Part shown: in pieces, positions 1 through 64,000 of the stretch
Layout of the letters: every line of letters starts with the position of its first letter
Numbering within the stretch: the first letter of the stretch is position 1
Assembly (NCBI RefSeq): GCF_003633755.1
Contig: NZ_RBIL01000001.1
Span: forward strand, 1,659,426-1,723,425
Direction: 5' to 3'
Length of the DNA stretch: 64,000 bases
Origin: Solirubrobacter pauli
GTDB lineage: Bacteria; Actinomycetota; Thermoleophilia; Solirubrobacterales; Solirubrobacteraceae
Program-made: the position numbers and the translations under genes
The notes under the pieces: model-generated
What the model saw: only the letters and a program-made list of their open reading frames with translations
Told to the model about the DNA's origin: nothing
Databases searched by the model: none

Positions 1-312
1 CACCTCGCGCTCGGCGCGCTGTGCCTCGGGCTCGCCGCGACCGGACAGCAGGACGAGGCGGGTGACGCCGGCCGCGGCCGCGGCGCGCGCGAAGTCGCCG
101 ACCGTGTCGGCCGCGCCCGGCACGGCGAGGTCGGGGAAGTACGCGAGGTAGGCGGCATCGACGCCGGCCAGCGTGGCGGACCAGGTCGAGCGGTCCTCCC
201 AGTTGAAGCCGGTCGCGCGGGAGGCGGGCCGGACCGACACGCCCGCGGCGGTGAGACGGCTGACGATGCGCGTGCCGGTCTTGCCCGTCGCGCCGGTGAT
301 CAGGGTGGTCAT
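1..312 (-). CDS. NAD(P)-binding NmrA-like oxidoreductase, 3' end outside window
   Basis: Starts with ATG at 312 and runs off the left edge with 104 codons visible. The N-terminus carries the dinucleotide-binding loop ITGATGKTG (residues 5-13) of atypical short-chain dehydrogenases of the NmrA/HSCARG group, followed by an alternating strand/helix pattern typical of a Rossmann fold. These proteins sense NAD(P)(H) or reduce small carbonyl substrates, and the substrate cannot be told from this part. It is divergent from an AraC-family regulator starting 75 bp away, a common arrangement in which the regulator controls the oxidoreductase. I infer that link; no operator was recognised between them. 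Confidence 0.85.
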   Translation of the reverse strand, partial: MTTLITGATGKTGTRIVSRLTAAGVSVRPASRATGFNWEDRSTWSATLAGVDAAYLAYFPDLAVPGAADTVGDFARAAAAAGVTRLVLLSGRGEPEAQRAEREV

Positions 313-386
313 AGGCGGATTGAACCGCGCCGAGCGTGGACGATCCATAGTTGAAAGACGCCCATGCATACGTCATCGTCCAGAGC

Positions 387-1307
387 ATGGATGCGATCGC
401 CGGTCTGCTCGACGGACCACGTGCCCGCGGCGCGTTCCTGCTCAAGCTCGCGTTCGAGGGCGCCTGGTCCATGCGCATCCAGGACGAGTCGCCGATCGCG
501 GTGATCTCCGTCGTGCGCGGCTCGGCGCTGATCTTCGGCGACGGCGAGACGCCCATCCGATTGCGCCCCGGCGACGTCGCCATCGCCCGCGGCCCACGCC
601 CGTACACGGTCGCCGACGACGCGGCGACGCCCGTGCAGGCCGTCGTGCACCCTGGCCAGGACTGCCGGACGCCGGATGGACGGCCGCTGAAGCTCGAATG
701 GGCGCTGGGCCCGCGCACGTGGGGCACCGCCGCCGATGGCGAGACCGTGATCATGACCGGCGTCTACGAATCCGCGGGCGAGATCAGCGGCCGCCTGCTG
801 CGCGCGCTCCCGCCGCTGATCGTCCACCGCCTCGACTCGCCCCTCGTCCCCCTGCTCGCCGACGAGATCATCAAGGACGAGCCCGGCCAGGAAGCCGTGC
901 TCGACCGCCTGCTGGACCTGCTGCTGATCGCCGTCCTGCGCGACTGGTTCTCCCGCCCCGAAGCGCCGGGCTGGTACCGCGCCTACGCCGACCCGGTGGT
1001 CGGCCCGGCCATCCGGATGCTGCACGCCGAGCCGGCTCACCCGTGGACGATCCAGGAGCTCGCCCGCCGCATCGGCGTCTCCCGCGCCGCGCTCGCCCGC
1101 CGCTTCAACGACCTCGTCGGCGAGCCGCCGATGAGCTTCCTGACGAGCTGGCGGATCGCGCTCGCCGCCGACCTGCTGCTCGAGCCGGGCGCGACGGTCG
1201 GCTCCGTCGCGCCGCAGGTCGGCTACGGGTCGAGCTTCGCGCTCTCGACCGCGTTCAAGCGGCTGCGGGGGATCTCCCCGCAGCAATTTAAGCTCAGCTC
1301 GACTTGA
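387..1307 (+). CDS. AraC-family transcriptional regulator (cupin + HTH)
   Basis: A 306-residue regulator. Residues 5-175 look like the AraC-type cupin sensor (charge-rich, with the RPGDVAIARGP turn), and residues about 215-300 form the double helix-turn-helix, including TIQELARRIGVSRAALARRF and the closing GISPQQFK. ATG 387 was chosen because the cupin begins directly there (MDAIAGLL); an in-frame TTG at 351 would add 12 unlike residues. It is divergent from the NmrA-like gene, and its 3' end overlaps the convergent O-methyltransferase by 14 bp. Its probable role is control of the neighbouring oxidoreductase; the ligand is unknown. Confidence 0.9.
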   Translation: MDAIAGLLDGPRARGAFLLKLAFEGAWSMRIQDESPIAVISVVRGSALIFGDGETPIRLRPGDVAIARGPRPYTVADDAATPVQAVVHPGQDCRTPDGRPLKLEWALGPRTWGTAADGETVIMTGVYESAGEISGRLLRALPPLIVHRLDSPLVPLLADEIIKDEPGQEAVLDRLLDLLLIAVLRDWFSRPEAPGWYRAYADPVVGPAIRMLHAEPAHPWTIQELARRIGVSRAALARRFNDLVGEPPMSFLTSWRIALAADLLLEPGATVGSVAPQVGYGSSFALSTAFKRLRGISPQQFKLSST

Positions 1308-1860
1308 CGATCAGCAGCACGCCCGCGCCGACCGTCAGCAGCGTCGACGTGACGCCCTCGGCGGAGTAGACGAGCTCGGAGAACTCGACGAGCTCCTTCG
1401 CGTTCGAGAGCGTGTTGGCGACCACGAGCAGGCCGCGGTCGCGCAGGACGCGGACGAGGTCGGGCCAGTAGGACGCGTACTCGCGGCGCTCGGCGTCGAG
1501 GAAGATCAGGTCGAAGGAGCCGTCCTCGAAGCCGGCGAGGGCCTGGGCGGCGTCCTGCGTGCGGACGTCGACGCAGCGGTCGACCTCGGCCTCGACGAGG
1601 TTCTTCTGGGCCAGCGCGGTGCGGTCGGCGTCGATGTCCAGGCTGAGGACACGGCCGCCGACGGCCTCGGCGGCGTCGCCCAGCCAGATCGTCGAGTAGC
1701 CGTTGGAGGTGCCGATCTCGAGCACGTTCTGCGCGCCGAGGGTGCGCACGAGCACGCCCAGCAGCTCGGCGGCCTCGGGCTCGACGTTGCGCAGCGCCTC
1801 GGGTACGTCGCGGCCGTGCGCGTAGAGCTCGTCCAGGAAGGCTTGGCGATTCGCGTCCAT
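1294..1860 (-). CDS. O-methyltransferase (class I SAM-dependent)
   Basis: A 188-residue protein of the catechol O-methyltransferase-like Methyltransf_3/24 group. SAM-binding motif I is EIGTSNGYS (residues 48-56), followed by the acidic LSLDIDADR after strand 2 and FDLIFLDAER near residue 110 (metal/SAM region). Such enzymes methylate hydroxyl groups of small aromatic or polyketide-like acceptors; the substrate is not predictable. ATG 1860 shares one base with the stop of the upstream aldo/keto reductase (TGATG), so the two are probably translationally coupled and cotranscribed. A longer reading frame upstream lies inside the reductase and is rejected. Confidence 0.9.
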   Translation of the reverse strand: MDANRQAFLDELYAHGRDVPEALRNVEPEAAELLGVLVRTLGAQNVLEIGTSNGYSTIWLGDAAEAVGGRVLSLDIDADRTALAQKNLVEAEVDRCVDVRTQDAAQALAGFEDGSFDLIFLDAERREYASYWPDLVRVLRDRGLLVVANTLSNAKELVEFSELVYSAEGVTSTLLTVGAGVLLIVKSS

Positions 1861-2750
1861 CAGGCGGAGACCTCGTCGAGTTTGGCCACTTCGCTCGGGT
1901 CGAGCGTGAAGGTCGGAAGGATGCCGCGCAGCTGGTCGACCGTGCGCGCGCTCGCGATCGGGGCGACGATGCCCGGCTTCGCGCGCAGCCACTCGATCGC
2001 CACCGCGCCGACGGTCACGCCACGCGTGAGGGCGATCTCGTCCAACGCGTCCAGCACACGCTCACCGCGCGGGTCCTGCAGGTACTTGGCGACCATGCCC
2101 TCGCGGGCGGAGCCGTCGGCGCCGCCGTTGCGGTACTTGCCGGTCAGGAAGCCGGCCGCGAGGGCGAAGTACGGGGCGACCGCCAGCCCGTGGGCGGCGA
2201 CGATCGGCGCGTAGTCGCGCTCGTAGCCGTCGCGCTCCATCAGGTTGTACTCGGGCTGCAGCCAGACGTACTTCGCGAGGCCTTCGCGCTCCGCGATCTC
2301 CAGCGACCGCACGAGCCGTTCCGGCGGGACGTTGGACGCCGCCACGTTGAGCACCTTGCCGTCCCGCACGGTCTGGTCGAACGCGCACACGGTCTCCTCC
2401 ACGTCCACGGAGCCATCGTCCTTGTGGGCGTAGTAGAGGTCGATGCGGTCCGTCTGCAGGCGCGTGAGCGACTCGTCGACGTGCCGCGCGATGTTCTCCG
2501 CCGAGAGCCCGCCGTCCGAGCCGACCTTGGTGGCGATGACCAGCGAGTCGCGGTTGCCGCGCGCCGTCATCCACTCGCCGATGATCGTCTCCGAGATGCC
2601 CATGTTCGGGCGCATGTACGTGTCGGCGGTGTCGATGAAGTTCCCGCCGGCCGCCACGTAGGCGTCGAGCACGGCGAACGACTCGTCGCGATCCGCGGTC
2701 CAGCCGAACACGTTGCCGCCGAGGCAGAGCCCGTAGACGTCCAAAGCCAT
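1860..2750 (-). CDS. Aldo/keto reductase
   Basis: A 296-residue NADP-dependent aldo/keto reductase with a (beta/alpha)8 fold. The catalytic tetrad is visible as Asp43, Tyr45 (FIDTADTY), Lys75 (VIATKVG) and His in YYAHKDD near residue 108. The C-terminal NADP-binding pattern around VGAVAIEWLRAKPGIVAPIASAR is also present. It reduces aldehydes or ketones; the length is slightly shorter than the family's usual 310-330. The start ATG 2750 is supported by a TAAGCT box exactly 7 nt upstream, suggesting a leaderless message. It is first gene of a two-gene unit with the O-methyltransferase. Confidence 0.92.
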   Translation of the reverse strand: MALDVYGLCLGGNVFGWTADRDESFAVLDAYVAAGGNFIDTADTYMRPNMGISETIIGEWMTARGNRDSLVIATKVGSDGGLSAENIARHVDESLTRLQTDRIDLYYAHKDDGSVDVEETVCAFDQTVRDGKVLNVAASNVPPERLVRSLEIAEREGLAKYVWLQPEYNLMERDGYERDYAPIVAAHGLAVAPYFALAAGFLTGKYRNGGADGSAREGMVAKYLQDPRGERVLDALDEIALTRGVTVGAVAIEWLRAKPGIVAPIASARTVDQLRGILPTFTLDPSEVAKLDEVSA

Positions 2751-2757
2751 GGCGGGC

Positions 2758-2763
2758 AGCTTA
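2758..2763 (-). promoter_or_regulatory. -10 box TAAGCT of a leaderless promoter (aldo/keto reductase)
   Basis: Minus-strand TAAGCT ends 7 nt before ATG 2750. No convincing -35 is seen. The spacing matches eight other genes in this window, so transcription probably starts at or next to the ATG. Confidence 0.5.
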
Positions 2764-2772
2764 CGAAACGAA

Positions 2773-2797
2773 AGAGGGCGCCCGGCGGGCGCCCTCT
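2773..2797 (-). terminator. Rho-independent terminator
   Basis: Perfect 11-bp GC-rich stem (AGAGGGCGCCC / GGGCGCCCTCT) with a 3-nt GGC loop. On the minus strand it is followed by the T-rich run TTTCGTTTCG. It lies 24 bp after the stop of the small membrane-protein gene at 2821 and would end the hsp20-lon transcript before the aldo/keto reductase promoter. Confidence 0.85.
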
Positions 2798-2820
2798 CAC
2801 AAACCGGGTGTGACGGTGGC

Positions 2821-3276
2821 CTACGCGGCGGTGCCGGCGGTCGGCGTGCTCGAGGGCGACGAGGTCGTCGAGGTGTACTCGAACTCCTCCTCCGCGCCGA
2901 ACAGCGCGTCCAGGACCTTCTTGCGCAGGCCCTCGGAGACGGCGAGGGCGACCACGCCGCCGACGACGCCGAGCAGCAGGACACGACCGAAGCCGCCGCC
3001 GCTCTTCTGCTTCTTGGGCGCCTCGTAGAGCGCGACGCTCGCGTCGCGCACCCCGCCGGCCGTCTCGCGGATGTGCTTCTGCAGCTTCTTGTCCTCGAAG
3101 AGCTGCTTCGCCGGGCTCTTGCCGTTGCTCAGCCGCCCGTACGCGTCGCGCGCGGACTCGAAGCTCTGGACGATGCTCTGGCGCAGGTCCTCGTCATCGA
3201 TGAGCCGCTGGACGTACGGGTTGGAGCGGGCCGACTGGGCAGCCTGCCCGGCCTTCTTGACCTTCTTGTTCGCCAT
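2821..3276 (-). CDS. Small single-pass membrane protein of unknown function
   Basis: 151 residues with no recognised family. The N-terminus is very basic (MANKKVKKAG), residues 20-95 are helical and charged, and one hydrophobic segment with glycines lies at about residues 97-114 (FGRVLLLGVVGGVVALAVS). The tail is acidic, then Ser/Thr-rich. An AGGAG sequence sits 2-3 nt before ATG 3276. It lies 28 bp behind lon in the same direction and ahead of a strong terminator, so it is probably the last gene of the hsp20-lon unit. A stress-related membrane role is a guess from context only. Confidence 0.75.
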   Translation of the reverse strand: MANKKVKKAGQAAQSARSNPYVQRLIDDEDLRQSIVQSFESARDAYGRLSNGKSPAKQLFEDKKLQKHIRETAGGVRDASVALYEAPKKQKSGGGFGRVLLLGVVGGVVALAVSEGLRKKVLDALFGAEEEFEYTSTTSSPSSTPTAGTAA

Positions 3277-3304
3277 GGCTCCTCGTTTGCCTCGCTTTCA
3301 GCTT

Positions 3305-5658
<2,354 letters not shown>

Positions 5659-5662
<4 letters not shown>

Positions 5663-6096
5663 CGCTCCGTCCCGCGGATCGGGACGGTGCGGGCTTGCGC
5701 AGGCCGGCTCAGCGGCAGCTCGACGGTCAGGATGCCGTCCTCGTACGTGGCGTCGGCGGCGTCGGCGTCGACGTCGGCACCGAGCGCGACGACCCGCCGG
5801 AACGGCCCGCGCTCGATCTCCATCTGCTGGTAGACGCGGTCGTCGGACGGCGTGTCCGGCTCGCGCTGGCCCGAGAGCAGCAGCTCACGCCCCTGCACCT
5901 CGAGTTGCACCTGGCTGGGATCGATGCCCGCCAGGTCGGCCCGCACGATCGCCCGTGGCGGGTCGCTCGCGTAGTAGACGTCGACCGCCGGCGAGAACCC
6001 GCCGCGCCGCTGCGGCGCCAAGCCGCGGTCGAACAGCTCGTCCATCTGACGGCGCATGCGTTCGAAGTTCGCGAACAGATCTCGCTCTTGTGCCAT
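5659..6096 (-). CDS. Hsp20 / alpha-crystallin small heat-shock protein
   Basis: 145 residues from ATG 6096 (MAQERDLF); a TTG at 6108 would add four residues. An N-terminal amphipathic arm precedes the alpha-crystallin domain (about 40-130), with conserved [19 protein letters not shown] and the A-x-x-x-n-G-I-L element [12 protein letters not shown]. These ATP-independent holdases keep unfolded proteins soluble, here presumably handing them to Lon encoded immediately behind. A TAGCCT box lies 11 nt before ATG 6096, a possible -10 with a leader of only a few bases. Confidence 0.93.
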
Positions 6097-6130
6097 ACGA
6101 ATGTCCAAGGCTAACGGGGAAACCTCACGG

Positions 6131-6136
6131 TACGTT
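6131..6136 (+). promoter_or_regulatory. -10 box TACGTT of a leaderless promoter
   Basis: TACGTT ends exactly 7 nt before ATG 6144 of the secreted-protein gene; no Shine-Dalgarno sequence lies between. This supports a leaderless mRNA and supports the chosen start. Confidence 0.5.
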
Positions 6137-6143
6137 TCTCGTC

Positions 6144-6926
6144 ATGCACCGGTCGTTGGCGGGTCTTGCCCTGCTTCCCTTCCTCGTACTCGCCGCGCCC
6201 ATCCACGCGGGTGAGCCCGACACAACGGCGCCGACCATCAACGGGCTCACGCTCAAGAACACGGCGAGCGGAACGCTGGTCATCCCGGTGCCGGCGACGG
6301 ATGACGTCGCCCTGGGCGAGGCCGTGGCCACGATCGACGACGCTCCGGCCGCCAGCGCGACGTACGGCGGGACCACGAGCGGCACGGTGACGCTCTCGAT
6401 CGACACCACGAAGTACGCCAACGGCAAGCACGACGTGGAGATCCACGTCACCGACGCCGCCGGCAACCGCAGCAGCTACGGGATCGTCATGACGGTCACG
6501 TTCGAGAACGTGACGGTGACGCCCGAGGCCACCGCGACGCCGACCGTGCAGCAGCCGCACGACCGCCCGACGCCGACGCCCACGCCGACCCCGACGCCGC
6601 TCGGCGAGATCGGCATCCTCGGCGACGAGGCCACGCGCTACACGAGCCGGGACTTCCTCAGCCTCCCCAAGCGCCCGCGCGCCTCGAAGGCCGGGACGCT
6701 GACGCTGACGGCGCGCTGCCCGCTGCCGAAGACGTGCTCGCTGAACGTGCGCCTCACCCGCGCGGGCAAGACGTTCGGCACCGGGCGCGTGACGGTGAAG
6801 TCCAAGAAGACGGGGAAGCTCTCGATTAAGCTCACCCGGTCCGCGCGCGCCGCGGTCAAGAAGAAGCCGCAGACGCTGCGGCTCACGGTCGCCGGCTACG
6901 CCGGCGTCGTGATCACGCTCCGCTAG
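6144..6926 (+). CDS. Secreted Ig-like-domain protein with Pro/Thr linker
   Basis: 260 residues. A signal peptide covers residues 1-22 (MHRSLAGLALLPFLVLAAPIHA, cleavage after IHA). Residues 28-125 resemble a bacterial Ig-like fold (DTTAPTINGLTL, the D-D-V-A-L turn, DAAGNRSSYG). A TPTPTPTP linker lies near 150-165, then a basic C-terminal domain rich in Lys/Arg and Thr (TLTLTARCPLPKTCSLNVRLTRAGKT split over two strands). The latter module resembles those of other secreted proteins in this window. It is probably cell-surface attached; function unknown. Its stop shares CTAG with the convergent EAL gene. Confidence 0.85.
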   Translation: MHRSLAGLALLPFLVLAAPIHAGEPDTTAPTINGLTLKNTASGTLVIPVPATDDVALGEAVATIDDAPAASATYGGTTSGTVTLSIDTTKYANGKHDVEIHVTDAAGNRSSYGIVMTVTFENVTVTPEATATPTVQQPHDRPTPTPTPTPTPLGEIGILGDEATRYTSRDFLSLPKRPRASKAGTLTLTARCPLPKTCSLNVRLTRAGKTFGTGRVTVKSKKTGKLSIKLTRSARAAVKKKPQTLRLTVAGYAGVVITLR

Positions 6927-7927
6927 TAGGCGGAAGGACGCACGAGGCGGGTGTCGACCGCCATCGGCTTCTCGGTCGGCTGGCCGAAGTAGAAGCCCTG
7001 GCCGAGGTCGACGCCCAGCTCGGCCATCGCGCGGAACTCGTCGACGCGCTCGACGCCCTCGGCGACGACCTTCGCGCCCAGCTCGTGCGCGCACTCCACC
7101 AGGGCCTTGACGAGCGAACGCCGCCCGACCGAGTGCTGGATGCCGGCCGTCAGCGCCGTGTCGATCTTCGCGATGTCGGGCTTGATCAGCTCCAGGCAGG
7201 CCAGGGAGTCCGGCCCGCCCGAGAGGTCGTCCAGCGCCACGAGCGCGCCGCGCTTGCGGTGCTCGGCGGTGATCGCGTGCAGGAGGTCGCGGTCCAGGCA
7301 GCGCTCGGGCTTGACCAGCTCGAGGCAGAGGCGCGACGGGTCGGCGCCGAGCCGGCCGACGACCGGCCACGTGGTGCGCATCGAGGAGTCGACGTCCAGC
7401 GACGCGCGCGGGTCGACGTTGACGAACAGGATCTCGCCCGGGGGCAGCAGCGGCAGGCCGACTTCCAGCGCCGCCGTGCGGGCGCGGTAGTCGAAGGAGA
7501 AGAGCGCGTCGTGCGCCTCGGCGGCGGCCAGCAGCTCACCGCCGCGCAGCTCGACCGTGCCCAGCATCCCGCGCATCAGCGCCTCGCGGCCGTAGGCCAG
7601 GCCGGAGTGCAGGTCGATGATCGGCTGGAAGTGCGGGCGCATGCGGCCGTGCGAGAGGAACTCGGGGAACCAGTCCGTGCGGGTGCGGTCGAGCAGCGTC
7701 TCGGCGGGCACCGGCAGGCTCTGCTCGTCCGCGAGGCGGATCGCGAACAGGCACGCGCGCTCGGACACCGACAGCGCCCGCATCAGCGTCCGCAGGCGAT
7801 CGTCCCACCCTGGCCCGGCCAGCAGCAGTCCCTCCACGGCGATGTCCCCCGCCGCGGGCTCCGTGGCGAGGTGCTCGACCTTGTAGAGGACGGACGGGCG
7901 GTGCGAGAGCAGTCGCACGCCGTCCAT
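6923..7927 (-). CDS. EAL-domain cyclic di-GMP phosphodiesterase (putative)
   Basis: 334 residues. The C-terminal two thirds is an EAL domain: FQPIIDL then REALMRG (about 113), FVNVDP (about 168), LELVKPE (about 200), LDDLSGGPDSL (about 229), PDIAKID, VVAEGVE (about 289) and GQGFYFGQP. The Glu/Asn/Asp-Asp/Lys/Glu metal and catalytic positions are present, so hydrolysis of c-di-GMP to pGpG is plausible, although loop 6 is SGGPDSL rather than the usual GTGYSSL. The first about 90 residues form an unrecognised sensory region. Start is ATG 7927 or GTG 7948. c-di-GMP matters here because a c-di-GMP riboswitch lies at 39.5 kb. Confidence 0.88.
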   Translation of the reverse strand: MDGVRLLSHRPSVLYKVEHLATEPAAGDIAVEGLLLAGPGWDDRLRTLMRALSVSERACLFAIRLADEQSLPVPAETLLDRTRTDWFPEFLSHGRMRPHFQPIIDLHSGLAYGREALMRGMLGTVELRGGELLAAAEAHDALFSFDYRARTAALEVGLPLLPPGEILFVNVDPRASLDVDSSMRTTWPVVGRLGADPSRLCLELVKPERCLDRDLLHAITAEHRKRGALVALDDLSGGPDSLACLELIKPDIAKIDTALTAGIQHSVGRRSLVKALVECAHELGAKVVAEGVERVDEFRAMAELGVDLGQGFYFGQPTEKPMAVDTRLVRPSAY

Positions 7928-7980
7928 GGCGGCCGTGGCAGGGGTCACGACCGGGTGATCGGCCGCGAGTAAGCGAATCT

Positions 7981-8745
7981 TTACTTTCCGACGGTGAAGC
8001 TCAACCCTTCGTGGGCCGCGTCGATCGGCCCGCCGTAGGCGCGCGCGGCCTCCGCGACGACCCAGTCCGCGCCGGCCTCGGCCGCGAAGTGCGTCAACAC
8101 CAGGCGCTTCGCTCCCGCCCGCTGCGCGTGCTCGCCCGCCTCGAACGGGGTGAGGTGCCCGCGGTCCTCCGGCGGCTCGGGCTCGAGGAGCGTCGCCTCG
8201 ACCATCAGCACGTCCGTGTCGGCGGCGAAGCGGGCGAGGTCCTCGCTGGGACCGCAGTCGGCGCCGAAGGTGAACCGCGCCCCGGCGTCGGCGAACTCGA
8301 CCGCGTTGGCCGGGATGTAGTGCGGCACGGGCTGGAAGCGCACGTCGAGCCCGCCGAGCGCGAGCGGCTCGGCCGGGTCGTAGATCGTCACGTCGAACGC
8401 GAGCTCGATGTGGTCGGCGCTCATGCTGCCGCCCTCGCACAGCCGCGCGAGCACCTCGCGGGCACCCGGTGGCGCGTACAGCGTCGGGCGCGGCGCGGCG
8501 CCCTCCCACGGCCGGTAGCGGATGCCGGAAGCGAACGGCACGAGGTCCATCACGTGGTCGGCGTGCAGGTGGCTGAGGACCACGGCGTCCACCGACTCGT
8601 ACGGAACGCGTGCGCGCAGCTTGGCGAACACGCCGGGCCCGCAGTCGAGCAGCACCGTACGCCCGCCGCCTTCGACGAGATAGCCCGAGCAGGCGCCGTC
8701 GGCGTCCTGCCAGGCCGGGGACTTCCCCAGGACCGTGATGCGCAC
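7981..8745 (-). CDS. MBL-fold metallo-hydrolase (RNase Z / phosphodiesterase-like)
   Basis: 254 residues from GTG 8745. The metallo-beta-lactamase zinc motif HLHADH (about residues 59-64) follows LLDCGPG. Further metal ligands are the Asp in FGADCGPS and the His in the late VLTHFAAE segment. The fold and compact length resemble RNase Z-like or cyclic-nucleotide phosphodiesterase-like MBL proteins, but the exosite of tRNase Z is not evident. The gene follows nhaA after 6 bp, so it is probably the last or penultimate gene of the antiporter operon. Substrate unknown. Confidence 0.88.
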   Translation of the reverse strand: MRITVLGKSPAWQDADGACSGYLVEGGGRTVLLDCGPGVFAKLRARVPYESVDAVVLSHLHADHVMDLVPFASGIRYRPWEGAAPRPTLYAPPGAREVLARLCEGGSMSADHIELAFDVTIYDPAEPLALGGLDVRFQPVPHYIPANAVEFADAGARFTFGADCGPSEDLARFAADTDVLMVEATLLEPEPPEDRGHLTPFEAGEHAQRAGAKRLVLTHFAAEAGADWVVAEAARAYGGPIDAAHEGLSFTVGK

Positions 8746-8751
8746 CTTCTG

Positions 8752-9843
8752 TCAGACCCTCCTGGCGCGAGAGGCTACAGACAGCAGCAGCACCCCGAGG
8801 ATGCCACTGATCACGGAACCGGCGAAGATGCCGACCTTGGCGCGCTCGACGAGCGCCGGGTCGTCGTAGGCGAGCTCGGCGATGAACAGCGAGACGGTGA
8901 AGCCGATGCCGGCGGCCGCGGCCACGCCGGCCAGCTGCGGACGCGGCATCCCCTCGGGCAGCGTCCCGCCGGCGCGCAGCGCACCCAGCGTCGCGCCGGA
9001 GATCCCGAGCAGCTTGCCGATCACCAGGCCGGCGACGATCGCCCACGTCAGCCGGCTGCCGAGCGCGTCGCCCAGCACGCCGCCGCCGAAGTCGACCCCC
9101 GCGTTGGCGAGCGCGAACAGCGGCACGACCAGGAACGCGCTCCACGGGTGCAGCCGGTGCTCGACACGCTCGCCGAGCGCCACGGGCAGCAGCAGGCCGA
9201 CGGTGACGCCGGCGATCGTCGCGTGCACGCCCGCCTCGTGGACCGCGATCCACAGCGCGATGCCGAGCGGGATCCACAGCCGCGGCAGCCGCTTGACCGC
9301 GACCGCCAGCACCGCCGCCGCCAGCAGCCACAGCACCGACACGGCCTCCGCGTAGAAGATCGCGATGATCGCGATGGCGATGATGTGGTCGACGATCGCC
9401 ACCGCCAGGAGGAACACGCGCGTGCCCTCCGACACGCGGTCGCCGAGCACGGCGATCAGCCCGACGGCGAACGCGATGTCCGTCGCGCAGGCGATCGCCC
9501 ACCCCTCGGCACCCTCCCCGCCGGCGATCAGCACGACGAAGATCACGATCGGCGCGAGCACCCCGCCGACCGCGGCGATCGCCGGCAGCGCCGCCGCCCG
9601 CGGGCTCTGCAGGCGCCCGTCGACGAACTCGCGCTTGATCTCCAGCCCGACGACGAGGAAGAACAGCGCCATCAACGCGTCGTTGACCCAGTGATGCAGG
9701 TCGAGCGGGCCGAGCTCGGTGTGCCAGAAGCCGTCGTAGCCAGGGCCGACGTTGGCCCACAGCAGCGCGACGACGGTCGCGGCGAGGATCGCGAGGCCAC
9801 CCGCGGCCTCGTCGTGGAGGAACTCCCGGATGCGGTCGGTCAC
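8752..9843 (-). CDS. nhaA: NhaA-type Na+/H+ antiporter
   Basis: 363 residues with about 11-12 membrane segments. Family signatures include LWANVGPGYDGFWH, the paired ALMALFFLVVGLEIKRE, WAIACATDIAFAVGLIAVLG (with the conserved Thr-Asp around the unwound helix IV) and FVVPLFALANAGV. NhaA exchanges two protons for one sodium ion across the cytoplasmic membrane and controls pH and Na+. GTG 9843 overlaps the stop of the CBS-domain gene by 4 bp. It is third in an operon behind an ArsB/NhaD-like transporter and the CBS protein. Confidence 0.95.
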   Translation of the reverse strand: MTDRIREFLHDEAAGGLAILAATVVALLWANVGPGYDGFWHTELGPLDLHHWVNDALMALFFLVVGLEIKREFVDGRLQSPRAAALPAIAAVGGVLAPIVIFVVLIAGGEGAEGWAIACATDIAFAVGLIAVLGDRVSEGTRVFLLAVAIVDHIIAIAIIAIFYAEAVSVLWLLAAAVLAVAVKRLPRLWIPLGIALWIAVHEAGVHATIAGVTVGLLLPVALGERVEHRLHPWSAFLVVPLFALANAGVDFGGGVLGDALGSRLTWAIVAGLVIGKLLGISGATLGALRAGGTLPEGMPRPQLAGVAAAAGIGFTVSLFIAELAYDDPALVERAKVGIFAGSVISGILGVLLLSVASRARRV

Positions 9844-10268
9844 GAGCTCAGGAAGCGTTCCGCGAGCTCGCGGAAGAAGCCGTGCCGTGCGATCACGTCG
9901 ACCACCCGCCCGTCGTCGACGACGGGCACGATCAGCACACGGTGATGGAGGAAGATCTCCGCCACCTGCAGGTCCGAGTGATCCGCGCCCACCTCGACGT
10001 GCTCCGTGTTCATGTGCTCCCGCACGCGATCGGACCGGCATGTGTTGCGCTTCTGGAGCGCCTTGTCGAGCGACTGGCGCAGGAACGCCGCGCCCTTGAG
10101 CTGGCCGACGTAGCCCGGGAACAGCGCGGTCATGAACTCGCGCTCGCCGAAGACGCCGCGGAAGCGCGCGTCGGCGTCCACCACCGGCAGCGCGGGCAGG
10201 TCGGTCTCCACGAGCCGCCGGACGGCGTCCTCGAGCGTCTCGTCAACGTGCAGCACGGGCGGGGTCAT
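9840..10268 (-). CDS. Tandem CBS-domain protein
   Basis: 142 residues consisting of two CBS motifs (about 5-60 and 80-140). Typical elements are LPALPVVDADARFRGVFGE and HHRVLIVPVVDDGRVVDVIAR. CBS pairs bind adenine nucleotides and act as energy or ionic-strength sensors for enzymes and transporters. It is encoded between two ion transporters with 4-bp overlaps on both sides (ATGA upstream, GTGA downstream). A role as a stand-alone regulatory subunit of one or both antiporters is therefore a reasonable inference. Confidence 0.88.
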   Translation of the reverse strand: MTPPVLHVDETLEDAVRRLVETDLPALPVVDADARFRGVFGEREFMTALFPGYVGQLKGAAFLRQSLDKALQKRNTCRSDRVREHMNTEHVEVGADHSDLQVAEIFLHHRVLIVPVVDDGRVVDVIARHGFFRELAERFLSS

Positions 10269-11509
10269 GCGTACCTCAGCATCACGTAGGCGGTGGCCAG
10301 GATCAACGACACGGCGGTCACCGGCAGGCCGTAGCGCAGGAAGAACACGAAGCCGATCGGGTTCCCGGCGCGCGCGGCCATGCCCGAGGCGGCCACGTTG
10401 CACGCGGCGGCGACGATGGTGGCGTTGCCGCCGAAGCAGGCGCCGAGGGCGAGCGCCCACCAGTACGCGGAGTCGTCGCCGAGCGAGTCCACGACCGGGA
10501 TCATCGCGGCGGTGAACGGGATGTTGTCCACCAGCCCCGAGCCGATCGCCGACACCCACAGGATCCCGAGCAGCTCCGCCGTCCGGTTGCCGTCCGTCAC
10601 GGACGCGATGCCGTTCGCGACCTCCTCCAGCGCGCCGGTCTCCTCCAGCGCGCCGACCATCACGAACAGGCCGATCAGGAAGAAGAGCGTCAGCCATTCG
10701 ATCGAGGAGACCGTGCCGGCCAGCGACTGCCGGCTCAGGAGCAGCGTGACCGCGGCACCGGCGAGCGCGACCGTCGCGGGCTCCAGGTGCAGCGGCTTGT
10801 GGATGAAGAACACGAGGATCGTCAGCACGAGGATCGGGACGGTGCGCTTGGCCTCGCCGGCGTCCTCGATCGACTTGGCCGCGTCCAGCGCCATGACCTG
10901 CTCGCGCGCCTCGGGCGCGATCCGCAGGCGCGAGCGGAACGCGAAGTACAGCCCGGGGATCACGACCGCCAGCGTGAGGATCACGATCGGCGCGAGGTTG
11001 GCGATGAACGCGCCGAACGACAGGCCGGTGTGGCCGGCGATGAGGATGTTCGGCGGATCGCCGATCAACGTGGCCGTGCCGCCGAGGTTCGACGCCACGA
11101 TCTCGATCACGATCAACGGCACCGGGTCGATGTCGAGCGCGTCGGCCAACAGGAACGTGATCGGGACGATCAGCAGGATCGTCGTCACGTTGTCCAGGAA
11201 CGCCGACAGCACGGCGGTGGTGACCGCCAGCGCGAGCACGAGCACGAGCGGGCGACCCTGTGAGAGCTGCCCGGCACGGATCGCCAGCCATGTGTAGACG
11301 CCGGTGGTCTCGGTGACCCGGACCATGATCATCATGCCGACGAGCAGGCCGATGGTGTTGAAGTCCACCGCCTCGATCGCCTGCTCCTGGTCGAGCGTGC
11401 CGGCGAGCACGACGAGGGTCGCGCCCAGCAGGGCGATCTTCGTGCGGTCGACGCGCTCGGACGCGATCAGCGCGAGCGCGACGACGAAGACTGCGATGGC
11501 GAATGCCAC
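10265..11509 (-). CDS. ArsB/NhaD-family ion transporter (SLC13-like permease)
   Basis: 414 residues, about 11-12 transmembrane segments. It has the ion-transporter superfamily signatures AFLDNVTTILLIVPI and NLGGTATLIGDPPNI in the first half, and SGLVDNIPFTAAMIP and GACFGGNATIVAAACN in the second, the expected inverted repeat. This places it with NhaD, ArsB and the melanosomal P-protein rather than with true citrate carriers. It probably exports Na+ (or another ion) in exchange for protons. GTG 11509 is the start of the operon; a GAGGTG sequence lies 12 nt upstream. No arsenic genes are nearby, so arsenite export is less likely. Confidence 0.88.
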   Translation of the reverse strand: MAFAIAVFVVALALIASERVDRTKIALLGATLVVLAGTLDQEQAIEAVDFNTIGLLVGMMIMVRVTETTGVYTWLAIRAGQLSQGRPLVLVLALAVTTAVLSAFLDNVTTILLIVPITFLLADALDIDPVPLIVIEIVASNLGGTATLIGDPPNILIAGHTGLSFGAFIANLAPIVILTLAVVIPGLYFAFRSRLRIAPEAREQVMALDAAKSIEDAGEAKRTVPILVLTILVFFIHKPLHLEPATVALAGAAVTLLLSRQSLAGTVSSIEWLTLFFLIGLFVMVGALEETGALEEVANGIASVTDGNRTAELLGILWVSAIGSGLVDNIPFTAAMIPVVDSLGDDSAYWWALALGACFGGNATIVAAACNVAASGMAARAGNPIGFVFFLRYGLPVTAVSLILATAYVMLRYA

Positions 11510-11578
11510 AGGAAGTGCACCTCAGGGGTCGACGACGAGACGCCGACCAGACTTCCCGGCACACCGCCGAGAAGGGTA

Positions 11579-11845
11579 CTAGCCGTGCAGCGCGGCCTGC
11601 TCCTCGGCGGACGGGAACGCCCAGGCGGCCTGGCGCCGGCGCTCCTGGCGGAACACGAAGCGCATCTGGCTCGGCGGCCGCAGCCCGTCCGGATGATCGG
11701 GGCGGTAGGTGGGGCACGCCTCGTCAAGGTTCAACGCGCAGAGGCCGTTACGTGCGAAGAAGCAGTCCTCGCACGACACCTTCTTCGACCTCTTGGCACG
11801 CGGCGGCGTGGCAACTGCTGACACCCGGAAGAACCCCTCGTTCAC
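11579..11845 (-). CDS. Small four-cysteine protein, conserved unknown
   Basis: 88 residues from GTG 11845. The core carries four cysteines in the pattern C-x2-C-x7-C-x7-C within CEDCFFARNGLCAL and DEACPTYRP, suggesting a small zinc or iron-sulfur site. It is followed by a basic stretch and an Arg/Gln-rich helix. No signal peptide, so cytoplasmic. It lies 69 bp ahead of the antiporter operon in the same direction and is separated from the divergent 12042 gene by 196 bp. The codon use and domain-like Cys spacing make it real; function unknown. Confidence 0.65.
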   Translation of the reverse strand: MNEGFFRVSAVATPPRAKRSKKVSCEDCFFARNGLCALNLDEACPTYRPDHPDGLRPPSQMRFVFRQERRRQAAWAFPSAEEQAALHG

Positions 11846-11946
11846 GACTCGGTCACAACGACAGGGGCGATCAAAGCGGAGCCGCCGGGGTCCTTCAAGG
11901 CCTCCCCGAGCGGCACTTCCGCAAAACGCAGGTATTCCGTGAAGAC

Positions 11947-11991
11947 CCCGCAAATACGGGCTTTTTGGCGGTTTTATGCGGGCTTTGCGGG
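11947..11991. repeat. Inverted repeat with overlapping terminator-like stem
   Basis: Perfect 8-bp arms CCCGCAAA (11947-11954) and TTTGCGGG (11984-11991) flank a T-rich segment. Inside, CCCG-CAAATA-CGGG followed by CTTTTT forms a second, mutually exclusive small hairpin with a T run. It lies in the AT-richer 196-bp gap upstream of the 12042 gene; attenuator or operator is possible. Confidence 0.4.
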
Positions 11992-12041
11992 ATCGCCACC
12001 CCGCAATCTGCGTGGTTTTCGGGCCTGTCAGGCTGGGGAGC

Positions 12042-12965
12042 ATGGGCGGCGGCTTGCAAACCCTGGTAACCGGCGTGTCGGGCTACGTCGGCGCGGCACT
12101 CGTGCCGCGCCTGATCCGTGACGGCCACAGCGTTCGTGGCTTCGCCCGCTCGGCGGAGCGCGTCCGTGCGGCCGGAGCCGAGGTCGACGACCTCGTGCTC
12201 GGCGACGCGACCTCCGGCGCGGGCCTGGACCGCGCGCTGGACGGCGTGGACGTCGCGTACTACCTGATCCACTCGATGGAGGGCGTCGGCGCCTCGTTCG
12301 TGGACGTCGAGCGCCGCCAGGCCGAGACGTTCGCCGCCGCGGCGGCCGCGGCCGGCGTGCGCCGGGTCGTCTACCTCGGCGGGCTCGTGCCCCACGACGG
12401 CACGATCTCGCGCCACCTGGCGTCGCGCCTGACCGTCGAGCAGGCGCTGCTGGACGCCGTGCCGGAGTCGGTCGCCCTGCGCGCGTCGCTCGTGGTCGGC
12501 GCGCGCTCGCGCTCGTTCCGCTTCCTCGTCCGGCTGATCGAGCGCCTGCCCGTGCTCGCGCTGCCGGCGTGGCGCGTGCACCGTACGCAGCCGATCGACG
12601 GACGCGACGTGCTCGAGTTCCTCGCGAGCGCCGCGACGCTCGCCCCGCGCCACGCGGGCCGCTCGTGGGACCTCGGCGGGCCGGACGTGATGAGCTACCA
12701 GGAGCTCATGCGCCGTATCGCTGACGTGATGATGGTCGATCGCCTGTCCCTGCCGTTGTCGTTCAACCTCACGCCCGTGGCGTCGGTGGTGGCCGCCGCC
12801 GTCGCGGGCGAGGACCCCGGGCTGATCGAGCCGCTGATGGAGTCACTCGAGCACGACCTGCTCCCCCGCGACGACGATGCCGCCGCGACGTTCGGGGTGA
12901 GACTGCACCGGTTCGAGGCCGCGGTGGAACGAGCGTTGCGTGACATGGAGGTGCAACCCCGATGA
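12042..12965 (+). CDS. NAD(P)H-binding SDR (atypical, NmrA/DoxX-linked type)
   Basis: 307 residues. The N-terminal VTGVSGYVGAALVPRL is the glycine-rich nucleotide loop of an extended/atypical short-chain dehydrogenase. YYLIHSME and RRVVYLGGL are characteristic of the family often paired with SRPBCC proteins. ATG 12042 follows GGGGAG by 1-2 nt. The C-terminal third is helical. It probably reduces an electron-carrier-linked or small organic substrate. The stop overlaps the SRPBCC gene by 4 bp (ATGA), so the pair are likely functional partners. Confidence 0.88.
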   Translation: MGGGLQTLVTGVSGYVGAALVPRLIRDGHSVRGFARSAERVRAAGAEVDDLVLGDATSGAGLDRALDGVDVAYYLIHSMEGVGASFVDVERRQAETFAAAAAAAGVRRVVYLGGLVPHDGTISRHLASRLTVEQALLDAVPESVALRASLVVGARSRSFRFLVRLIERLPVLALPAWRVHRTQPIDGRDVLEFLASAATLAPRHAGRSWDLGGPDVMSYQELMRRIADVMMVDRLSLPLSFNLTPVASVVAAAVAGEDPGLIEPLMESLEHDLLPRDDDAAATFGVRLHRFEAAVERALRDMEVQPR

Positions 12966-13405
12966 CGTTGGTGCGTGCGCAGATCGACATCGACGCACCT
13001 CCGGACGAGGTGTATGAGGTCATGCTCGACCCGGAACGGCTGCATGAGTGGGTGACGATTCACCGCAAGGTCAATCGCACGGATTCCGGTGAGCCGCGCA
13101 TGGGGTACGAGATGGACCAGACGTTGTGCCTGCGTCACGCGAACTTCAAGGTGCACTGGACGCTCACCGAAGCCGACCGGCCGCGCGCCGCCACGTGGGA
13201 GGGCAAGGGCCCGGCGGGGTCATACGCACGCACCGCGTACCGCCTCACCGAGAAGGGTGAAGGCACCCACTTCGAGTACGAGAACGAGTTCAAGGCACCG
13301 GGTGGGTTCCTCGGCGCCGCGGCCAGCCGGGTGGTGGTCGGCGGTGTCCCCGAACGCGAGGCGCAACGGTCACTCCAACAACTCAAAGCGCTGCTGGAAC
13401 GCTGA
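12962..13405 (+). CDS. SRPBCC-family protein (START-like hydrophobic pocket)
   Basis: 147 residues forming one helix-grip SRPBCC domain. It starts with the typical AQIDIDAPPDEVYEVMLDPERLHEW, has the central beta strands TLCLRHANFKVHWTL, and ends in a long amphipathic C-terminal helix. Such proteins bind lipids, polyketides or other hydrophobic ligands. It is translationally coupled to the upstream oxidoreductase. Function beyond ligand binding cannot be stated. Confidence 0.88.
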   Translation: MTLVRAQIDIDAPPDEVYEVMLDPERLHEWVTIHRKVNRTDSGEPRMGYEMDQTLCLRHANFKVHWTLTEADRPRAATWEGKGPAGSYARTAYRLTEKGEGTHFEYENEFKAPGGFLGAAASRVVVGGVPEREAQRSLQQLKALLER

Positions 13406-13429
13406 CCGGCAACGGTCCGTGCGGCATTG

Positions 13430-13450
13430 ACGGTAGCCGTGGTCTACCGT
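13430..13450. promoter_or_regulatory. Inverted repeat ACGGTAG-N7-CTACCGT
   Basis: Perfect 7-bp arms at 13430-13436 and 13444-13450. It lies 25 bp after the SRPBCC stop and 43 bp before the HTH-protein start. No T run follows, so an operator is as likely as a terminator. TTGACG overlaps its left arm (13427-13432). Confidence 0.4.
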
Positions 13451-13493
13451 TCCGAATTGACCGGTTAATGCCCTAGCTCGGAGTCACACTCAG

Positions 13494-13919
13494 ATGGCCG
13501 ACTTTCTCGACGAGAAGCGCAAGGAGATCCAGGCGCGGCTGAAGGAGCTCAAGCCGTACGTCGAGGAGTACGAGCTGCTCCAGGCCGCCGAGAGCGCGCT
13601 GAGCGGGATCGGCAACGGCACCACCGGCACGCGCGCCGCCAAGCCCGCGGCGGCGGGCGCTTCCAGCTCCCCTCGCCGTCGTCGCAGCGAGGGCTCCGGC
13701 AGCGGCCGTCGCGGCCGGCCCAAGGGCGGTGCCGGCACCCGTGCCACGCAGGCGCTGGACCTGGTCAAGGAGCGCCCCGGCATCACCATCCCGGAGCTGG
13801 CCGAGGCGATGGGCATCCAGCAGAACTACCTCTACCGCGTGATGCCCGGCTTGGCCGAAGAGGGCAAGGTCACCAAGTCCGGTCGTGGCTGGCACCTGCG
13901 CGAAGGCGTCGCGCAGTAG
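13494..13919 (+). CDS. Coiled-coil / AT-hook-like / winged-helix DNA-binding protein
   Basis: 141 residues. Residues 3-35 form a charged coiled coil (DEKRKEIQARLKEL). Residues 45-75 are a Ser/Arg-rich linker containing the AT-hook-like core GRRGRPKGG. Residues 78-135 fit a small winged helix (TIPELAEAMGIQQNYLYRVMPGLAEEGKV). The combination suggests a dimeric, nucleoid-associated or repressor protein. It is not Lsr2, HU or a known regulator family by motif. It is transcribed alone, after an inverted repeat at 13430. Function is inferred from architecture only. Confidence 0.8.
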   Translation: MADFLDEKRKEIQARLKELKPYVEEYELLQAAESALSGIGNGTTGTRAAKPAAAGASSSPRRRRSEGSGSGRRGRPKGGAGTRATQALDLVKERPGITIPELAEAMGIQQNYLYRVMPGLAEEGKVTKSGRGWHLREGVAQ

Positions 13920-13940
13920 TTAATGGGTAAGTGAGCGCTC

Positions 13941-15949
<2,009 letters not shown>

Positions 15950-15966
15950 TCACCATCAATCTCACC

Positions 15967-17124
15967 TTGTTCGGCGGCGGCGCTTCACTCCAACTCTTCC
16001 GGCTGTTCGGCTTCCGCGTCGGGGTCCACCCGTCGTGGTTCCTGATCCTGTTCTTCTGGATCTTCTGGCTCAACAACTCGTTCGACGACGCCATCACGAC
16101 GTCCGGCCAGGGGTTCATCGCCGCGGTCATCGCCGCCGTCATCTTCTTCGGCTCGATCGTCCTGCACGAGCTCGGGCACGCGTTCGCCGCGCGCCGTGAG
16201 GGCATCGGCGTCGGCGGCATCGACCTGTTCTTCTTCGGCGGCTTCATGAGCGCCGACCGCGACTCCGAGACGCCCGGCGAGGAGTTCCGCGTCGCCGCCG
16301 CCGGCCCGGCCGTCACGCTGATCCTCGCGATCGTCTTCACCGCGGCCGCGTTCGGCATGTCCGGCGTCGAGGGCGCGGTCGACGCCGCGTTCTTCACGGA
16401 GCGGTCGGGCACGCTGATCGAGGTCGTCGTCGCGTTCAGCGCGCTGGCGAACACGGCCCTGTTCGTGCTGAACATGATCCCCGCGTTCCCGCTCGACGGC
16501 GGCCGCATCACCCGCGCGATCGCGTGGCAGTTGACCGGCAACCGCCACGGCGCGACCAAGTTCTCGGCCTACCTGGGCCAGGGCTTCGCCGCGCTGATGA
16601 TGGCCTACGGCGTCTACATCCTGATCACGTCCAGCGACGCGTTCGGCGGCCTCTGGTACATCGTGCTCGGCTGGATGCTCGGCGGCGCCGCGCGCGCGGC
16701 GATCTCCCAGAGCAACTTCGTCACCCGCCTGGAAGGCATCACCGCGGGCGACATCATGGACGCCGAGCCGGTGACGATCCCCGCGGAGATCACCGCCGAG
16801 CGCGCCTACGACGAGTTCTTCCTGCGCTACCAGGGCTGGCCCTGGTTCGCGGTCGTCGAGGCCGACGGCCGCTTCGTCGGCCTCGCGCACCGCGCGGCGG
16901 TCGAGCACGCGACGCTGCACGAAGACGGGTCCGTGCCGGTCCGCTCCCTCGTGGCCGACTCCGAGCAGGTCCGCACGGACACGCCGCTGGAGTCGCTGAT
17001 CACGTCCGAGCCGCTGCGCCGCCTCGGCGCGCTGATGGCCGTGGACGCCGAGGGCCGCCTGCGCGGCGTGGTCACGCTCGACCAGGTCTCACGCGCGTTG
17101 CAGGCGCGTCTCGCCCCCTCGTAA
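15967..17124 (+). CDS. Site-2 protease family (M50) membrane metalloprotease with CBS domains
   Basis: 385 residues. Membrane segments surround the zinc motif HELGH (67-71) and the second ligand region [12 protein letters not shown]. Short hydrophobic helices continue to about residue 235. The C-terminus (about 250-375) is a CBS pair ([32 protein letters not shown]). This is the group with SpoIVFB-like topology and CBS regulation, which cleaves transmembrane or membrane-near substrates. The start is TTG 15967; no ATG/GTG is available near the membrane domain. Its stop codon lies within an inverted repeat preceding sdhA. Confidence 0.92.
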
Positions 17125-17157
17125 CGAACGTTACATTCGCTGCGCCGGATCTATATG
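17121..17157 (+). promoter_or_regulatory. Inverted repeat and -10 box upstream of sdhA
   Basis: GTAACG-AA-CGTTAC (17121-17134) is a perfect 14-bp inverted repeat overlapping the M50 stop codon. TATATG (17152-17157) ends 8 nt before ATG 17166, leaving almost no leader. GTTACA (17130-17135) could serve as a weak -35 with a 16-bp spacer, which would place the repeat over it as an operator. Confidence 0.45.
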
Positions 17158-17165
17158 GTCCGCGC

Positions 17166-18851
17166 ATGCCCGCGCATGATGTGCTGATCATCGGCGCCGG
17201 TCTCGCCGGACAGCGAGCCGCACTGGCGGCAGCGCGACAGGGCGCGACGGTGGCGATCATGTCCAAGGTCCACCCGGTCCGGTCGCACTCGAACGCGGCG
17301 GCGGGTGGCATCAACGCCGCGCTCAACCCGGACGACTCGTGGGAGTCGCACGCGTTCGACACGATCAAGGGCTCGGACTACCTCGGCGACCAGGACGCGA
17401 TCGAGATCATGTGCCGGGAGGCGCCGAACGAGGTGCTGTGGCTCGAGCACGCGGGCGTCACGTTCCACCGCGCCGCCGACGGCCGGCTCGGGACCCGCGC
17501 GTTCGGCGGCGCGTCGGCGGCGCGCACGTACTACATCGCCGACATCACCGGCCAGGCGCTGCTGCACGTGCTCTACGAGCAGCTGATGAAGCACCACGAC
17601 CAGATCGACCGCTACGAGGAGTGGTTCATCACCGGCCTCGTGCAGGACGACGACGGCCGCTGCGTCGGCGCGGTCGCGCGCAACATCCGCGACGGCGCGA
17701 TCGAGCCGTTCAGCGCGAAGTCGACGATCCTCGCGTCCGGCGGCGCGGGCCAGTGCTTCAAGCCGTCCACCAACGCGCTCATCTGCACGGGCGACGGGAT
17801 GGCGCAGGCCTACCGGATCGGCGCGCCGCTGATGGACATGGAGATGGTCCAGTACCACCCGACGACGCTCGCGGGCGTGGGCATCCTGATCACCGAGGGC
17901 GCCCGCGGCGAGGGCGCGCACCTCTACAACGCCGACGGCGAGCGCTTCATGGAGAAGTACGCGCCGAACAAGCTCGAGCTCGCCTCGCGCGACGTGGTCT
18001 CGCGCGCCGAGCAGACCGAGATCGACGAGGGGCGCGGCTTCGAGGACGGCACGGTCGCGCTGGACATCACGAAGGTGCCGCGCAAGCGCACGCTCGAGGC
18101 GCTGCGCGAGATCGTCAACATCGGCCGCGACTTCGCGGGCGTGGACATCACGCGCGAGCCGATCCGGATCCGCCCCGGCTGCCACTACATCATGGGCGGC
18201 GTGAAGGCCGACGTCCACGGCCGCACGTCGGTCGACGGCCTGTACGCCGCGGGCGAGGTGGCGTGCGTCTCCGTGCACGGCGGCAACCGCCTCGGCGCGA
18301 ACTCGCTGCTGGACACGCTGATCTTCGGCCGCCGGGCGGGCGAGCACGCCGCCCAGCGCGCCGCGGGCATGAAGAAGCCGGTGCCGTCGCGCGCGCAGCT
18401 GCACGACGAGGAGCGGTCGATCGCGCAGATCCTGCGCCGCTCGGGCGGGCGCCGCGTGTCGGAGATCCGCGAGGAGCTCGGCACGATGATGAACGAGAAG
18501 GTGGCCGTGTTCCGCGACCACGCGGGGCTGACGGAGGCGCACGCGATCATCCGGCGCCTGAAGGAAGAGGCCTCCGACGCGACGATCGACGACCACGGCA
18601 AGGTCTTCAACCAGGACGTGCTCGGCGCGCTCGAGCTGGGCTACATGCTCGACGTCGCCGAGTGCATCGTCGTCGGCGCGCTCGAGCGCAAGGAGTCGCG
18701 CGGCGCGCAGTTCCGCACGGACTTCCCCAAGCGCGACGACGAGCACTGGCTCAAGCACATCGAGGAGTCGCGCGACGGCGACGACGCCCCGCGCATCAGC
18801 TACTCGCCCGTGACCATCACTCAGTGGGAGCCGCAAGAGAGGACGTACTAG
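17166..18851 (+). CDS. sdhA: Succinate dehydrogenase flavoprotein subunit
   Basis: 561 residues. FAD fold [13 protein letters not shown] (8-20), the flavin-linking region [12 protein letters not shown] with His41 as the probable covalent FAD site, substrate loop [11 protein letters not shown], catalytic TEGARGEGA, and [24 protein letters not shown] for the second FAD contact. It oxidises succinate to fumarate, or could run as fumarate reductase. The stop TAG shares one base with the GTG of sdhB (TAGTG). Gene order sdhA-sdhB-sdhE without a cytochrome b anchor indicates a class-E complex, peripheral to the membrane and probably menaquinone-linked. Confidence 0.96.
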
Positions 18852-19891
18852 TGCCTGACTACACGCTCCGCATCCGCCGCTACTCGCCGGAGCACGGTGA
18901 TGCGGCCCACTGGGAGGACTTCTCCGTCGACCTCGACGGCAACCGCTCGGTGCTCGACGGCGTGCTGCAGGCCCGGGATCGTCAGGACGGCTCGATCGGC
19001 ATCCGCTGCGCCTGCCGCGCCGGCATCTGCGGGTCCTGCGGCGTGCGCATCAACGGCAAGCCCAACCTCGCCTGCCGCACGCACCTCGACGAGGCGCAGG
19101 CGACCGCGGCCGACGGCGCCATCGTCGTCGAGCCGATGGGCAACATGCCCGTCCTCAAGGACCTGATCGTCGACATGGACGCGGTGCACTGGAAGAAGAT
19201 CCAGCGCGTCACGCCGTGGCTGATCCCGGACGGCGACCCGCCCGAGCGCGAGTACGTCGTGCCGCCCGACAACATGATCGACGTCACGCAGACGATGGCC
19301 TGCATCCAGTGCGGTGCGTGCGTCTCGGACTGCCTCTCGATGGAGGTCGACCCGCTGTTCATCGGGCCGGCGGCGATGGCCAAGGCCTACCGCTTCGTCG
19401 GCGACCCGCGCGACGGCCAGCAGGAGGCGCGCGTGCGCGACCTGGCCGAGGATCCGCACGGCCTCTACGACTGCACGCACTGCTTCAACTGCGTCGAGGC
19501 GTGCCCGAAGGGCGTGGCGCCGATGTCGCAGATCATGCGGCTGCGGCGGATCGCCGGCGACGACCACCACATCGAGGACCGCAACAACGGCCACCGGCAC
19601 GAGGTCGCGTTCGTCAAGAACATCGAGAAGAACGGGCTCCTGCACGAGGCCGACCTGCTGCCCGACTCCTACGGCGGCAAGCTGCACCCGCGCGCGGTGC
19701 CGGAGCTCGTCGGCTCGCTGCCGATCATCCTGCGGGCCCTGCAGCGCGGCAAGGTCACCCCGGGCGGGGCGCTGCTGCACAAGCACAAGGCGCCGAAGGA
19801 GGTCCAGCGGATCTTCCGCGACATCGAGGGGCGCGAGGAGCGCTACGAGCTGAACCTGTACGTCGCCGGCGAGGAGGAGGACGCGTCATGA
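18851..19891 (+). CDS. sdhB: Succinate dehydrogenase iron-sulfur subunit, class-E type
   Basis: 346 residues, about 90 longer than common SdhB because of a C-terminal extension. The [2Fe-2S] loop is CACRAGICGSCG plus the distal Cys in PNLACRTH. The first ferredoxin site is CIQCGACVSDC. The second is CTHCFNCVEACPKG, which holds four cysteines rather than the three usual for a [3Fe-4S] centre, so a second [4Fe-4S] cluster is likely, as known for Sulfolobus-type SDH. Electrons pass from FAD to the Cys-rich SdhE partner. GTG 18851 and the ATGA overlap at 19888 imply tight coupling. Confidence 0.95.
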   Translation: MPDYTLRIRRYSPEHGDAAHWEDFSVDLDGNRSVLDGVLQARDRQDGSIGIRCACRAGICGSCGVRINGKPNLACRTHLDEAQATAADGAIVVEPMGNMPVLKDLIVDMDAVHWKKIQRVTPWLIPDGDPPEREYVVPPDNMIDVTQTMACIQCGACVSDCLSMEVDPLFIGPAAMAKAYRFVGDPRDGQQEARVRDLAEDPHGLYDCTHCFNCVEACPKGVAPMSQIMRLRRIAGDDHHIEDRNNGHRHEVAFVKNIEKNGLLHEADLLPDSYGGKLHPRAVPELVGSLPIILRALQRGKVTPGGALLHKHKAPKEVQRIFRDIEGREERYELNLYVAGEEEDAS

Positions 19892-20796
19892 AGGTCGCGT
19901 ACTGGCCCGGCTGCGTGAGCCGCGGCTTCGCCCCCGAGCTGCACGGCTCGATGGCGCGCGTGGCGCCGCTGCTGGACATCGAGCTGGTCGAGCTCGACCG
20001 CGCGGCCTGCTGCGGCGCCGGTGTGATCGCCGAGCACAACCAGGAGCTCGCCGACACGCTCAACGCGCGCACGTTCGCGCTCGCCCAGCAGGAGATCGCG
20101 GGCGGCGCCGAGCTGATGATGAACATCTGCTCGACCTGCCAGGGCGCGCAGAGCGAGTGCCAGGAGCGCCTGGACGGCAACACGCCCTACCGCGACCACG
20201 TCAACGCGACGCTCGCCGCCGAGGGGCTGACCTACCGGAAGGGGATCGTCAACAAGCACCTGCTGTGGCTGCTGGTCGAGGAGATGGGGCTCGACGAGGT
20301 GCGCCGGCGGGTCAAGCGACCGCTGACGGACCTGCGCGTCGGGCCGTTCTACGGCTGCTACATCGTCCGCCCGACCAGCCGGCTCGGGATCGACCCGGAG
20401 CACCCGCGGGACACGTACCTGCACCTGCTGATCGAGGCGCTCGGCGGCACCGTCGTCGACTACGCCGGCCAGTACAAGTGCTGTGGCTTCCCGATCATCA
20501 CCATGAACAAGGAGGCCTCGCTCAAGCAGGCCGGCCGGCACGTGGCCGACGCGACCGACGCGAACGCCGACTGCCTGGTCACGCCGTGCCCGCTGTGCCA
20601 CCTGAACCTGGACCTGCAGCAGCCCGCGGCGGCCGCCGCGGTCGGCCGGTCGCTGCACATGCCGGTGCTGCACCTCCCCCAGCTGCTCGGCCTCGCTCTG
20701 GGCCTGGAGCCGAAGGAGCTGGGGATGGGCAAGCACGTCGTCAAGCCGACGTCGGTGATCGACTGGTCGACGTCGGTGGTCGCAGGGGTCGCCTAG
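19888..20796 (+). CDS. Cys-rich CCG-domain subunit (SdhE / HdrB-like)
   Basis: 302 residues with two CCG (DUF224-type) domains. The first has C9, C41-C42 and C81-x2-C84, matching C-x31-CC-x38-C-x2-C. The second has YGCY, QYKCCGFP and PCPLCHLN. HdrB and the SdhE of Sulfolobus and Campylobacter use such domains to hold unusual [4Fe-4S] centres and to contact quinone or thiols. No membrane helix is present, so amphipathic membrane attachment is inferred. The start overlaps the sdhB stop by 4 bp. This subunit replaces SdhC/SdhD here. Confidence 0.93.
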   Translation: MKVAYWPGCVSRGFAPELHGSMARVAPLLDIELVELDRAACCGAGVIAEHNQELADTLNARTFALAQQEIAGGAELMMNICSTCQGAQSECQERLDGNTPYRDHVNATLAAEGLTYRKGIVNKHLLWLLVEEMGLDEVRRRVKRPLTDLRVGPFYGCYIVRPTSRLGIDPEHPRDTYLHLLIEALGGTVVDYAGQYKCCGFPIITMNKEASLKQAGRHVADATDANADCLVTPCPLCHLNLDLQQPAAAAAVGRSLHMPVLHLPQLLGLALGLEPKELGMGKHVVKPTSVIDWSTSVVAGVA

Positions 20797-20865
20797 AAGA
20801 TCCGCGAAGCGATCTTCAAGCGATCGCGCATGGCGCCGGCGAAGCCGGCTGCCGCGTTCGATCGC
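20796..20865. terminator. Nested stem-loops between convergent genes
   Basis: GAAGATC / GATCTTC (20796-20802, 20811-20817), then GCGATCG / CGATCGC (20820-20826, 20859-20865) enclosing GCCGGC-GAA-GCCGGC. They fill exactly the gap between the sdhE stop and the opposing stop at 20867. They probably end both transcripts; no long T run is present. Confidence 0.5.
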
Positions 20866-20866
20866 C

Positions 20867-21580
20867 CTAGAGGAGCGTCTCGATCGACGTGATCGAGTCC
20901 TTGAAGTCCCGCGACGCCGTGTCGGTGTTCAGGCCGCCGTCGATCACGTCGGCCTGCTTGGTGCCGAACAGGAAGTCGTTGCCACCCTCGCCGAACAGGG
21001 ACGTGCGGTAGCTGACCACACCGGTGGCGTCGACCGCGTCGTCGCCACCGCCGGCGTCCACCCGCACGAGGCTGTTGTTGGTCGTCATCCGCACGTCGGG
21101 CTCGCCGTTGAAGTCCAGGTCGATCATCGGCCCGATCGCCAGGCCGCCGCTCTGGTCCATCAGGTGGATGAGGTCCTTGCGCGGGCCGCGCTGGAGGCGC
21201 AGCTGGTCGTTGGTGCCGGTGAGGACGAAGATGTCCAGCTGGCGGTTGAAGTCCGCGAAGGTCGCCGTGGACTCGTCGAGGATCGTCAGCTGGGGTGCCG
21301 CGCCGGCGCCCGTCGGCGCCTTGATCAGCAGCTTGGCCGTCGTGGCCGGCGTGGCCGCCCTGCCCGTGGTCGAGTCGAAGCAGTTGAGCAGGCTGTTGCC
21401 GTCGGTGTACTGGATCGTGCCGCCCGGCTTGACCGTCAGGGCGGTCTCGCCGGCGCGGTAGCGGATCTCCATCTGCTTGCTGGCGCTGCTGTAGTTGCAG
21501 GTCGCGGCGTTGGCGGCCGACGGGATGGCCGCGACGGCGGCGGTGGCGGCGAGCGCGCCGACGAGGAGCTTGCGGTGCAT
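20867..21580 (-). CDS. Secreted protein with a degenerate RTX-like calcium-binding tail
   Basis: 237 residues. Signal peptide 1-26 (MHRKLLVGALAATAAVAAIPSAANA). The C-terminal 50 residues contain VDAGGGDDAVDATG, GEGGNDFLFG and ADVIDGGLNTD, which resemble G-G-x-G-x-D-x-L nonapeptides of hemolysin-type calcium-binding repeats. The middle region is beta-rich and unrecognised. AAGGA lies 5 nt before ATG 21580, so this gene has an ordinary leader. It may be a surface or matrix protein; its function is not known. Confidence 0.82.
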   Translation of the reverse strand: MHRKLLVGALAATAAVAAIPSAANAATCNYSSASKQMEIRYRAGETALTVKPGGTIQYTDGNSLLNCFDSTTGRAATPATTAKLLIKAPTGAGAAPQLTILDESTATFADFNRQLDIFVLTGTNDQLRLQRGPRKDLIHLMDQSGGLAIGPMIDLDFNGEPDVRMTTNNSLVRVDAGGGDDAVDATGVVSYRTSLFGEGGNDFLFGTKQADVIDGGLNTDTASRDFKDSITSIETLL

Positions 21581-21698
21581 GGGGTTCCTTGGGGAGGGAT
21601 TGACGTTGCACCGACGAGATTGCCGGTGCGGCGGCTCCCTTCCGATGGCGTTCTCCGCCGCGTTCTGACGCCACTCCGACGCACGTTGGCGGCTACCT

Positions 21699-22352
21699 CT
21701 ACGGCAGGCCGGACTCCTGGCGCAGCGCCTTCACGAGCGCGCCGTGGCGACCGTCGGCGAGGTCCCCGAACGGGTCCTGGGTGTAGCGGCGCAGGGTCTC
21801 GTACGGCAGGTTGTACGCGGCGCGGGCGGCGAGGATGTGCTCAGGCGCGTCGCGCAGCGTGCGGTCGGCGACGACCATCCCGCGCACCAGCCGCACGCGG
21901 CCGGGCAGGAACCACGCCAGGAGGACCAGCGCGGGCAGCGCGAAGACGAGCCGGCCCGCCCAGTTGGCGGCGGTCTCGGTCTTGTTGACCTGCTCGACGC
22001 CCAGGCGCACGATCCGCGCGCCCTGCTCGTCGCCGGTGGACCGCAGGGCGCTCGTCGCGCCCGCCGGCGCCCGCCGCAGCGTCCCGCCGAGCTGCTCGCC
22101 GACGAGCGGGATGCCGCTGACGGCGCTGCCGGCGTCCGCGAACGCGCCGTCGACCGCGCTGGCGGTGTTGCGGGTGGTCGCGGAGATCGCGCGGCCGGAG
22201 TCCTGGATGCTCCGGCCGACCGAGGTCAGCTCGAGGATGCCGTCGTGCACCTTCATGCCCGTCCAGGCGAAGACGACCAGCAGGCCGAGGACGATCAGAT
22301 CACGCGTCAGCGTGCGGGTCCGGGCCACGGCGGACGCGGGATACAGGCGCAT
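21699..22352 (-). CDS. Membrane protein of unknown function with two transmembrane segments
   Basis: 217 residues. One hydrophobic segment at about 19-35 (LIVLGLLVVFAWTGM), a long external or periplasmic helical region with Ser/Ala/Gly, and a second segment near 133-153 (RLVFALPALVLLAWFLPG). A cytoplasmic C-terminus ends in AYNLPYETLRRYTQDPFGDLADG. No family recognised. It stands downstream of a terminator and has its own weak TAGTGC box 6 nt before ATG 22352. Confidence 0.75.
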   Translation of the reverse strand: MRLYPASAVARTRTLTRDLIVLGLLVVFAWTGMKVHDGILELTSVGRSIQDSGRAISATTRNTASAVDGAFADAGSAVSGIPLVGEQLGGTLRRAPAGATSALRSTGDEQGARIVRLGVEQVNKTETAANWAGRLVFALPALVLLAWFLPGRVRLVRGMVVADRTLRDAPEHILAARAAYNLPYETLRRYTQDPFGDLADGRHGALVKALRQESGLP

Positions 22353-22378
22353 GCCCCCGCACTACCCCGGAAAGACGA

Positions 22379-22402
22379 AGGGCGGGCCTCGCGGCCCGCC
22401 CT
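22379..22402 (-). terminator. Terminator behind lysC-asd
   Basis: Perfect 10-bp stem AGGGCGGGCC / GGCCCGCCCT with TCGC loop. On the minus strand it is followed by TCGTCTTTC. It lies 62 bp behind the asd stop. Confidence 0.8.
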
Positions 22403-22464
22403 GTCATGTTTCGTACCCCTTGCCGTCCTGAAGTTGAAGTACGGCGTGAAGTATGTATTGCCGC

Positions 22465-23489
22465 TCAGGCGGGTGTCGAAACCCGGACCAGCGACCGCTC
22501 GTGCAGCACCTCGGCGATCTGCACCGCGTTGGTCGCCGCGCCCTTGAGCAGGTTGTCGCTCACGACCCACAGCTGCAGGCCACGCGGATGCGTGGGGTCC
22601 CGGCGCAGACGGCCGACGAACACCTCGTCGCGGCCGGCGCTGTCGAGCGCGGTCGGGTAGCTGTGCGTGCTCGGGTCGTCGACGAGGACGAGCCCGGGCT
22701 GGTTGGCGAGCAGCTCGCGCGCCGCCTCGACCGTGAGGTCCTCGCGCGTCTCCAGCGTCACCGACTCCGAGTGCGAGCTGCGCACCGGCACGCGCGCGCA
22801 GGTGACGGCGATCTTGATGCGCTCGTCGCCGAGGATCTTGCGCGTCTCGAACATCATCTTGCGCTCTTCGTCGGTGTGGTCGTCGCCCTCGGGGAAGTTC
22901 CCGGCGCCGCCCAGCACGTTGAACGCGATGTGGTGCGGGTAGACCGTTGGCGCCGGCAGCGCCTCGCCGTCCAGCGCGGCGCGCGTCTGGTCCTCGAGCT
23001 CCTTGACGGCCTTCACCCCGGTGCCCGACACGGACTGGTAGGTGGAGACGTTCAGGCGATCGATGCCGACGGCCTCGTGGATCGGCTTGAGCGCGACCAT
23101 CAGCTGCATCGTCGAGCAGTTCGGGTTCGCGATCAGGCCCTTGTGGTCCTCGAGCGCCTCGGGGTTGACCTCCGACACCACGAGCGGGATCTCCGGGTCG
23201 CGGCGGAACGCGCTCGAGTTGTCGACGACGACCGCGCCGGCGTCGACGAACTTGTGCGCCCACTCGCGGGACGTGGTCGCGCCCGCGCTGAAGAGCGCGA
23301 GGTCGAAGCCCTGGATGTTCTCGTCGGTGAGCGCGCGGATCGTGCCGAAGCCCTCGAGCTCCTTGCCCGCCGAGCGCTCGGACGCGAACGGGACGATCTC
23401 CGCGGCCGGGAAGTCGCGCTCCTTGAGCTTGGCGAGCATGACGGTGCCCACGGCGCCGGTGGCGCCCACGACTGCGACTCGGTACTGGC

Positions 23490-23493
<4 letters not shown>
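22465..23493 (-). CDS. asd: Aspartate-semialdehyde dehydrogenase
   Basis: 342 residues. NADP-binding [13 protein letters not shown] (8-20), the catalytic Cys in NPNCSTMQL (about 130), substrate residues in [13 protein letters not shown], and the active His in [13 protein letters not shown]. It reduces aspartyl phosphate to aspartate semialdehyde, the branch point for lysine/diaminopimelate, threonine and methionine. ATG 23493 overlaps the lysC stop by 4 bp (ATGA), giving the conserved lysC-asd operon. Confidence 0.97.
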
Positions 23494-24752
<1,259 letters not shown>

Positions 24753-24759
24753 GCCCGCA

Positions 24760-24765
24760 AGTCTA
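24760..24765 (-). promoter_or_regulatory. -10 box TAGACT of the leaderless lysC promoter
   Basis: Minus-strand TAGACT ends 7 nt before GTG 24752. The same hexamer precedes dnaX and tRNA-Val in this window. Confidence 0.55.
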
Positions 24766-24851
24766 GAGTCGCGCTTGCCCTGGACGAGTGATCGACTTGC
24801 CACCCGGGGCATTGGGCCTCAAGATGTTGCGTCGGGAGACAACGTCTGAGG

Positions 24852-25736
24852 GTGGCAGAGTTGGGATCGACAAACGTGGCGCGGACCAGGGGCAGGGCCG
24901 CCGGCAGGGCGGCGGTGGGCGCGGTGGTCGCGCTCGCGGCATTGCCCGCGGTCGCGCTGGCGGCGGACATCACGCGCAATCCGACCATCAGCGGGACGCT
25001 GCAGCCGGGGCAGCGGCTCACCGCGTCGGCCGCGTGGACGCCTCCGAACGCCCCGCCGAACTGGGCGTGGCTGCGCTGCAGCTCGCCGCGCGACTGGTGG
25101 TCGTGCGACGTCGTCCAGAACGGCTCCAACTCGGCGTACGTGCTCCAGCCGGCGGACGGTGGCCAGTTCATGCGCGTGTGGCTCTCGGTCGGCTCCGGCC
25201 GTGACCGCGACGACGCCGTCTCGAACGCGACGGCCGCCGTGACGCCCGTCCCGACCCCGCCGCCCCCGCCGCCCGCGGCGACCCCGGCGCCGACGCCCGT
25301 CCCGACGCCGGTGCCGACCCCCGAGGCCTTCGAGGCTCCGCCGGTCCCGGTGCAGAACCAGGGTCCGGTCCTGCAGACCCAGGGCCAGAACCTGCGCACG
25401 CTCCGGCCGGCGCCGAAGGTGCGCATGCGCGGCCGGCTGAGCACGACGGGCGCGAACATCACGCTCCTGTCGGTGCGTGCGCCCAAGCGCGCGACGATCA
25501 CGGTCACGTGCAAGGGCTCCGGGTGCCCGCGCAAGAAGTACACGACCAAGCAGGCGAAGGTCCGGGTGCGCGCGTTCGAGCGCAACCTGCGGGCGAAGAC
25601 CAGGCTCGAGGTGCGCGTGCGCCGGGCGGGCTACTACGGGAAGTCGACTTTGTTCATCATCCGCCGCGGCAAGGCGCCCTATCGCCTGGACCGCTGCCTG
25701 TCCGCGCGCGGCAAGTACACCGCGTGCCCGAAGTGA
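24852..25736 (+). CDS. Secreted protein with Pro/Thr linker and basic Cys-containing domain
   Basis: 294 residues from GTG 24852 (TTG 24861 and GTG 24876 also possible). A signal peptide ends at AVALA before residue 38. Residues 42-130 have an Ig/Big-like pattern (NPTISGTLQPGQRLTAS, with WLRCSSPRDWWSC). A PTPPPPPP-type linker follows. The C-terminal about 100 residues are strongly basic, with CKGSGCPRKKY and a final DRCLSARGKYTACPK. The same C-terminal style occurs in other secreted proteins here. A role in wall binding is possible; not known. Confidence 0.8.
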   Translation: MAELGSTNVARTRGRAAGRAAVGAVVALAALPAVALAADITRNPTISGTLQPGQRLTASAAWTPPNAPPNWAWLRCSSPRDWWSCDVVQNGSNSAYVLQPADGGQFMRVWLSVGSGRDRDDAVSNATAAVTPVPTPPPPPPAATPAPTPVPTPVPTPEAFEAPPVPVQNQGPVLQTQGQNLRTLRPAPKVRMRGRLSTTGANITLLSVRAPKRATITVTCKGSGCPRKKYTTKQAKVRVRAFERNLRAKTRLEVRVRRAGYYGKSTLFIIRRGKAPYRLDRCLSARGKYTACPK

Positions 25737-25743
25737 TCGCCTC

Positions 25744-26238
25744 ATGACCGCCATCGCCAGACCTCTCCGTGACCGCCGCCGCTCCGCCGGGCCGGTCGCC
25801 ATCGCGCTCCTGCTCGCCGTCGCGGGGTTCGTGCTCGCGCTGTCCATCGGCGCGGCGCTGCAGAGCGGCCCCGAGCCGGTCTCCCCCGCGTCCGCGCCGT
25901 CGTCGGCGAACGCCGTCAAGGGCGGCTCGCCGGCGCCCGACAGCGTGCGCGAGATCAGCGCGGGCGGTGTGCCGGAGACCACCGCCGTCAAGCTGTCCAC
26001 GGTGCCCGCGCTGCCGACGCTGCACGGCGTGAAGGCACGCAAGGCCAAGAAGAAGGCCACGCCGCGGCGGACGTCGCCGGCGCCGGTCGTGCGCTCGCAG
26101 CCGCGCGTCGTCGCGCCTGCACCGACCGTCGCCCCGCGCCGGTCGACCCCGGTCGCGCCGTACCGTCCGTCCACGCCGCAGGCCCCGGTCAAGAAGAACC
26201 CGGGCTTCGTCGGCAAGGACTTCGACTCCTCCGGATGA
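25744..26238 (+). CDS. Membrane-anchored Pro/Ala/Lys-rich protein, unknown
   Basis: 164 residues. A basic N-terminus is followed by one hydrophobic helix (about 17-38, VAIALLLAVAGFVLALSIGAAL), then a disordered Ala/Pro/Ser region with a lysine cluster (KARKAKKKA) and repeated TVAPRRSTPVAP-like sequences. It lies 7 bp behind the preceding secreted-protein gene and 13 bp ahead of the next, so the three probably form one transcript. No domain recognised. Confidence 0.72.
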   Translation: MTAIARPLRDRRRSAGPVAIALLLAVAGFVLALSIGAALQSGPEPVSPASAPSSANAVKGGSPAPDSVREISAGGVPETTAVKLSTVPALPTLHGVKARKAKKKATPRRTSPAPVVRSQPRVVAPAPTVAPRRSTPVAPYRPSTPQAPVKKNPGFVGKDFDSSG

Positions 26239-26251
26239 TCCGGGCGAGCGC

Positions 26252-27211
26252 GTGCCGAACATGAAGCTCCGATGGGCGGCCACCGCGCTGGTGGTCGTCG
26301 CCGCGATCGCGGCCGGGTTCGCCCTGTCGAAGACCGTCGCCGGCGGGCTGCGCGACGACGCGCCCGAATCCGAGTCCGAGGCGCCGCGCACCGACGGCGG
26401 CGCCGACGAATCCGCGGCGCTCGGGCGACTGCGCGTGCAGGCCGACCAGGGCTGGACGCGCGTGGGCCTCGCGCCCGAGGTGCCGGGCTTCCAGCGGCAC
26501 GCGACCATCGGCTTCTCGCCCTATCCCGGCCTGAGCATCGTCGCCGTGGCCAGCCTCGCGCCGGCGGAGGACGGCACGCTGCTCCCCGAGGCGCTGCGCG
26601 CGGACGCCCCCAAGCCCGCGCCCGGCCGGATCGGCGGCGTGCCCGCGTGGTTCTACCGCGGGCTCACCGCGGGCAAGTGGCACCTCGACGCGGCCGTGCT
26701 GCCGACCACGCGCGGCGTCGTGACCGTCGCCTGCGCGGTCCAGGGCAATGGCGGCGACATCCCGGTCGGCTGCCTCAACGGCGTGCGCGCCGTGAGCGTC
26801 GACGACGCCGAGACGCTCCCGCCGAGCCGCGCGATCGCCTTCCAGCAACGCCTCCCGGCCGCCACCCGCGAGCTCGACACCACCCGCGTCGCCGACCGCA
26901 CCGCGATCCGCCGGGCCAAGACCCCCGCCGGGCAGTCGCGCGCGGCCGAGCGCCTCAAGGACGCGTACACGAAGGCCGCGAACCAGCTCGAGCCGCTGGC
27001 TCCGGACGCGCCGGGCGGCGAACGCCTCGTCGCCGCGCTGCGCACCACGGCCGGTGCGTACCGCGACCTCCAGCGGGCCGCGGACAACAAGAGCCGCCGC
27101 GCCTGGACGCGGTCCCGCGCGCGGGTCCGTCGCGCCGAGGCGGCCGTGACGCGCGCGCTCAAGGCCGCGGACGCCGCCGCGCCGGCGGGCAAGGACGACA
27201 CCGGCCGCTAG
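26252..27211 (+). CDS. Membrane-anchored extracytoplasmic protein, unknown
   Basis: 319 residues from GTG 26252, or ATG 26261 (MKLRWAATALVVVAAIAAGFAL, one N-terminal membrane anchor or uncleaved signal). Residues 45-190 are a globular domain (RVGLAPEVPGFQRHATIGFSPYPG split by turns; AWFYRGLTAGKWHLDAAVLP; ACAVQGNGGDIPVGCLNG with one probable disulfide). Residues 215-315 are a long Ala/Arg/Lys-rich helical region. It is the third gene of the 24852 unit. It resembles no family I can name. Confidence 0.78.
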   Translation: MPNMKLRWAATALVVVAAIAAGFALSKTVAGGLRDDAPESESEAPRTDGGADESAALGRLRVQADQGWTRVGLAPEVPGFQRHATIGFSPYPGLSIVAVASLAPAEDGTLLPEALRADAPKPAPGRIGGVPAWFYRGLTAGKWHLDAAVLPTTRGVVTVACAVQGNGGDIPVGCLNGVRAVSVDDAETLPPSRAIAFQQRLPAATRELDTTRVADRTAIRRAKTPAGQSRAAERLKDAYTKAANQLEPLAPDAPGGERLVAALRTTAGAYRDLQRAADNKSRRAWTRSRARVRRAEAAVTRALKAADAAAPAGKDDTGR

Positions 27212-27224
27212 GGCCGCGCCGCGA

Positions 27225-27284
27225 GCGCCTCGCCCCTGCCGCGCGCGCTTCACCCCCGCCGCGCGCGCCTCACCCCCGTCCCGC
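27225..27284. repeat. Three 20-bp tandem repeats
   Basis: Units at 27225-27244, 27245-27264 and 27265-27284 of the form GCGC(C/T)TC(G/A)CCCC(T/C)G(C/T)C(G/C)(C)GC, differing at a few bases, with a degenerate fourth copy after them. They lie in the 110-bp gap between the convergent 26252 gene and recR. Confidence 0.75.
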
Positions 27285-27321
27285 GCGTCTCGCGGCGCCG
27301 CCGCGTCCTCGTGCCGAGGCG

Positions 27322-27915
27322 CTACAGCGCGCGGCGGCCCGAGAAGGCGCGGCCGAGCGTGACCTCGTCCGCGTACTCGAGGTCGCCGCCGACGGGCAGG
27401 CCGCTGGCGAGGCGCGTCACGGCCACTTCGGGGACGCGTTCGTGCAGGGCCGCGGCGATGTGCAGGGCCGTCGCCTCGCCGGTCGTGGTCGGGTTCGTCG
27501 CGAGCACGACCTCGCGCAGGCCGCTCACGCGGGCGTAGAGCTGGCCGAGCCGGAGGTCCTCGGGTTCGACGCCGTCGATCGGCGACAGCGCGCCGCCGAG
27601 CACGTGGTAGCGGCCGCGGAACTCGTGCGTGCGCTCGATCGGGATCACGTCGGCGGCCTCTTCGACGACGCAGATCACGCCGTCATCGCGGCGCTCGTCG
27701 AGGCAGATCGCGCACCGCGGACCCTCGGCGAGGTTGAAGCAGATCTCGCAGAGGGTGATCTTGAGCTTGACGTCGCGGATCGCCTCGGCCAGCGCGAACG
27801 CGTCCTGCTCGGACGTCCGCAGCATGTGGAACGCGAGGCGCTGGGCGGTGCGGTTGCCGATCCCCGGCAGCTTCGAGAGCTCGGTGACGAGCCGCTGAAG
27901 CGGGGGCGCCAGCAA
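27322..27915 (-). CDS. recR: Recombination mediator RecR
   Basis: 197 residues, the normal length. An N-terminal helix-hairpin-helix (LSKLPGIGNRTAQRLAFHML), a four-Cys zinc finger (CEICFNLAEGPRCAIC), a Toprim domain (VCVVEEAADVIPIE) and a C-terminal Walker-B-like segment are present. RecR works with RecO/RecF to load RecA at gaps. The start is TTG 27915; no ATG fits ahead of the HhH. It is third in the dnaX-ybaB-recR operon, 3 bp behind ybaB. Confidence 0.96.
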   Translation of the reverse strand: MLAPPLQRLVTELSKLPGIGNRTAQRLAFHMLRTSEQDAFALAEAIRDVKLKITLCEICFNLAEGPRCAICLDERRDDGVICVVEEAADVIPIERTHEFRGRYHVLGGALSPIDGVEPEDLRLGQLYARVSGLREVVLATNPTTTGEATALHIAAALHERVPEVAVTRLASGLPVGGDLEYADEVTLGRAFSGRRAL

Positions 27916-27918
27916 GCG

Positions 27919-28359
27919 CTACTTCCGCTTCTGGGCGCGTCGGGCCGCGCGGTTGGGCGCGCCGCCGGGCAGGCCGCCCGGGGCTCCGCCGCCGCCGAGG
28001 CCGCCCATCCCGCCCATCCCGCCGAGGCCGAGCGACTCGAGCGCGCTCATCGGGTCGAAGCCACCCTGCTCGGCGCCGCCGAGGCGGCTCTGCTGGAGCT
28101 CTTCGGCCTTGCGGATCGCCTCGTTGACAGCCGCGATGATCAGGTCCTGCAGCATCTCGACGTCTTCGGGATCGACCGCGTCGGGGTCGATCACGAGGCT
28201 CTCGATGCGCAGGTCGCCGGTCATGACGATCTTGACCGAGCCACCGCCGGTGCTGGCGTCGACCTTCTCTTGCTTGAGCGCCTCTTGGGCCTCTTGCTGC
28301 TGCGCGAGCATGGCCTGCGCCTCGGCAAGCATCTTCTGCAGGTTGGGCGGCTGGGGCAT
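27919..28359 (-). CDS. YbaB/EbfC nucleoid-associated protein
   Basis: 146 residues. The central YbaB domain (about 10-105: NLQKMLAEAQAMLAQQQEA, then STGGGSVKIVMTGDLRIESLVIDPDAV) binds DNA as a dimer with a tweezer shape. The C-terminal 40 residues are Gly/Pro-rich and end basic (RRAQKRK), an extension beyond the E. coli length of 109. ATG 28359 shares one base with the dnaX stop (TGATG). Conserved location between dnaX and recR. Confidence 0.94.
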   Translation of the reverse strand: MPQPPNLQKMLAEAQAMLAQQQEAQEALKQEKVDASTGGGSVKIVMTGDLRIESLVIDPDAVDPEDVEMLQDLIIAAVNEAIRKAEELQQSRLGGAEQGGFDPMSALESLGLGGMGGMGGLGGGGAPGGLPGGAPNRAARRAQKRK

Positions 28360-30893
28360 CAGGTCTGCTCCTCAGGCTCGTCAGGGAGCAGCTCGGCGTC
28401 GAACTCCTCCATGAATCGCTGTACAAGATCCTCGTCCGAGAGCGCCGCGGGCGCGACGGCGCCTCCGGCGGACGGCACCGCCGGCGGCGGCGACCCGGCG
28501 GCGCGCAGCTCGTACGCGAGCCGCAGCGACGTGCCCGTCACCGCGCGGATGGCCTCCACGAGCGCGCTCTGATTGGCGGGCGCCTCGGCCTTGCGCTTCA
28601 TGAAGGCCGACTCCTCCGGCCACACGAGCCGCAGGCCGTCGTCGTCGCCGGGCACCGGCACGGCGTCGTCGAGCGCCGCCGCGAGCAGCGGCGTGCCCTC
28701 GCGCAGCGACTCCACGACCGCCTTCCAGTGCTCACCGATCTCCACCGACACGCCCAGGCTCGGCGCGGGCGCCGGCACGTCCGGCTCGACCACCGCGACC
28801 GCGGCCACGGCCGGATGCGGGTCTGCCTCGGTCGCCAGGTCGCGTGCAACGGCCGCCGCGGCCTCGTCGGCGACGTGCTGCGCCTCCTCGGGCGCCATGT
28901 TCCCTGCGCCCGGCAGCGTCGTCCGCACCTCGACGGGCGGCTGCCCGTCCACCTGCGCGGTGATCGCGACCGCGGTCCGCCCGCGGACGGCCTCGTCCTC
29001 GTGCGCGTCGCCGGCCGGGGCCGGCGCAGCCTCGCGAGGCTGCCCGTACGGGCTGATGCGCGGCTGCCCGAACGCCGGCGGCGCGTCGCCGCGCGCGACC
29101 GACGGATGCGGAACCCCGTACGGCGGCGGCTCTGCCGAGCGGTCCTCCTCGGGCTCGACCGGCGCGGGCGCAGCCGGCATGGAGGGAGCACCGTGCGTGG
29201 CCGGCGCGTCCTGGGCCGGCGGAGCGGCCTGGCTCAGCTCCGCGGGCTGGGCCGGTGCGGCGTGGCTCGGCGCGGCGTGACCCGTCGGCGCGGTCTCGCT
29301 CGGCGGCGCGCCCTGGCCCATCGGCGCGGTCTCGCTCGGCGGCGCGGCGTGCGTCGGCGCGGGCTGACCCGTCGGCGCGCCCTGGCTCTGTGCGGCGTAG
29401 CTCGTCGGCGCCGGCTGCCCGATCGGCGCTGGCTGCCCCGTCGGCGCGGCGTGACCCGTCGGCGCGGTCTGCTCGGTCGGCGCGCCCTCGCTCGGCGCGG
29501 GCTGGCTCGACGGCGCGCTCTGGCCCGGCGCGGCGTGACCCGTCGGCGCCGGCTGGCTCGTCGGCGCGGGCTGGCTCGGCGCTGCCTGGCTCGGCGCGGG
29601 CTGGCTCGACGCGGGCTGGCCCGGCGCGGCGTGACCCGTCGGCGCCGGCTGGCTCGTCGGCGCGCCCTCGCTCGGCGCGGCCTGGCTCGTCGTCGTGGCG
29701 CGGCCCGCGGCCGTCTGCGGCTGGTCGGGCGTGCGCGGCGCCGGGGCGGCGGGGCGCGACTCCAGGCGGGCGATCCGCGCCTGCAACGCCTTCACGGAGG
29801 GCTCGAGCTCGGGCGTCGCCGCCTTGACGAGCGCCAGCTCGAGCTGTGTGCGGGCGTCGGCGCCGTCCTTGAGCGCGCGCAGGGCGGCCGCGATCAGCTC
29901 GAGGAGGCGGACGACCTCGGCCTGGCCGACGCGCTCGGCCTGCTGGGCGAGGCGTTCGTCCTGCTCCGTGGTCACGCGGAGCTCGGGCGGGACGTCGCCG
30001 AGCACCTGGACGACCATCAGGGCTCGGGCGTGGGCTTCCAGGTCGCCGAAGAAGCGGCCCAGGTCGCGTCCGGACTCGGCCAGGCGGGCGGCGGCGAGCA
30101 GCGCGGCGCGCGCGTCGCCGGCGGAGACCGCGTCGACGGCGCCGAAGATCAGGTCGGCGTCCGCGGCGCCGAGCACGGCGAGCACGTCGTCCAGCGCGAT
30201 CGCCGAGCCCGAGTAGGCGAGCAGCTGCTCCAGCGTGCCGAGCGCGTCGCGGAACGAGCCGGTCGCGGAGCGGGCCACCAGCGCGATCGCCTCGTCCGGG
30301 ATGCTGATCGACTCGGTGTCGGACACGCGGCGGAGCACGTTCGCGATCTGCGGCACCGACGGCCGCGAGAAGTCGAAGCGGTGGCAGCGGTCGACGACGG
30401 TCGGCAGGACCTTGTTGGCCTCGGTCGTCGCGAGCACGAAGATCGTGTGCGGCGGCGGCTCCTCGAGCGTCTTGAGGAACGCGTTCCACGCCTGCGGCGT
30501 GAGCATGTGCGCCTCGTCGAGGATGTAGACCTTGAAGCCACCGCCGACCGGGGCGAAGGCGACGCGCTCGCGCAGGTCACGGACGTCGTCGACCGAGTTG
30601 TTGGAGGCGGCGTCCATCTCGACGACGTCCAGCGACGTCGCGTTCTGGATCGAGACGCAGGACTCGCACTGCCCGCACGGCGAGACGGTCGGCCCGCCGC
30701 TGAGGCAGTTCAGCGACGCCGCCAAGATCTTCGCCATGGACGTCTTGCCCGTGCCGCGGGAACCCACGAACAGGTACGCGTGGTGGACGCGATCCTGCTC
30801 GATCGCGTTGCTGAGCGTGCGGACGACGTGCTCCTGCCCGACCACGTCTGCGAACGTGCGGGGGCGATGACGGCGGTACAACGAAGCGGCCAA
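28359..30893 (-). CDS. dnaX: DNA polymerase III subunit gamma/tau with very long Ala/Pro-rich linker
   Basis: 844 residues. AAA+ clamp-loader module: RC motif region SLYRRHRPRTFADVVGQ, Walker A GSRGTGKT (44-51), zinc-binding Cys63, Cys73, Cys76 and Cys79, DEAH Walker B and the SRC-like region, then domain III to about 385. Residues about 400-550 are a low-complexity Ala/Pro/Thr/Gln/Ser stretch built of PAPTxxAAPxQ-like repeats. After it comes an acidic linker and a C-terminal tau-like domain (about 680-844). Start TTG 30893 (MAASLYRRHRP) fits homologues; TTG 30881 is the alternative. First gene of dnaX-ybaB-recR. Confidence 0.95.
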   Translation of the reverse strand: MAASLYRRHRPRTFADVVGQEHVVRTLSNAIEQDRVHHAYLFVGSRGTGKTSMAKILAASLNCLSGGPTVSPCGQCESCVSIQNATSLDVVEMDAASNNSVDDVRDLRERVAFAPVGGGFKVYILDEAHMLTPQAWNAFLKTLEEPPPHTIFVLATTEANKVLPTVVDRCHRFDFSRPSVPQIANVLRRVSDTESISIPDEAIALVARSATGSFRDALGTLEQLLAYSGSAIALDDVLAVLGAADADLIFGAVDAVSAGDARAALLAAARLAESGRDLGRFFGDLEAHARALMVVQVLGDVPPELRVTTEQDERLAQQAERVGQAEVVRLLELIAAALRALKDGADARTQLELALVKAATPELEPSVKALQARIARLESRPAAPAPRTPDQPQTAAGRATTTSQAAPSEGAPTSQPAPTGHAAPGQPASSQPAPSQAAPSQPAPTSQPAPTGHAAPGQSAPSSQPAPSEGAPTEQTAPTGHAAPTGQPAPIGQPAPTSYAAQSQGAPTGQPAPTHAAPPSETAPMGQGAPPSETAPTGHAAPSHAAPAQPAELSQAAPPAQDAPATHGAPSMPAAPAPVEPEEDRSAEPPPYGVPHPSVARGDAPPAFGQPRISPYGQPREAAPAPAGDAHEDEAVRGRTAVAITAQVDGQPPVEVRTTLPGAGNMAPEEAQHVADEAAAAVARDLATEADPHPAVAAVAVVEPDVPAPAPSLGVSVEIGEHWKAVVESLREGTPLLAAALDDAVPVPGDDDGLRLVWPEESAFMKRKAEAPANQSALVEAIRAVTGTSLRLAYELRAAGSPPPAVPSAGGAVAPAALSDEDLVQRFMEEFDAELLPDEPEEQT
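29240..29690. repeat. Degenerate tandem repeat inside dnaX
   Basis: About 450 bp of imperfect repeats based on GGCTCGTCGGCGCGG-like units, coding for the Ala/Pro/Thr/Gln linker of DnaX. It keeps the other strand open as well, which creates a false long antisense reading frame. Confidence 0.8.
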
Positions 30894-30903
30894 GGGACGT
30901 TTG

Positions 30904-30909
30904 AGTCTA
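30904..30909 (-). promoter_or_regulatory. -10 box TAGACT upstream of dnaX
   Basis: Minus-strand TAGACT ends 10 nt before TTG 30893, predicting a leader of about three bases. It sits in the 21-bp gap to the divergent membrane-protein gene, so the two promoters must overlap. Confidence 0.45.
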
Positions 30910-30914
30910 GTGGC

Positions 30915-32285
30915 GTGACAGGCGGTCTCGGCCTGCGCGCCGCGATCGGAATCCCGGTCGGAGCGGCGGTCGCGTTCGCCCTCATCGGCGCCGGCTTCCT
31001 CAACTACGACACGGCGTACAGCCTGCTCTGGGGCGGGGACCTGCTGCACGGCCGCAAGCCGGACTTCGACGTGCCGCTCGCGCCCACGCCACACCCGCTC
31101 GCGACGCTGCTCGGGATGGCGCTCACCCCGTTCGGCGACGTCGGCCAGACGCTCTGGGTGATCATCGCCTTCCTGAGCCTCGGCGCGCTCGGCTGGGTGA
31201 CCTACGAACTGGGAGCGCACTGGTTCGGGCCGGCGGCCGGGATCGTCGCGGCGCTGTTGATCCTCACCCGCGTCCCGGTGCTGAGCTTCGGGGTGCGGGC
31301 GTACTTCGACATCCCGTACGTCGCGCTCGTGCTGGGCGCGATCCTCGCCGAGGCGCGCGGCAAGGACCCGCGCCTGGTCCTCACGCTGCTCGGCCTCGCC
31401 GGCTCGCTCCGGCCCGAGGCATGGGGCTTCGCGATCGTCTATGTCGCCTGGAAGCGCGACGCGCGCCTGATCCCGTGGGCGGCCGCCGCGCCCCTGATCT
31501 GGATGGCGCACGACCTCGTGATCGCGGGCAACCCGCTGCACAGCCTGCTCGACACGCAGGACAACGCGAAGGACCTCCAGCGGATCACCGGGCTCGACGA
31601 CGTGCCGCTGACCGTCCCACGACGGCTCGGCGAGATCCTGCGCGAGCCCGGCCTCCTAGGCGCGGCCGCCGGCGGCATCCTCGTGCTCGCGTTCATGCGC
31701 CGGCGCGCGGCGCTGCCGATCGCGGCGGGCTTCGTCTCGATCGGCGCCTTCTGCGTCCTCGCCGCCGCCGGCCTGCCGATCCTCGGCCGCTACCTGCTGC
31801 TGCCCGCCGCCCTGCTCGCGGTGTTCGCCGGCGCGGGCGTGTTCGGCTGGCTCATGCTCGACCGCGACCACCCCTGGCGCACCCGCTGGGCCGCGATCGG
31901 CGCGGTCACGATCCTCGTCGCGATCGTCTTCACACCCAGCCAGGTCGACCGGATCCAGAGCCTGCGCGGCGCGATGCACACGCAGCAGGACATCCTCGCC
32001 GACCTGCACGCCATCAGCGACGAGATCGCGTGCGAGCCGGTGGCCGTGCCGAACCACCGCCCGGTGCCCCACATCGCGCTGTGGACCGGGATCGCACCCG
32101 CCGAGATCGTCTCCGCACAGCTCGAGCAGCCGACGTCTGGCAGCTACATCGACCCGGCGACCGAGCGCGTGGAGCGCAACTTCACGCTCGACCCGCGTGA
32201 CCCGAAGCGCCTGACCGCGAGCGTGCCGGCCGGCTTCGAGGAGACAGCGCGCAACGCGAGCTGGGTGCTCGCGTCGCGCTGCTGA
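30915..32285 (+). CDS. Polytopic membrane protein, GT-C/GT39-like glycosyltransferase
   Basis: 456 residues from GTG 30915, about 10-11 hydrophobic helices in the first 380 residues and a soluble C-terminal domain of about 80. The first loop (NYDTAYSLLWGGDLLHGRKPDFDVPLAP in pieces) resembles the catalytic-Asp loop of GT-C lipid-linked sugar transferases such as ArnT/PMT. Lipid-carrier-dependent sugar transfer at the outer membrane face is therefore inferred. It sits between dnaX and the SRP RNA, on the opposite strand to both, and looks like an insertion into an otherwise conserved order. Confidence 0.72.
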   Translation: MTGGLGLRAAIGIPVGAAVAFALIGAGFLNYDTAYSLLWGGDLLHGRKPDFDVPLAPTPHPLATLLGMALTPFGDVGQTLWVIIAFLSLGALGWVTYELGAHWFGPAAGIVAALLILTRVPVLSFGVRAYFDIPYVALVLGAILAEARGKDPRLVLTLLGLAGSLRPEAWGFAIVYVAWKRDARLIPWAAAAPLIWMAHDLVIAGNPLHSLLDTQDNAKDLQRITGLDDVPLTVPRRLGEILREPGLLGAAAGGILVLAFMRRRAALPIAAGFVSIGAFCVLAAAGLPILGRYLLLPAALLAVFAGAGVFGWLMLDRDHPWRTRWAAIGAVTILVAIVFTPSQVDRIQSLRGAMHTQQDILADLHAISDEIACEPVAVPNHRPVPHIALWTGIAPAEIVSAQLEQPTSGSYIDPATERVERNFTLDPRDPKRLTASVPAGFEETARNASWVLASRC

Positions 32286-32297
32286 AGCCAAGGAAGT

Positions 32298-32566
32298 GGA
32301 CCGTGCACCCTTCGTCGAGGTCGGCCTCCAGGGACGCTCACCTCACTGACTCCGGTCAGGCGACCCCGACACGCCCACCGGTGACCGCTTAAGGCTGCTT
32401 CCTTCCGGACCTGACCTGGTTCACGGGCCGACGTCATGCGGGACCCAACCATCGACGCCGTGGCAGCGAACGTTGGCCTGGAGCCGTGCCCCTCGAAAGG
32501 GAATTCAGCCCCGCTAGAGCGGATTGCGGATACAGGGCACCGCTACCTCCCCGCCTAGCACGGTCC
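32298..32566 (-). ncRNA. ffs: Signal recognition particle RNA, large bacterial form with Alu domain
   Basis: About 269 nt. The 5' GGACCGTGC (32566-32558) pairs with the 3' GCACGGTCC (32306-32298). Reading the minus strand, the Alu-domain segment GGGGAGGTAGCGGTGCCCTG is near the 5' end. The SRP54-binding helix 8 with AGGTCCGGAAGGAAGCAGC is centred near 32400. Layout and length match the B. subtilis scRNA rather than the roughly 100-nt 4.5S form. It binds Ffh to target membrane proteins to SecYEG. It fills the whole gap between two coding genes. Confidence 0.97.
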
Positions 32567-32571
32567 GAGGC

Positions 32572-33042
32572 CTAGGCTAGCGCCTCGCGCAGCTTTCTGA
32601 GCGCGCGATAGACGCGACCCTCGATCTTGGTGAGCGGCTCGTCGAGCAGCGCGGCCATCTCGGGGACGGTCAGGGCGGCGCCGAACCGCAGCGCGATCGC
32701 CTCGCGCTCCTCGGCGGAGAGGACCGCCATCCCGCGCATCAGCTCGTCGCGGACCTCGACGTCGGCGAACACGTCGCGCCCCCGGTCGTCCTCGACCCGC
32801 TCATAGGCCCGCGACTCCGCGGCCGCACGGCGGACGTGGTCACGCAGGACGTTGAGCGCGATCGCGTACAGCCACGTCTTCGCCGACCCTTTCCGCGGGT
32901 TGAACCGCCCGCGCAGCGCCCGCTCGAACGCGTCCGCGAGCAGGTCCTCGGCCAGCCCGCGATCCCCCGTCCGGTAGGCGAGGAACGAGAAGAGCCCCGC
33001 GGCCTCCTCGGCGTACAACCGCTCGAATTGATCGTCGTCCAA
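32572..33042 (-). CDS. RNA polymerase sigma factor, sigma-70 family (ECF-like)
   Basis: 156 residues with only regions 2 and 4. Region 2 holds LFSFLAYRTGDRGLAEDLLADAFERAL and KTWLYAIALNVLRDHVRR. Region 4 holds LSAEEREAIALRFGAALTVPEMAALLDEPLTKIEGRVYRALRKL, in pieces, as HTH. The start is TTG 33042 with GAGAAATTT just ahead. It is divergent from a gene for an LPXTG protein with a sigma-partner-like N-terminus 45 bp away. The stop codon lies in the promoter of the SRP RNA. Confidence 0.93.
   Translation of the reverse strand: MDDDQFERLYAEEAAGLFSFLAYRTGDRGLAEDLLADAFERALRGRFNPRKGSAKTWLYAIALNVLRDHVRRAAAESRAYERVEDDRGRDVFADVEVRDELMRGMAVLSAEEREAIALRFGAALTVPEMAALLDEPLTKIEGRVYRALRKLREALA
32574..32579 (-). 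promoter_or_regulatory. -10 box TAGCCT of the SRP RNA
   Basis: Minus-strand TAGCCT is followed by 7 nt and then position 32566, the 5' end predicted independently from terminal pairing. The box lies inside the last codons of the sigma-factor gene. Confidence 0.6.
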
Positions 33043-33087
33043 AATTTCTCAGTCAGGAATCGGGGCCCAGCTTCGTATCAGTCTGTG

Positions 33088-33627
33088 ATGACCGAGTTCG
33101 ACGACGTCATTCGGCGCCTCGAGGACGAACGGCCGCAGGCCTCCGCCCGGGAGCTGGACGAGATCAAGCAGCGAGTTCGCCGCCGCGCGGCGAATCCCTC
33201 ACGGAAGGGGAACCAGTCCATGAAGTCCCGTTTTGCCATCCTCGCGATGCTGGTCACCGGCATGCTCTTCAGCACCGCCGGCGCCGGCCTGGCCGTCACC
33301 GGCCTGCAGTCGGGCGATGACGCCTCCGTCGCCCAGTACGCGACGCCCACGCCCGAGGGCGGCGTCCTGCCCGCCGAGGAGCAGAGCACGCCCAAGCCGA
33401 AGCCCACCGAGGAGACCGGTGTCGCCCCGGCCGAGGAGGAGTCCGCTCCGGCCCCCGCCCAGTCCGGCGTCGCCGGCGTCAATGAGGACCTCCAGCCGGC
33501 CCGCCAGGCCGAGGCCGGCACGAGCCAGCTCCCCTTCACCGGCTTCGCCGCGATCCCGGTCCTGGTCGGCGGCCTCGCGCTCCTGAGCGCCGGCCTCGTC
33601 CTGCGCCGCCGCACGCGCGACAACTAG
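33088..33627 (+). CDS. LPXTG wall-anchored protein with anti-sigma-like cytoplasmic N-terminus
   Basis: 179 residues. Residues 1-45 are charged and cytoplasmic (VIRRLEDERPQASARELDEIKQRVRRRA), resembling short anti-sigma or sigma-interacting leaders. Residues 49-70 are hydrophobic (FAILAMLVTGMLFSTAGAG). Residues 80-145 are a Pro/Glu/Thr spacer. LPFTG at 148-152 is followed by a hydrophobic helix and RRRTRDN, a complete sortase signal. ATG 46 (33223) is an alternative start giving a plain secreted wall protein. Divergent position next to the sigma gene suggests linked function. Confidence 0.8.
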   Translation: MTEFDDVIRRLEDERPQASARELDEIKQRVRRRAANPSRKGNQSMKSRFAILAMLVTGMLFSTAGAGLAVTGLQSGDDASVAQYATPTPEGGVLPAEEQSTPKPKPTEETGVAPAEEESAPAPAQSGVAGVNEDLQPARQAEAGTSQLPFTGFAAIPVLVGGLALLSAGLVLRRRTRDN

Positions 33628-33860
33628 CCGCGCCGACCGCGTGGGCGAGCCCGGCTCGCCCACGCGCTGCGTGACCGCCGCACTCGCGCCTGGACTTCGC
33701 GCGGTGCCGCAACCGCACCCCGACGGACATCGCCGCCCGTCGCCAGGCTGAGGCGTCGCCTGCCGCGCCACCGCAGTCGTGCCGCCGCGCGTCGCGCCGG
33801 GTCGCCACGTCGCCGCGCCATCGCCGCGCCGTCTCCCCGTCGCGCCACCGCGCCACCGCC

Positions 33861-33924
33861 CCGCCGCGCCGTCGCCCCGCCGCGCCACCGCCCCGCCGCG
33901 CCACCGCTCCGCCGCGCCGTCGCC
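33861..33924. repeat. Four 16-bp tandem repeats
   Basis: Four adjacent units CCGCCGCGCC(GT/AC)CGC(C/T) at 33861, 33877, 33893 and 33909, alternating GT and AC at two positions. Degenerate copies continue on both sides. There are no spacers, so this is not a CRISPR array. Confidence 0.85.
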
Positions 33925-33975
33925 CCGTCGCCCCGCCGCGGCGTCGCCGCGGCGCTTTGCGCTGCGCTGCCGCGT

Positions 33976-34143
33976 CCGGGGAGCACACCGTCGGGCGTCC
34001 CCGGGACGCGCGCGCGGCCCGCGCCCGGGCGCAATCCGGCGCAGCCGCTCACCCGCACAAGAGCGCACCGGCGCCCGGCGGGTCAAGCGGCTCGCCGCGA
34101 AGCGCGAGTTGCTTGACGCGCCGCCCGACGGTGTGCTCCCCGG
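33976..34143. repeat. 22-bp perfect terminal inverted repeats, MITE-like
   Basis: The 22 bases at 33976-33997 are the exact reverse complement of 34122-34143 (core GAGCACACCGTCGGGCG and its complement), enclosing 124 bp that hold a further 7-bp inverted pair and GC-rich stems. No transposase and no clear target duplication are visible. A small non-autonomous element or a structured RNA locus are both possible. Confidence 0.6.
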
Positions 34144-34206
34144 CGCGAACACGCACACAATCGCGCCACCCGCGCTGAACGCCACGCCGACACCACACGC
34201 ATCCAC

Positions 34207-36222
34207 TCAGCCGCCCGGCAGCTTCGCCCTCGCCGCGGCGCGGAAGCGCTCGCCCGGGTCGTCGGAGTCGAGGGCCTTGGCCAGGTCGGTGGCCATCGGC
34301 TCGAGCGGGTTGAGGCGAACGGCCTCGGCCGCCATGGGGCGCGGGTCCTGGCCGGCGATGGCCTGGGCGACGGCGAGGCCGTAGGCGTAGCGCCAGTTGT
34401 CGGGGTCGCGGTCGCGGGCGTCGCGCATCGACTCGACGCCGAGGGCGTAGGCGCCGCCCCGGAGGTTGCAGTAGCCGATCAGCTCGTAGGGCTCGGGGGC
34501 GATCGGGAAGCGGTCGCGGGAGGTGAGAGCGCGGTCGACGGCCGTGGCGCAGTCGCCGCGGGAGAAGGCGCGCGACGCCGCGGTCAGCGAGGAGTCCGCG
34601 CTGGCGACCAGCCACGGCGTGACCGCCACGAGCAGCAGCGCGATGCCGCACAGGACGCGGGCGGTGCGGCCCGGGGCCCGGCTGCGCCCCGCGCCGATCG
34701 GCGCGGCGACGATCACGCCGGCCGCCGCGAAGAACCAGACGAACAGCGACGGCATCTCCCAGTCCCAGTCCGTGCAGGCGTGGAACAGCAGGGCGATCGC
34801 GGCCGCGGCGAAGGCGGCGTGCGCGTCGCGGTCCTCGCGGCCTCGTGGGAACGCGCGCCGCAGCGCCACGGCCAGCGGCGTCAGCAGCGCCACCAACAGC
34901 AGCGCGAGCCCGACGACGCCGAGCTCGGCGAGCGTCTCCAGCACGATCGAGTGCGCGTCACGGATCACGTAGAAGAACGGCCGGCGCTGCTCCCACTCGA
35001 GCTCGAAGGTCCCGGCGCCCGTGCCGACCAGGCGGTGGTCGGCCCAGGTGTCGAGCGCGACCTCCCAGAAGTCGAGCCGGCCGTTGTTGCCGACCTGCAG
35101 CAGGCGGTCACGCGCGTCGCCGGTGTCGGGCACCACGTTGCCCGTGCGGAAGGAGTCCAGCGCGCGATCTACGCGGCCGGGCACGTCGACCCACAGCAGC
35201 GCCGCCAGCGCCACCAGCACGACGGCGACCAACGCCCCTGCGCGCTCGCCCGGCCGTTGCGGCCCCTTCCCACGCAGGCTGCCGTGCAGGCGCGGCTCGA
35301 GGCGCTCGGCCAGCAGCCGCAGCCCCGCGGCGGCGGCGACCATCAGCACGAGCACGAGCGCCACCCGGTGCCCCTGCCCTGGCCCCGCGCCCTCCGCGTA
35401 GCGCTCCGTGCCCAGGGCCGAGGCCCGGTAGGCCACCCAGAGCACGATCGCCGTCGGGGGCGCCGCCGCCACTAGCGCGAGCAGCACGCCGATCGTCCGC
35501 GTGCAGATCACGAAGAGGACGAGGCCGAGCACGCAGGCGGCGATCGCCCCGCGGCTGAACGACAGGTACAGCGCGACGGCGCCGATCGGCAGCGCGGCGG
35601 CGCCCACCGCACGCATCACCCGCCCCTGCTGCGCCCCCGCCGCGGTCGTGAAGGCGAGCAGCACCGCGAGCGCGCTCGCCATGCCCATCGCGTTCCAGTA
35701 GGTGAGCGGGAACGCGAGCCGCTCGGCGACGAAACGGCCCGATGTCGGGAACACGTCAGGCGCGAGCCGGCTCGCGAGCCCGGCCACGCAGACGACCACG
35801 AACGCCCCCAGCAGCCAGCGCAGCAGGACCATCAACGTCCGCGGCCCGCGCGGGGCCATCGCGAACAGCACCAGGACCTCGAGGTAGAGGAGCGCGCGGT
35901 CGAACTCGACGGTCGCCCGGGCGGGCGCGTCCGACCACACCGCGGACAGCAGCGCGAGGCTCGCGTACCCCGCCGCGCCGAGCGCTGTAACGGCGGCGAG
36001 ACGACTCCAACCGGCGAACGGCTCCTCCGCCAGTGTCACCCGCAAGACCAACGCGATCGCGCCCGCGACGGCCGCGATCGCGGTGATCGCCGGGAAGAAG
36101 CCGCCGGCGCGGAACGCCAGGAGCAGCGTCAAAACCGCCGCAAATGGCGCTGGAGCGTGGTGCGCGAGCCGTCGCGCACGCGCCCGCCGGGTGTCTGCGC
36201 TGGGCGCGAGGTCTGAAGTCAT
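34207..36222 (-). CDS. O-antigen ligase/polymerase-family membrane protein (Wzy/WaaL) with TPR-like tail
   Basis: 671 residues. About 12 transmembrane helices; the Wzy_C region contains LYLSFSRGAIAAC, then a large extracytoplasmic loop with NNGRLDFWEVALDTWADHRLVGTGAGTFE and the His of RDAHSIVLETLAELGVVG. The last about 130 residues (SRAFSRGDCATAVDRAL...) resemble TPR helices. Such proteins polymerise or ligate undecaprenyl-linked glycans. It is divergent from the EPS initiating transferase across 264 bp. It is probably part of the EPS locus. Confidence 0.88.
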   Translation of the reverse strand: MTSDLAPSADTRRARARRLAHHAPAPFAAVLTLLLAFRAGGFFPAITAIAAVAGAIALVLRVTLAEEPFAGWSRLAAVTALGAAGYASLALLSAVWSDAPARATVEFDRALLYLEVLVLFAMAPRGPRTLMVLLRWLLGAFVVVCVAGLASRLAPDVFPTSGRFVAERLAFPLTYWNAMGMASALAVLLAFTTAAGAQQGRVMRAVGAAALPIGAVALYLSFSRGAIAACVLGLVLFVICTRTIGVLLALVAAAPPTAIVLWVAYRASALGTERYAEGAGPGQGHRVALVLVLMVAAAAGLRLLAERLEPRLHGSLRGKGPQRPGERAGALVAVVLVALAALLWVDVPGRVDRALDSFRTGNVVPDTGDARDRLLQVGNNGRLDFWEVALDTWADHRLVGTGAGTFELEWEQRRPFFYVIRDAHSIVLETLAELGVVGLALLLVALLTPLAVALRRAFPRGREDRDAHAAFAAAAIALLFHACTDWDWEMPSLFVWFFAAAGVIVAAPIGAGRSRAPGRTARVLCGIALLLVAVTPWLVASADSSLTAASRAFSRGDCATAVDRALTSRDRFPIAPEPYELIGYCNLRGGAYALGVESMRDARDRDPDNWRYAYGLAVAQAIAGQDPRPMAAEAVRLNPLEPMATDLAKALDSDDPGERFRAAARAKLPGG

Positions 36223-36244
36223 GGGTTGCGAGGAAGGGCCAAAA

Positions 36245-36263
36245 ATCCGTCATACGGACGGAT
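36245..36263. promoter_or_regulatory. Inverted repeat ATCCGT-N7-ACGGAT
   Basis: Arms at 36245-36250 and 36258-36263, with an overlapping TCCGT-CAT-ACGGA. It lies 23 bp upstream of the Wzy-like gene in the divergent gap and is a candidate operator. Confidence 0.4.
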
Positions 36264-36367
36264 GTACTGGTTGAGTACCGCCGTGGCCGACCGCACAATC
36301 ATCCCTGGACACGACCAGATTTGACGCCAGGCGCGTGGAGGCGCTGAAAGATCGTGTGTTGGTCCAC

Positions 36368-36397
36368 CGAAACAACGAAACAACGAGTATCTATAGT
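36368..36397 (+). promoter_or_regulatory. Probable promoter of the EPS operon
   Basis: TATAGT (36392-36397) is a good -10. Seventeen bases upstream is GAAACA within two tandem CGAAACAA copies (36368-36375, 36376-36383), which may bind an activator. The leader to GTG 36487 would be about 80 nt. Confidence 0.45.
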
Positions 36398-36486
36398 CCG
36401 AATTTGGGTACGGCGCCCCATGCGGAGGGACGCAGGCCCGTGTTGAGGTTCGAGGACGGCGCGGCAGAAGGGGCGTAGGCGGAGGC

Positions 36487-37968
36487 GTGAGCGAACAACT
36501 GGCAACCACCGAGATGCTCTCGGGAAGGCTGGAGCTGCAACCGGCAGCGCGTCGGCGGGCGACCGCCGCCGGTCGCGCCAATCGGCTGCGAACGCTCGCA
36601 CTCCTCGGTGTCGATGCCATCGCCATGCTGCTCGCCGTCATCGGCGCGCACGCCTGGAGCACGCAACCGCTGCGCGACGGCGTCGCCCTGGCCGCGGTGC
36701 TCGGCACGATGACCGCGTTCGCCGCCGCCGGCTGCTACCGGCCGCGCGCCACGCTCCCCACCCGCGATGAGCGCCGCACGCTGCTCGTGGTCCCCGCCCT
36801 GGTCGTGATGTTCGCCGCGGCCTTCGAGCTGGCGACCACGCATCCGGGCGCCGGCGACGCCGGCGTGCGCCTGTGGCTGTTGGTGGCCACGCTCGTCGGC
36901 ACCGCCCGGCTCGGCGTGGCGGGAGCGGAGGCGATCGTCCGTCGCACGGGCACGCCGACCACCCGCGCGACGCTCATCGTCGGCGCCGGGCAGGTCGGCC
37001 AGACGCTCGCGCAGCGCCTGACCGCCGAGCCGCAGTTCGGCCTGCAGCCGATCGGCTTCCTCGACAAGGAGCCGCTCGACGAGGGCGAGAGCGACCTCGA
37101 GCTGCCCGTGCTGGGCGCCTCCTGGGACCTGGAGGACGTCATCGCCTCCCACGACGTCCAGCACGTCGTCGTCGCGTTCTCGACCGCCCCGCCGTCGGTC
37201 GTCCTGGACATCGTGCGCCGCTGCTGGGCGCTCGGCGTGGACGTGATGGTCGTCCCGCGCCTGTTCGAGGTCGAGGGCCGCCGCACGCGCGTCGAGCACC
37301 TCGGCGCGCTGCCGATCGTCGCGCTCAACCCGTCCGACCCGCGCTCGTGGCAGTTCACGGTCAAGTACGCGATCGACCGCGTCATCGCCTCGATCGCGCT
37401 ACTGGCGCTCTCGCCCCTGTTCGCCGCCCTCGCGCTCGGCGTCAAGCTCAGCTCGCCCGGCCCCGTCTTCTTCAAGCAGCGCCGCGTCGGCCTCGACGGC
37501 CACGTCTTCGACATGCTCAAGTTCCGGACGATGAAGGGCTCGCCGGACACCCGCGGCGAGAACGACGCCGCCTGGGCGATGGCGGCGCTCGGCCTGGACG
37601 GCGCCGAGAAGACCGAGGGCGAGGACCGCCGGACCCGCTTCGGCACCTTCCTGCGCCGCTGCTCGCTGGACGAGCTGCCGCAGCTGCTCAATGTTGCTCG
37701 CGGCGACATGTCGCTCATCGGCCCGCGCCCGGAGCGCTCCCACTACGTGGAGCAGTTCGAGGACGCCATCTACCGCTACCCTGACCGCCACCGCGTCAAG
37801 TCGGGGCTGACCGGGTGGGCACAGGTGAACGGGCTCCGAGGAGAGACCTCATTGCAAGACCGGATCGAGTGGGACAATTTCTACATCGAGAACTGGAGTC
37901 CCCTTCTCGACCTGAAGATCGTCGCCAAGACGATCCCGGCCTTGCTCTTCGCCCGTGGCGACCGCTGA
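36487..37968 (+). CDS. Polyprenyl-phosphate sugar-1-phosphate transferase (EPS initiation)
   Basis: 493 residues. Four to five N-terminal membrane helices, a central CoA-binding-like Rossmann region (TLIVGAGQVGQTLAQRL), and a C-terminal bacterial sugar-transferase domain from about 300. That domain holds the reentrant helix, SSPGPVFFKQRRVGLDG, MLKFRTM, SLDELPQLLNV, MSLIGPRPERSHYVEQF and VKSGLTGWAQVNGLRGE. It transfers a sugar phosphate to undecaprenyl phosphate. GTG 36487 is followed by GTG 37955 of the copolymerase 14 bp before its stop, so the two genes overlap. Confidence 0.94.
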   Translation: MSEQLATTEMLSGRLELQPAARRRATAAGRANRLRTLALLGVDAIAMLLAVIGAHAWSTQPLRDGVALAAVLGTMTAFAAAGCYRPRATLPTRDERRTLLVVPALVVMFAAAFELATTHPGAGDAGVRLWLLVATLVGTARLGVAGAEAIVRRTGTPTTRATLIVGAGQVGQTLAQRLTAEPQFGLQPIGFLDKEPLDEGESDLELPVLGASWDLEDVIASHDVQHVVVAFSTAPPSVVLDIVRRCWALGVDVMVVPRLFEVEGRRTRVEHLGALPIVALNPSDPRSWQFTVKYAIDRVIASIALLALSPLFAALALGVKLSSPGPVFFKQRRVGLDGHVFDMLKFRTMKGSPDTRGENDAAWAMAALGLDGAEKTEGEDRRTRFGTFLRRCSLDELPQLLNVARGDMSLIGPRPERSHYVEQFEDAIYRYPDRHRVKSGLTGWAQVNGLRGETSLQDRIEWDNFYIENWSPLLDLKIVAKTIPALLFARGDR

Positions 37969-39397
37969 CCCTCTGACCGCTTCATCCGGACGCCGCTCGG
38001 CGGCCGACGACATCCTCGGGATCGTGTGGCGCCGCCGCTGGACGGCGCTCACCGCGTTCGTGGCCGTGCTGGCCTCCGTCGCCGCGATCACCGCCACGCT
38101 CACGCCCGCCTATGAGGCCACGGCGTACATGCTCGTGACGCCGAGCCGCCCCGTCTCCTCGGACTTCGAGCAGACGCAGATCTCCTCCGCGCTGCTGACC
38201 ACGTTCGAGCAGCTGCTGCAGACGCAGAACCTCGCCGACGAGGTCGAGCGCCGCGTCGGCAACCGCGGCGGGATGCCGCCGGAGCCCCGGGACGCGCTCA
38301 CCGTCGAGGGCGTCACGGACTCCCAGCTCCTGCGGGTGACCGCCGAGGCGGAGACGCCCGAGGCCGCCCAACTGCTCGCCAACACCTACACCCAGGTCTT
38401 CCAGGAGCGCACGCGCCAGCTCGCGTCCTCCGGCGCGTCGACCGGCAAGGCCAGCGTCGCGGAGCCCGCGACGCTGCCCAAGACCGCCGTCCGCCCGCGC
38501 CCGAAGCTCTACCTCGCGGCCGGCGCGCTGCTCGCGGCGCTCGCGGCCGTCGCCGCCGCACTCGCCGCCCACCGCCTGGACCGCCGCCTCGAGATCACCG
38601 ACTCGATGACCGACGTGCTCGGCCTGCCGATCATCGGCCGGATCCCGCAGGGCTCGCTGGCCGACCTCGAGCAGCTGCTGCAGGGCGAGCGGCTCGAGAC
38701 GCGCGACGCCCGGGCCGCGGCGGAGAGCTTCCGGCTCGTGCTCGCCAACCTCACGTTCGCGAACGTCGGCCGCCGCCCGCGCTCGGTCGCGATCGTCTCC
38801 TCGGACGAGCAGGAGGGCAAGTCGACCGTCGCGCTCAGCGTCGGCCGTGCCGCCGGCGAGCTGGACCTGCCGACCCTGCTCGTGGAGGCCGACCTGCGCC
38901 GCCCGAGCCTCGCCAGCAAGAGCGGCGCGTGGGTGAACTCGCCGCGCGGCTTCTCGAGCATGCTCGTGAGCGGGTCCTCGATGGGCGAGGCGGTCTGGCC
39001 GATCGCCGACTCGAGCATGGACCTCCTGCCCGCCGGCCCGCTGCCGCCCAACCCCGCGGCGCTGCTCGGCTCGGAGGCGCTGACCGACTTCGACCGCGAG
39101 GCGCGCTCGCGCTACGAGCTCGTCCTCTACGACACGCCGCCGCTGTCGGTGGCCGCCGACGCGTCCCTGATCGCGTCCGTCGTCGAGGGCGTCGTGCTCG
39201 TCGTGGACGCCCGCAAGACGCAGCGCCGTCTGGCCGAGCAGGCCGTCGACCAGCTGCGCCGCGCGCAGGCGACGATCTTCGGCGTGGTGGTCAACCGCGT
39301 TGATCCTGGCCCCTTCACGTCCGGCTACTACGCCGAGGGACCGCCCCAGGAGCAGACCGACGGACACCCCGGGCGCTCCGTCAAAAGTTCACGCTGA
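37955..39397 (+). CDS. Wzz/BY-kinase polysaccharide copolymerase
   Basis: 480 residues. Wzz chain-length domain with membrane helices at about 30-50 and 185-205. The cytoplasmic ATPase has Walker A SSDEQEGKST (K289), Walker A' LLVEADLRRP and Walker B-like YELVLYDTPP. It is a single-chain copolymerase/tyrosine-kinase-like protein, as in CpsCD fusions. The usual C-terminal tyrosine cluster is nearly absent (only GYYAEGPP remains), so autophosphorylation may be limited. A PHP phosphatase of the CpsB type is encoded at 51.9 kb. Confidence 0.9.
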   Translation: MATADPLTASSGRRSAADDILGIVWRRRWTALTAFVAVLASVAAITATLTPAYEATAYMLVTPSRPVSSDFEQTQISSALLTTFEQLLQTQNLADEVERRVGNRGGMPPEPRDALTVEGVTDSQLLRVTAEAETPEAAQLLANTYTQVFQERTRQLASSGASTGKASVAEPATLPKTAVRPRPKLYLAAGALLAALAAVAAALAAHRLDRRLEITDSMTDVLGLPIIGRIPQGSLADLEQLLQGERLETRDARAAAESFRLVLANLTFANVGRRPRSVAIVSSDEQEGKSTVALSVGRAAGELDLPTLLVEADLRRPSLASKSGAWVNSPRGFSSMLVSGSSMGEAVWPIADSSMDLLPAGPLPPNPAALLGSEALTDFDREARSRYELVLYDTPPLSVAADASLIASVVEGVVLVVDARKTQRRLAEQAVDQLRRAQATIFGVVVNRVDPGPFTSGYYAEGPPQEQTDGHPGRSVKSSR

Positions 39398-39404
39398 CAA
39401 CATT

Positions 39405-39439
39405 CTGGACGCTCAACGAAAGTTTGGACTCGCGTCCAG
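39405..39439. repeat. Inverted repeat CTGGACGC-N19-GCGTCCAG
   Basis: Perfect 8-bp arms at 39405-39412 and 39432-39439, starting 8 bp after the copolymerase stop and ahead of the riboswitch. It may end the upstream operon or be an operator of the riboswitch promoter; no T run follows. Confidence 0.45.
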
Positions 39440-39481
39440 CGGGCATCCTGCCGATAACAGGTAGCGTCAGCCAACTTCCCG

Positions 39482-39562
39482 CCTGCGAAAGGGCAAACCC
39501 GTCGTGAGGCGGGGACGCAAAGCCACGGGACTCCCCGCGAGTCAGCCGAGCTGCCGAACAGG
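39482..39562 (+). ncRNA. Cyclic di-GMP-I (GEMM) riboswitch
   Basis: The hallmark aptamer core is present: AGGGCAAACC (39490 on), a short P2 hairpin CCGTC-GTGA-GGCGG, then GGGACGCAAAGCC (tetraloop receptor and ligand pocket), a P3 arm, and a 3' AGCCGAGCTGCCGAA closing P1, with CCTG/CAGG at the base. It ends about 25 nt before GGGAGG, the Shine-Dalgarno of the glycosidase gene at 39599. Translation control is likelier than termination because no T run is seen. Sensing c-di-GMP would tie expression of this enzyme to the biofilm state. Confidence 0.9.
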
Positions 39563-39598
39563 ACCATTGCGTGGGCGGACGCACATCGGGAGGTCGTC

Positions 39599-41053
39599 AT
39601 GGTTCGTCCGCGGGTCAGCGCATATCTTGCTGCTTTCGTCGCCATGCTCGGAGCGTGGTTCGTAGTGCCGTCCACCGCGGCCGCCGCCACCAAGTACGCC
39701 GGATTGCAGACCCACCTGCTGTGGGCGAACGTCGACAACGCCGAGATGCAGCGCCAGCTCGACCTCGTCAAGTCGTCGGGCGCGACGCTCACGCGCGTGG
39801 ACGTCGGCTGGACGTCGATCCAGGAGAGCGGCCCGGGCGCGCTCAACGGCTACCACGTGGGCCGCCTGGATGCGGTCGTCAACGCCGCCAACGCACGCGG
39901 GATCAAGTTGCTCCTGACCTTCACCGGCTCGCCGTGCTGGGCGTCCACCGCGCCCGAGTCGATCAAGCAGGGCTGCGCGGGTGAGTGGTGGTCGCGCGGC
40001 GTCAGCGCCTACGCGCCCCGCGACCCGGCCGAGTACGCGAGCGCCATCGGCAAGCTCGCCGCCCGCTACAAGGGCAAGGTCACGGCCTGGGAGATCTGGA
40101 ACGAGCCCAACCACGAGGAGTTCTTCAAGGCCGCCGACCAGGCCACCGCGTACGCCGCGCTCGTGAAGGCCGCGTACCCCGCCGTCAAGGCCGCCGACCC
40201 GAGCACGACCGTCGTCGCCGGTTCGCTCTCCCAGTCCGACCACGCGTTCACCGCGCGCCTCTACCAGCTCGGCGTCAAGGGCTTCTTCGACGCGTTCTCG
40301 ATCCACCCGTACAGCGACGACTACTCGCCGCTGGACACGCGCGCGGGCCAGGACCCCCGCTACTCGTTCATCCGCGGCGTGCCCGCCGTGCGCGACGTGA
40401 TGCTGGCCAATGGCGACAACAAGCCGCTGTGGCTGACCGAGGCCGGATTCAGCACCTCCCCGATCCGCGCCACCGAGCGCTGGCGCAACGGCGTCTCGGA
40501 GGAGACGCAGGCGCTCTACCTCAAGCAGCAGGTCGAGCAGGTCGCCAAGTGGCCGTACGTGGCCGCGACCGTCTGGTTCAAGCTCAAGGACACCAGCGGC
40601 GACGTCAACGACCTCTACTCGAACTGTGGCCTGAGGAGGTGGGACGGGTCGGCCAAGCCTGCTTGGGCGGCGTTTCAGAACAGCATGGCGATCCTCGAAG
40701 ACGGCGCAGAGCAGCCGGGTGAAGGCCCGTTCGAGCCGGAAGTTCCGCAGCCGCCGCTGACGCCGGCCCCGACCCCGGTGCCGCCGGCGCCGACGCCGGT
40801 CCCGCCCGCGCCGACCCCGGTCCCGCCCGCGCCGACCCCGGTCCCGCCCGCGCCACCGGTCACGCCGGTGCCGCCCGCCCCGACGCCGACTCCGGCGCCG
40901 CCCACCAAGCCGTCCGTGCCCAAGAAGCCGACGACGAAGGCGCCCAAGCGCAGCAAGCCGGTGTCCGCGAAGATCTCGCGCGCGAAGGCGAAGAAGCTCA
41001 AGGCGCGCACGGCCGCCAAGCGCAAGGCCGCGGCCAGGCGCGCCGCTCGTTAG
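39599..41053 (+). CDS. Secreted glycoside hydrolase (clan GH-A, GH39/PslG-like) under riboswitch control
   Basis: 484 residues. Signal peptide 1-29. TIM-barrel catalytic domain to about 365, with the acid/base Glu169 in WEIWNEPN and the probable nucleophile Glu281 in WLTEAGFS. It is followed by a Pro-rich linker of four PVPPAPT units and a Lys/Arg/Ala-rich tail that may bind polymer or wall. Such enzymes hydrolyse or trim exopolysaccharide, as PslG does in Pseudomonas. GGGAGG lies 5 nt before ATG 39599. The c-di-GMP riboswitch upstream is the control element. Confidence 0.9.
   Translation: MVRPRVSAYLAAFVAMLGAWFVVPSTAAAATKYAGLQTHLLWANVDNAEMQRQLDLVKSSGATLTRVDVGWTSIQESGPGALNGYHVGRLDAVVNAANARGIKLLLTFTGSPCWASTAPESIKQGCAGEWWSRGVSAYAPRDPAEYASAIGKLAARYKGKVTAWEIWNEPNHEEFFKAADQATAYAALVKAAYPAVKAADPSTTVVAGSLSQSDHAFTARLYQLGVKGFFDAFSIHPYSDDYSPLDTRAGQDPRYSFIRGVPAVRDVMLANGDNKPLWLTEAGFSTSPIRATERWRNGVSEETQALYLKQQVEQVAKWPYVAATVWFKLKDTSGDVNDLYSNCGLRRWDGSAKPAWAAFQNSMAILEDGAEQPGEGPFEPEVPQPPLTPAPTPVPPAPTPVPPAPTPVPPAPTPVPPAPPVTPVPPAPTPTPAPPTKPSVPKKPTTKAPKRSKPVSAKISRAKAKKLKARTAAKRKAAARRAAR
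40775..40858 (+). repeat. 21-bp tandem repeats coding the PVPPAPT linker
   Basis: Four 21-bp units; those at 40796-40816 and 40817-40837 are identical. They encode the Pro-rich spacer of the glycosidase. Confidence 0.85.
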
Positions 41054-41065
41054 CGGCGCGCCACC

Positions 41066-41071
41066 TACCAT
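41066..41071 (+). promoter_or_regulatory. -10 box TACCAT of a leaderless promoter
   Basis: TACCAT ends 7 nt before GTG 41079 of the ligase-like gene, so that gene may be transcribed independently of the riboswitch message. Confidence 0.5.
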
Positions 41072-41078
41072 CGTCGGC

Positions 41079-42449
41079 GTGACCGTCGGCGCTCGCGTCC
41101 TGCTCCTCGGCGCCATCGCCGCATGCTGCTTCGCCGCCGCGGCGCAGGTGCTCGTGATGGCCCAGCTCGGGGCGAGCGCCGGGTTCGTGCTGCCGATCGC
41201 GGTCGTCGTCGGCGTGGCGGTCGTGCGCCGGCCGGTGATCGGCGTGCAGCTCGCCGTGCTGGCCGTGCCGCTCGAGTACTTCTCGATCAAGCTCGGCGCG
41301 TTCGGTGGCCTGAGCGTCTCGGAGCTGCTGCTGCTGCTGACCGCCGCCGCCGTGCTGCTCGAGTGGGCGGTGTCCGGCCACGTGCCGGCGGTGCCGCCCG
41401 CGCTGCGCGCGCTCCTGCTGATCTGCGTCGTGATCGCGTTCGGCTTCACGATCGCGCGCGACACCGTGATCGTCACGAAGGTGCTGCTGATGTGGAGCGC
41501 GTTCACGATCGTCGGCGTCCAGCTCGCCGCGTCGCCCGTCGAGGACGTGCGGCGGACGATGATCTGCATGGCCCTCGCCGGCGGGCTCGTCTCGCTGATC
41601 GCGATCGCGACCGGCGGGACCCAGACGCTCGTGGGCGGCGGCGAGATCGTCACCAACCGCGCGCAGGGCAGCTTCGCCCAGCCGAACGTGCTCGGCTTCT
41701 TCCTGGTCATGACGATCCCGATCGCGATCGTGCTCGCCACCCAGGGGCCGCTGTGGCTGCGGGGCGTGATGACCGCCGCGGCCGCGGCCAGCGTCATGGG
41801 CGTGATGCTGTCGCTCTCGCGCACGAGCCTGCTCGGCACGGCGCTGGGCTTCGTCGTGCTGCTGCTGTGGCCGCCGTTCCGCAAGCTGGCGTTCGCCGCG
41901 CTCGCGGTGCTCGTGGTGTTCTCGCTCGTGAACGCGAAGGCGCTGTCGCAGTCGCACCAGATCGAGGTCGTGACGTCGCGGCTGGGCACGCTCGGCCAGG
42001 CGAGCACCGTGTCCGACGACCCGCGGCTGGAGATCTACCGCACCGTGCCGGGCGTGTTCGCCGAGCATCCGTGGCTGGGCGTCGGCGAGGGCAACTTCTC
42101 GCTGATCTCGCGCGAGTACGGGCTGCGCGACCTGGACGGGATGCCGTTCGACCATGCGCACAACGTCGTGCTGACGTTCGCGGCCGAGCTCGGCGCTCCC
42201 GGGCTGCTCGCGCTGGGCTGGCTCTTCTTCGCGGTCGGGCGGCTGGTGGTCGGCGCGGCGCGCACGCGCGGGGACCCGGTGGTCGGCGCGCTCGGGCTGG
42301 CGTTGAGCGCGGCGATGGTCGGCAACGTCCTGACCAGCCTCGGCGACTATCCGCCGCGCACGAACGTGATCGCGGCGATGTTCATCGCGCAGGTCGGGCT
42401 CCTGGCGGCGCTCCAGCGGCGCGCTCAGGCGCCCATGCGCTCGGCGTAG
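41079..42449 (+). CDS. O-antigen ligase/polymerase-family membrane protein (second Wzy-like)
   Basis: 456 residues, about 11-12 membrane helices. Wzy_C-type features: GSFAQPNVLGFFLVM, MLSLSRTSLLGTALGF and, after the large outer loop, RLEIYRTVPGVFAEHPWLGVGEGNFS (in pieces) and DHAHNVVLTFAAELGAPGLL. It likely polymerises EPS repeat units or ligates chains to an acceptor. Two such proteins in one locus suggest one polymerase and one ligase; which is which cannot be said. It overlaps the convergent glycosyltransferase by 25 bp. Confidence 0.88.
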   Translation: MTVGARVLLLGAIAACCFAAAAQVLVMAQLGASAGFVLPIAVVVGVAVVRRPVIGVQLAVLAVPLEYFSIKLGAFGGLSVSELLLLLTAAAVLLEWAVSGHVPAVPPALRALLLICVVIAFGFTIARDTVIVTKVLLMWSAFTIVGVQLAASPVEDVRRTMICMALAGGLVSLIAIATGGTQTLVGGGEIVTNRAQGSFAQPNVLGFFLVMTIPIAIVLATQGPLWLRGVMTAAAAASVMGVMLSLSRTSLLGTALGFVVLLLWPPFRKLAFAALAVLVVFSLVNAKALSQSHQIEVVTSRLGTLGQASTVSDDPRLEIYRTVPGVFAEHPWLGVGEGNFSLISREYGLRDLDGMPFDHAHNVVLTFAAELGAPGLLALGWLFFAVGRLVVGAARTRGDPVVGALGLALSAAMVGNVLTSLGDYPPRTNVIAAMFIAQVGLLAALQRRAQAPMRSA

Positions 42450-43528
42450 ACGGCTTCGAGCTCGTCCACCATGCGGGCGAGCGAGAAGTGCTCGTCGGCG
42501 CGGGCGCGGGCGCGCCGGCCCATCGCGCGCAGCGCCTCCGGATCACCCGCGAGCGCCACGATGGCCGCAGCCAGCGCGTCCGCGTCGCCGGGCGGGACGA
42601 GCCGGCCGGTCACGCCGTCGGCAACGGCCTCTTCGACGCCGCCGACGTCGGTGGCGATCACCGGCAGCCCGCACGCCATCGCCTCGAGGATCGCCAGCGG
42701 CAGCGACTCCCACAGCGAGGGCAGGACGAGCAGGTCGAAGCCGAGCAGGTGGCGCTCGACGGGCGGCACGAACGGCAGCTGCACGACGCGGTCCTGCAGG
42801 CCGCGCGCGGCGATCGCCTCGCGCACCTCGGCTTCCAGCTCGCCGCTGCCGACGATCGCGACCGTGCCGGGGAACGGCTGCCGCGCCGCGGCCTCGACCA
42901 GCCGCAACGGGTCCTTCTGCGGCTCGAGCCGGGCGAGGAAGCCGATCACGGGCTTGGGCAGCGCGGTCAGGCGCGGGTCCGGCTCGGTCGGGTGCGCCGC
43001 CGGGACGCCGTTCTGGACCACCCTGAGGACGCGGTGCGCCCCGACGAGCCGGCTCCGGCTCTCCCGCGCTTCCCAGCGCGAGCAGGCGACGAGCGCGCCG
43101 GTACGCGGCAGCAGCGCCTGCTCGACGGCCCAGTAGGCGGCGCGCAGCGGGCCGAGGCCGGCGAGGAAGGCGAAGCAGTGCGGCGTGTAGACGATCCGGC
43201 GCCGGTCCGGAAGGGCGGCGCGGACGAGCGCGCCCGCCTTCGAGGAGTGCGCGTGGATGACGTCGTAGCGGTGGGCCTTGTCGAGTGCCCGCAGGCGCGC
43301 GGCCGCCTTCAGGTCACCCACGCCGGCGACGGGGGTCATCGGCAGCGCGTGCACGCGGGCGCCGGCCGCTTCGAGGCGCGCGCGCTGCGCCGAACCGGGT
43401 CCCGCGGCGTCCGAGGCGGCGACCTCGACCTCCCACCCACGCGCCGTGAGCTCGGTGGCGACGTGGATGACGTGCTGGGGCGCACCGCCGTCCGGGGGCT
43501 CGAGGACATGCAGGATGCGCCGGCTCAA
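42425..43528 (-). CDS. Glycosyltransferase family 4
   Basis: 367 residues from TTG 43528. GT-B fold: N-terminal RILHVLEPPDGGAPQHVIHVATEL, the central hinge PVIGFLARLEPQKDPLRLVEAA, and the nucleotide-sugar site E-x7-E in SLWESLPLAILEAMACGLPVIATDVGG (in pieces). It adds a sugar with retention of configuration to a lipid-linked EPS precursor in the cytoplasm. The start is supported by TAGCCT 8 nt upstream. It is the only left-going glycosyltransferase of the central block. Confidence 0.92.
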   Translation of the reverse strand: MSRRILHVLEPPDGGAPQHVIHVATELTARGWEVEVAASDAAGPGSAQRARLEAAGARVHALPMTPVAGVGDLKAAARLRALDKAHRYDVIHAHSSKAGALVRAALPDRRRIVYTPHCFAFLAGLGPLRAAYWAVEQALLPRTGALVACSRWEARESRSRLVGAHRVLRVVQNGVPAAHPTEPDPRLTALPKPVIGFLARLEPQKDPLRLVEAAARQPFPGTVAIVGSGELEAEVREAIAARGLQDRVVQLPFVPPVERHLLGFDLLVLPSLWESLPLAILEAMACGLPVIATDVGGVEEAVADGVTGRLVPPGDADALAAAIVALAGDPEALRAMGRRARARADEHFSLARMVDELEAVYAERMGA

Positions 43529-43536
43529 GTCCGGAC

Positions 43537-43542
43537 AGGCTA
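43537..43542 (-). promoter_or_regulatory. -10 box TAGCCT of a leaderless promoter (GT4)
   Basis: Minus-strand TAGCCT ends 8 nt before TTG 43528. Confidence 0.45.
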
Positions 43543-43568
43543 GTCGGGGCGCTGCCAAGATGTGCGCG

Positions 43569-44543
43569 ATGCACGGCGGGATATCGGTGGTCGTGACCGT
43601 CTGGAACGACCGCGAGGGGCTCGCGGCGCTGCTCGACGCGCTCGCCGCGCAGGAGCGGGTGCCCGACGAGGTCGTGGTCGTCGACGCGGGCTCCACGGAC
43701 GGGACGGACGCGATGCTCGCGGCGCGGCCCGAGCCGGTCACGGTCGTGGCCGCGCCGGGGGCGAACATCTCGGCCGGCCGCAACGTCGGCATCCGCGCCG
43801 CGCGCTTCGAGCGGATCGCGTGCACGGACGCGGGCTGCACGCCGCGGCCGGGCTGGCTGGCCGCGCTGGACGCCGCCCTGACCGGCGAGGTCGAGTTCGT
43901 CGCGGGCGTCTACCGCGTCGTCGGCGAGACACCGTTCGAGCGCTGCCTGGCGACGGCTCTCTACCCGTCGCCGGAGGAGATCGGCGTCGACGACCCGGTC
44001 GTCAAGGTCGCCCACAAGCTGTTCGGGCGCTCGTTCGACGTCGAGCACGCGACGGGCCGCTCGATGGCCTTCACGCGCCGCGCCTGGGAGCTCGCCGGCG
44101 GCTTCCCCGAGCACCTCTTCGCGGGCGAGGACGTGGCCTTCAGCGCCGCCGCGGCCGCTGCCGTGCCCAGCGCGCTCGTGCCCGCCGCCGAGGTCACCTG
44201 GCGCCCGCGCCCGACCTGGATCGCGAACGCCCGCATGTACGCCGTCTACGCCCGCGGCGACGTCCGCCAGGGCAGCCCGAACCGCCACCTCGCCCGCGCC
44301 GGCGCGTACCTCGGCGGCGCCGCGGCGATGCTCCGCGGCGGCCCGGCGGTCCGCGCGCTCGCGCTGGCGGGCGCGGCCGCCTACCTCGGCCTGCCGGCCC
44401 GTCGCGCCCGCGCGGACGGCCTCCCGCCCGCCGACTGGTGGCGCCTCCCGCTCGTGGTCGCGATGAAGGACCTCTCGCAGGTCACCGGCGCCGTCCAGGG
44501 CCTGGCCGACGCCGCGGCGGGCCGGCCGCAACCCCGCCCGTGA
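43569..44543 (+). CDS. Glycosyltransferase family 2
   Basis: 324 residues. GT-A fold: ISVVVTVWNDREGLAALLDAL, DEVVVVDAGSTDGTDAML, GANISAGRNVGIRAA, a DAGC metal-site equivalent of DxD and the late GGFPEHLFAGEDVAFS. An inverting transferase with UDP- or NDP-sugar donor. ATG 43569 or the in-frame ATG 43560. GTG 44540 of the next gene overlaps the stop by 4 bp, giving a two-gene unit. Confidence 0.9.
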   Translation: MHGGISVVVTVWNDREGLAALLDALAAQERVPDEVVVVDAGSTDGTDAMLAARPEPVTVVAAPGANISAGRNVGIRAARFERIACTDAGCTPRPGWLAALDAALTGEVEFVAGVYRVVGETPFERCLATALYPSPEEIGVDDPVVKVAHKLFGRSFDVEHATGRSMAFTRRAWELAGGFPEHLFAGEDVAFSAAAAAAVPSALVPAAEVTWRPRPTWIANARMYAVYARGDVRQGSPNRHLARAGAYLGGAAAMLRGGPAVRALALAGAAAYLGLPARRARADGLPPADWWRLPLVVAMKDLSQVTGAVQGLADAAAGRPQPRP

Positions 44544-45607
44544 CCGGCCTGCGCGTCCTCTTCGTCGCCTCCTCGGGCGAGCTCGGCGGGGCCGAGCTCG
44601 CGCTCGCCACGTACGCCGCGCATCTTCCCGCGGGCGTGTCGGCCGGGGCGCTCGTGCTCTCTTCCGGGCCGTTGGCGGGGCAGCTGCGAGAGCGGCTCGA
44701 CCGGCCCGTCGCGACCGCGCACTTCGACGGGCGGCCGTCCGCGCGGGCCGCGGTCGCGTTCACGCGCGGGCTCGTGCGGCATCTGCGGGTGGCGCGGCCG
44801 GACGTGGTGCTCGCCAGCGGGATCAAGGCGGCCGTGCTCGCCGCGCCCGCGTGCCGGCTGGCGGGGGTGCCGCTCGTGTGGCACAAGGTCGACCTCTCGT
44901 ACGACGCGTGGCTCGCCCGGCCGCTGGCCGCGCTGACCGCCGGCGTGATCCCCGTGAGCGAGCTCGCCGGCGCCGCCGTGCCGGCCGGCAAGCGCCTGCC
45001 GGTCGTGGCGCCCCCGGTCCGGCTCGATCCCGCGTTCCGCGTGGGCCCCGAGCGACCGCCCGCGACGCTCGGCTCGATCGGCCGGCTCGTGCCCTACAAG
45101 GGGCACGCGCTCGTGATCGAGGCGGCGGCGCGGCTGAACGCGCGCGTGGTGATCGCCGGCGGCGACGTGGTCAGCGCTCCCGGCCACCGCGAGGCGCTGC
45201 GCACCCTTGCGGCCGAGCGCGGCGTCGAAGCCGAGATCATCGAGCACACGGCGAGCGTGGAAGCGGTGCTCGAGCGGCTGACCGTCCTGGTCGGCGCGAC
45301 CTACGTCGACGAGCAGGGCTTCGGGCTCGAGGGCTTCGGGCTCGCGCTGGCCGAGGGCAGCTGGGCGGGCCTGCCGGTGGTCGGCACGTCGGCGGCCGCG
45401 ATCGTCGACGGCGTCACCGGGCGGGTCGTCCCGCCTCGCGACGTTGACGCGCTCACCCACGCGATCGCCGCGTACCTGGAGGACCCCGCGGCCGCCCGCG
45501 CCGCCGGGCAGCGCGGCGCCGAGTGGGCCCGCGCCACCCTCCGCCCGGAAGCGCTCGCGGCCGACCTGGTCTTCAGTCTCGGCGCGGCGCGGCGGCGCAG
45601 CGCATAG
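44540..45607 (+). CDS. Glycosyltransferase family 4 (second)
   Basis: 355 residues. LRVLFVASSGELGGAELALATYA at the start; hinge GSIGRLVPYKGHALVIEAA; sugar-nucleotide site around EGFGLALAEGSWAGLPVVGTSAAAI. GT-B fold with retaining mechanism expected. It is coupled to the preceding GT2 by a GTGA overlap. A TAGCCT promoter box for the next gene overlaps its stop codon. Confidence 0.9.
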   Translation: MTGLRVLFVASSGELGGAELALATYAAHLPAGVSAGALVLSSGPLAGQLRERLDRPVATAHFDGRPSARAAVAFTRGLVRHLRVARPDVVLASGIKAAVLAAPACRLAGVPLVWHKVDLSYDAWLARPLAALTAGVIPVSELAGAAVPAGKRLPVVAPPVRLDPAFRVGPERPPATLGSIGRLVPYKGHALVIEAAARLNARVVIAGGDVVSAPGHREALRTLAAERGVEAEIIEHTASVEAVLERLTVLVGATYVDEQGFGLEGFGLALAEGSWAGLPVVGTSAAAIVDGVTGRVVPPRDVDALTHAIAAYLEDPAAARAAGQRGAEWARATLRPEALAADLVFSLGAARRRSA

Positions 45608-45610
45608 CCT
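45605..45610 (+). promoter_or_regulatory. -10 box TAGCCT of a leaderless promoter (GT2)
   Basis: TAGCCT, overlapping the stop codon of the upstream GT4 gene, ends 8 nt before GTG 45619. Confidence 0.45.
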
Positions 45611-45618
45611 TGAGCGCA

Positions 45619-46563
45619 GTGCCCCTCCCGGTCAGCGCCGTCATCCTCTCGTTCAACCGGCGCGACCGGCTCGTCCGCGTGCTCGACGAGCTCGAGCGCC
45701 AGGACCTCGTCGACGAGGTGCTCGTCGTCGATGCCTCCACCGACGGCAGCGACCAGGCCGTGCTCGAGCACCCAGGCCGCGCCCGCCTGCTCACGCCTGG
45801 CGACCTCGGCGCCGCGGGCCGCAACTTCGGCGCCCAAGAGGCCCGCAACGAGTACGTCCTCATGCTCGACGACGACTCGTACCCGCTGCCCGGCGCGGTC
45901 GAGCGCCTGGTCGCCGCGATGGACGCCAACCCGCGGCTCGCCGTCGCCAGCGGCCTCGTGCGTGACGTCGACGAGGACGTGATCGTCCAGTCCACGGAGC
46001 TGGGCTCGTTCGACTGGTGGCTGCGCCGCGGCCGCGAAGGCGAACCCGCCGAGGGCTTCGACACCTACTTCTTCGCCGAGGGCGGCTGCCTGATCCGCCG
46101 CACGCCGTTCCTGGCGGCCGGCGGCTTCTTCGGCCCGTACTTCTTCACGCTCTCCGAGGTCGACGTGACCATGCGCCTGGCCGCCGACGGGTGGGAGACG
46201 CGCTACTTCCCGGACGCGCTGATCAACCACCTGCGCCCGCTGATCTACAAGCGCCCCTCCTCACGCACGATCCGCCTGCGCACGCGCAACAACCAGTGGC
46301 ACCTGTGGCTGCGCTACCCGCCCGCCATGGCCATCCCGCGGATGCTCTTCCACGGCGCGTTCGACCTGCTCGAAGCGCTCTACCGCGGCCTCCCGAAGGC
46401 GTGGCTGGAAGGCATCACCGAGGCCTGGAAGCTCCGCAAGACCGTCGCGCCCTACCGCGCGCCGATCGATCCGGACATCCTCCGCCGCGTCGAGGACAAG
46501 CGCACCCGCCAGCACGTCGAGCTGATCGTCGGCTCGGTGCGCCGGCGGCTGACCAAGCGTTAG
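45619..46563 (+). CDS. Glycosyltransferase family 2 (rhamnosyltransferase-like)
   Basis: 314 residues. VSAVILSFNRRDRLVRVLDEL, VLVVDASTDGSDQAVL, NLEGAAGRNFG-like LGAAGRNFGAQEA, the metal site MLDDDSYPL and the acceptor-side GGFFGPYFFTLSEVDVTMRL. A soluble GT-A enzyme followed by about 70 helical residues that may touch the membrane. GTG 45619 has a TAGCCT box 8 nt before it; TTG 45610 is a weaker alternative. The stop is shared with the convergent flippase gene (TTAG). Confidence 0.9.
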   Translation: MPLPVSAVILSFNRRDRLVRVLDELERQDLVDEVLVVDASTDGSDQAVLEHPGRARLLTPGDLGAAGRNFGAQEARNEYVLMLDDDSYPLPGAVERLVAAMDANPRLAVASGLVRDVDEDVIVQSTELGSFDWWLRRGREGEPAEGFDTYFFAEGGCLIRRTPFLAAGGFFGPYFFTLSEVDVTMRLAADGWETRYFPDALINHLRPLIYKRPSSRTIRLRTRNNQWHLWLRYPPAMAIPRMLFHGAFDLLEALYRGLPKAWLEGITEAWKLRKTVAPYRAPIDPDILRRVEDKRTRQHVELIVGSVRRRLTKR

Positions 46564-47996
46564 CCGCGCCGCACCATCGCGACGAGCGTGCGCAGGTCCT
46601 GCGGGTACAGCCAGCGCTCCACCGCCAGCAGCACGACCACGTAGGCGATCGGCGCCACCACCAGCGCCGGGACGGTCGGCCCGAGCGCCAGCGCCACCAG
46701 CGCGATCGCGACGCAGCCCGCGAGCGGCCCGCTCAGCACGCGCCGCGCCGACAGCCGGCCCGCGACGCGCATCGCGTAGCCCATGAAGGCGATCGCGAGC
46801 AGCAGCTCCGACAGCGACGTCACCAGCGCCGCCCCGCGGAACGACCACGCCGGGATCAGCACCAGGTTGAGCACGACGTTGAGCACGAGCACGCCCGCGG
46901 TGATCTGCGGGAGGATCCGCTGGCGTCCCTGGGCGATCAGCACGAACGCGCCGAAGTAGCCCACGCCGTACAGCGCGGCGGCCCCGCCCAGCAGCCGCAC
47001 GGCGGCGACGGCGTCCGCGTAGTCGGGCCCGTAGACCACGTCGACGATCGGCTCGGCCAGCACCGCGAACGCCGTCCCGATCGGCGCCAGCGCGCACAGG
47101 ATCAGCTTCAGCCCGGTCTCCACCAGGTCCCGCAGCGGCGGCGCGCTCGTCCGCGAGGCGCGCGAGAGCGCCGGCAGGAGCGCGGCGGTCATCCCGTAGG
47201 CGACGAACAGCGGGCTCTCCAGCAGCCGGTACGCGGCGCCGTAGAAGCCGACCGCGGCGTCGTCCTTGATCAGCGACAGCAGCACGGTGTCGACGCGGAA
47301 CAGCGCCGTGTTGAGCAGCACCGTCAGCCCGATCGTGAAGGTCATCTTGACCAGCCCGAGCGCCCGCGCCGCCGACGGCGACGGCGCGGGCCGGACGCCG
47401 ATCGCCGCAAGCCGCACCATCACCAGCGCCGTGGCGGCCAGCGCGCACGCGAGGTAGATCGCCGCGACCACGACGATCCCGGCGCCCGCGAGCAGCGCGA
47501 CGATGCCGATGATCCCGATCGACGCGCGCTCGAGCATCGTCGCGGCGGCCGGCCAGCGCAGGTCGTCGAGCCCCTGGAAGGTCGCGTTGAAGATGTTCAT
47601 GTAGAGCTCGACGAGCGCACCCAGGGCGAGGAACGCGACCGTCAGCTGCACCTCGCCGGAGTAGCCCGCGACGACCGCGAACACCACCGCCGCGACGCAC
47701 CCGGCCACGCCGAACGCCGACTTGGCCACGAGCGCGTCGGTCATCAGCCGCGGCGCGGTCTTCGGGTCGCGTGCGATCGTGCGCGCCATCCACTCGTCGA
47801 TCCCGAAGCCGGCGAACACCGTCGTCAGCTGCGCGAGCGACAGCGCGAACGTATACGCACCAAAGCCCTGCTCGCCCAGCACGCGCGCCATCACGACGTA
47901 GAATCCGAGCGATGCCAGCTTGCCCAGCACTTGGGCGGCGCTGACGGCCAGCGCGTTGCGAGCGATCGTGCGAGCGCCGGTCACGGAAGACGCCAT
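46560..47996 (-). CDS. Oligosaccharide flippase (Wzx, MOP superfamily)
   Basis: 478 residues from ATG 47996 (MASSVTGARTIARNAL); a GTG at 48026 would add ten residues. About 14 hydrophobic helices; N-terminal signature TIARNALAVSAAQVLGKLASLGFYVVMARVLG and central FGAYTFALSLAQLTTVFAGFGIDEW, in pieces. It flips undecaprenyl-linked repeat units across the membrane for polymerisation by the Wzy-like proteins. It diverges from the nucleotidyltransferase 45 bp away. Confidence 0.92.
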   Translation of the reverse strand: MASSVTGARTIARNALAVSAAQVLGKLASLGFYVVMARVLGEQGFGAYTFALSLAQLTTVFAGFGIDEWMARTIARDPKTAPRLMTDALVAKSAFGVAGCVAAVVFAVVAGYSGEVQLTVAFLALGALVELYMNIFNATFQGLDDLRWPAAATMLERASIGIIGIVALLAGAGIVVVAAIYLACALAATALVMVRLAAIGVRPAPSPSAARALGLVKMTFTIGLTVLLNTALFRVDTVLLSLIKDDAAVGFYGAAYRLLESPLFVAYGMTAALLPALSRASRTSAPPLRDLVETGLKLILCALAPIGTAFAVLAEPIVDVVYGPDYADAVAAVRLLGGAAALYGVGYFGAFVLIAQGRQRILPQITAGVLVLNVVLNLVLIPAWSFRGAALVTSLSELLLAIAFMGYAMRVAGRLSARRVLSGPLAGCVAIALVALALGPTVPALVVAPIAYVVVLLAVERWLYPQDLRTLVAMVRRG

Positions 47997-48040
47997 CCTG
48001 AACGACGTGCCCGACGACCCCCACACCAGGAAGTAGTGTG

Positions 48041-48784
48041 ATGAAGCGCGCGGTGGTCCTCGCGGGCGGCGAAGGCGTGCGCCTGCGCCCGTACACGGCG
48101 GTGATCCCGAAGCCGCTGATGCCGGTCAAGGACCGGCCGGTCCTGGACATCGTCCTGCGCCAGCTGTGCCGCGCGGGGATCGAGCACGTGACGATCGCGA
48201 CCGGCTACCTGGCCGAGCTGATCGAGGCCTTCTGCGGCGACGGCAGCGCGTACGGCATGCGGATCGACTACTTCCGCGAGCGCGAGCCGCTCGGCACGGT
48301 CGGCGCGCTGCGGCTGATCGACGGCCTCAACGACTCGTTCCTGGTGATGAACGGGGACATCCTCACCGACATGTCCTACGAGGCGCTGATGGCCGACCAC
48401 GTGCAGTCCGGCGCCGCCTCGACGATCGCGACGACGAGCCGCACGATCGAGGTCTCGCTCGGCGTCATGCACTTCCAGGACGTCCGCGACGACGGGCGCG
48501 TCACCGACTACACGGAGAAGCCGACCCTCTACTACGAGGCGTCGATGGGCATCTACACCTTCCATCCGCGCGTCCTCGAGCACATCGAGCCGGGCGTCCG
48601 GCTGGACTTCCCGGACCTGATCCTGCGGCTCATCAAGGCCGGCGAAGCGGTGCGCGCGTTCCGCCCGGACGCCTACTGGCTGGACCTGGGCCGCCACGAC
48701 GACTACGAACGCGCCATGCAGGAGTTCGAGAGCGTCCGGCACCGGCTGCTGGGCGACGAGGCGGGTCAGCCCGCCGAGCGCTGA
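48041..48784 (+). CDS. Sugar-1-phosphate nucleotidyltransferase
   Basis: 247 residues. NTP-transferase signature VLAGGEGVRLRPYT followed by IPKPLMPVKDRPVLD, the metal Asp in VMNGDILTDMSY, and EKPTLYYEASMGIY. Makes an NDP-sugar (glucose-1-P thymidylyl- or mannose-1-P guanylyltransferase-like; the base is not decided) for the EPS glycosyltransferases. ATG 48041 follows AGGAAG by 7 nt. It overlaps the end of the FkbM gene by 19 bp. Confidence 0.9.
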   Translation: MKRAVVLAGGEGVRLRPYTAVIPKPLMPVKDRPVLDIVLRQLCRAGIEHVTIATGYLAELIEAFCGDGSAYGMRIDYFREREPLGTVGALRLIDGLNDSFLVMNGDILTDMSYEALMADHVQSGAASTIATTSRTIEVSLGVMHFQDVRDDGRVTDYTEKPTLYYEASMGIYTFHPRVLEHIEPGVRLDFPDLILRLIKAGEAVRAFRPDAYWLDLGRHDDYERAMQEFESVRHRLLGDEAGQPAER

Positions 48785-49641
48785 CCGCGGACGAAGTCGA
48801 TCCGGCGCGGGTCGCGGGCCGCGTCGAAGCCGAGCGCGGTGAGGTCGCGCACGCAGTCCTCGATCGTGTAGTCGTGGTGCACCTGCAGGGCGATCTCGTC
48901 GACGCGGTCGGCCCAGTGCGGCGTGGCGGGGACGAGCAGCTTCGCCTCCACGCCCTCGACGTCCATCTTGAGGAAGTCGATCCGCTCGTCCGCGGGCACG
49001 TGAGAGAGGATCGTCGCCATCGAGAACGCGGGCGCGGTCGCCTCGCCGCCCGCGTCGACGAAGAAGCCGAACTCCTGCCCGTGCTCGGCCACGTAGGTGA
49101 TCTCGCCGTCCTCGACCCAGGCGGCGCCGTGCATCAGCTGCACGCGGTCGGCCCAGCGCGCGGTGTTGCGACGGGCCAGCTCGACGTTGCCCGCGTCCAG
49201 CTCCACGGCCACGATCCGCGCGTTCGGGTGCCGCAGCGCGTTGTCGGCGACCGTGATCCCGATGTTCGCGCCGATGTCGACGATGGTCCGCGCGCGGGCG
49301 GTGCGCTCCGGGCGGTGCACGTTGTCGCGGAACGTCTCGCGCAGCATCTGCGCGTCGCTCGTCCCCGGCCGCAGCTCCACCGCGTGCCCGCCCAGCGGCT
49401 TGACCCGCACGCGCTCGGTGGCGCCGTGCGCGTGGCCGCCGCGGCGGTCCGCGCGCCGGTACGCGCGGTAGCTCTCCAGGTCGGAGGCGAGCAGGGTCGC
49501 GAAGCGCCAGCGCTGCCACTCGACGTACACGGCCCGCACGGCGGCGTCGACGTGCCGCAGCCGGCGCGCGCCGGCGACGCGGTACAGGTGACGCAGCCGG
49601 TCGCTCGCGCCGCCCGTCCGGCGCTCGTACTCGTCGCTCAT
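48766..49641 (-). CDS. FkbM-family methyltransferase
   Basis: 291 residues. SAM motif I TIVDIGANIGITVADNAL (about 122-139), acidic AVELDAGNVELA, and the family mark FLKMDVEGVEAKLL. FkbM enzymes O-methylate sugars or polyketides. The first about 85 residues are Arg-rich and helical. It is third in a unit with two aminotransferases (ATGA overlap at 49638), so methylation of an amino sugar in the EPS is likely. Confidence 0.9.
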   Translation of the reverse strand: MSDEYERRTGGASDRLRHLYRVAGARRLRHVDAAVRAVYVEWQRWRFATLLASDLESYRAYRRADRRGGHAHGATERVRVKPLGGHAVELRPGTSDAQMLRETFRDNVHRPERTARARTIVDIGANIGITVADNALRHPNARIVAVELDAGNVELARRNTARWADRVQLMHGAAWVEDGEITYVAEHGQEFGFFVDAGGEATAPAFSMATILSHVPADERIDFLKMDVEGVEAKLLVPATPHWADRVDEIALQVHHDYTIEDCVRDLTALGFDAARDPRRIDFVRGQRSAG

Positions 49642-50768
49642 GCCGCGGCGCGCACCGCTTCGCCGACGGCGTCCAGCTGCGCGTCGGTGGTGAGGGCGGA
49701 GAGCGGGAGCGCGAGGTGCCGGTCGGCGGCCGCCTCGGCGGCCGGCAGCGTGCCGTAGCCGGCGAACGACGCGTACTCGGTCAGCGAGTGCAGGACCGGG
49801 TAGCGCGTCGTCTGGATGCCGCGCTCGGCCAGGACGTCACGGGCCTTCGCGCGCGCCTCGCCGTCGGCGAACAGCACCGCGAACGCGAAGTGCGAGCCGG
49901 CCTCGACCGCCGCCTCGTCCCACACGAGCGTGACGCCCGGCGCGTCCGCGAGCCGCTCGCGGTAGCCGCGCACCGCGGCGCGCCGATGCTCGATCTCCGC
50001 GTGCAGCCGCCCGAGCCGCGCCCGCCCGAACGCCGCGCGCAGCTCGTCCATCCGGTAGTTGAAGCCGAAGCCGACGACGTCGTAGGACTCCTGGCGCCCC
50101 GTGTGCCGGTCCCAGGTGCCGGACGTCATCGCGTGCGAGCGCAGGGACCGCACGGATGCGTCCAGCGCCGCGTCGCGCGTGAGCACCATGCCGCCCTCGC
50201 CCACCGAGAGCTGCTTCTTCGAGAAGAAGGACAGGCAGCCGAGCGTGCCCGCCGTGCCCGCGAGCGCGTCACCGTCGACGCGCGCGCCGATCGCCTGCGC
50301 GGCGTCCTCGATGATCGCGATGCCACGCGGCTCGCAGACCGCCCGCAGACCGGCGATGTCGGCCGGGTAGCCCCAGAAGTGCACGGCGATCACGGCCTTC
50401 GTGCGCGGCGTGATGCGCCGCTCCACGTCGGCCGGGTCGAGGTTCGGGCGCTCGGGGGAGACGACGTCGGCGAGCACCGGCGTCGCACCGCAGTAGCGCA
50501 CGCAGCCCGCGCTGGCGAGGAACGTGAACGCCGGGACGATCACCTCGTCGCCCGGGCCGAGGTCGAGCGCGCGGCAGGCGAGGTGCAGCGCGGCCGTCCC
50601 GCTCGACACGGCGGCGGCGTGCGGCACGTCGTGCCACTCGACCATCGCCGCCTCGAAGGCGCCGGTCCGCGGCCCCATGGTCAGCCAGCCCGACTCGAGG
50701 CACTCGCGCGCGGCCGCGAGGTCGTCCTCGGTCACGACGACGTCGGTGAGCGGGATCTGCCAGCTCAC
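49638..50768 (-). CDS. DegT/DnrJ/EryC1/StrS aminotransferase (sugar aminotransferase 1)
   Basis: 376 residues. PLP fold: LESGWLTMGPRTGAFEAAM, SSGTAALHLACRAL, GDEVIVPAFTFLASAG, AIIEDAAQAIGA, and the PLP Lys in FFSKKQLSVGEGG. It transaminates a keto-sugar nucleotide. GTG 50768 overlaps the stop of the second, paralogous gene by 4 bp (GTGA). The pair presumably arose by duplication and may act on different sugars. Confidence 0.93.
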   Translation of the reverse strand: MSWQIPLTDVVVTEDDLAAARECLESGWLTMGPRTGAFEAAMVEWHDVPHAAAVSSGTAALHLACRALDLGPGDEVIVPAFTFLASAGCVRYCGATPVLADVVSPERPNLDPADVERRITPRTKAVIAVHFWGYPADIAGLRAVCEPRGIAIIEDAAQAIGARVDGDALAGTAGTLGCLSFFSKKQLSVGEGGMVLTRDAALDASVRSLRSHAMTSGTWDRHTGRQESYDVVGFGFNYRMDELRAAFGRARLGRLHAEIEHRRAAVRGYRERLADAPGVTLVWDEAAVEAGSHFAFAVLFADGEARAKARDVLAERGIQTTRYPVLHSLTEYASFAGYGTLPAAEAAADRHLALPLSALTTDAQLDAVGEAVRAAA

Positions 50769-51913
50769 ACGGTGTCCTCGAGCGCGGCCACCACGCGCTC
50801 CAGCGCGGCGTCGTCCATCGCCATGTGCAGCGGGATCGTGATCTCCGCGCGGGCCGCGTGCTCGGTGTGCGGCAGCGACGGCACGCCGAAGCGCTCCCGA
50901 TAGGCGGTGAACTCGTGGACGGCCGGATAGAAGATCGACGTCTGGACGCCGTGCTTGGAGCGCAGCGCGAGGCGGATCTCGTCGCGGCGCGCATGGTCGC
51001 GCACGAGCACCGGCATCACGTAGCAGCTGGAGTGCTCGACGTCCTCGTCCGCGTACGGGACGATCAGCCCCTCGTGCCCGGCGAGCGCGGCGCGGTAGGC
51101 GCGGGTGAGCTCGCGCCGGCGCGCGATCTCCGCGTCGAGCCGCTTGAAGCGCGAGAGCAGCAGCGCGGCGCGCGGCTCGTCCAGCCGGTAGTTGAAGCCG
51201 AGGCCCTGCGCGTCGTAGGTGATCGTCTCGCCGGTGTGGCGGCTCCACGTGCCCGACGTCATGCCGTGGCTCCGGCGCGAGCGGGCGAGCGCGGCGACCG
51301 CTTCGTCGTCCGTGGCGACGAGGCCGCCCTCACCGCAGGCGAGCACCTTGTTGGAGAAGAACGAGAACGCGCCCGCGAGCCCGAACGAGCCGACCGCACG
51401 GCCGTCCACGTACGCCTGCGGGGCGTGCGCGACGTCCTCGATCAGCGCGACCCCGTGCGCGTCGCAGAGCGCGCGCAGCTCCTGCACCCGCGCCGGGTAG
51501 CCGGCGAAGTGCACGACGCAGACGGCCTTGGTCCGAGGCGTGATCATCCGCTCGACGGACGCGGGGTCCAAGTCCAGCCGGTGCGGGCCGACGACGTCGG
51601 CGAAGACGGGCGTCGCGCCGCAGTAGACGACCGCCGCGGCGGTGGCCGCGAAGGTGAGCGCGGGCACGATCACCTCGTCGCCCGGGCCGACGCCCGCGGC
51701 GAGGTAGGCGAGGTGCAGCGCGGCGGTGCAGGACGACACGGCGACCGCGTGCTCGACGCCGAGGTGCTCGGCGAACGTGCGCTCGAACTCGGCCGTCAAC
51801 GGGCCCATCGTCAGCCAGCCGGAGCGCAGCACGTCCAGCACGGCTTCGATGTCCTCTTCCGATAGCTCCAGGTCGAAGAGCGGGATCTCCGGGGTGCGTT
51901 CGGTAGCGTCCAT
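50765..51913 (-). CDS. DegT/DnrJ/EryC1/StrS aminotransferase (sugar aminotransferase 2)
   Basis: 382 residues, clearly paralogous to the neighbour: LRSGWLTMGPLTAEFE, SSCTAALHLAYLAAG, GDEVIVPALTFAATA, ALIEDVAHAPQAY, FFSNKVLACGEGG with the PLP Lys, and RSHGMTSGTWSRHTG. It is first gene of the aminotransferase-aminotransferase-FkbM unit. The divergent PHP gene starts 25 bp away. Confidence 0.93.
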   Translation of the reverse strand: MDATERTPEIPLFDLELSEEDIEAVLDVLRSGWLTMGPLTAEFERTFAEHLGVEHAVAVSSCTAALHLAYLAAGVGPGDEVIVPALTFAATAAAVVYCGATPVFADVVGPHRLDLDPASVERMITPRTKAVCVVHFAGYPARVQELRALCDAHGVALIEDVAHAPQAYVDGRAVGSFGLAGAFSFFSNKVLACGEGGLVATDDEAVAALARSRRSHGMTSGTWSRHTGETITYDAQGLGFNYRLDEPRAALLLSRFKRLDAEIARRRELTRAYRAALAGHEGLIVPYADEDVEHSSCYVMPVLVRDHARRDEIRLALRSKHGVQTSIFYPAVHEFTAYRERFGVPSLPHTEHAARAEITIPLHMAMDDAALERVVAALEDTV

Positions 51914-51938
51914 CTGCGTTCCCGATGGTGACAGAGCA

Positions 51939-52703
51939 CTGATCGACCTACACGCCCACCTGCTGCCCGGGCTCGACGACGGACCGGCCGACGACGCCGG
52001 ATCGCTCGCCCTCGCGGAGCACGTCGCCGCCACGGGCACGCGGACGATCGTCGCGACCCCGCATCTGCGGCAGGACTTCCCGGACGTCCGGGTGCCGGAG
52101 CTGCCCGGCCGCGTCGCCGCGCTCCAGGCCCTGCTGCGCGACCGTGGCGTGGACCTCGAGGTGCTCGTCGGTGGCGAGGTCGACACGGTCTGGGCCCAGC
52201 ACCAGTCCGACGAGACGCTGCGCGCCGTCTCTTACGGCGGGCGCGGCACCGACCTGCTCGTCGAGACGCCCTACGGCGAGCTGCCGCCCGTCCTGGAGGA
52301 GCTGCTGTTCCGGATCCGCACGCGCGGCTTCCGCGTCCTGCTCGCCCACCCGGAGCGCAACCCGAGCTTCCAGCGTGACCCCGAGCGGCTCGGCCGGATC
52401 GTGGACGGCGGCGTCCTCGTCCAGGTGACGGCCTCGTCGCTGACCGCGGGCAAGCGGTCGCGCTCCTGCGCGCTCGCGCACGCGTTGATCGCCGAGGGCC
52501 GCGCGCACGTGATCGCCGGTGATCTGCACTCGGTCGGCGGCCGCGCCGGGCTCGCGGAGGCGCTGGAGACGACCGACCACCCGCGGGCGCGCTGGATGGT
52601 CACCGACGCGCCGGCGGCGATCCTCGCGGGCGAGCCGCTGCCGCCCGCGCCGAGCGCCGCCGCCCCGAAGCGACGGCGCTGGAACCTCAAGCGCGAGCGC
52701 TAG
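51939..52703 (+). CDS. CpsB/YwqE-like PHP tyrosine phosphatase, probable CTG start
   Basis: 254 residues. PHP metal motifs: DLHAHLLPGLDDGP at the very start, IVATPHL, LLAHPERN and AGDLHS. The family begins M-I-D-x-H; here that position is CTG 51939 (L-I-D-L-H). No ATG, GTG or TTG is in frame within 80 bases, and GGTGA lies 6 nt upstream, so CTG initiation is the best reading. It would dephosphorylate the BY-kinase-like copolymerase. The stop shares CTAG with the convergent epimerase. Confidence 0.85.
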   Translation: MIDLHAHLLPGLDDGPADDAGSLALAEHVAATGTRTIVATPHLRQDFPDVRVPELPGRVAALQALLRDRGVDLEVLVGGEVDTVWAQHQSDETLRAVSYGGRGTDLLVETPYGELPPVLEELLFRIRTRGFRVLLAHPERNPSFQRDPERLGRIVDGGVLVQVTASSLTAGKRSRSCALAHALIAEGRAHVIAGDLHSVGGRAGLAEALETTDHPRARWMVTDAPAAILAGEPLPPAPSAAAPKRRRWNLKRER

Positions 52704-53674
52704 TCGATGTTGCGGTAGACGCGGCTGTCGGAGTCGGCGAAGCGGCCCGCGTCGAGCGCGGCGATCAGCTCCGCGATGCCCTCCGGGACCGTGCGGGTGA
52801 CCTTGTAGTCCAGGCGGTCGGCGATCTTCTGGAAGCTGACCTTGTAGTCGCGCGGGTCCTCGTCGCGGCGGACGAAGCTGACCTCGCCCTTGTCGGTCTG
52901 GCGGCGGATCTCCTCGACGAGGTCGAGCTTGCGGTAGTTCTCGCGCGTGTCGCCGACGTTGAAGACCTCGCCGGCGACCACGTCGACCGGCGCCTCGAGG
53001 ACGGTCCGGATGCCCCGCGCGGCGTCGCGCACGTGCACGTACGGGCGCCAGAACTGCTCGCCGAAGACCTCGAGCTTGCGGTCGTCCCAGAGGTCCCGCG
53101 TGAACTCGTTGACGGTGAGGTCGAAGCGCATCCGCGGCGCGACGCCGTAGACGGTGGCGAAGCGCAGGCAGCTGACCGCGAACGGGGCCGGGTCCAGCGC
53201 GAGCAGGTGCTGCTCGACCGCGACCTTCTGCTCGGCGTACAGCGACACCGGGGCGAGCACGCCGGTCTCGTCGATCGGCGTCGTCGGGTCGGCCATGCGG
53301 CCGTAGTTCGAGCACGTGCTGGCCATCACGAAGCGCTCGACGCCCGCTTCGCCCGCCTCGGCCGCGAGCGCCAGCGACGCGTCGACGTTGACCTCCTGCG
53401 CGAGCTGCGGGTCGCGCGCGCAGGCCGGGTCGCCGACGATCGCCGCCAGGTGCACGACCGCGTCCGCGCCCTGCAGCGCGTGCCCGCGGGCGACCGGGTC
53501 GCGGACGTCACCCTCGACGAGCGTGACGCCGCGTGCGCGCAGCTCATCCGCGCGGTCGTCCTGGCCGTGCAGCAGCCGGTCGAGGACCGTCACCTCGCGT
53601 CCAGCCTGGAGCAGCTCGTCGCACAGCTCCATCCCGATGTAGCCGGCGCCGCCGGTGACCAAGGTCCGTGCCAT
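52700..53674 (-). CDS. NAD-dependent sugar epimerase/dehydratase
   Basis: 324 residues, extended SDR. TLVTGGAGYIGMELCDEL (4-21), VEGDVRDPVARGHAL, VHLAAIVGDPACA, STCSNYGRM, the catalytic YAEQK (Tyr-x3-Lys) and RFATVYGVAPRMRFD. It modifies an NDP-sugar for the EPS or cell-wall polymer. ATG 53674 has TACGCT 7 nt upstream. It is the right end of the EPS locus. Confidence 0.93.
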   Translation of the reverse strand: MARTLVTGGAGYIGMELCDELLQAGREVTVLDRLLHGQDDRADELRARGVTLVEGDVRDPVARGHALQGADAVVHLAAIVGDPACARDPQLAQEVNVDASLALAAEAGEAGVERFVMASTCSNYGRMADPTTPIDETGVLAPVSLYAEQKVAVEQHLLALDPAPFAVSCLRFATVYGVAPRMRFDLTVNEFTRDLWDDRKLEVFGEQFWRPYVHVRDAARGIRTVLEAPVDVVAGEVFNVGDTRENYRKLDLVEEIRRQTDKGEVSFVRRDEDPRDYKVSFQKIADRLDYKVTRTVPEGIAELIAALDAGRFADSDSRVYRNID

Positions 53675-53681
53675 GGCGCAC

Positions 53682-53687
53682 AGCGTA
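53682..53687 (-). promoter_or_regulatory. -10 box TACGCT of a leaderless promoter (epimerase)
   Basis: Minus-strand TACGCT ends 7 nt before ATG 53674, without a Shine-Dalgarno sequence. Confidence 0.5.
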
Positions 53688-53770
53688 GGGCTCGGCGCGC
53701 CCGCGTCCTTCAGGCATGGCCTCCGGATGCCGAAAACCAGGGTGTACCGCCGTCCCGAAGGATCTCCCCC

Positions 53771-55267
53771 ATGCCGTGCATGTCCCGGGGTCTGCTGACC
53801 GCTGCCCTCACCGCCATCCTGATGTCGTGCTCCACCGCCGCGGCCGACGCCGCGACACCGCGCCTGGCGCGCGGGACGGCGGACACGAGCCCGATGCTGA
53901 CGTCCTGGGGCGCCGGCGCGTGGGCGCACCTGCCCGCCTACGGGCTGAGCGCCGGGGAGCTCGCCGCCCACCCGGAGTGGCAGCTCAAAGACGCGACGAA
54001 CGCTCCGCTGCTCGTCAACGGACGCGCGGCCGCCGACTTCGGCAACGCGGACTTCCGCGCGTGGTGGATCGCCAAGGCGCAGGCCGCGCTGGGCGCCGGC
54101 CATCGCGGCGTGTTCATCGACGACGCCTTCATGGAGCGCCGCACGACGAACGCCGGCGGGACGTCCCGCACGCCGATCGACCCGCGCACCGGCGCCGCCA
54201 TGACCGAGGCCGGCTGGCAGCGGTACATGGCCGACTTCCTCGTCGCCGTGCGCGCCGCCCTGCCCGCCGACGCGGACATCGTGCACGAGGTGCTCTGGTA
54301 CAAGGGCGACGCGAACGCCGACGTCCTGCGCGCGCTGAAGGCCGCGACGTACCTGTCGGTCGACGGCGGCTTCAACGGGTCGCTCGTCACCTACGGCGGG
54401 GGCACCTACGGCTTCCAGACGCTCGCCGGCTGGATCGAGCGCGCACAGGCGCGCGGCACCGGCGTCATCCTCGACTTCTCGACCACCGCGCCCGCGGCCC
54501 GCGTGTACGGGCTCGCGAGCTACTGGCTCGTCAACACCGGCCTGTCGGCGATCGCCAACGATGCATCGACCGCTCCCCTGTGGTCGGGCTACACGGTCGA
54601 TCTCGGCACGCCGAACACCGGCCGCTACCAGGTGGCCACGGGCGCGTGGCGCCGCGACTTCACGCGCGGGATCGTGCTCGTGAACGAGCCGTACCGCTCC
54701 ACGCGCACGCTGACGGTCCCCGCCGGCTACCAGGACCTCGACGGCGTCGCCCGCACGACCGTGACGCTCGCCGGCGGCCAGGGCGCCGTGCTCGTCCCGG
54801 CCCCGGTCCCGGTCTCCACGCCGACCCCGACGCCGACCCCGGTCGCGCCCACCGACGGCGGCCCGGGCGTGTCCACGGCACCCGTCCCCCCGGTGGCGAC
54901 CGCCCCGCCGTCGGCGCCGACGAAGATCACCACCATCACGACGGGCGGCGACGGCGCGCGCATCGCCCGCGCCGGCGGCACCGCCGGCGCGAAGCCCCCG
55001 GGCAGCACGCGCGTGTCCGTGCGCGGGTCGCGCACGCGGCTGACCGGCCGGGTCCGCGGCGCGGTCGCGGGCTACGTGCGTGTGACGATCGAGCGCAAGC
55101 GCGGGCCCAAGTGGGCCGTCGTGCGGCGCGTGAAGGTCTCGGTGAAGCGCACGGGGCGCTTCACCAAGGACATCCCGACGCTGCCGGGCGGCAGCTACCG
55201 CGTGAGCGGCTACTTCGAGGGGACCGGCACGTCGAAGCCGGCCCGTTCGGGCTACTCGACGTTCTGA
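53771..55267 (+). CDS. Secreted glycosidase-like protein (putative glycoside hydrolase 15-like) with basic C-domain
   Basis: 498 residues. Signal peptide 1-27. Residues 30-320 look like a TIM-barrel of the hypothetical glycosyl-hydrolase group, with HRGVFIDDAFMERRT and DADIVHEVLWYKG holding acidic residues, and GVILDFSTTAPA near the barrel end. A Pro/Thr linker (TPTPTPTPVAPT) follows, and then a basic beta domain (RVSVRGSRTRLTGRVRG; RYSTF-type end). AAGGA precedes ATG 53771 by 7-8 nt. It may trim a polysaccharide; substrate unknown. Confidence 0.78.
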   Translation: MPCMSRGLLTAALTAILMSCSTAAADAATPRLARGTADTSPMLTSWGAGAWAHLPAYGLSAGELAAHPEWQLKDATNAPLLVNGRAAADFGNADFRAWWIAKAQAALGAGHRGVFIDDAFMERRTTNAGGTSRTPIDPRTGAAMTEAGWQRYMADFLVAVRAALPADADIVHEVLWYKGDANADVLRALKAATYLSVDGGFNGSLVTYGGGTYGFQTLAGWIERAQARGTGVILDFSTTAPAARVYGLASYWLVNTGLSAIANDASTAPLWSGYTVDLGTPNTGRYQVATGAWRRDFTRGIVLVNEPYRSTRTLTVPAGYQDLDGVARTTVTLAGGQGAVLVPAPVPVSTPTPTPTPVAPTDGGPGVSTAPVPPVATAPPSAPTKITTITTGGDGARIARAGGTAGAKPPGSTRVSVRGSRTRLTGRVRGAVAGYVRVTIERKRGPKWAVVRRVKVSVKRTGRFTKDIPTLPGGSYRVSGYFEGTGTSKPARSGYSTF

Positions 55268-55743
55268 GCCGCGCCGTGCGCGACGAAGACGGCGGTCTTC
55301 GCGTGGTGCATGACGTAGCTCGACACGCTGCCGAGCATCGATCCGACGCGCCCGACGCCGCGGGCGCCGAGGATGATCGCGTCGTAGTCGCCCTCTGAGG
55401 CGGCCTTGACGATCTCGCAGCCCGGCTTGCCACGGCGGTAGATCGTGTGCACCGGGATGTCCTCAGGCATCCGCTTCAGCGTCGCCTTCAGCCGCTTGGT
55501 CGCGTCCTCGTCGACCGCGTTCTGGTCGAGCGCGCCGGCGAGCGGCATCGACCAGGCCGCGGGTCCGGCGGCGACGTCGGGGCCGACGGTGATCAGGGTG
55601 ATGCTGGCGTTGTCGCGGTGCGCGGCGGTGATCGCCGCGGACAGGGCGAGGTCAGCATGCTCGGAGCCGTCGACGGCGACGAGGATGCGGTGGAGCTTGA
55701 GCTCGCCGAGGACCTCGGTCCGCTCAGGGTCGGCGACGCTCAT
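55252..55743 (-). CDS. Universal stress protein UspA family
   Basis: 163 residues, one Usp domain. RILVAVDGSEHADLAL near the start and the ATP-binding GARGVGRVGSMLGSVSSYVMHHA (G-x2-G-x9-G-S pattern) near the end. Its overlap with the MFS stop codon (ATGA) makes it the last gene of a marR-MFS-uspA unit. It overlaps the convergent glycosidase by 16 bp. A role in drug or solvent stress is inferred from the operon. Confidence 0.93.
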   Translation of the reverse strand: MSVADPERTEVLGELKLHRILVAVDGSEHADLALSAAITAAHRDNASITLITVGPDVAAGPAAWSMPLAGALDQNAVDEDATKRLKATLKRMPEDIPVHTIYRRGKPGCEIVKAASEGDYDAIILGARGVGRVGSMLGSVSSYVMHHAKTAVFVAHGAAQNVE

Positions 55744-57311
55744 GAGGCCGCTCCTTGGTGGTTCGTGGTGGCGCCCTGCTCGCGGGCGATGTCGATGCCG
55801 CTCTTGCCGCCGAGCGGCACCTCACGCATCAGCGCGACCGCGGCGAGGGCGATCAGCCCGAGCGGCGCCGCGGTGAGGAAGATCTCGCCCACGCCCGTGC
55901 CGTAGGCGTGCTCGATGATGTGGGCGACCGGCGCGGGCAGCGTGGACACGTCCGGCACGGTGTCGGCGCTGCCGGTGGCCTTGATGCCGGCGTCGGCGAG
56001 GCCGCTGGTGATGTCCGTGCGCGCGTGGTGGGCGAGCAGCGCGCCGAGGACGCTCACGCCGATCGCGCCGCCGAGGCTACGGAAGAAGGCGACGAGCGAC
56101 GAGCCCGCGCCGATGTCCTCGAAGCGCACCGTGTTCTGCACGACCAGCACGAGGTTCTGCATCAGCATGCCGACCCCCGCGCCCATGATCGCCATGAAGA
56201 CGCCGAGCTCGAACAGGTTCGTGGTCTCGTCGAGCGTGCCCATCAGGCCGAGGCCCACCGTCAGCATGACGGCGCCGGTGAGCAGGAACTTCTTGTAGTG
56301 GCCGGTCTGCGTCACGAGGCGGCCGACGATGGTCGAGGCGAGGAACAAGCCGGTGACCATCGGGATCGTCAGCAGGCCGGACTCGGTCGGCGACTTGCCC
56401 CGCGCGACCTGCATGTACTGGCTGAGGAAGACCGTGGTGCCGAACATCGCGATGCCGACGGCGATCGAGGCGATGACGGCGAGCACGACGCTGCGGTCCT
56501 TGAACAGGCGCAGCGGGATCAGCGGCTCCTTCGAGCGGCTCATCGAGACGACGGCGCCGACGAGGAGCACGACACCCGCGGCGACGAGCACGGCGGTCTG
56601 CCAGCTCAGCCAGTCGTACTGCTGGCCGGCGAGCGAGACCCAGATCAGCAGCGACGAGACGCCACCGGCGATCAGCGTCGCGCCCACGTAGTCGATCTTC
56701 GCCTCCCGGCGCCGGCGCGGCAGGTGCAGCGTCTTCTGCAGGAGCACGAAGGCGGCGATCGCGAACGGGACGCCGATGTAGAAGCAGTAGCGCCAGCCGA
56801 GCCCGTCGGTGACGACGCCGCCGATCAGCGGGCCGGCGACGGTGCCGACGCCGAACACCGCGCCGAGGTAGCCGGCGTAGCGGCCGCGCTCACGCGGGGA
56901 GACGAGGTCGGAGAGGATCACCTGGACGAGCGCGGTGAGGCCACCGACGCCGATGCCCTGCACGACGCGGCAGGCGATCAGGAAGCCGGTGGACTCGCTC
57001 AGCCCCGCGAGGATCGAGCCGAGCGTGTAGAGGACGAGACCGGTCTGGACGAGCAGCTTGCGGTCGAACAGGTCGGCGAGCTTGCCCCAGATCGGCGTGG
57101 TGACGGTGAGCGCCAGCAGCGTGCTCGTGACCACCCACGTGTAGCTCGACTGCGACCCGCCGAGGTCACCGATGATCTGCGGCAGCGCCGTCGAGACGAT
57201 CGTGCTCGAGAGGATCGCGACGAACATCGCGAGCAGCAGGCCGGAGAGCGCCTCGAGCACTTCCCGGTGGGACATCTGGGTTGAGGCTGGCGCCTCGGCG
57301 GCGACGGTCAT
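55740..57311 (-). CDS. MFS multidrug exporter, DHA2 (14-TM) family
   Basis: 523 residues, 14 transmembrane helices. Motifs of the EmrB/QacA group: TWVVTSTLLALTVTTPIWGKLADLFDRK, in pieces, covering motif A; RVVQGIGVGGLTALVQVILSDL; and motif C GAVFGVGTVAGPLIGG. It exports drugs or metabolites using the proton gradient. ATG 57311 overlaps the stop of marR (ATGA), so it is controlled with its own repressor. Confidence 0.94.
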   Translation of the reverse strand: MTVAAEAPASTQMSHREVLEALSGLLLAMFVAILSSTIVSTALPQIIGDLGGSQSSYTWVVTSTLLALTVTTPIWGKLADLFDRKLLVQTGLVLYTLGSILAGLSESTGFLIACRVVQGIGVGGLTALVQVILSDLVSPRERGRYAGYLGAVFGVGTVAGPLIGGVVTDGLGWRYCFYIGVPFAIAAFVLLQKTLHLPRRRREAKIDYVGATLIAGGVSSLLIWVSLAGQQYDWLSWQTAVLVAAGVVLLVGAVVSMSRSKEPLIPLRLFKDRSVVLAVIASIAVGIAMFGTTVFLSQYMQVARGKSPTESGLLTIPMVTGLFLASTIVGRLVTQTGHYKKFLLTGAVMLTVGLGLMGTLDETTNLFELGVFMAIMGAGVGMLMQNLVLVVQNTVRFEDIGAGSSLVAFFRSLGGAIGVSVLGALLAHHARTDITSGLADAGIKATGSADTVPDVSTLPAPVAHIIEHAYGTGVGEIFLTAAPLGLIALAAVALMREVPLGGKSGIDIAREQGATTNHQGAAS

Positions 57312-57760
57312 GCGGCGTCCTTCTGAAGTGGGAGCGATGCCACGGCGGCGAAGTCCTCGCGCAGGCGCTCGAGCTGGGCGGCGAGGCCGGTGACGTCCTG
57401 CGCGGACCACTGCTCCAGCGCGGTCTCGGCCGTGCTGACCATCCGGCGGTGCGAGTCGGTCAGCACGCGCATGCCCGCGGGTGTGAGGTGGATGCGGCTC
57501 GCGCGGCGGTCGTCCGGGTCGGGCTCGCGCTCGACGTAGCCGGCGAGCGCGAGCGCCGCGACCTGGCGGCTGGCCACCGACAGGTCGACGCTGAGCTGCT
57601 CGGCGACCGCGCTGACGCGCACGGGGCCCTCGCGGTGGACGACCGCGAGGGCGGCGAAGCCCTGGCCGCCGAGCTCCGCGAGCGCGTCGCGGGCGATGGC
57701 GCGCTGCACGCGGCCGAGGCGGTAGAGGGCGATCACGAGGTCTTCGACGGGTTCTGGCAT
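57308..57760 (-). CDS. MarR-family repressor
   Basis: 150 residues from ATG 57760; TTG 57784 is less likely because it lies within the operator. Winged helix at about 40-110 (VRVSAVAEQLSVDLSVASRQVAALALAGYVER, DPDDRRASRIHLT). The protein probably represses its own operon and releases DNA on binding a substrate of the adjacent exporter. An 8-bp inverted repeat over the promoter is the likely site. Confidence 0.94.
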   Translation of the reverse strand: MPEPVEDLVIALYRLGRVQRAIARDALAELGGQGFAALAVVHREGPVRVSAVAEQLSVDLSVASRQVAALALAGYVEREPDPDDRRASRIHLTPAGMRVLTDSHRRMVSTAETALEQWSAQDVTGLAAQLERLREDFAAVASLPLQKDAA

Positions 57761-57767
57761 CAGGAAG

Positions 57768-57793
57768 ATAGTTGCGTTCTGCAAGCAACTATA
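57768..57793 (-). promoter_or_regulatory. marR promoter with overlapping operator
   Basis: ATAGTTGC (57768-57775) and GCAACTAT (57785-57792) are perfect arms with a 9-bp spacer. The -10 TATAGT (minus strand, 57793-57788) lies inside the right arm, so repressor binding would block polymerase. Confidence 0.65.
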
Positions 57794-57840
57794 TCGCTGT
57801 GCCGAAACGTGTCTGTGCCGCGCATCACGCGCCCCTGCGG

Positions 57841-58494
57841 CTACGTGGGGATGATGCGGAGGATGTCCGCGAGGCCGCGGACGATGTGCGTGGCGCCGGC
57901 GGCGAGCAGCGCCCGCGGGTCGCCGTCACGGTCGATCCCGATCCGGATCGGCACGCCGTACTCGGCACCGAGGCGCATGTCGGCGGGGCTGTCGCCCACC
58001 GTGATCGCTCGGTGGGTCCAGCGCGGGTCCGGCGTCGCCGCGTTCATCTGCTCGTAGTGCGCGCGGCCCTTGCGACACGTCTCCGTCGACCCGAGCACGA
58101 CCTCGAACGCGTCCCAGCCCTCGTTCTCGAGGATCCGACGGGCGCGCTCGGGCGGCGAGCCGGTGCTGAGCGCGAGCGTGCAGCCGCGGGCGGCGAGCGC
58201 GTCGAGCGTCGCGTGCGCGTCGGCGTAAGGCACGGTCGGCACCTCGCCGTTGAGCTCGTCGAGGCGGGCGAGGAAGCGGGTGGTGGCCGCTTGGGCCGCG
58301 TCGGGGCCCAGGCCGAGGCACTCGAAGATGTCCTGCGCGGGGCGACCGGGGAGCGTGTCGAGCGTGCGCGTCATCAGCGCCTCGTCGATCCCGCGCTCGC
58401 GCGCGACGCAGGCAAACGCTTCCCGCACGGCGTTCGAATGCACGAGCGTGTCGTCGAGATCGAAGATCACGATCCGGTCCATCTCTTCTGTCAT
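57841..58494 (-). CDS. HAD-superfamily phosphatase (phosphoglycolate phosphatase-like)
   Basis: 217 residues from ATG 58494; ATG 58482 is possible. Motif I IVIFDLDDTLVHS, motif II LALSTGSPP, Lys in GRAHYEQ/CRKGRAH and motif IV ITVGDSPADMRLG. The cap domain is small and helical (about 20-80). It dephosphorylates a small metabolite in the cytoplasm; substrate unknown. It diverges from an ArsR-like regulator 50 bp away. Confidence 0.9.
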   Translation of the reverse strand: MTEEMDRIVIFDLDDTLVHSNAVREAFACVARERGIDEALMTRTLDTLPGRPAQDIFECLGLGPDAAQAATTRFLARLDELNGEVPTVPYADAHATLDALAARGCTLALSTGSPPERARRILENEGWDAFEVVLGSTETCRKGRAHYEQMNAATPDPRWTHRAITVGDSPADMRLGAEYGVPIRIGIDRDGDPRALLAAGATHIVRGLADILRIIPT

Positions 58495-58505
58495 CGGCAC
58501 GCCAT

Positions 58506-58551
58506 TTGACAAATTCACTTTCCTAAACGAGGATAGACCCCCATATGGGGG
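58506..58551 (+). promoter_or_regulatory. -35 TTGACA and palindrome over the start of the ArsR-like gene
   Basis: TTGACA (58506-58511) is a perfect -35; the best -10 after 17 bp is a poor GAGGAT. The 14-bp palindrome CCCCCATATGGGGG (58538-58551) contains the ATG 58545, a candidate autoregulatory operator. Confidence 0.45.
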
Positions 58552-59078
58552 CGGTCGACGTCGTGTCGGCACCGCTGGCGCCGCTGCGGCGCGCGGTGCT
58601 CGAAGGTCTGCGGGACGGGCCGGCTTCGGCGACGGAGCTGGCGGCGCGGCTCGGCGAGTCGCGCCAGCGCGTCAACTACCACGTGCGCGCGCTCGAGCGC
58701 GACGGGTTGGTGGAGCTGTTCGAGGAGCGGGCACGCCGCGGCTGCACCGAGCGGGTCGTGCGCGCCACGTGCCACGCCGTGCTCGTGGAGCCGTCGGTGG
58801 TGGGCGTGCTTCCCGAGGAGCAGGACCGCTTCGCGGCCGACACGTTGCTCGCCGGCGGCGCGCGGCTCGTCCGCGACGTCGCGGCGGCGCGGACCGCGGC
58901 GGCCGAGCGCGGTCAGCGCCTGCTGACGTTCGCGATCGAGGCCGAGGTCGGCTTCACGCGGCCCGCCGACCTGGAGCGCTTCGCCGACGCCCTGGCCGAC
59001 CGCGTCGCGGAGCTGGCCGCCGAGCTCGGTCCCGGAGAGAGGACGTACCGCGTGTTGATCGGAGGCCACCCGGCGTGA
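58545..59078 (+). CDS. ArsR-like winged-helix transcriptional regulator
   Basis: 177 residues. HTH_20/ArsR fold in the first 75: LRRAVLEGLRDGPASATELAARLGESRQRVNYHVRALERDGLVELFEERARRG, in pieces. The C-terminal part is helical and may bind a ligand. Its stop overlaps the GTG of an AHSA1-type protein (GTGA), the typical ArsR-SRPBCC pair. ATG 58545 lies in a palindrome. Confidence 0.9.
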   Translation: MGAVDVVSAPLAPLRRAVLEGLRDGPASATELAARLGESRQRVNYHVRALERDGLVELFEERARRGCTERVVRATCHAVLVEPSVVGVLPEEQDRFAADTLLAGGARLVRDVAAARTAAAERGQRLLTFAIEAEVGFTRPADLERFADALADRVAELAAELGPGERTYRVLIGGHPA

Positions 59079-59671
59079 GCATGGACAAGCCGTTCCAGAT
59101 CGAGGTGACGGTCGACGCGCCGCGCGACGTCGTCTGGCGCGAGCTCACGGAGCCCGATCGGATCAAGCACTGGTTCGGGTGGGACTACGACGGGCTCGAG
59201 GGCGAGATCCGGTTCATCTTCGTAGAGCACGCGGAGCCGCACCCGCCCGATCGGATCGAGATGGGCATGCAGCAGACGATCGAGCTGGTCGAGGCCGGTC
59301 CCGAGCGGACGGTCATCCGGATCACGAAGCCCGGCGACCTCGACGCGCTCGAGTGGAAGGACGTCTACGGCGACATCGAGGAGGGCTGGATCGCGTTCTT
59401 CCAGCAGCTCCGCCACCGGCTCGCGGTCGCCCCGGACGCGCCGCGCCGGACGATCCTGCGGGAGGGCCCGGCGCGCCTGGTCGACCTGCCGGGGACGCCC
59501 TGGCACGCGTCCCGCTTCCAGCGCGGGTTCGACCACGAGGGGACGCTCGCGGTGCTGGGCGTCAAGCCCGGCGGCGAGGGCCGGCTCGTGGTCACGACCT
59601 ACGGCCTCGACGACGACGCGTACGCCGCCGCCGAGGCGTATTGGGACGAGGTCTGGGAGCGCGTCCGCTAG
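59075..59671 (+). CDS. SRPBCC / AHSA1-like protein
   Basis: 198 residues from GTG 59075, with GGAGG 9 nt upstream deciding against ATG 59081. FQIEVTVDAPRDVVWRELTEPDRIKHWFGWDY is the AHSA1 opening; EWKDVYGDIEEGWIAFFQQLRHRL is the long C-terminal helix of the first domain; about 60 further residues follow. It is coupled to the upstream ArsR-like regulator. A hydrophobic-ligand-binding role is likely. Its stop shares CTAG with the convergent hydrolase. Confidence 0.88.
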   Translation: MSMDKPFQIEVTVDAPRDVVWRELTEPDRIKHWFGWDYDGLEGEIRFIFVEHAEPHPPDRIEMGMQQTIELVEAGPERTVIRITKPGDLDALEWKDVYGDIEEGWIAFFQQLRHRLAVAPDAPRRTILREGPARLVDLPGTPWHASRFQRGFDHEGTLAVLGVKPGGEGRLVVTTYGLDDDAYAAAEAYWDEVWERVR

Positions 59672-60774
59672 TCGCAGAGGGCGCCGTCGACGATGTCCTG
59701 GACCCGGGCGAGCTGCGCGTCGGTGCGCGGCAGCTCCGTCACGGCGACGGTCGCGGCGCGGCCCGCGTCGGTGGCGGCGTTGGTGGTCCAGTAGCCGGTG
59801 ATCGTGCCGCCGTGTCCCCAGGCGAGGCCGCCGCAGGACAGGGGCGTGCTGGTCAGGCCGAGGCCGTAGCGCACGCCCTTGCCCAGCTCGTCCGCCGGGA
59901 CCGTCGTGCGCATCTCGCGCAGCAGGTTCGCCGGGAGCAGGCGGCCCTTGAGCAGCGCGACGAAGAAGCGGTTGATCTCGCTCGGCGTGGAGACCATCTG
60001 GCCCGCGGCCCAGCCGAACGACGGGTCCTGCTCGCTCACGTCGACCAGCGGGAGCGCCACGTCGTCGTGGTGGTAGCCGTGGGGGTGCGGCCCGCGCAGG
60101 CGCTCCTCCCCCACGCCCGGGAAGTACGTGCGGCGCAGGTTCAGCGGCTTGATGACGCGCTGCGTGATCTGCTCGCCGATCGGGCGGTGCGTGACCCGCT
60201 CGACGATCAGCCCGAGCACCAGGTAGTTCGTGTTGCTGTAGTTGAAGCCCTCGCCGGGCGCGTGGAGCGCCTTCTGCTCGAGCCCGAGGTCGAGCAGCGT
60301 GCGCGGCTCGGCGTACCAGTGCTGGTAGGGCAGCAGGCCTTCGGCGAGGAAGTTCGTGTAGTTCGGCAGGCCGCTCGTGTGGTTGAGCAGCTGGCGGACC
60401 GTGATCGCGCGCCCGTCGATCCCGTCACCGCGGACGAGGCTCGGCAGGTAGCGCTCGACCGGCGCGTCGAGCTCGAGCTTGCCCTCCTGGACGAGCTGGA
60501 GGACGACGACCGCGGTGAACGTCTTCGTGTTGCTGCCGATCCGCACCTCGCCGTCGACCGGAACGGGCTCGCGGGTCTTCAGGTCGCCGACGCCGGCGGT
60601 GAAGTTGCGGACCTTGCCGCGGGCGTTGCCGACCGAGGCGAGCGCCGCGGGGTAGGCGTCCTGCTTGACGAGGGCGCGCAGCTCGGCCTGGGTGTCGGCG
60701 GCGTGGGCGGGAGCGGCGGTGATGGCCAGCGCGCCACCGGCGAGGGCGGCGCCAAGGGCATGACGGATGCTCAT
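59668..60774 (-). CDS. Secreted serine hydrolase, class C beta-lactamase / DD-peptidase-like
   Basis: 368 residues. Signal peptide 1-26. S-x-x-K as GSNTKTF (Ser81, Lys84), the second motif Y-S-N in FNYSNTNY (about 180), and the third H-x-G as WGHGGTITG near the end. This is the Pfam beta-lactamase family, including D-Ala-D-Ala carboxypeptidases and esterases. It acts on the outside, perhaps on peptidoglycan. Its exact activity is open. Confidence 0.9.
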   Translation of the reverse strand: MSIRHALGAALAGGALAITAAPAHAADTQAELRALVKQDAYPAALASVGNARGKVRNFTAGVGDLKTREPVPVDGEVRIGSNTKTFTAVVVLQLVQEGKLELDAPVERYLPSLVRGDGIDGRAITVRQLLNHTSGLPNYTNFLAEGLLPYQHWYAEPRTLLDLGLEQKALHAPGEGFNYSNTNYLVLGLIVERVTHRPIGEQITQRVIKPLNLRRTYFPGVGEERLRGPHPHGYHHDDVALPLVDVSEQDPSFGWAAGQMVSTPSEINRFFVALLKGRLLPANLLREMRTTVPADELGKGVRYGLGLTSTPLSCGGLAWGHGGTITGYWTTNAATDAGRAATVAVTELPRTDAQLARVQDIVDGALCD

Positions 60775-60873
60775 GCCGCTGCAAGGTCGTCAGGTTTGGC
60801 GTAGGCGTCGACGGCGCAGAAACCTGTCTGCACACAGGTGCTGGCACCTCTTCCCCCGCTGACTCGTGTCTCC

Positions 60874-60879
60874 TAGCTT
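60874..60879 (+). promoter_or_regulatory. -10 box TAGCTT of a leaderless promoter (histidine kinase)
   Basis: TAGCTT ends 7 nt before ATG 60887 and supports that ATG over the in-frame GTG 60866. Confidence 0.5.
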
Positions 60880-60886
60880 CGTCTTG

Positions 60887-61918
60887 ATGCGCCCCTACGT
60901 CGTCCTCTTCCGCGCCGGCTGGAGCGCCGCGGTCGGGCTCGTGGTGCTGCTCGGCGGGCCGCGCCGGTGGCGTCACCGCGCGGCGGTCGCCGGGTTCCCC
61001 GACGCGGCCTCCTGGCGGGCGGGCGCGTGGCTGGCGACGCCGCTCGGGTTGCTGCTCGCGATCTTCTGGCTCGACCTCGTGCTGGCGGGGCTGATGGGGG
61101 TGCTGATGCCGGCGCTGTGGGCGCTCGAGGGCGACGGCGAGCTCTGGTACCAGTGGGTCGTGGTCGACGACCTCGCGGGCGCGTTCTTCGCCGTGCCGGT
61201 AGGGGTGCTGATGGTGTGGCTCGCGGTGCGCCTCGCGGGCCCGCTGGTAGCGGCCGAGCGGTGGCGGACGCGATGGCTGCTCGGCCCGACCGCGGGTGAG
61301 CGGATCGAGTGGCTGACCGCCACGCGCTCACAGGCGCTGGACGCGTCAGCGGTCGAGCTGCGCCGGATCGAGCGCGACCTGCACGACGGCGCGCAGGCGC
61401 AGCTCGTCGCCCTCTCCCTGCAGCTCGGCATGGCCGAGGACCTGTTCGACCGCGATCCCACGGCCGCGCGCGGGCTCCTGGTGGAGGCGCGCGCCGGCGC
61501 CGAGACGACGATGGCGGAGCTGCGCGCGCTCGTCCGCGGCATCCACCCGCCGCTGCTGGCCGAGCGCGGCCTCGCGGGCGCGCTGGAGGCGCTGGCGCTG
61601 CGCAGCGGCGTCGAGTGCCGTGTGGCGCTCACCCGCCGGCTGCCCGCGCCGGTCGAGTCCGCGCTGTACTTCACGGCCGTGGAGCTCGTGGCCAACGCCG
61701 TCCGGCACAGCGGGGCGTCGAGGATCGAGGTGCGGCTGGACGACGGCGTCGTGCTACGCGTCGTCGACGACGGCCGCGGCGGCGCCGATCCCGGCGGCGG
61801 CAGCGGCTTGCGCGGCCTGCGCCGCCGGCTCGCCCCGTTCGACGGGGTGCTGACCGTGTCGAGCCCGATCGGCGGCGGAACCGTCGCGACCGTGGAGCTG
61901 CCGTGCGCGTCGTCCTAG
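60887..61918 (+). CDS. Sensor histidine kinase (HisKA_3 / NarL partner type)
   Basis: 343 residues. Two to three membrane helices in the first 130 residues, a short linker, then the dimerisation/phosphoacceptor helix with His166 in RIERDLHDGAQAQLVAL, and the ATPase with NAVRHSG (N box) and DDGRGGADPGGGSGLRGL (G boxes). The sensor part is small, so the signal may be in the membrane. GTG 61903 of the response regulator lies 16 bp before its stop, so the pair are coupled. Confidence 0.93.
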   Translation: MRPYVVLFRAGWSAAVGLVVLLGGPRRWRHRAAVAGFPDAASWRAGAWLATPLGLLLAIFWLDLVLAGLMGVLMPALWALEGDGELWYQWVVVDDLAGAFFAVPVGVLMVWLAVRLAGPLVAAERWRTRWLLGPTAGERIEWLTATRSQALDASAVELRRIERDLHDGAQAQLVALSLQLGMAEDLFDRDPTAARGLLVEARAGAETTMAELRALVRGIHPPLLAERGLAGALEALALRSGVECRVALTRRLPAPVESALYFTAVELVANAVRHSGASRIEVRLDDGVVLRVVDDGRGGADPGGGSGLRGLRRRLAPFDGVLTVSSPIGGGTVATVELPCASS

Positions 61919-62568
61919 CCGAGGACCTCAGCCTGCTGCGCGACGGGCTCGAGCGCATGTTCGGCGCCTACGGCTTCGAGGTGATCGCGTCGCTCGAGGA
62001 CGGCGAAGGACTGGCGGAGCGGCTGATCGAGCTGCGGCCGGACGTCGCGGTGGTCGACGTGCGGCTCCCGCCCACCTTCACCGACGAGGGCCTGCGCGCG
62101 GCGATCGAGGCCCGCCGCGCGGTGCCCGGCCTGCCGGTGCTGATCCTGTCCCAGTACGTCGAGCCGCTGTACGCCACCGAGCTGCTGTCGGACCGCTCCG
62201 GTGGCGTCGGCTACCTGCTCAAGTCACGTGTGGGCGACGTGCGCGAGTTCGTCGACGCCGTCCGGCGCGTCGCCGACGGCGGCACCGCGCTCGACCCGGA
62301 CGTCGTCGCGCAGCTGCTGCACCCGCGCGGCGGGATCGACCAGCTCACGCCGCGCGAGCGCGAGGTGCTGGCCGTGATGGCCGAGGGACGGTCGAACGCC
62401 GCCATCGCCGAGCGCCTCGTGATCACCGAGAAGTCGGTCAGCAACCACATCAACTCGATCTTCGCGAAGCTCGACCTGCCGCCATCCGACGAGGACCATC
62501 GCCGCGTGCTGGCAGTCCTCACCCACCTCGACGGGCATCATGGACCCCATGGGACTCTTCGACCGTAA
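61903..62568 (+). CDS. LuxR/NarL-type response regulator
   Basis: 221 residues from GTG 61903. Receiver domain with phosphoacceptor Asp52 (DVAVVDVRLPP), the conserved Lys in YLLKSRVGD, and a LuxR HTH (about 150-215: LTPREREVLAVMAEGRSNAAIAERLVITEKSVSNHINSIFAKL, in pieces). It is controlled by the adjacent kinase. Target genes are unknown. It overlaps the start of the SUFU-domain gene by up to 29 bp. Confidence 0.94.
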   Translation: MRVVLAEDLSLLRDGLERMFGAYGFEVIASLEDGEGLAERLIELRPDVAVVDVRLPPTFTDEGLRAAIEARRAVPGLPVLILSQYVEPLYATELLSDRSGGVGYLLKSRVGDVREFVDAVRRVADGGTALDPDVVAQLLHPRGGIDQLTPREREVLAVMAEGRSNAAIAERLVITEKSVSNHINSIFAKLDLPPSDEDHRRVLAVLTHLDGHHGPHGTLRP

Positions 62569-63253
62569 GCGCCGCAAGGAGCAAGAGGACAAGGAGCCGC
62601 TGGACACGGCTCCCGTCGTCGCCGAGATCATCAAGGGGATCGACGCGCACCTCGACCTGATCGACGCGGTCGAGCACCACATCAAGCGCCACTTCGGCGA
62701 GCCGGCCGGAGTCCTGCGCTCCAACCACCCCGACGACATCGCCATGTTCGTGATGCCGCCGACCGAGGATCGCCCGCGCTTCACGATCATCACCTCGGGC
62801 ATGAGCCGGATGCCGATGCAGGGCGCGCCCTCGAACTACACGCGCGCCGAGCTCGTCATCGCGCTGCCCCCGGACTGGAAGCTCGGCCAGGACGACCTCG
62901 GGGACGAGCGCAACTGGTGGCCGCTGCGTCTGCTGCAGAACCTGTCCCACATGCCGCAGGCGAACGGCGGCTGGCTGGGCTTCGGGCACACCATCCCGCA
63001 CGGCTCTCCGCCCCAGCACTACGCGGACGACACGACCTTCTGCGGCGCGCTGCTGTTCCCGCCCGTCTGGACGCCGTCCGGCTTCAACACGCTCCAGGCC
63101 GGCGACGAGACCGTCCAGTTCATCGGCGTCTACACGCTGCACGGCGACGAGCTCCAGTTCGCGCAGGAGGAAGACGGCCAGGCGATGTTCGCCCGCTTCG
63201 CGGAGCACCAGGTGAGCGAGCTGGTCGACCTGCAGCGGCCGAGCGTGGTGTGA
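62540..63253 (+). CDS. Suppressor-of-fused (SUFU) domain protein
   Basis: 237 residues, ATG 62540 or ATG 62549. A charged N-terminal segment (LFDRKRRKEQEDKE) precedes the SUFU domain, with FTIITSGMSRMPM, RAELVIALPPDWKL, WWPLRLLQNLSHMPQ, FGHTIPHG and FCGALLFPPVW. Bacterial SUFU proteins are widespread, often in immunity or toxin-neighbour contexts, and their function is largely unknown. Here no toxin gene lies next to it. It follows the two-component genes and precedes tRNA-Val. Confidence 0.88.
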   Translation: MDPMGLFDRKRRKEQEDKEPLDTAPVVAEIIKGIDAHLDLIDAVEHHIKRHFGEPAGVLRSNHPDDIAMFVMPPTEDRPRFTIITSGMSRMPMQGAPSNYTRAELVIALPPDWKLGQDDLGDERNWWPLRLLQNLSHMPQANGGWLGFGHTIPHGSPPQHYADDTTFCGALLFPPVWTPSGFNTLQAGDETVQFIGVYTLHGDELQFAQEEDGQAMFARFAEHQVSELVDLQRPSVV

Positions 63254-63264
63254 CCCGCGGTCGC

Positions 63265-63270
63265 TAGACT
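63265..63270 (+). promoter_or_regulatory. -10 box TAGACT of tRNA-Val
   Basis: TAGACT lies 14 nt before the mature tRNA 5' end. With start 7-8 nt after the box, the precursor would carry about a 7-nt leader removed by RNase P. Confidence 0.5.
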
Positions 63271-63284
63271 TGCTCGTCGCTTGC

Positions 63285-63358
63285 GGGCGATTAGCTCAGT
63301 TGGTTAGAGCGCACGCTTCACACGCGTGAGGTCACTGGTTCGAGTCCAGTATCGCCCA
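63285..63358 (+). tRNA. tRNA-Val (anticodon CAC)
   Basis: 74 nt. Acceptor GGGCGAT / ATCGCCC, D arm CTCAGTTGGTTAGAGC, anticodon stem CACGC / GCGTG with loop TTCACAC giving anticodon CAC (Val, codon GTG), T arm with GGTTCGAGTCC and discriminator A. CCA is not encoded. A terminator follows. Confidence 0.97.
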
Positions 63359-63366
63359 CTTGGTCG

Positions 63367-63392
63367 AAGGCCCGCCCCGGCGGGCCTTTCTT
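63367..63392 (+). terminator. Terminator behind tRNA-Val
   Basis: Stem AAGGCCCGC / GCGGGCCTT with CCCG loop, followed by TTTCTT. Confidence 0.85.
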
Positions 63393-63465
63393 CACCTTCA
63401 CCACGGCGACGAGCGCGGACGCGGCGAAGCGCCACCCGCGGTGAAGGGTCACGATCGTGCCTTCC

Positions 63466-63708
63466 TTACTGGAGGTGGTAGCGGCCGTTGCTGTCGCGCT
63501 TCGTGCAGCTCAACCCGTACTTGCGGTAGTCCCGCATCGCCTGCGACGACCGCGAGCAGTACTGGCCGCGAGCGATGCACTTGGACTCGCCGGCGATCTT
63601 CGCCCGGGTGCACGAGGCCTGAGCGATGGGGTCAGCGGCTGCTCGCGCCTGCGAGGCAGCGGGAATCAGAGCCGTCGCGGTGACGACGGCGACGACGAAG
63701 CGACGCAT
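63466..63708 (-). CDS. Small secreted Cys-rich protein
   Basis: 80 residues. Signal peptide 1-24 (MRRFVVAVVTATALIPAASQARA). The mature part has CTRAKIAGESKCIARGQYCSRS and GLSCTKRDSNGRYHL, with four cysteines likely forming two disulfides and a basic surface. AGGAG lies 5 nt before ATG 63708. Conserved short pattern, function unknown; possibly an extracellular binding or antimicrobial-type peptide, but that is speculation. Confidence 0.75.
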   Translation of the reverse strand: MRRFVVAVVTATALIPAASQARAAADPIAQASCTRAKIAGESKCIARGQYCSRSSQAMRDYRKYGLSCTKRDSNGRYHLQ

Positions 63709-63837
63709 GAGTCTCCTCTCCAGAACGTTGCCCCGACCCTAAGGGTACGCGCGTCGTTCTGTACTAGCCAACCGCTCAGGCTTTACGTCTCAAACTGCGT
63801 CGCCGCCGCGATCGGTCATCCGCGCGACAGTCGCCCA

Positions 63838-64000
63838 CTACCGCGCCGCGCCCAGGTAGAGCACCGCCGACACCGCCGTGGCGAGGTTCAGCGAGGACAC
63901 ACCCGGGCGCATCGGCAGCGCCACGCGCGCGTCGGCCACGGCCAGGAGCTCGTCGGTGAGGCCGTCGCGCTCCGTGCCGAAGGCGAGCAGCGCGCGTGGC
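63838..64000 (-). CDS. SpoU/TrmH-type RNA methyltransferase, C-terminal end only
   Basis: 54 codons are visible up to TAG 63838; the gene continues beyond the right edge. The C-terminal SPOUT motifs are clear: LLAFGTERDGL (motif 2-like), ALPMRPGVSSLNLATAVSAVLYLGAAR (motif 3, with the SLNLATA knot). It 2'-O-methylates tRNA or rRNA. The N-terminal part needed to name the target is missing. Confidence 0.88.
   Translation of the reverse strand, partial: PRALLAFGTERDGLTDELLAVADARVALPMRPGVSSLNLATAVSAVLYLGAAR

What the first reader, a model, noticed from the sequence alone, without database searches (positions are those of the whole stretch)
39475..41053. c-di-GMP-I riboswitch in front of a PslG-like glycosidase inside an EPS locus
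The GEMM core (AGGGCAAACC, GGGACGCAAAGCC, 3' closing strand) is intact, and the gene behind it is a secreted GH-A enzyme with Glu169/Glu281 in the midst of polysaccharide genes. This links a second messenger directly to an EPS-trimming enzyme, rather than to EPS synthesis. PslG-type hydrolases have dual roles in synthesis and dispersal. As a riboswitch-controlled matrix enzyme in this lineage it may be undescribed.
Basis: partly seen in the sequence, partly recalled or inferred. Interest (0 to 1): 0.65.

Follow-up and report, generated by a model that had tools for sequence, protein, structure and literature searches.

The report
c-di-GMP riboswitch before PslG-like glycosidase
A soil bacterium of the genus Solirubrobacter puts a secreted, probably slime-cutting enzyme behind an RNA switch for the messenger c-di-GMP, and the same messenger may also control the promoter, so one signal may be read twice on a single message.

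Summary
A complete c-di-GMP-I aptamer lies at 39482-39558 (RF01051 65.1 bits, cut-off 35), 40 nt before a secreted GH-A enzyme with Glu169/Glu281 whose nearest solved relatives are PslG and a GH39 enzyme. Rfam's clan winner is the variant c-di-GMP-I-GGC, but the window has A where that model has G; G20/A47/C92 is canonical. The pairing is kept in 4 of 4 Solirubrobacter genomes with the orthologue and recurs before two distant homologues among 80 loci scanned. New here: the aptamer follows a sigma28 (FliA/WhiG)-like promoter, a regulon-wide feature. 45 of 142 Solirubrobacterales riboswitches have such a site just upstream, against 4 and 2 of 142 in control windows; the window's own site is partial (9 of 12, -10 perfect, no -35). 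The genome encodes a WhiG-like sigma and one single-motif RsiG, the c-di-GMP-dependent anti-sigma. Most likely c-di-GMP acts twice on one message. Whether binding turns translation off (my lean) or on is not settled. A new variant of a known kind.

The parts
39405..39439 (+). Inverted repeat CTGGACGC / GCGTCCAG (39405-39412, 39432-39439) upstream of the promoter -10; contains the GTCCA element
   Evidence: Sequence; the CTGGAC...GTCCAG core is kept in both orthologous loci; GTCCA is enriched 50-95 nt before aptamers: 46 of 142 vs 14 and 2 of 142 further upstream. Function unknown.
39431..39457 (+). sigma28 (FliA/WhiG)-like promoter candidate: -10 GCCGATAA at 39450-39457; position of -35 (39431-39434) reads CGCG, not TAAA/TAAG
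   Evidence: 9 of 12 consensus positions, -10 ends 24 nt before the aptamer. -10 identical in S. sp. CPCC 204708, one change (GTCGATAA) in S. phytolaccae.
39475..39481 (+). Flank CUUCCCG, complementary to the Shine-Dalgarno segment CGGGAGG 39587-39593 (candidate anti-SD continuing P1)
   Evidence: CUUCCCG is the same in three orthologous leaders; the SD side is CGGGAGG in two and CGGGAGU in CPCC 204708. Duplex -12.9, -11.2 and -9.3 kcal/mol. No covariation, so weak evidence.
39482..39558 (+). c-di-GMP-I riboswitch aptamer (P1 with CCUG/CAGG extension 39482-39485 / 39559-39562, P2, P3)
   Evidence: RF01051 65.1 bits; RF03167 63.7 bits; covariation in P2 and P3.
39588..39593 (+). Shine-Dalgarno GGGAGG of the hydrolase gene
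   Evidence: Sequence, 5 nt before ATG 39599.
39599..41053 (+). Secreted PslG/GH39-like glycosidase, Glu169/Glu281, Pro-rich linker and basic C-terminal helix
   Evidence: Pfam Cellulase 1.8e-14, Glyco_hydro_39 9.6e-9; PDB phmmer PslG 3.4e-19; AlphaFold model, Foldseek PslG 3.2e-23 and VIA Z 34. Secretion judged by eye from the N-terminus.
37955..39397 (+). Wzz-like chain-length gene just upstream
   Evidence: Pfam Wzz 2.8e-7; synteny in L035 and L036.
36487..37968 (+). Initiating sugar transferase
   Evidence: Pfam Bac_transf 5e-61; synteny.
41079..42449 (+). Wzy/O-antigen-ligase-like gene 25 nt after the hydrolase stop, possibly co-regulated
   Evidence: Pfam Wzy_C 3.9e-23; synteny and the same 25-nt gap in L035 and L036.

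Best explanation
A canonical c-di-GMP-I riboswitch controls, most likely at translation, a secreted PslG-type glycosidase that trims or proof-reads the exopolysaccharide made by the surrounding genes. The message starts at a sigma28-type promoter read by WhiG, and WhiG is held by the anti-sigma RsiG when c-di-GMP is high. The same messenger would thus act twice on one message: on initiation through RsiG-WhiG and on the mRNA through the aptamer. I lean to an OFF switch: ligand-closed P1 stacks on a flank that pairs with the Shine-Dalgarno, so the enzyme would be made when c-di-GMP is low (dispersal, motile state). Shown: aptamer, ligand residues, predicted enzyme fold and catalytic residues, conserved synteny, regulon-wide promoter enrichment, presence of a WhiG-like sigma and RsiG. 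Inferred: ligand binding here, use of this promoter by WhiG, RsiG control, switch direction, substrate. My separate estimates: riboswitch real 0.98; ligand c-di-GMP 0.93; it controls this gene 0.9; sigma28-type promoter at the window copy 0.65; RsiG-WhiG control 0.55; OFF direction 0.58.
For: Aptamer over cut-off with both models; canonical G20/A47/C92. Riboswitch 40-43 nt before the orthologous gene in 4 of 4 genus genomes that have it, of 7 searched; also directly before two distant homologues, L044 and L046. Enzyme: PslG and GH39 5jvk are the nearest solved structures; E169/E281 invariant in a 15-row alignment. Promoter: 45 of 142 riboswitches have a site of 9 or more of 12 within 5-45 nt, against 4 of 142 (upstream window) and 2 of 142 (reverse strand); 10 or more: 22, 0, 0. 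With 84 of 142 loci aligned on the -10 alone, a -35-like signal (T at -20, AA at -18/-17, G at -16) appears at fixed spacing. TAAG-N15-GCCGAT occurs 5 times in the genome and 2 are riboswitch promoters; the reversed pattern occurs 0 times. In this genome 4 of 5 riboswitches score 9 or more (12, 11, 10, 9; one 6). Two sigmas over the FliA_WhiG cut-off; one RsiG, 108 aa, single E(X)3S(X)2R(X)3H(X)3D motif. RsiG is in 99 of 106 riboswitch genomes and 56 of 95 others. 21 of the 45 sites lie in genomes where no FlhA was found, 10 of these in genomes I marked as at least 90% complete, so flagellar FliA alone does not explain them. RsiG-(c-di-GMP)-WhiG control of pili in Rubrobacter: PMC8325347 (abstract, sections 5 and 15, passages).
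Against: The window's own promoter lacks a recognisable -35. The hold-out outside the order is weaker: 9 or more in 9 of 28 proximal, 4 of 28 upstream, 0 of 28 reverse; 10 or more 3, 2, 0. L044 has no such site (7 of 12), and no RsiG was found in the genome of L046. Sites are somewhat commoner in genomes with FlhA (24 of 62 loci) than without (21 of 80), which leaves room for FliA. Permutation tests gave no 5'-flank/SD pairing beyond chance and only scattered weak signals (9 of 300 for short leaders). The unconstrained fold (-70.6 kcal/mol) beats aptamer-constrained folds (about -53), and the SD-unpaired probability moves only from 0.70 (free) to 0.56 (aptamer core) and 0.37 (with extended P1). 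The RsiG association is not corrected for phylogeny or completeness. No expression data.
Confidence: 0.52

Rival explanations
1. Riboswitch only. The aptamer controls the hydrolase, but the gene is transcribed from a housekeeping promoter or by read-through from the Wzz operon; GCCGATAA at 39450 is fortuitous here.
For: No -35 at the window copy (9 of 12). The Wzz-like gene ends at 39397, 84 nt before the aptamer, so read-through is possible.
Against: The -10 is exact in two and one base off in the third of three orthologous leaders; the same arrangement is enriched across the order and scores 11-12 at two of the other four riboswitches in this genome.
Confidence: 0.28
2. Opposing (incoherent) control. 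RsiG-WhiG shuts transcription at high c-di-GMP while the riboswitch turns translation ON, giving a pulse or a band-pass response.
For: Precedent: in Vibrio cholerae c-di-GMP acts on the promoter and the riboswitch of gbpA and tfoY, and the two controls act in opposing directions (passage of PMC6200980). A P0 helix 39464-39472/39574-39582 would cross the anti-SD pairing (sequence); with it imposed the start codon is open (0.94).
Against: Constrained folds make the SD less, not more, accessible with the aptamer formed: 0.70 free, 0.56 core, 0.37 with extended P1, and 0.29 even with P0. Class I switches of C. difficile are reported as OFF (abstract passage of PMC6200980). I lowered this from an earlier 0.36 after rechecking the P0 value.
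Confidence: 0.33
3. The promoter is read by the flagellar sigma FliA (C1:2360019), not by RsiG-controlled WhiG; the regulon is flagellar-linked.
For: This genome has a second FliA/WhiG sigma next to genes that look flagellar by eye, 26 kb from an FlhA gene. Sites are somewhat commoner in FlhA-bearing genomes, 24 of 62 loci vs 21 of 80.
Against: 21 of 45 strong sites are in genomes where no FlhA was found. Pilins have more than half of the sites (24 of 45, among 37 pilin loci), and pilus genes are WhiG targets in Rubrobacter (PMC8325347).
Confidence: 0.2
4. The aptamer belongs to the c-di-GMP-I-GGC variant class and senses another ligand.
For: RF03167 is the clan winner by E-value and matches the five riboswitches of the genome, 4 of 5 over its cut-off.
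Against: The RF03167 consensus has G where the window has A (alignment); G20/A47/C92 in 141 of 144; RF01051 gives the higher bit score at this place.
Confidence: 0.04

Closest known systems
c-di-GMP-I (GEMM-I) riboswitches, Rfam RF01051
   Same: Aptamer fold, conserved core, canonical ligand residues
   Different: Here in Thermoleophilia, before a PslG-type hydrolase and behind a sigma28-like promoter
Rubrobacter radiotolerans (RsiG)2-(c-di-GMP)2-WhiG switch (PMC8325347)
   Same: Single-motif RsiG, WhiG-type sigma, -35 TAAA / -10 GCCGATAA promoters, type IV pilus genes
   Different: The word riboswitch does not occur in the main text of that paper as held; here the predicted targets also carry aptamers and include glycosidases, proteases and CAP proteins
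Vibrio cholerae Vc1 (gbpA) and Vc2 (tfoY)
   Same: c-di-GMP acts on both promoter and riboswitch of one gene (passage of PMC6200980)
   Different: Another promoter mechanism (recalled: not a sigma/anti-sigma pair); two genes in that passage, not a regulon
Clostridioides difficile class I riboswitches (flgB operon, zmpI)
   Same: Class I aptamers on surface and secreted factors, including a metalloprotease that cleaves surface proteins; a SigD regulon in the same organism (passages of PMC6200980)
   Different: OFF switches, recalled as acting on transcription; no RsiG (PMC8325347 found RsiG only in Actinobacteria); no glycosidase among the targets in the passages seen
Pseudomonas aeruginosa PslG
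   Same: GH-A fold, catalytic Glu pair; best solved match; encoded in an EPS locus (recalled)
   Different: About 23% identity over the aligned region; Pro-rich linker and basic tail here; no riboswitch reported for pslG (recalled)

Membership tests
c-di-GMP-I riboswitch (RF01051) | Covariance-model score over the gathering cut-off | tested here: met
   65.1 vs 35 bits
c-di-GMP-I riboswitch (RF01051) | G20, A47, C92 at the ligand site (numbering recalled) | tested here: met
   39492 G, 39519 A, 39554 C
c-di-GMP-I riboswitch (RF01051) | Binds c-di-GMP | not testable with these tools
   Needs in-line probing
c-di-GMP-I-GGC variant (RF03167) | Score over gathering cut-off | tested here: met
   63.7 vs 59 bits
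c-di-GMP-I-GGC variant (RF03167) | G at position 47, the residue taken to name the variant (recalled; the model consensus shows it) | tested here: not met
   Window has A; see alignment
PslG / GH39 glycosidase | GH-A barrel with Glu acid/base in WNEPN and Glu nucleophile in TE | tested here: met
   E169, E281, invariant in 15 rows; AlphaFold barrel, VIA Z 34 to PslG
PslG / GH39 glycosidase | Belongs to PslG rather than to its GH39 neighbour | tested here: inconclusive
   PslG Z 34.2/34.1/34.0 and 5jvk Z 33.6 are tied
PslG / GH39 glycosidase | Cleaves the EPS of its own locus | not testable with these tools
   No substrate data
sigma28 (FliA/WhiG) promoter | -10 GCCGATAA | tested here: met
   39450-39457
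sigma28 (FliA/WhiG) promoter | -35 TAAA/TAAG at about 15 nt from the -10 | tested here: not met
   CGCG at 39431-39434; met at the genome's pilin (12/12) and at one CAP gene (TAAG, 11/12)
[quoted passage not shown]
   PF22802 73.9 bits, cut-off 27; motif EQEVSYRRRILHGKID
[quoted passage not shown]
   C2:2063512, 290.3 bits vs cut-off 189.6; the model does not separate WhiG from FliA
[quoted passage not shown]
   Needs 5'-end mapping and a whiG mutant

The most novel reading that the evidence does not exclude
In class Thermoleophilia c-di-GMP governs a surface regulon (type IV pilins, secreted glycosidases of at least three families, subtilases, CAP proteins, some GGDEF proteins) by two tandem sensors on the same message: the RsiG-WhiG sigma switch at the promoter and a GEMM-I riboswitch in the leader. 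Polysaccharide hydrolases of different families were recruited repeatedly behind the same aptamer, so matrix remodelling is a direct output of the messenger.
Probability: 0.42. Interest if true: 0.76.

Novelty: new variant of a known kind. Interest (0 to 1): 0.62.

Why it matters
c-di-GMP riboswitches are best studied in Vibrio and Clostridioides; in Actinomycetota c-di-GMP is known mainly through BldD and RsiG-WhiG (recalled, and PMC8325347). If right, this joins the two receptor types on single transcripts in a large, little-studied soil lineage, gives RsiG-WhiG a set of predicted targets readable from sequence (promoter followed by aptamer), and makes matrix hydrolases a direct c-di-GMP output. 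Whether the two layers agree or oppose each other can be tested with one reporter swap.

Tried and rejected
Start-codon sequestration (GGACCAU 39561-39567 with AUGGUUC at the start codon): rejected, because the orthologues start with TTG and lose the pairing. GGC variant ligand: rejected. A general rule that P1 extension hides the Shine-Dalgarno: permuting 5' flanks among loci gave no excess (48 short leaders: observed -8.24, permuted -8.23 kcal/mol; the other three groups likewise), and P1-flank complementarity was patchy. In one search, of 11 comparisons the lowest counts of permutations reaching the observed value were 6 of 300 (pilin 5' flank with leader), 8 of 300 (17-35-nt leaders, flank with aptamer 3' end) and 9 of 300 (short leaders, flank with SD region), without correction for 11 tests. 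Conserved pilin-leader pairing GCCAG/CTGGC: 25 of 30 have an exact own 5-mer complement, but permuted leaders give 21.0 on average (75 of 2000 reach it), and the helix-score and 6-mer versions show nothing (449 and 606 of 2000), so it is conserved and hardly covarying; undecided. The last two states (labelled antiSD) used a register shifted by one base and are discarded; the extended-P1 state of that call found the anti-SD pairing unaided. Terminator after the hydrolase: a perfect 11-bp hairpin at 41037-41062 exists in the window but not in L035 or L036. Riboswitch near L037 (55% identical enzyme): none found. Three weak model hits among the 80 loci (L109 E 0.0086, L113 0.4, L075 0.71) were set aside. 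VIA-align showed no family clearly above the PslG/5jvk tie. One search was of no use: 'GEMM' matched other words.

Limits of the counts: one search listed only its best 150 matches, so the 142-locus set is biased to strong aptamers; 150 became 144 after removing duplicates over the aptamer and 60 nt before it, and 142 after requiring 200 nt upstream. One search kept the best 80 of at least 438 relatives, so the 80 loci are the nearest ones. Genes behind the aptamers were picked by a heuristic and some picks are doubtful (for example L182, L203, L205, L213, L239, L251); one of 144 had no ORF. The pilin flag was a motif in that pick. Ligand residues were read by string rules, not from an alignment. 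The yardstick TAAG-N15-GCCGATAA was fixed before one search placed the conserved T one base further upstream, so it undercounts some sites. Identity of the genome samples is assumed from equal handles; the genomes counted as at least 90% complete were typed by hand from the tables. L035 and L036 are taken as G147 and G179 from equal contig lengths.
Full report
Check of the observation. The window belongs to a Solirubrobacter-like genome (7.1 Mb, four contigs); the closest named homologues of the enzyme are in S. phytolaccae (78%) and Solirubrobacter sp. CPCC 204708 (77%). cmscan reports one riboswitch, 39484-39559 +, as c-di-GMP-I-GGC at 63.7 bits. The parent model RF01051 scores 65.1 bits at the same place, one of five matches in the genome, while 14 control genomes give none. 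The GGC label misleads: its consensus has GCGAAG where the window has GCAAAG (alignment), and by Vc2 numbering (recalled) the ligand residues are G20, A47, C92, as in 141 of 144 distinct aptamers of the order. Consensus folding of 54 aptamers gives 18 pairs, 15 with changes on both sides in at least one sequence. So the aptamer is real and canonical.

The enzyme. ORF 39599-41053 has 484 aa, an N-terminal hydrophobic segment ending AAAATK (by eye a signal peptide), E169 in WNEPN and E281 in TEAG, a low-confidence proline-rich linker and a basic C-terminal helix. Pfam gives Cellulase and Glyco_hydro_39; phmmer against the PDB gives PslG first (3.4e-19). An AlphaFold model (mean pLDDT 81.5, 281 of 484 residues at 90 or more) matches PslG best in Foldseek (3.2e-23) and by VIA-align (Z 34.2, 34.1, 34.0), tied with GH39 5jvk (33.6) and above the next GH39 entry (28.9). 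PslG-type is a fair name; the substrate is unknown.

The locus. Initiating sugar transferase, Wzz-like gene, riboswitch, hydrolase, Wzy-like gene. The same order holds in S. phytolaccae and CPCC 204708. Of 7 genus genomes searched, 4 have the orthologue (73% identity or more) and all 4 have the aptamer 40-43 nt before it; two of these, G117 and G179, are identical over the aptamer and the 60 nt before it, so there are three distinct versions.

Recurrence. I scanned all 80 homologue loci kept with a model built from 54 aptamers. Four strong hits came out, all on the gene's strand just upstream of it: the two Solirubrobacter loci (versions of which were in the model) and two loci of distant Actinomycetota MAGs, L044 (69.9 bits) and L046 (48.4 bits), whose enzymes are 34% identical. 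Rfam confirms both with RF01051. In the other 76 loci no strong hit was found. Glycosidases of other families follow the same aptamer elsewhere: 10 GHL15 among 143 genes in the order, and GH26 in 7, GHL15 in 1 and subtilase in 2 of the 10 genes I chose to scan, by their N-termini, from 28 loci of other families of the class. GH26 and GH39 are both clan GH-A (recalled), so these families are distinct but not all unrelated.

The regulon. RF01051 matches 106 of 201 genomes of the order and 70 of 149 of a class sample. Of 143 genes behind order aptamers, 38 have the type IV pilin N-methylation motif, 13 CAP, 10 GHL15, 5 subtilase and 4 GGDEF domains. In this genome the five targets are a type IV pilin, two CAP (YkwD-like) proteins, a subtilase-like protease and the window enzyme (the NCBIfam matches of the CAP proteins and the protease are below those models' cut-offs).

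The promoter. Upstream of the aptamers GCCGATAA stands out, the -10 of FliA/WhiG promoters. With TAAG-N15-GCCGATAA as yardstick (12 fixed positions), a site of 9 or more ends 5-45 nt before the aptamer in 45 of 142 loci, against 4 of 142 in an equal window further upstream and 2 of 142 on the reverse strand; at 10 or more the counts are 22, 0 and 0. In an earlier, wider scan (200 nt) 57 of 142 reached 9, against 18 of 548 coding stretches and 41 of 710 shuffles. When 84 loci were aligned on the -10 alone, a -35-like signal (T at -20, AA at -18/-17, G at -16) appeared at fixed spacing, which the alignment did not impose. Genome-wide, TAAG-N15-GCCGAT occurs 5 times and two of these precede riboswitches. 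Outside the order the signal is weaker: 9 of 28 against 4 of 28 and 0 of 28 at 9 or more, 3, 2 and 0 at 10 or more. The window's own site has a perfect -10 but no -35 (9 of 12). The -10 is exact in CPCC 204708 and has one change in S. phytolaccae. The distant L046 has 10 of 12; L044 has no site (7 of 12).

Who reads it. Two sigma factors pass the FliA_WhiG cut-off: C2:2063512 (290 bits) and C1:2360019 (215 bits); the second lies among genes that look flagellar by eye, 26 kb from FlhA. One RsiG is present (PF22802, 73.9 bits), 108 aa, with a single c-di-GMP motif, the form that PMC8325347 describes for Thermoleophilia and Rubrobacter (abstract, sections 5 and 15 and passages read). RsiG is in 99 of 106 riboswitch genomes and in 56 of 95 others (Fisher p 3.6e-9, not corrected for descent or completeness). 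21 of the 45 strong sites are in genomes without a FlhA match, so a flagellar sigma alone does not explain them; yet sites are somewhat commoner with FlhA (24 of 62 loci) than without (21 of 80), so FliA is not excluded. The genome of L044 has RsiG (two PF22802 matches in one frame); that of L046 shows none. In Rubrobacter this switch is proposed to direct pilus genes and c-di-GMP turnover genes (PMC8325347), and both kinds of gene occur behind the aptamers here.

How it works. Established biology: RsiG armed with c-di-GMP holds WhiG (PMC8325347). If WhiG reads this promoter, high c-di-GMP lowers transcription. For the RNA layer, platforms in Actinomycetota tend to act on translation (passage of PMC12452182), and I saw no terminator by eye in the 40-nt leader. 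Flank 39475-39481 (CUUCCCG) can pair with the Shine-Dalgarno segment and would stack on the extended P1; with the aptamer and extended P1 imposed, the SD-unpaired probability falls from 0.70 to 0.37. That favours OFF, as for class I switches in C. difficile (passages of PMC6200980). But the free fold is far more stable in the calculation, and permutation tests show no shared rule. A competing P0 helix can be drawn; imposing it leaves the SD at 0.29 and the start codon at 0.94 unpaired, which does not decide. Dual control by promoter and riboswitch has a precedent in V. cholerae, there in opposing directions (passage of PMC6200980).

Novelty. Ten searches of the paper library were made. None of the listings, abstracts or passages I saw reports c-di-GMP riboswitches in Thermoleophilia, a riboswitch behind an RsiG-WhiG promoter, or one before a PslG-type enzyme; 'c-di-GMP riboswitch' with 'glycoside hydrolase' returned 0 papers, and of the 11 papers with 'WhiG' and 'riboswitch' I looked at passages of one review (PMC10519070), the rest as listing only. 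The library holds only open-licence papers, and the PNAS 2017 paper on variant riboswitches was not held. The parts are known; the combination and its recurrence across a class look new.

Noticed in passing
39405-39439, and 50-95 nt before many aptamers: A GTCCA element (46 of 142 vs 14 and 2 of 142 further upstream), here as a perfect CTGGACGC/GCGTCCAG inverted repeat; it may be an activator site.
   Followed up: partly
L004 / G000:C2:402786 and 407195: The CAP gene behind another riboswitch has a weakly PslG-related ORF (34% over part) 4.4 kb downstream on the same strand; similar spacing in G117, G179 and G194. Two Pfam scans of guessed frames found nothing.
   Followed up: partly
Leaders of pilin genes, for example L005, L186, L264: GCCAG just before the aptamer and CTGGC upstream of the Shine-Dalgarno are complementary in most of 30 pilin leaders listed, in a few with changed bases on both sides.
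   Followed up: partly
G127:C1:88066, G138:C1:1637323, G001:C81:68163: Three aptamers of 144 depart at the ligand residues (A20, C20, T92, by string rules); A20 is the change seen in cGAMP-type GEMM RNAs (recalled).
   Followed up: no
G164, G030, G079, G113 (L207, L225, L184, L242): Neighbouring duplicated genes, pilins in three of the four genomes, each with its own riboswitch.
   Followed up: no
Rfam RF03167: The GGC variant model wins clan competition on the canonical A47 aptamers of this locus and its two orthologues, so automatic annotation may mislabel them.
   Followed up: partly
41037-41062: Perfect 11-bp hairpin across the hydrolase stop codon (-23.9 kcal/mol), not conserved in the orthologous loci.
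   Followed up: yes
Protein residues 461-483: Lys/Arg-rich C-terminal helix after a proline-rich linker, perhaps for binding acidic polysaccharide or the wall; L001's CAP protein is also Lys-rich.
   Followed up: no
32301-32563 (-) and 63285-63358 (+): Large bacterial SRP RNA and a tRNA; ordinary.
   Followed up: no
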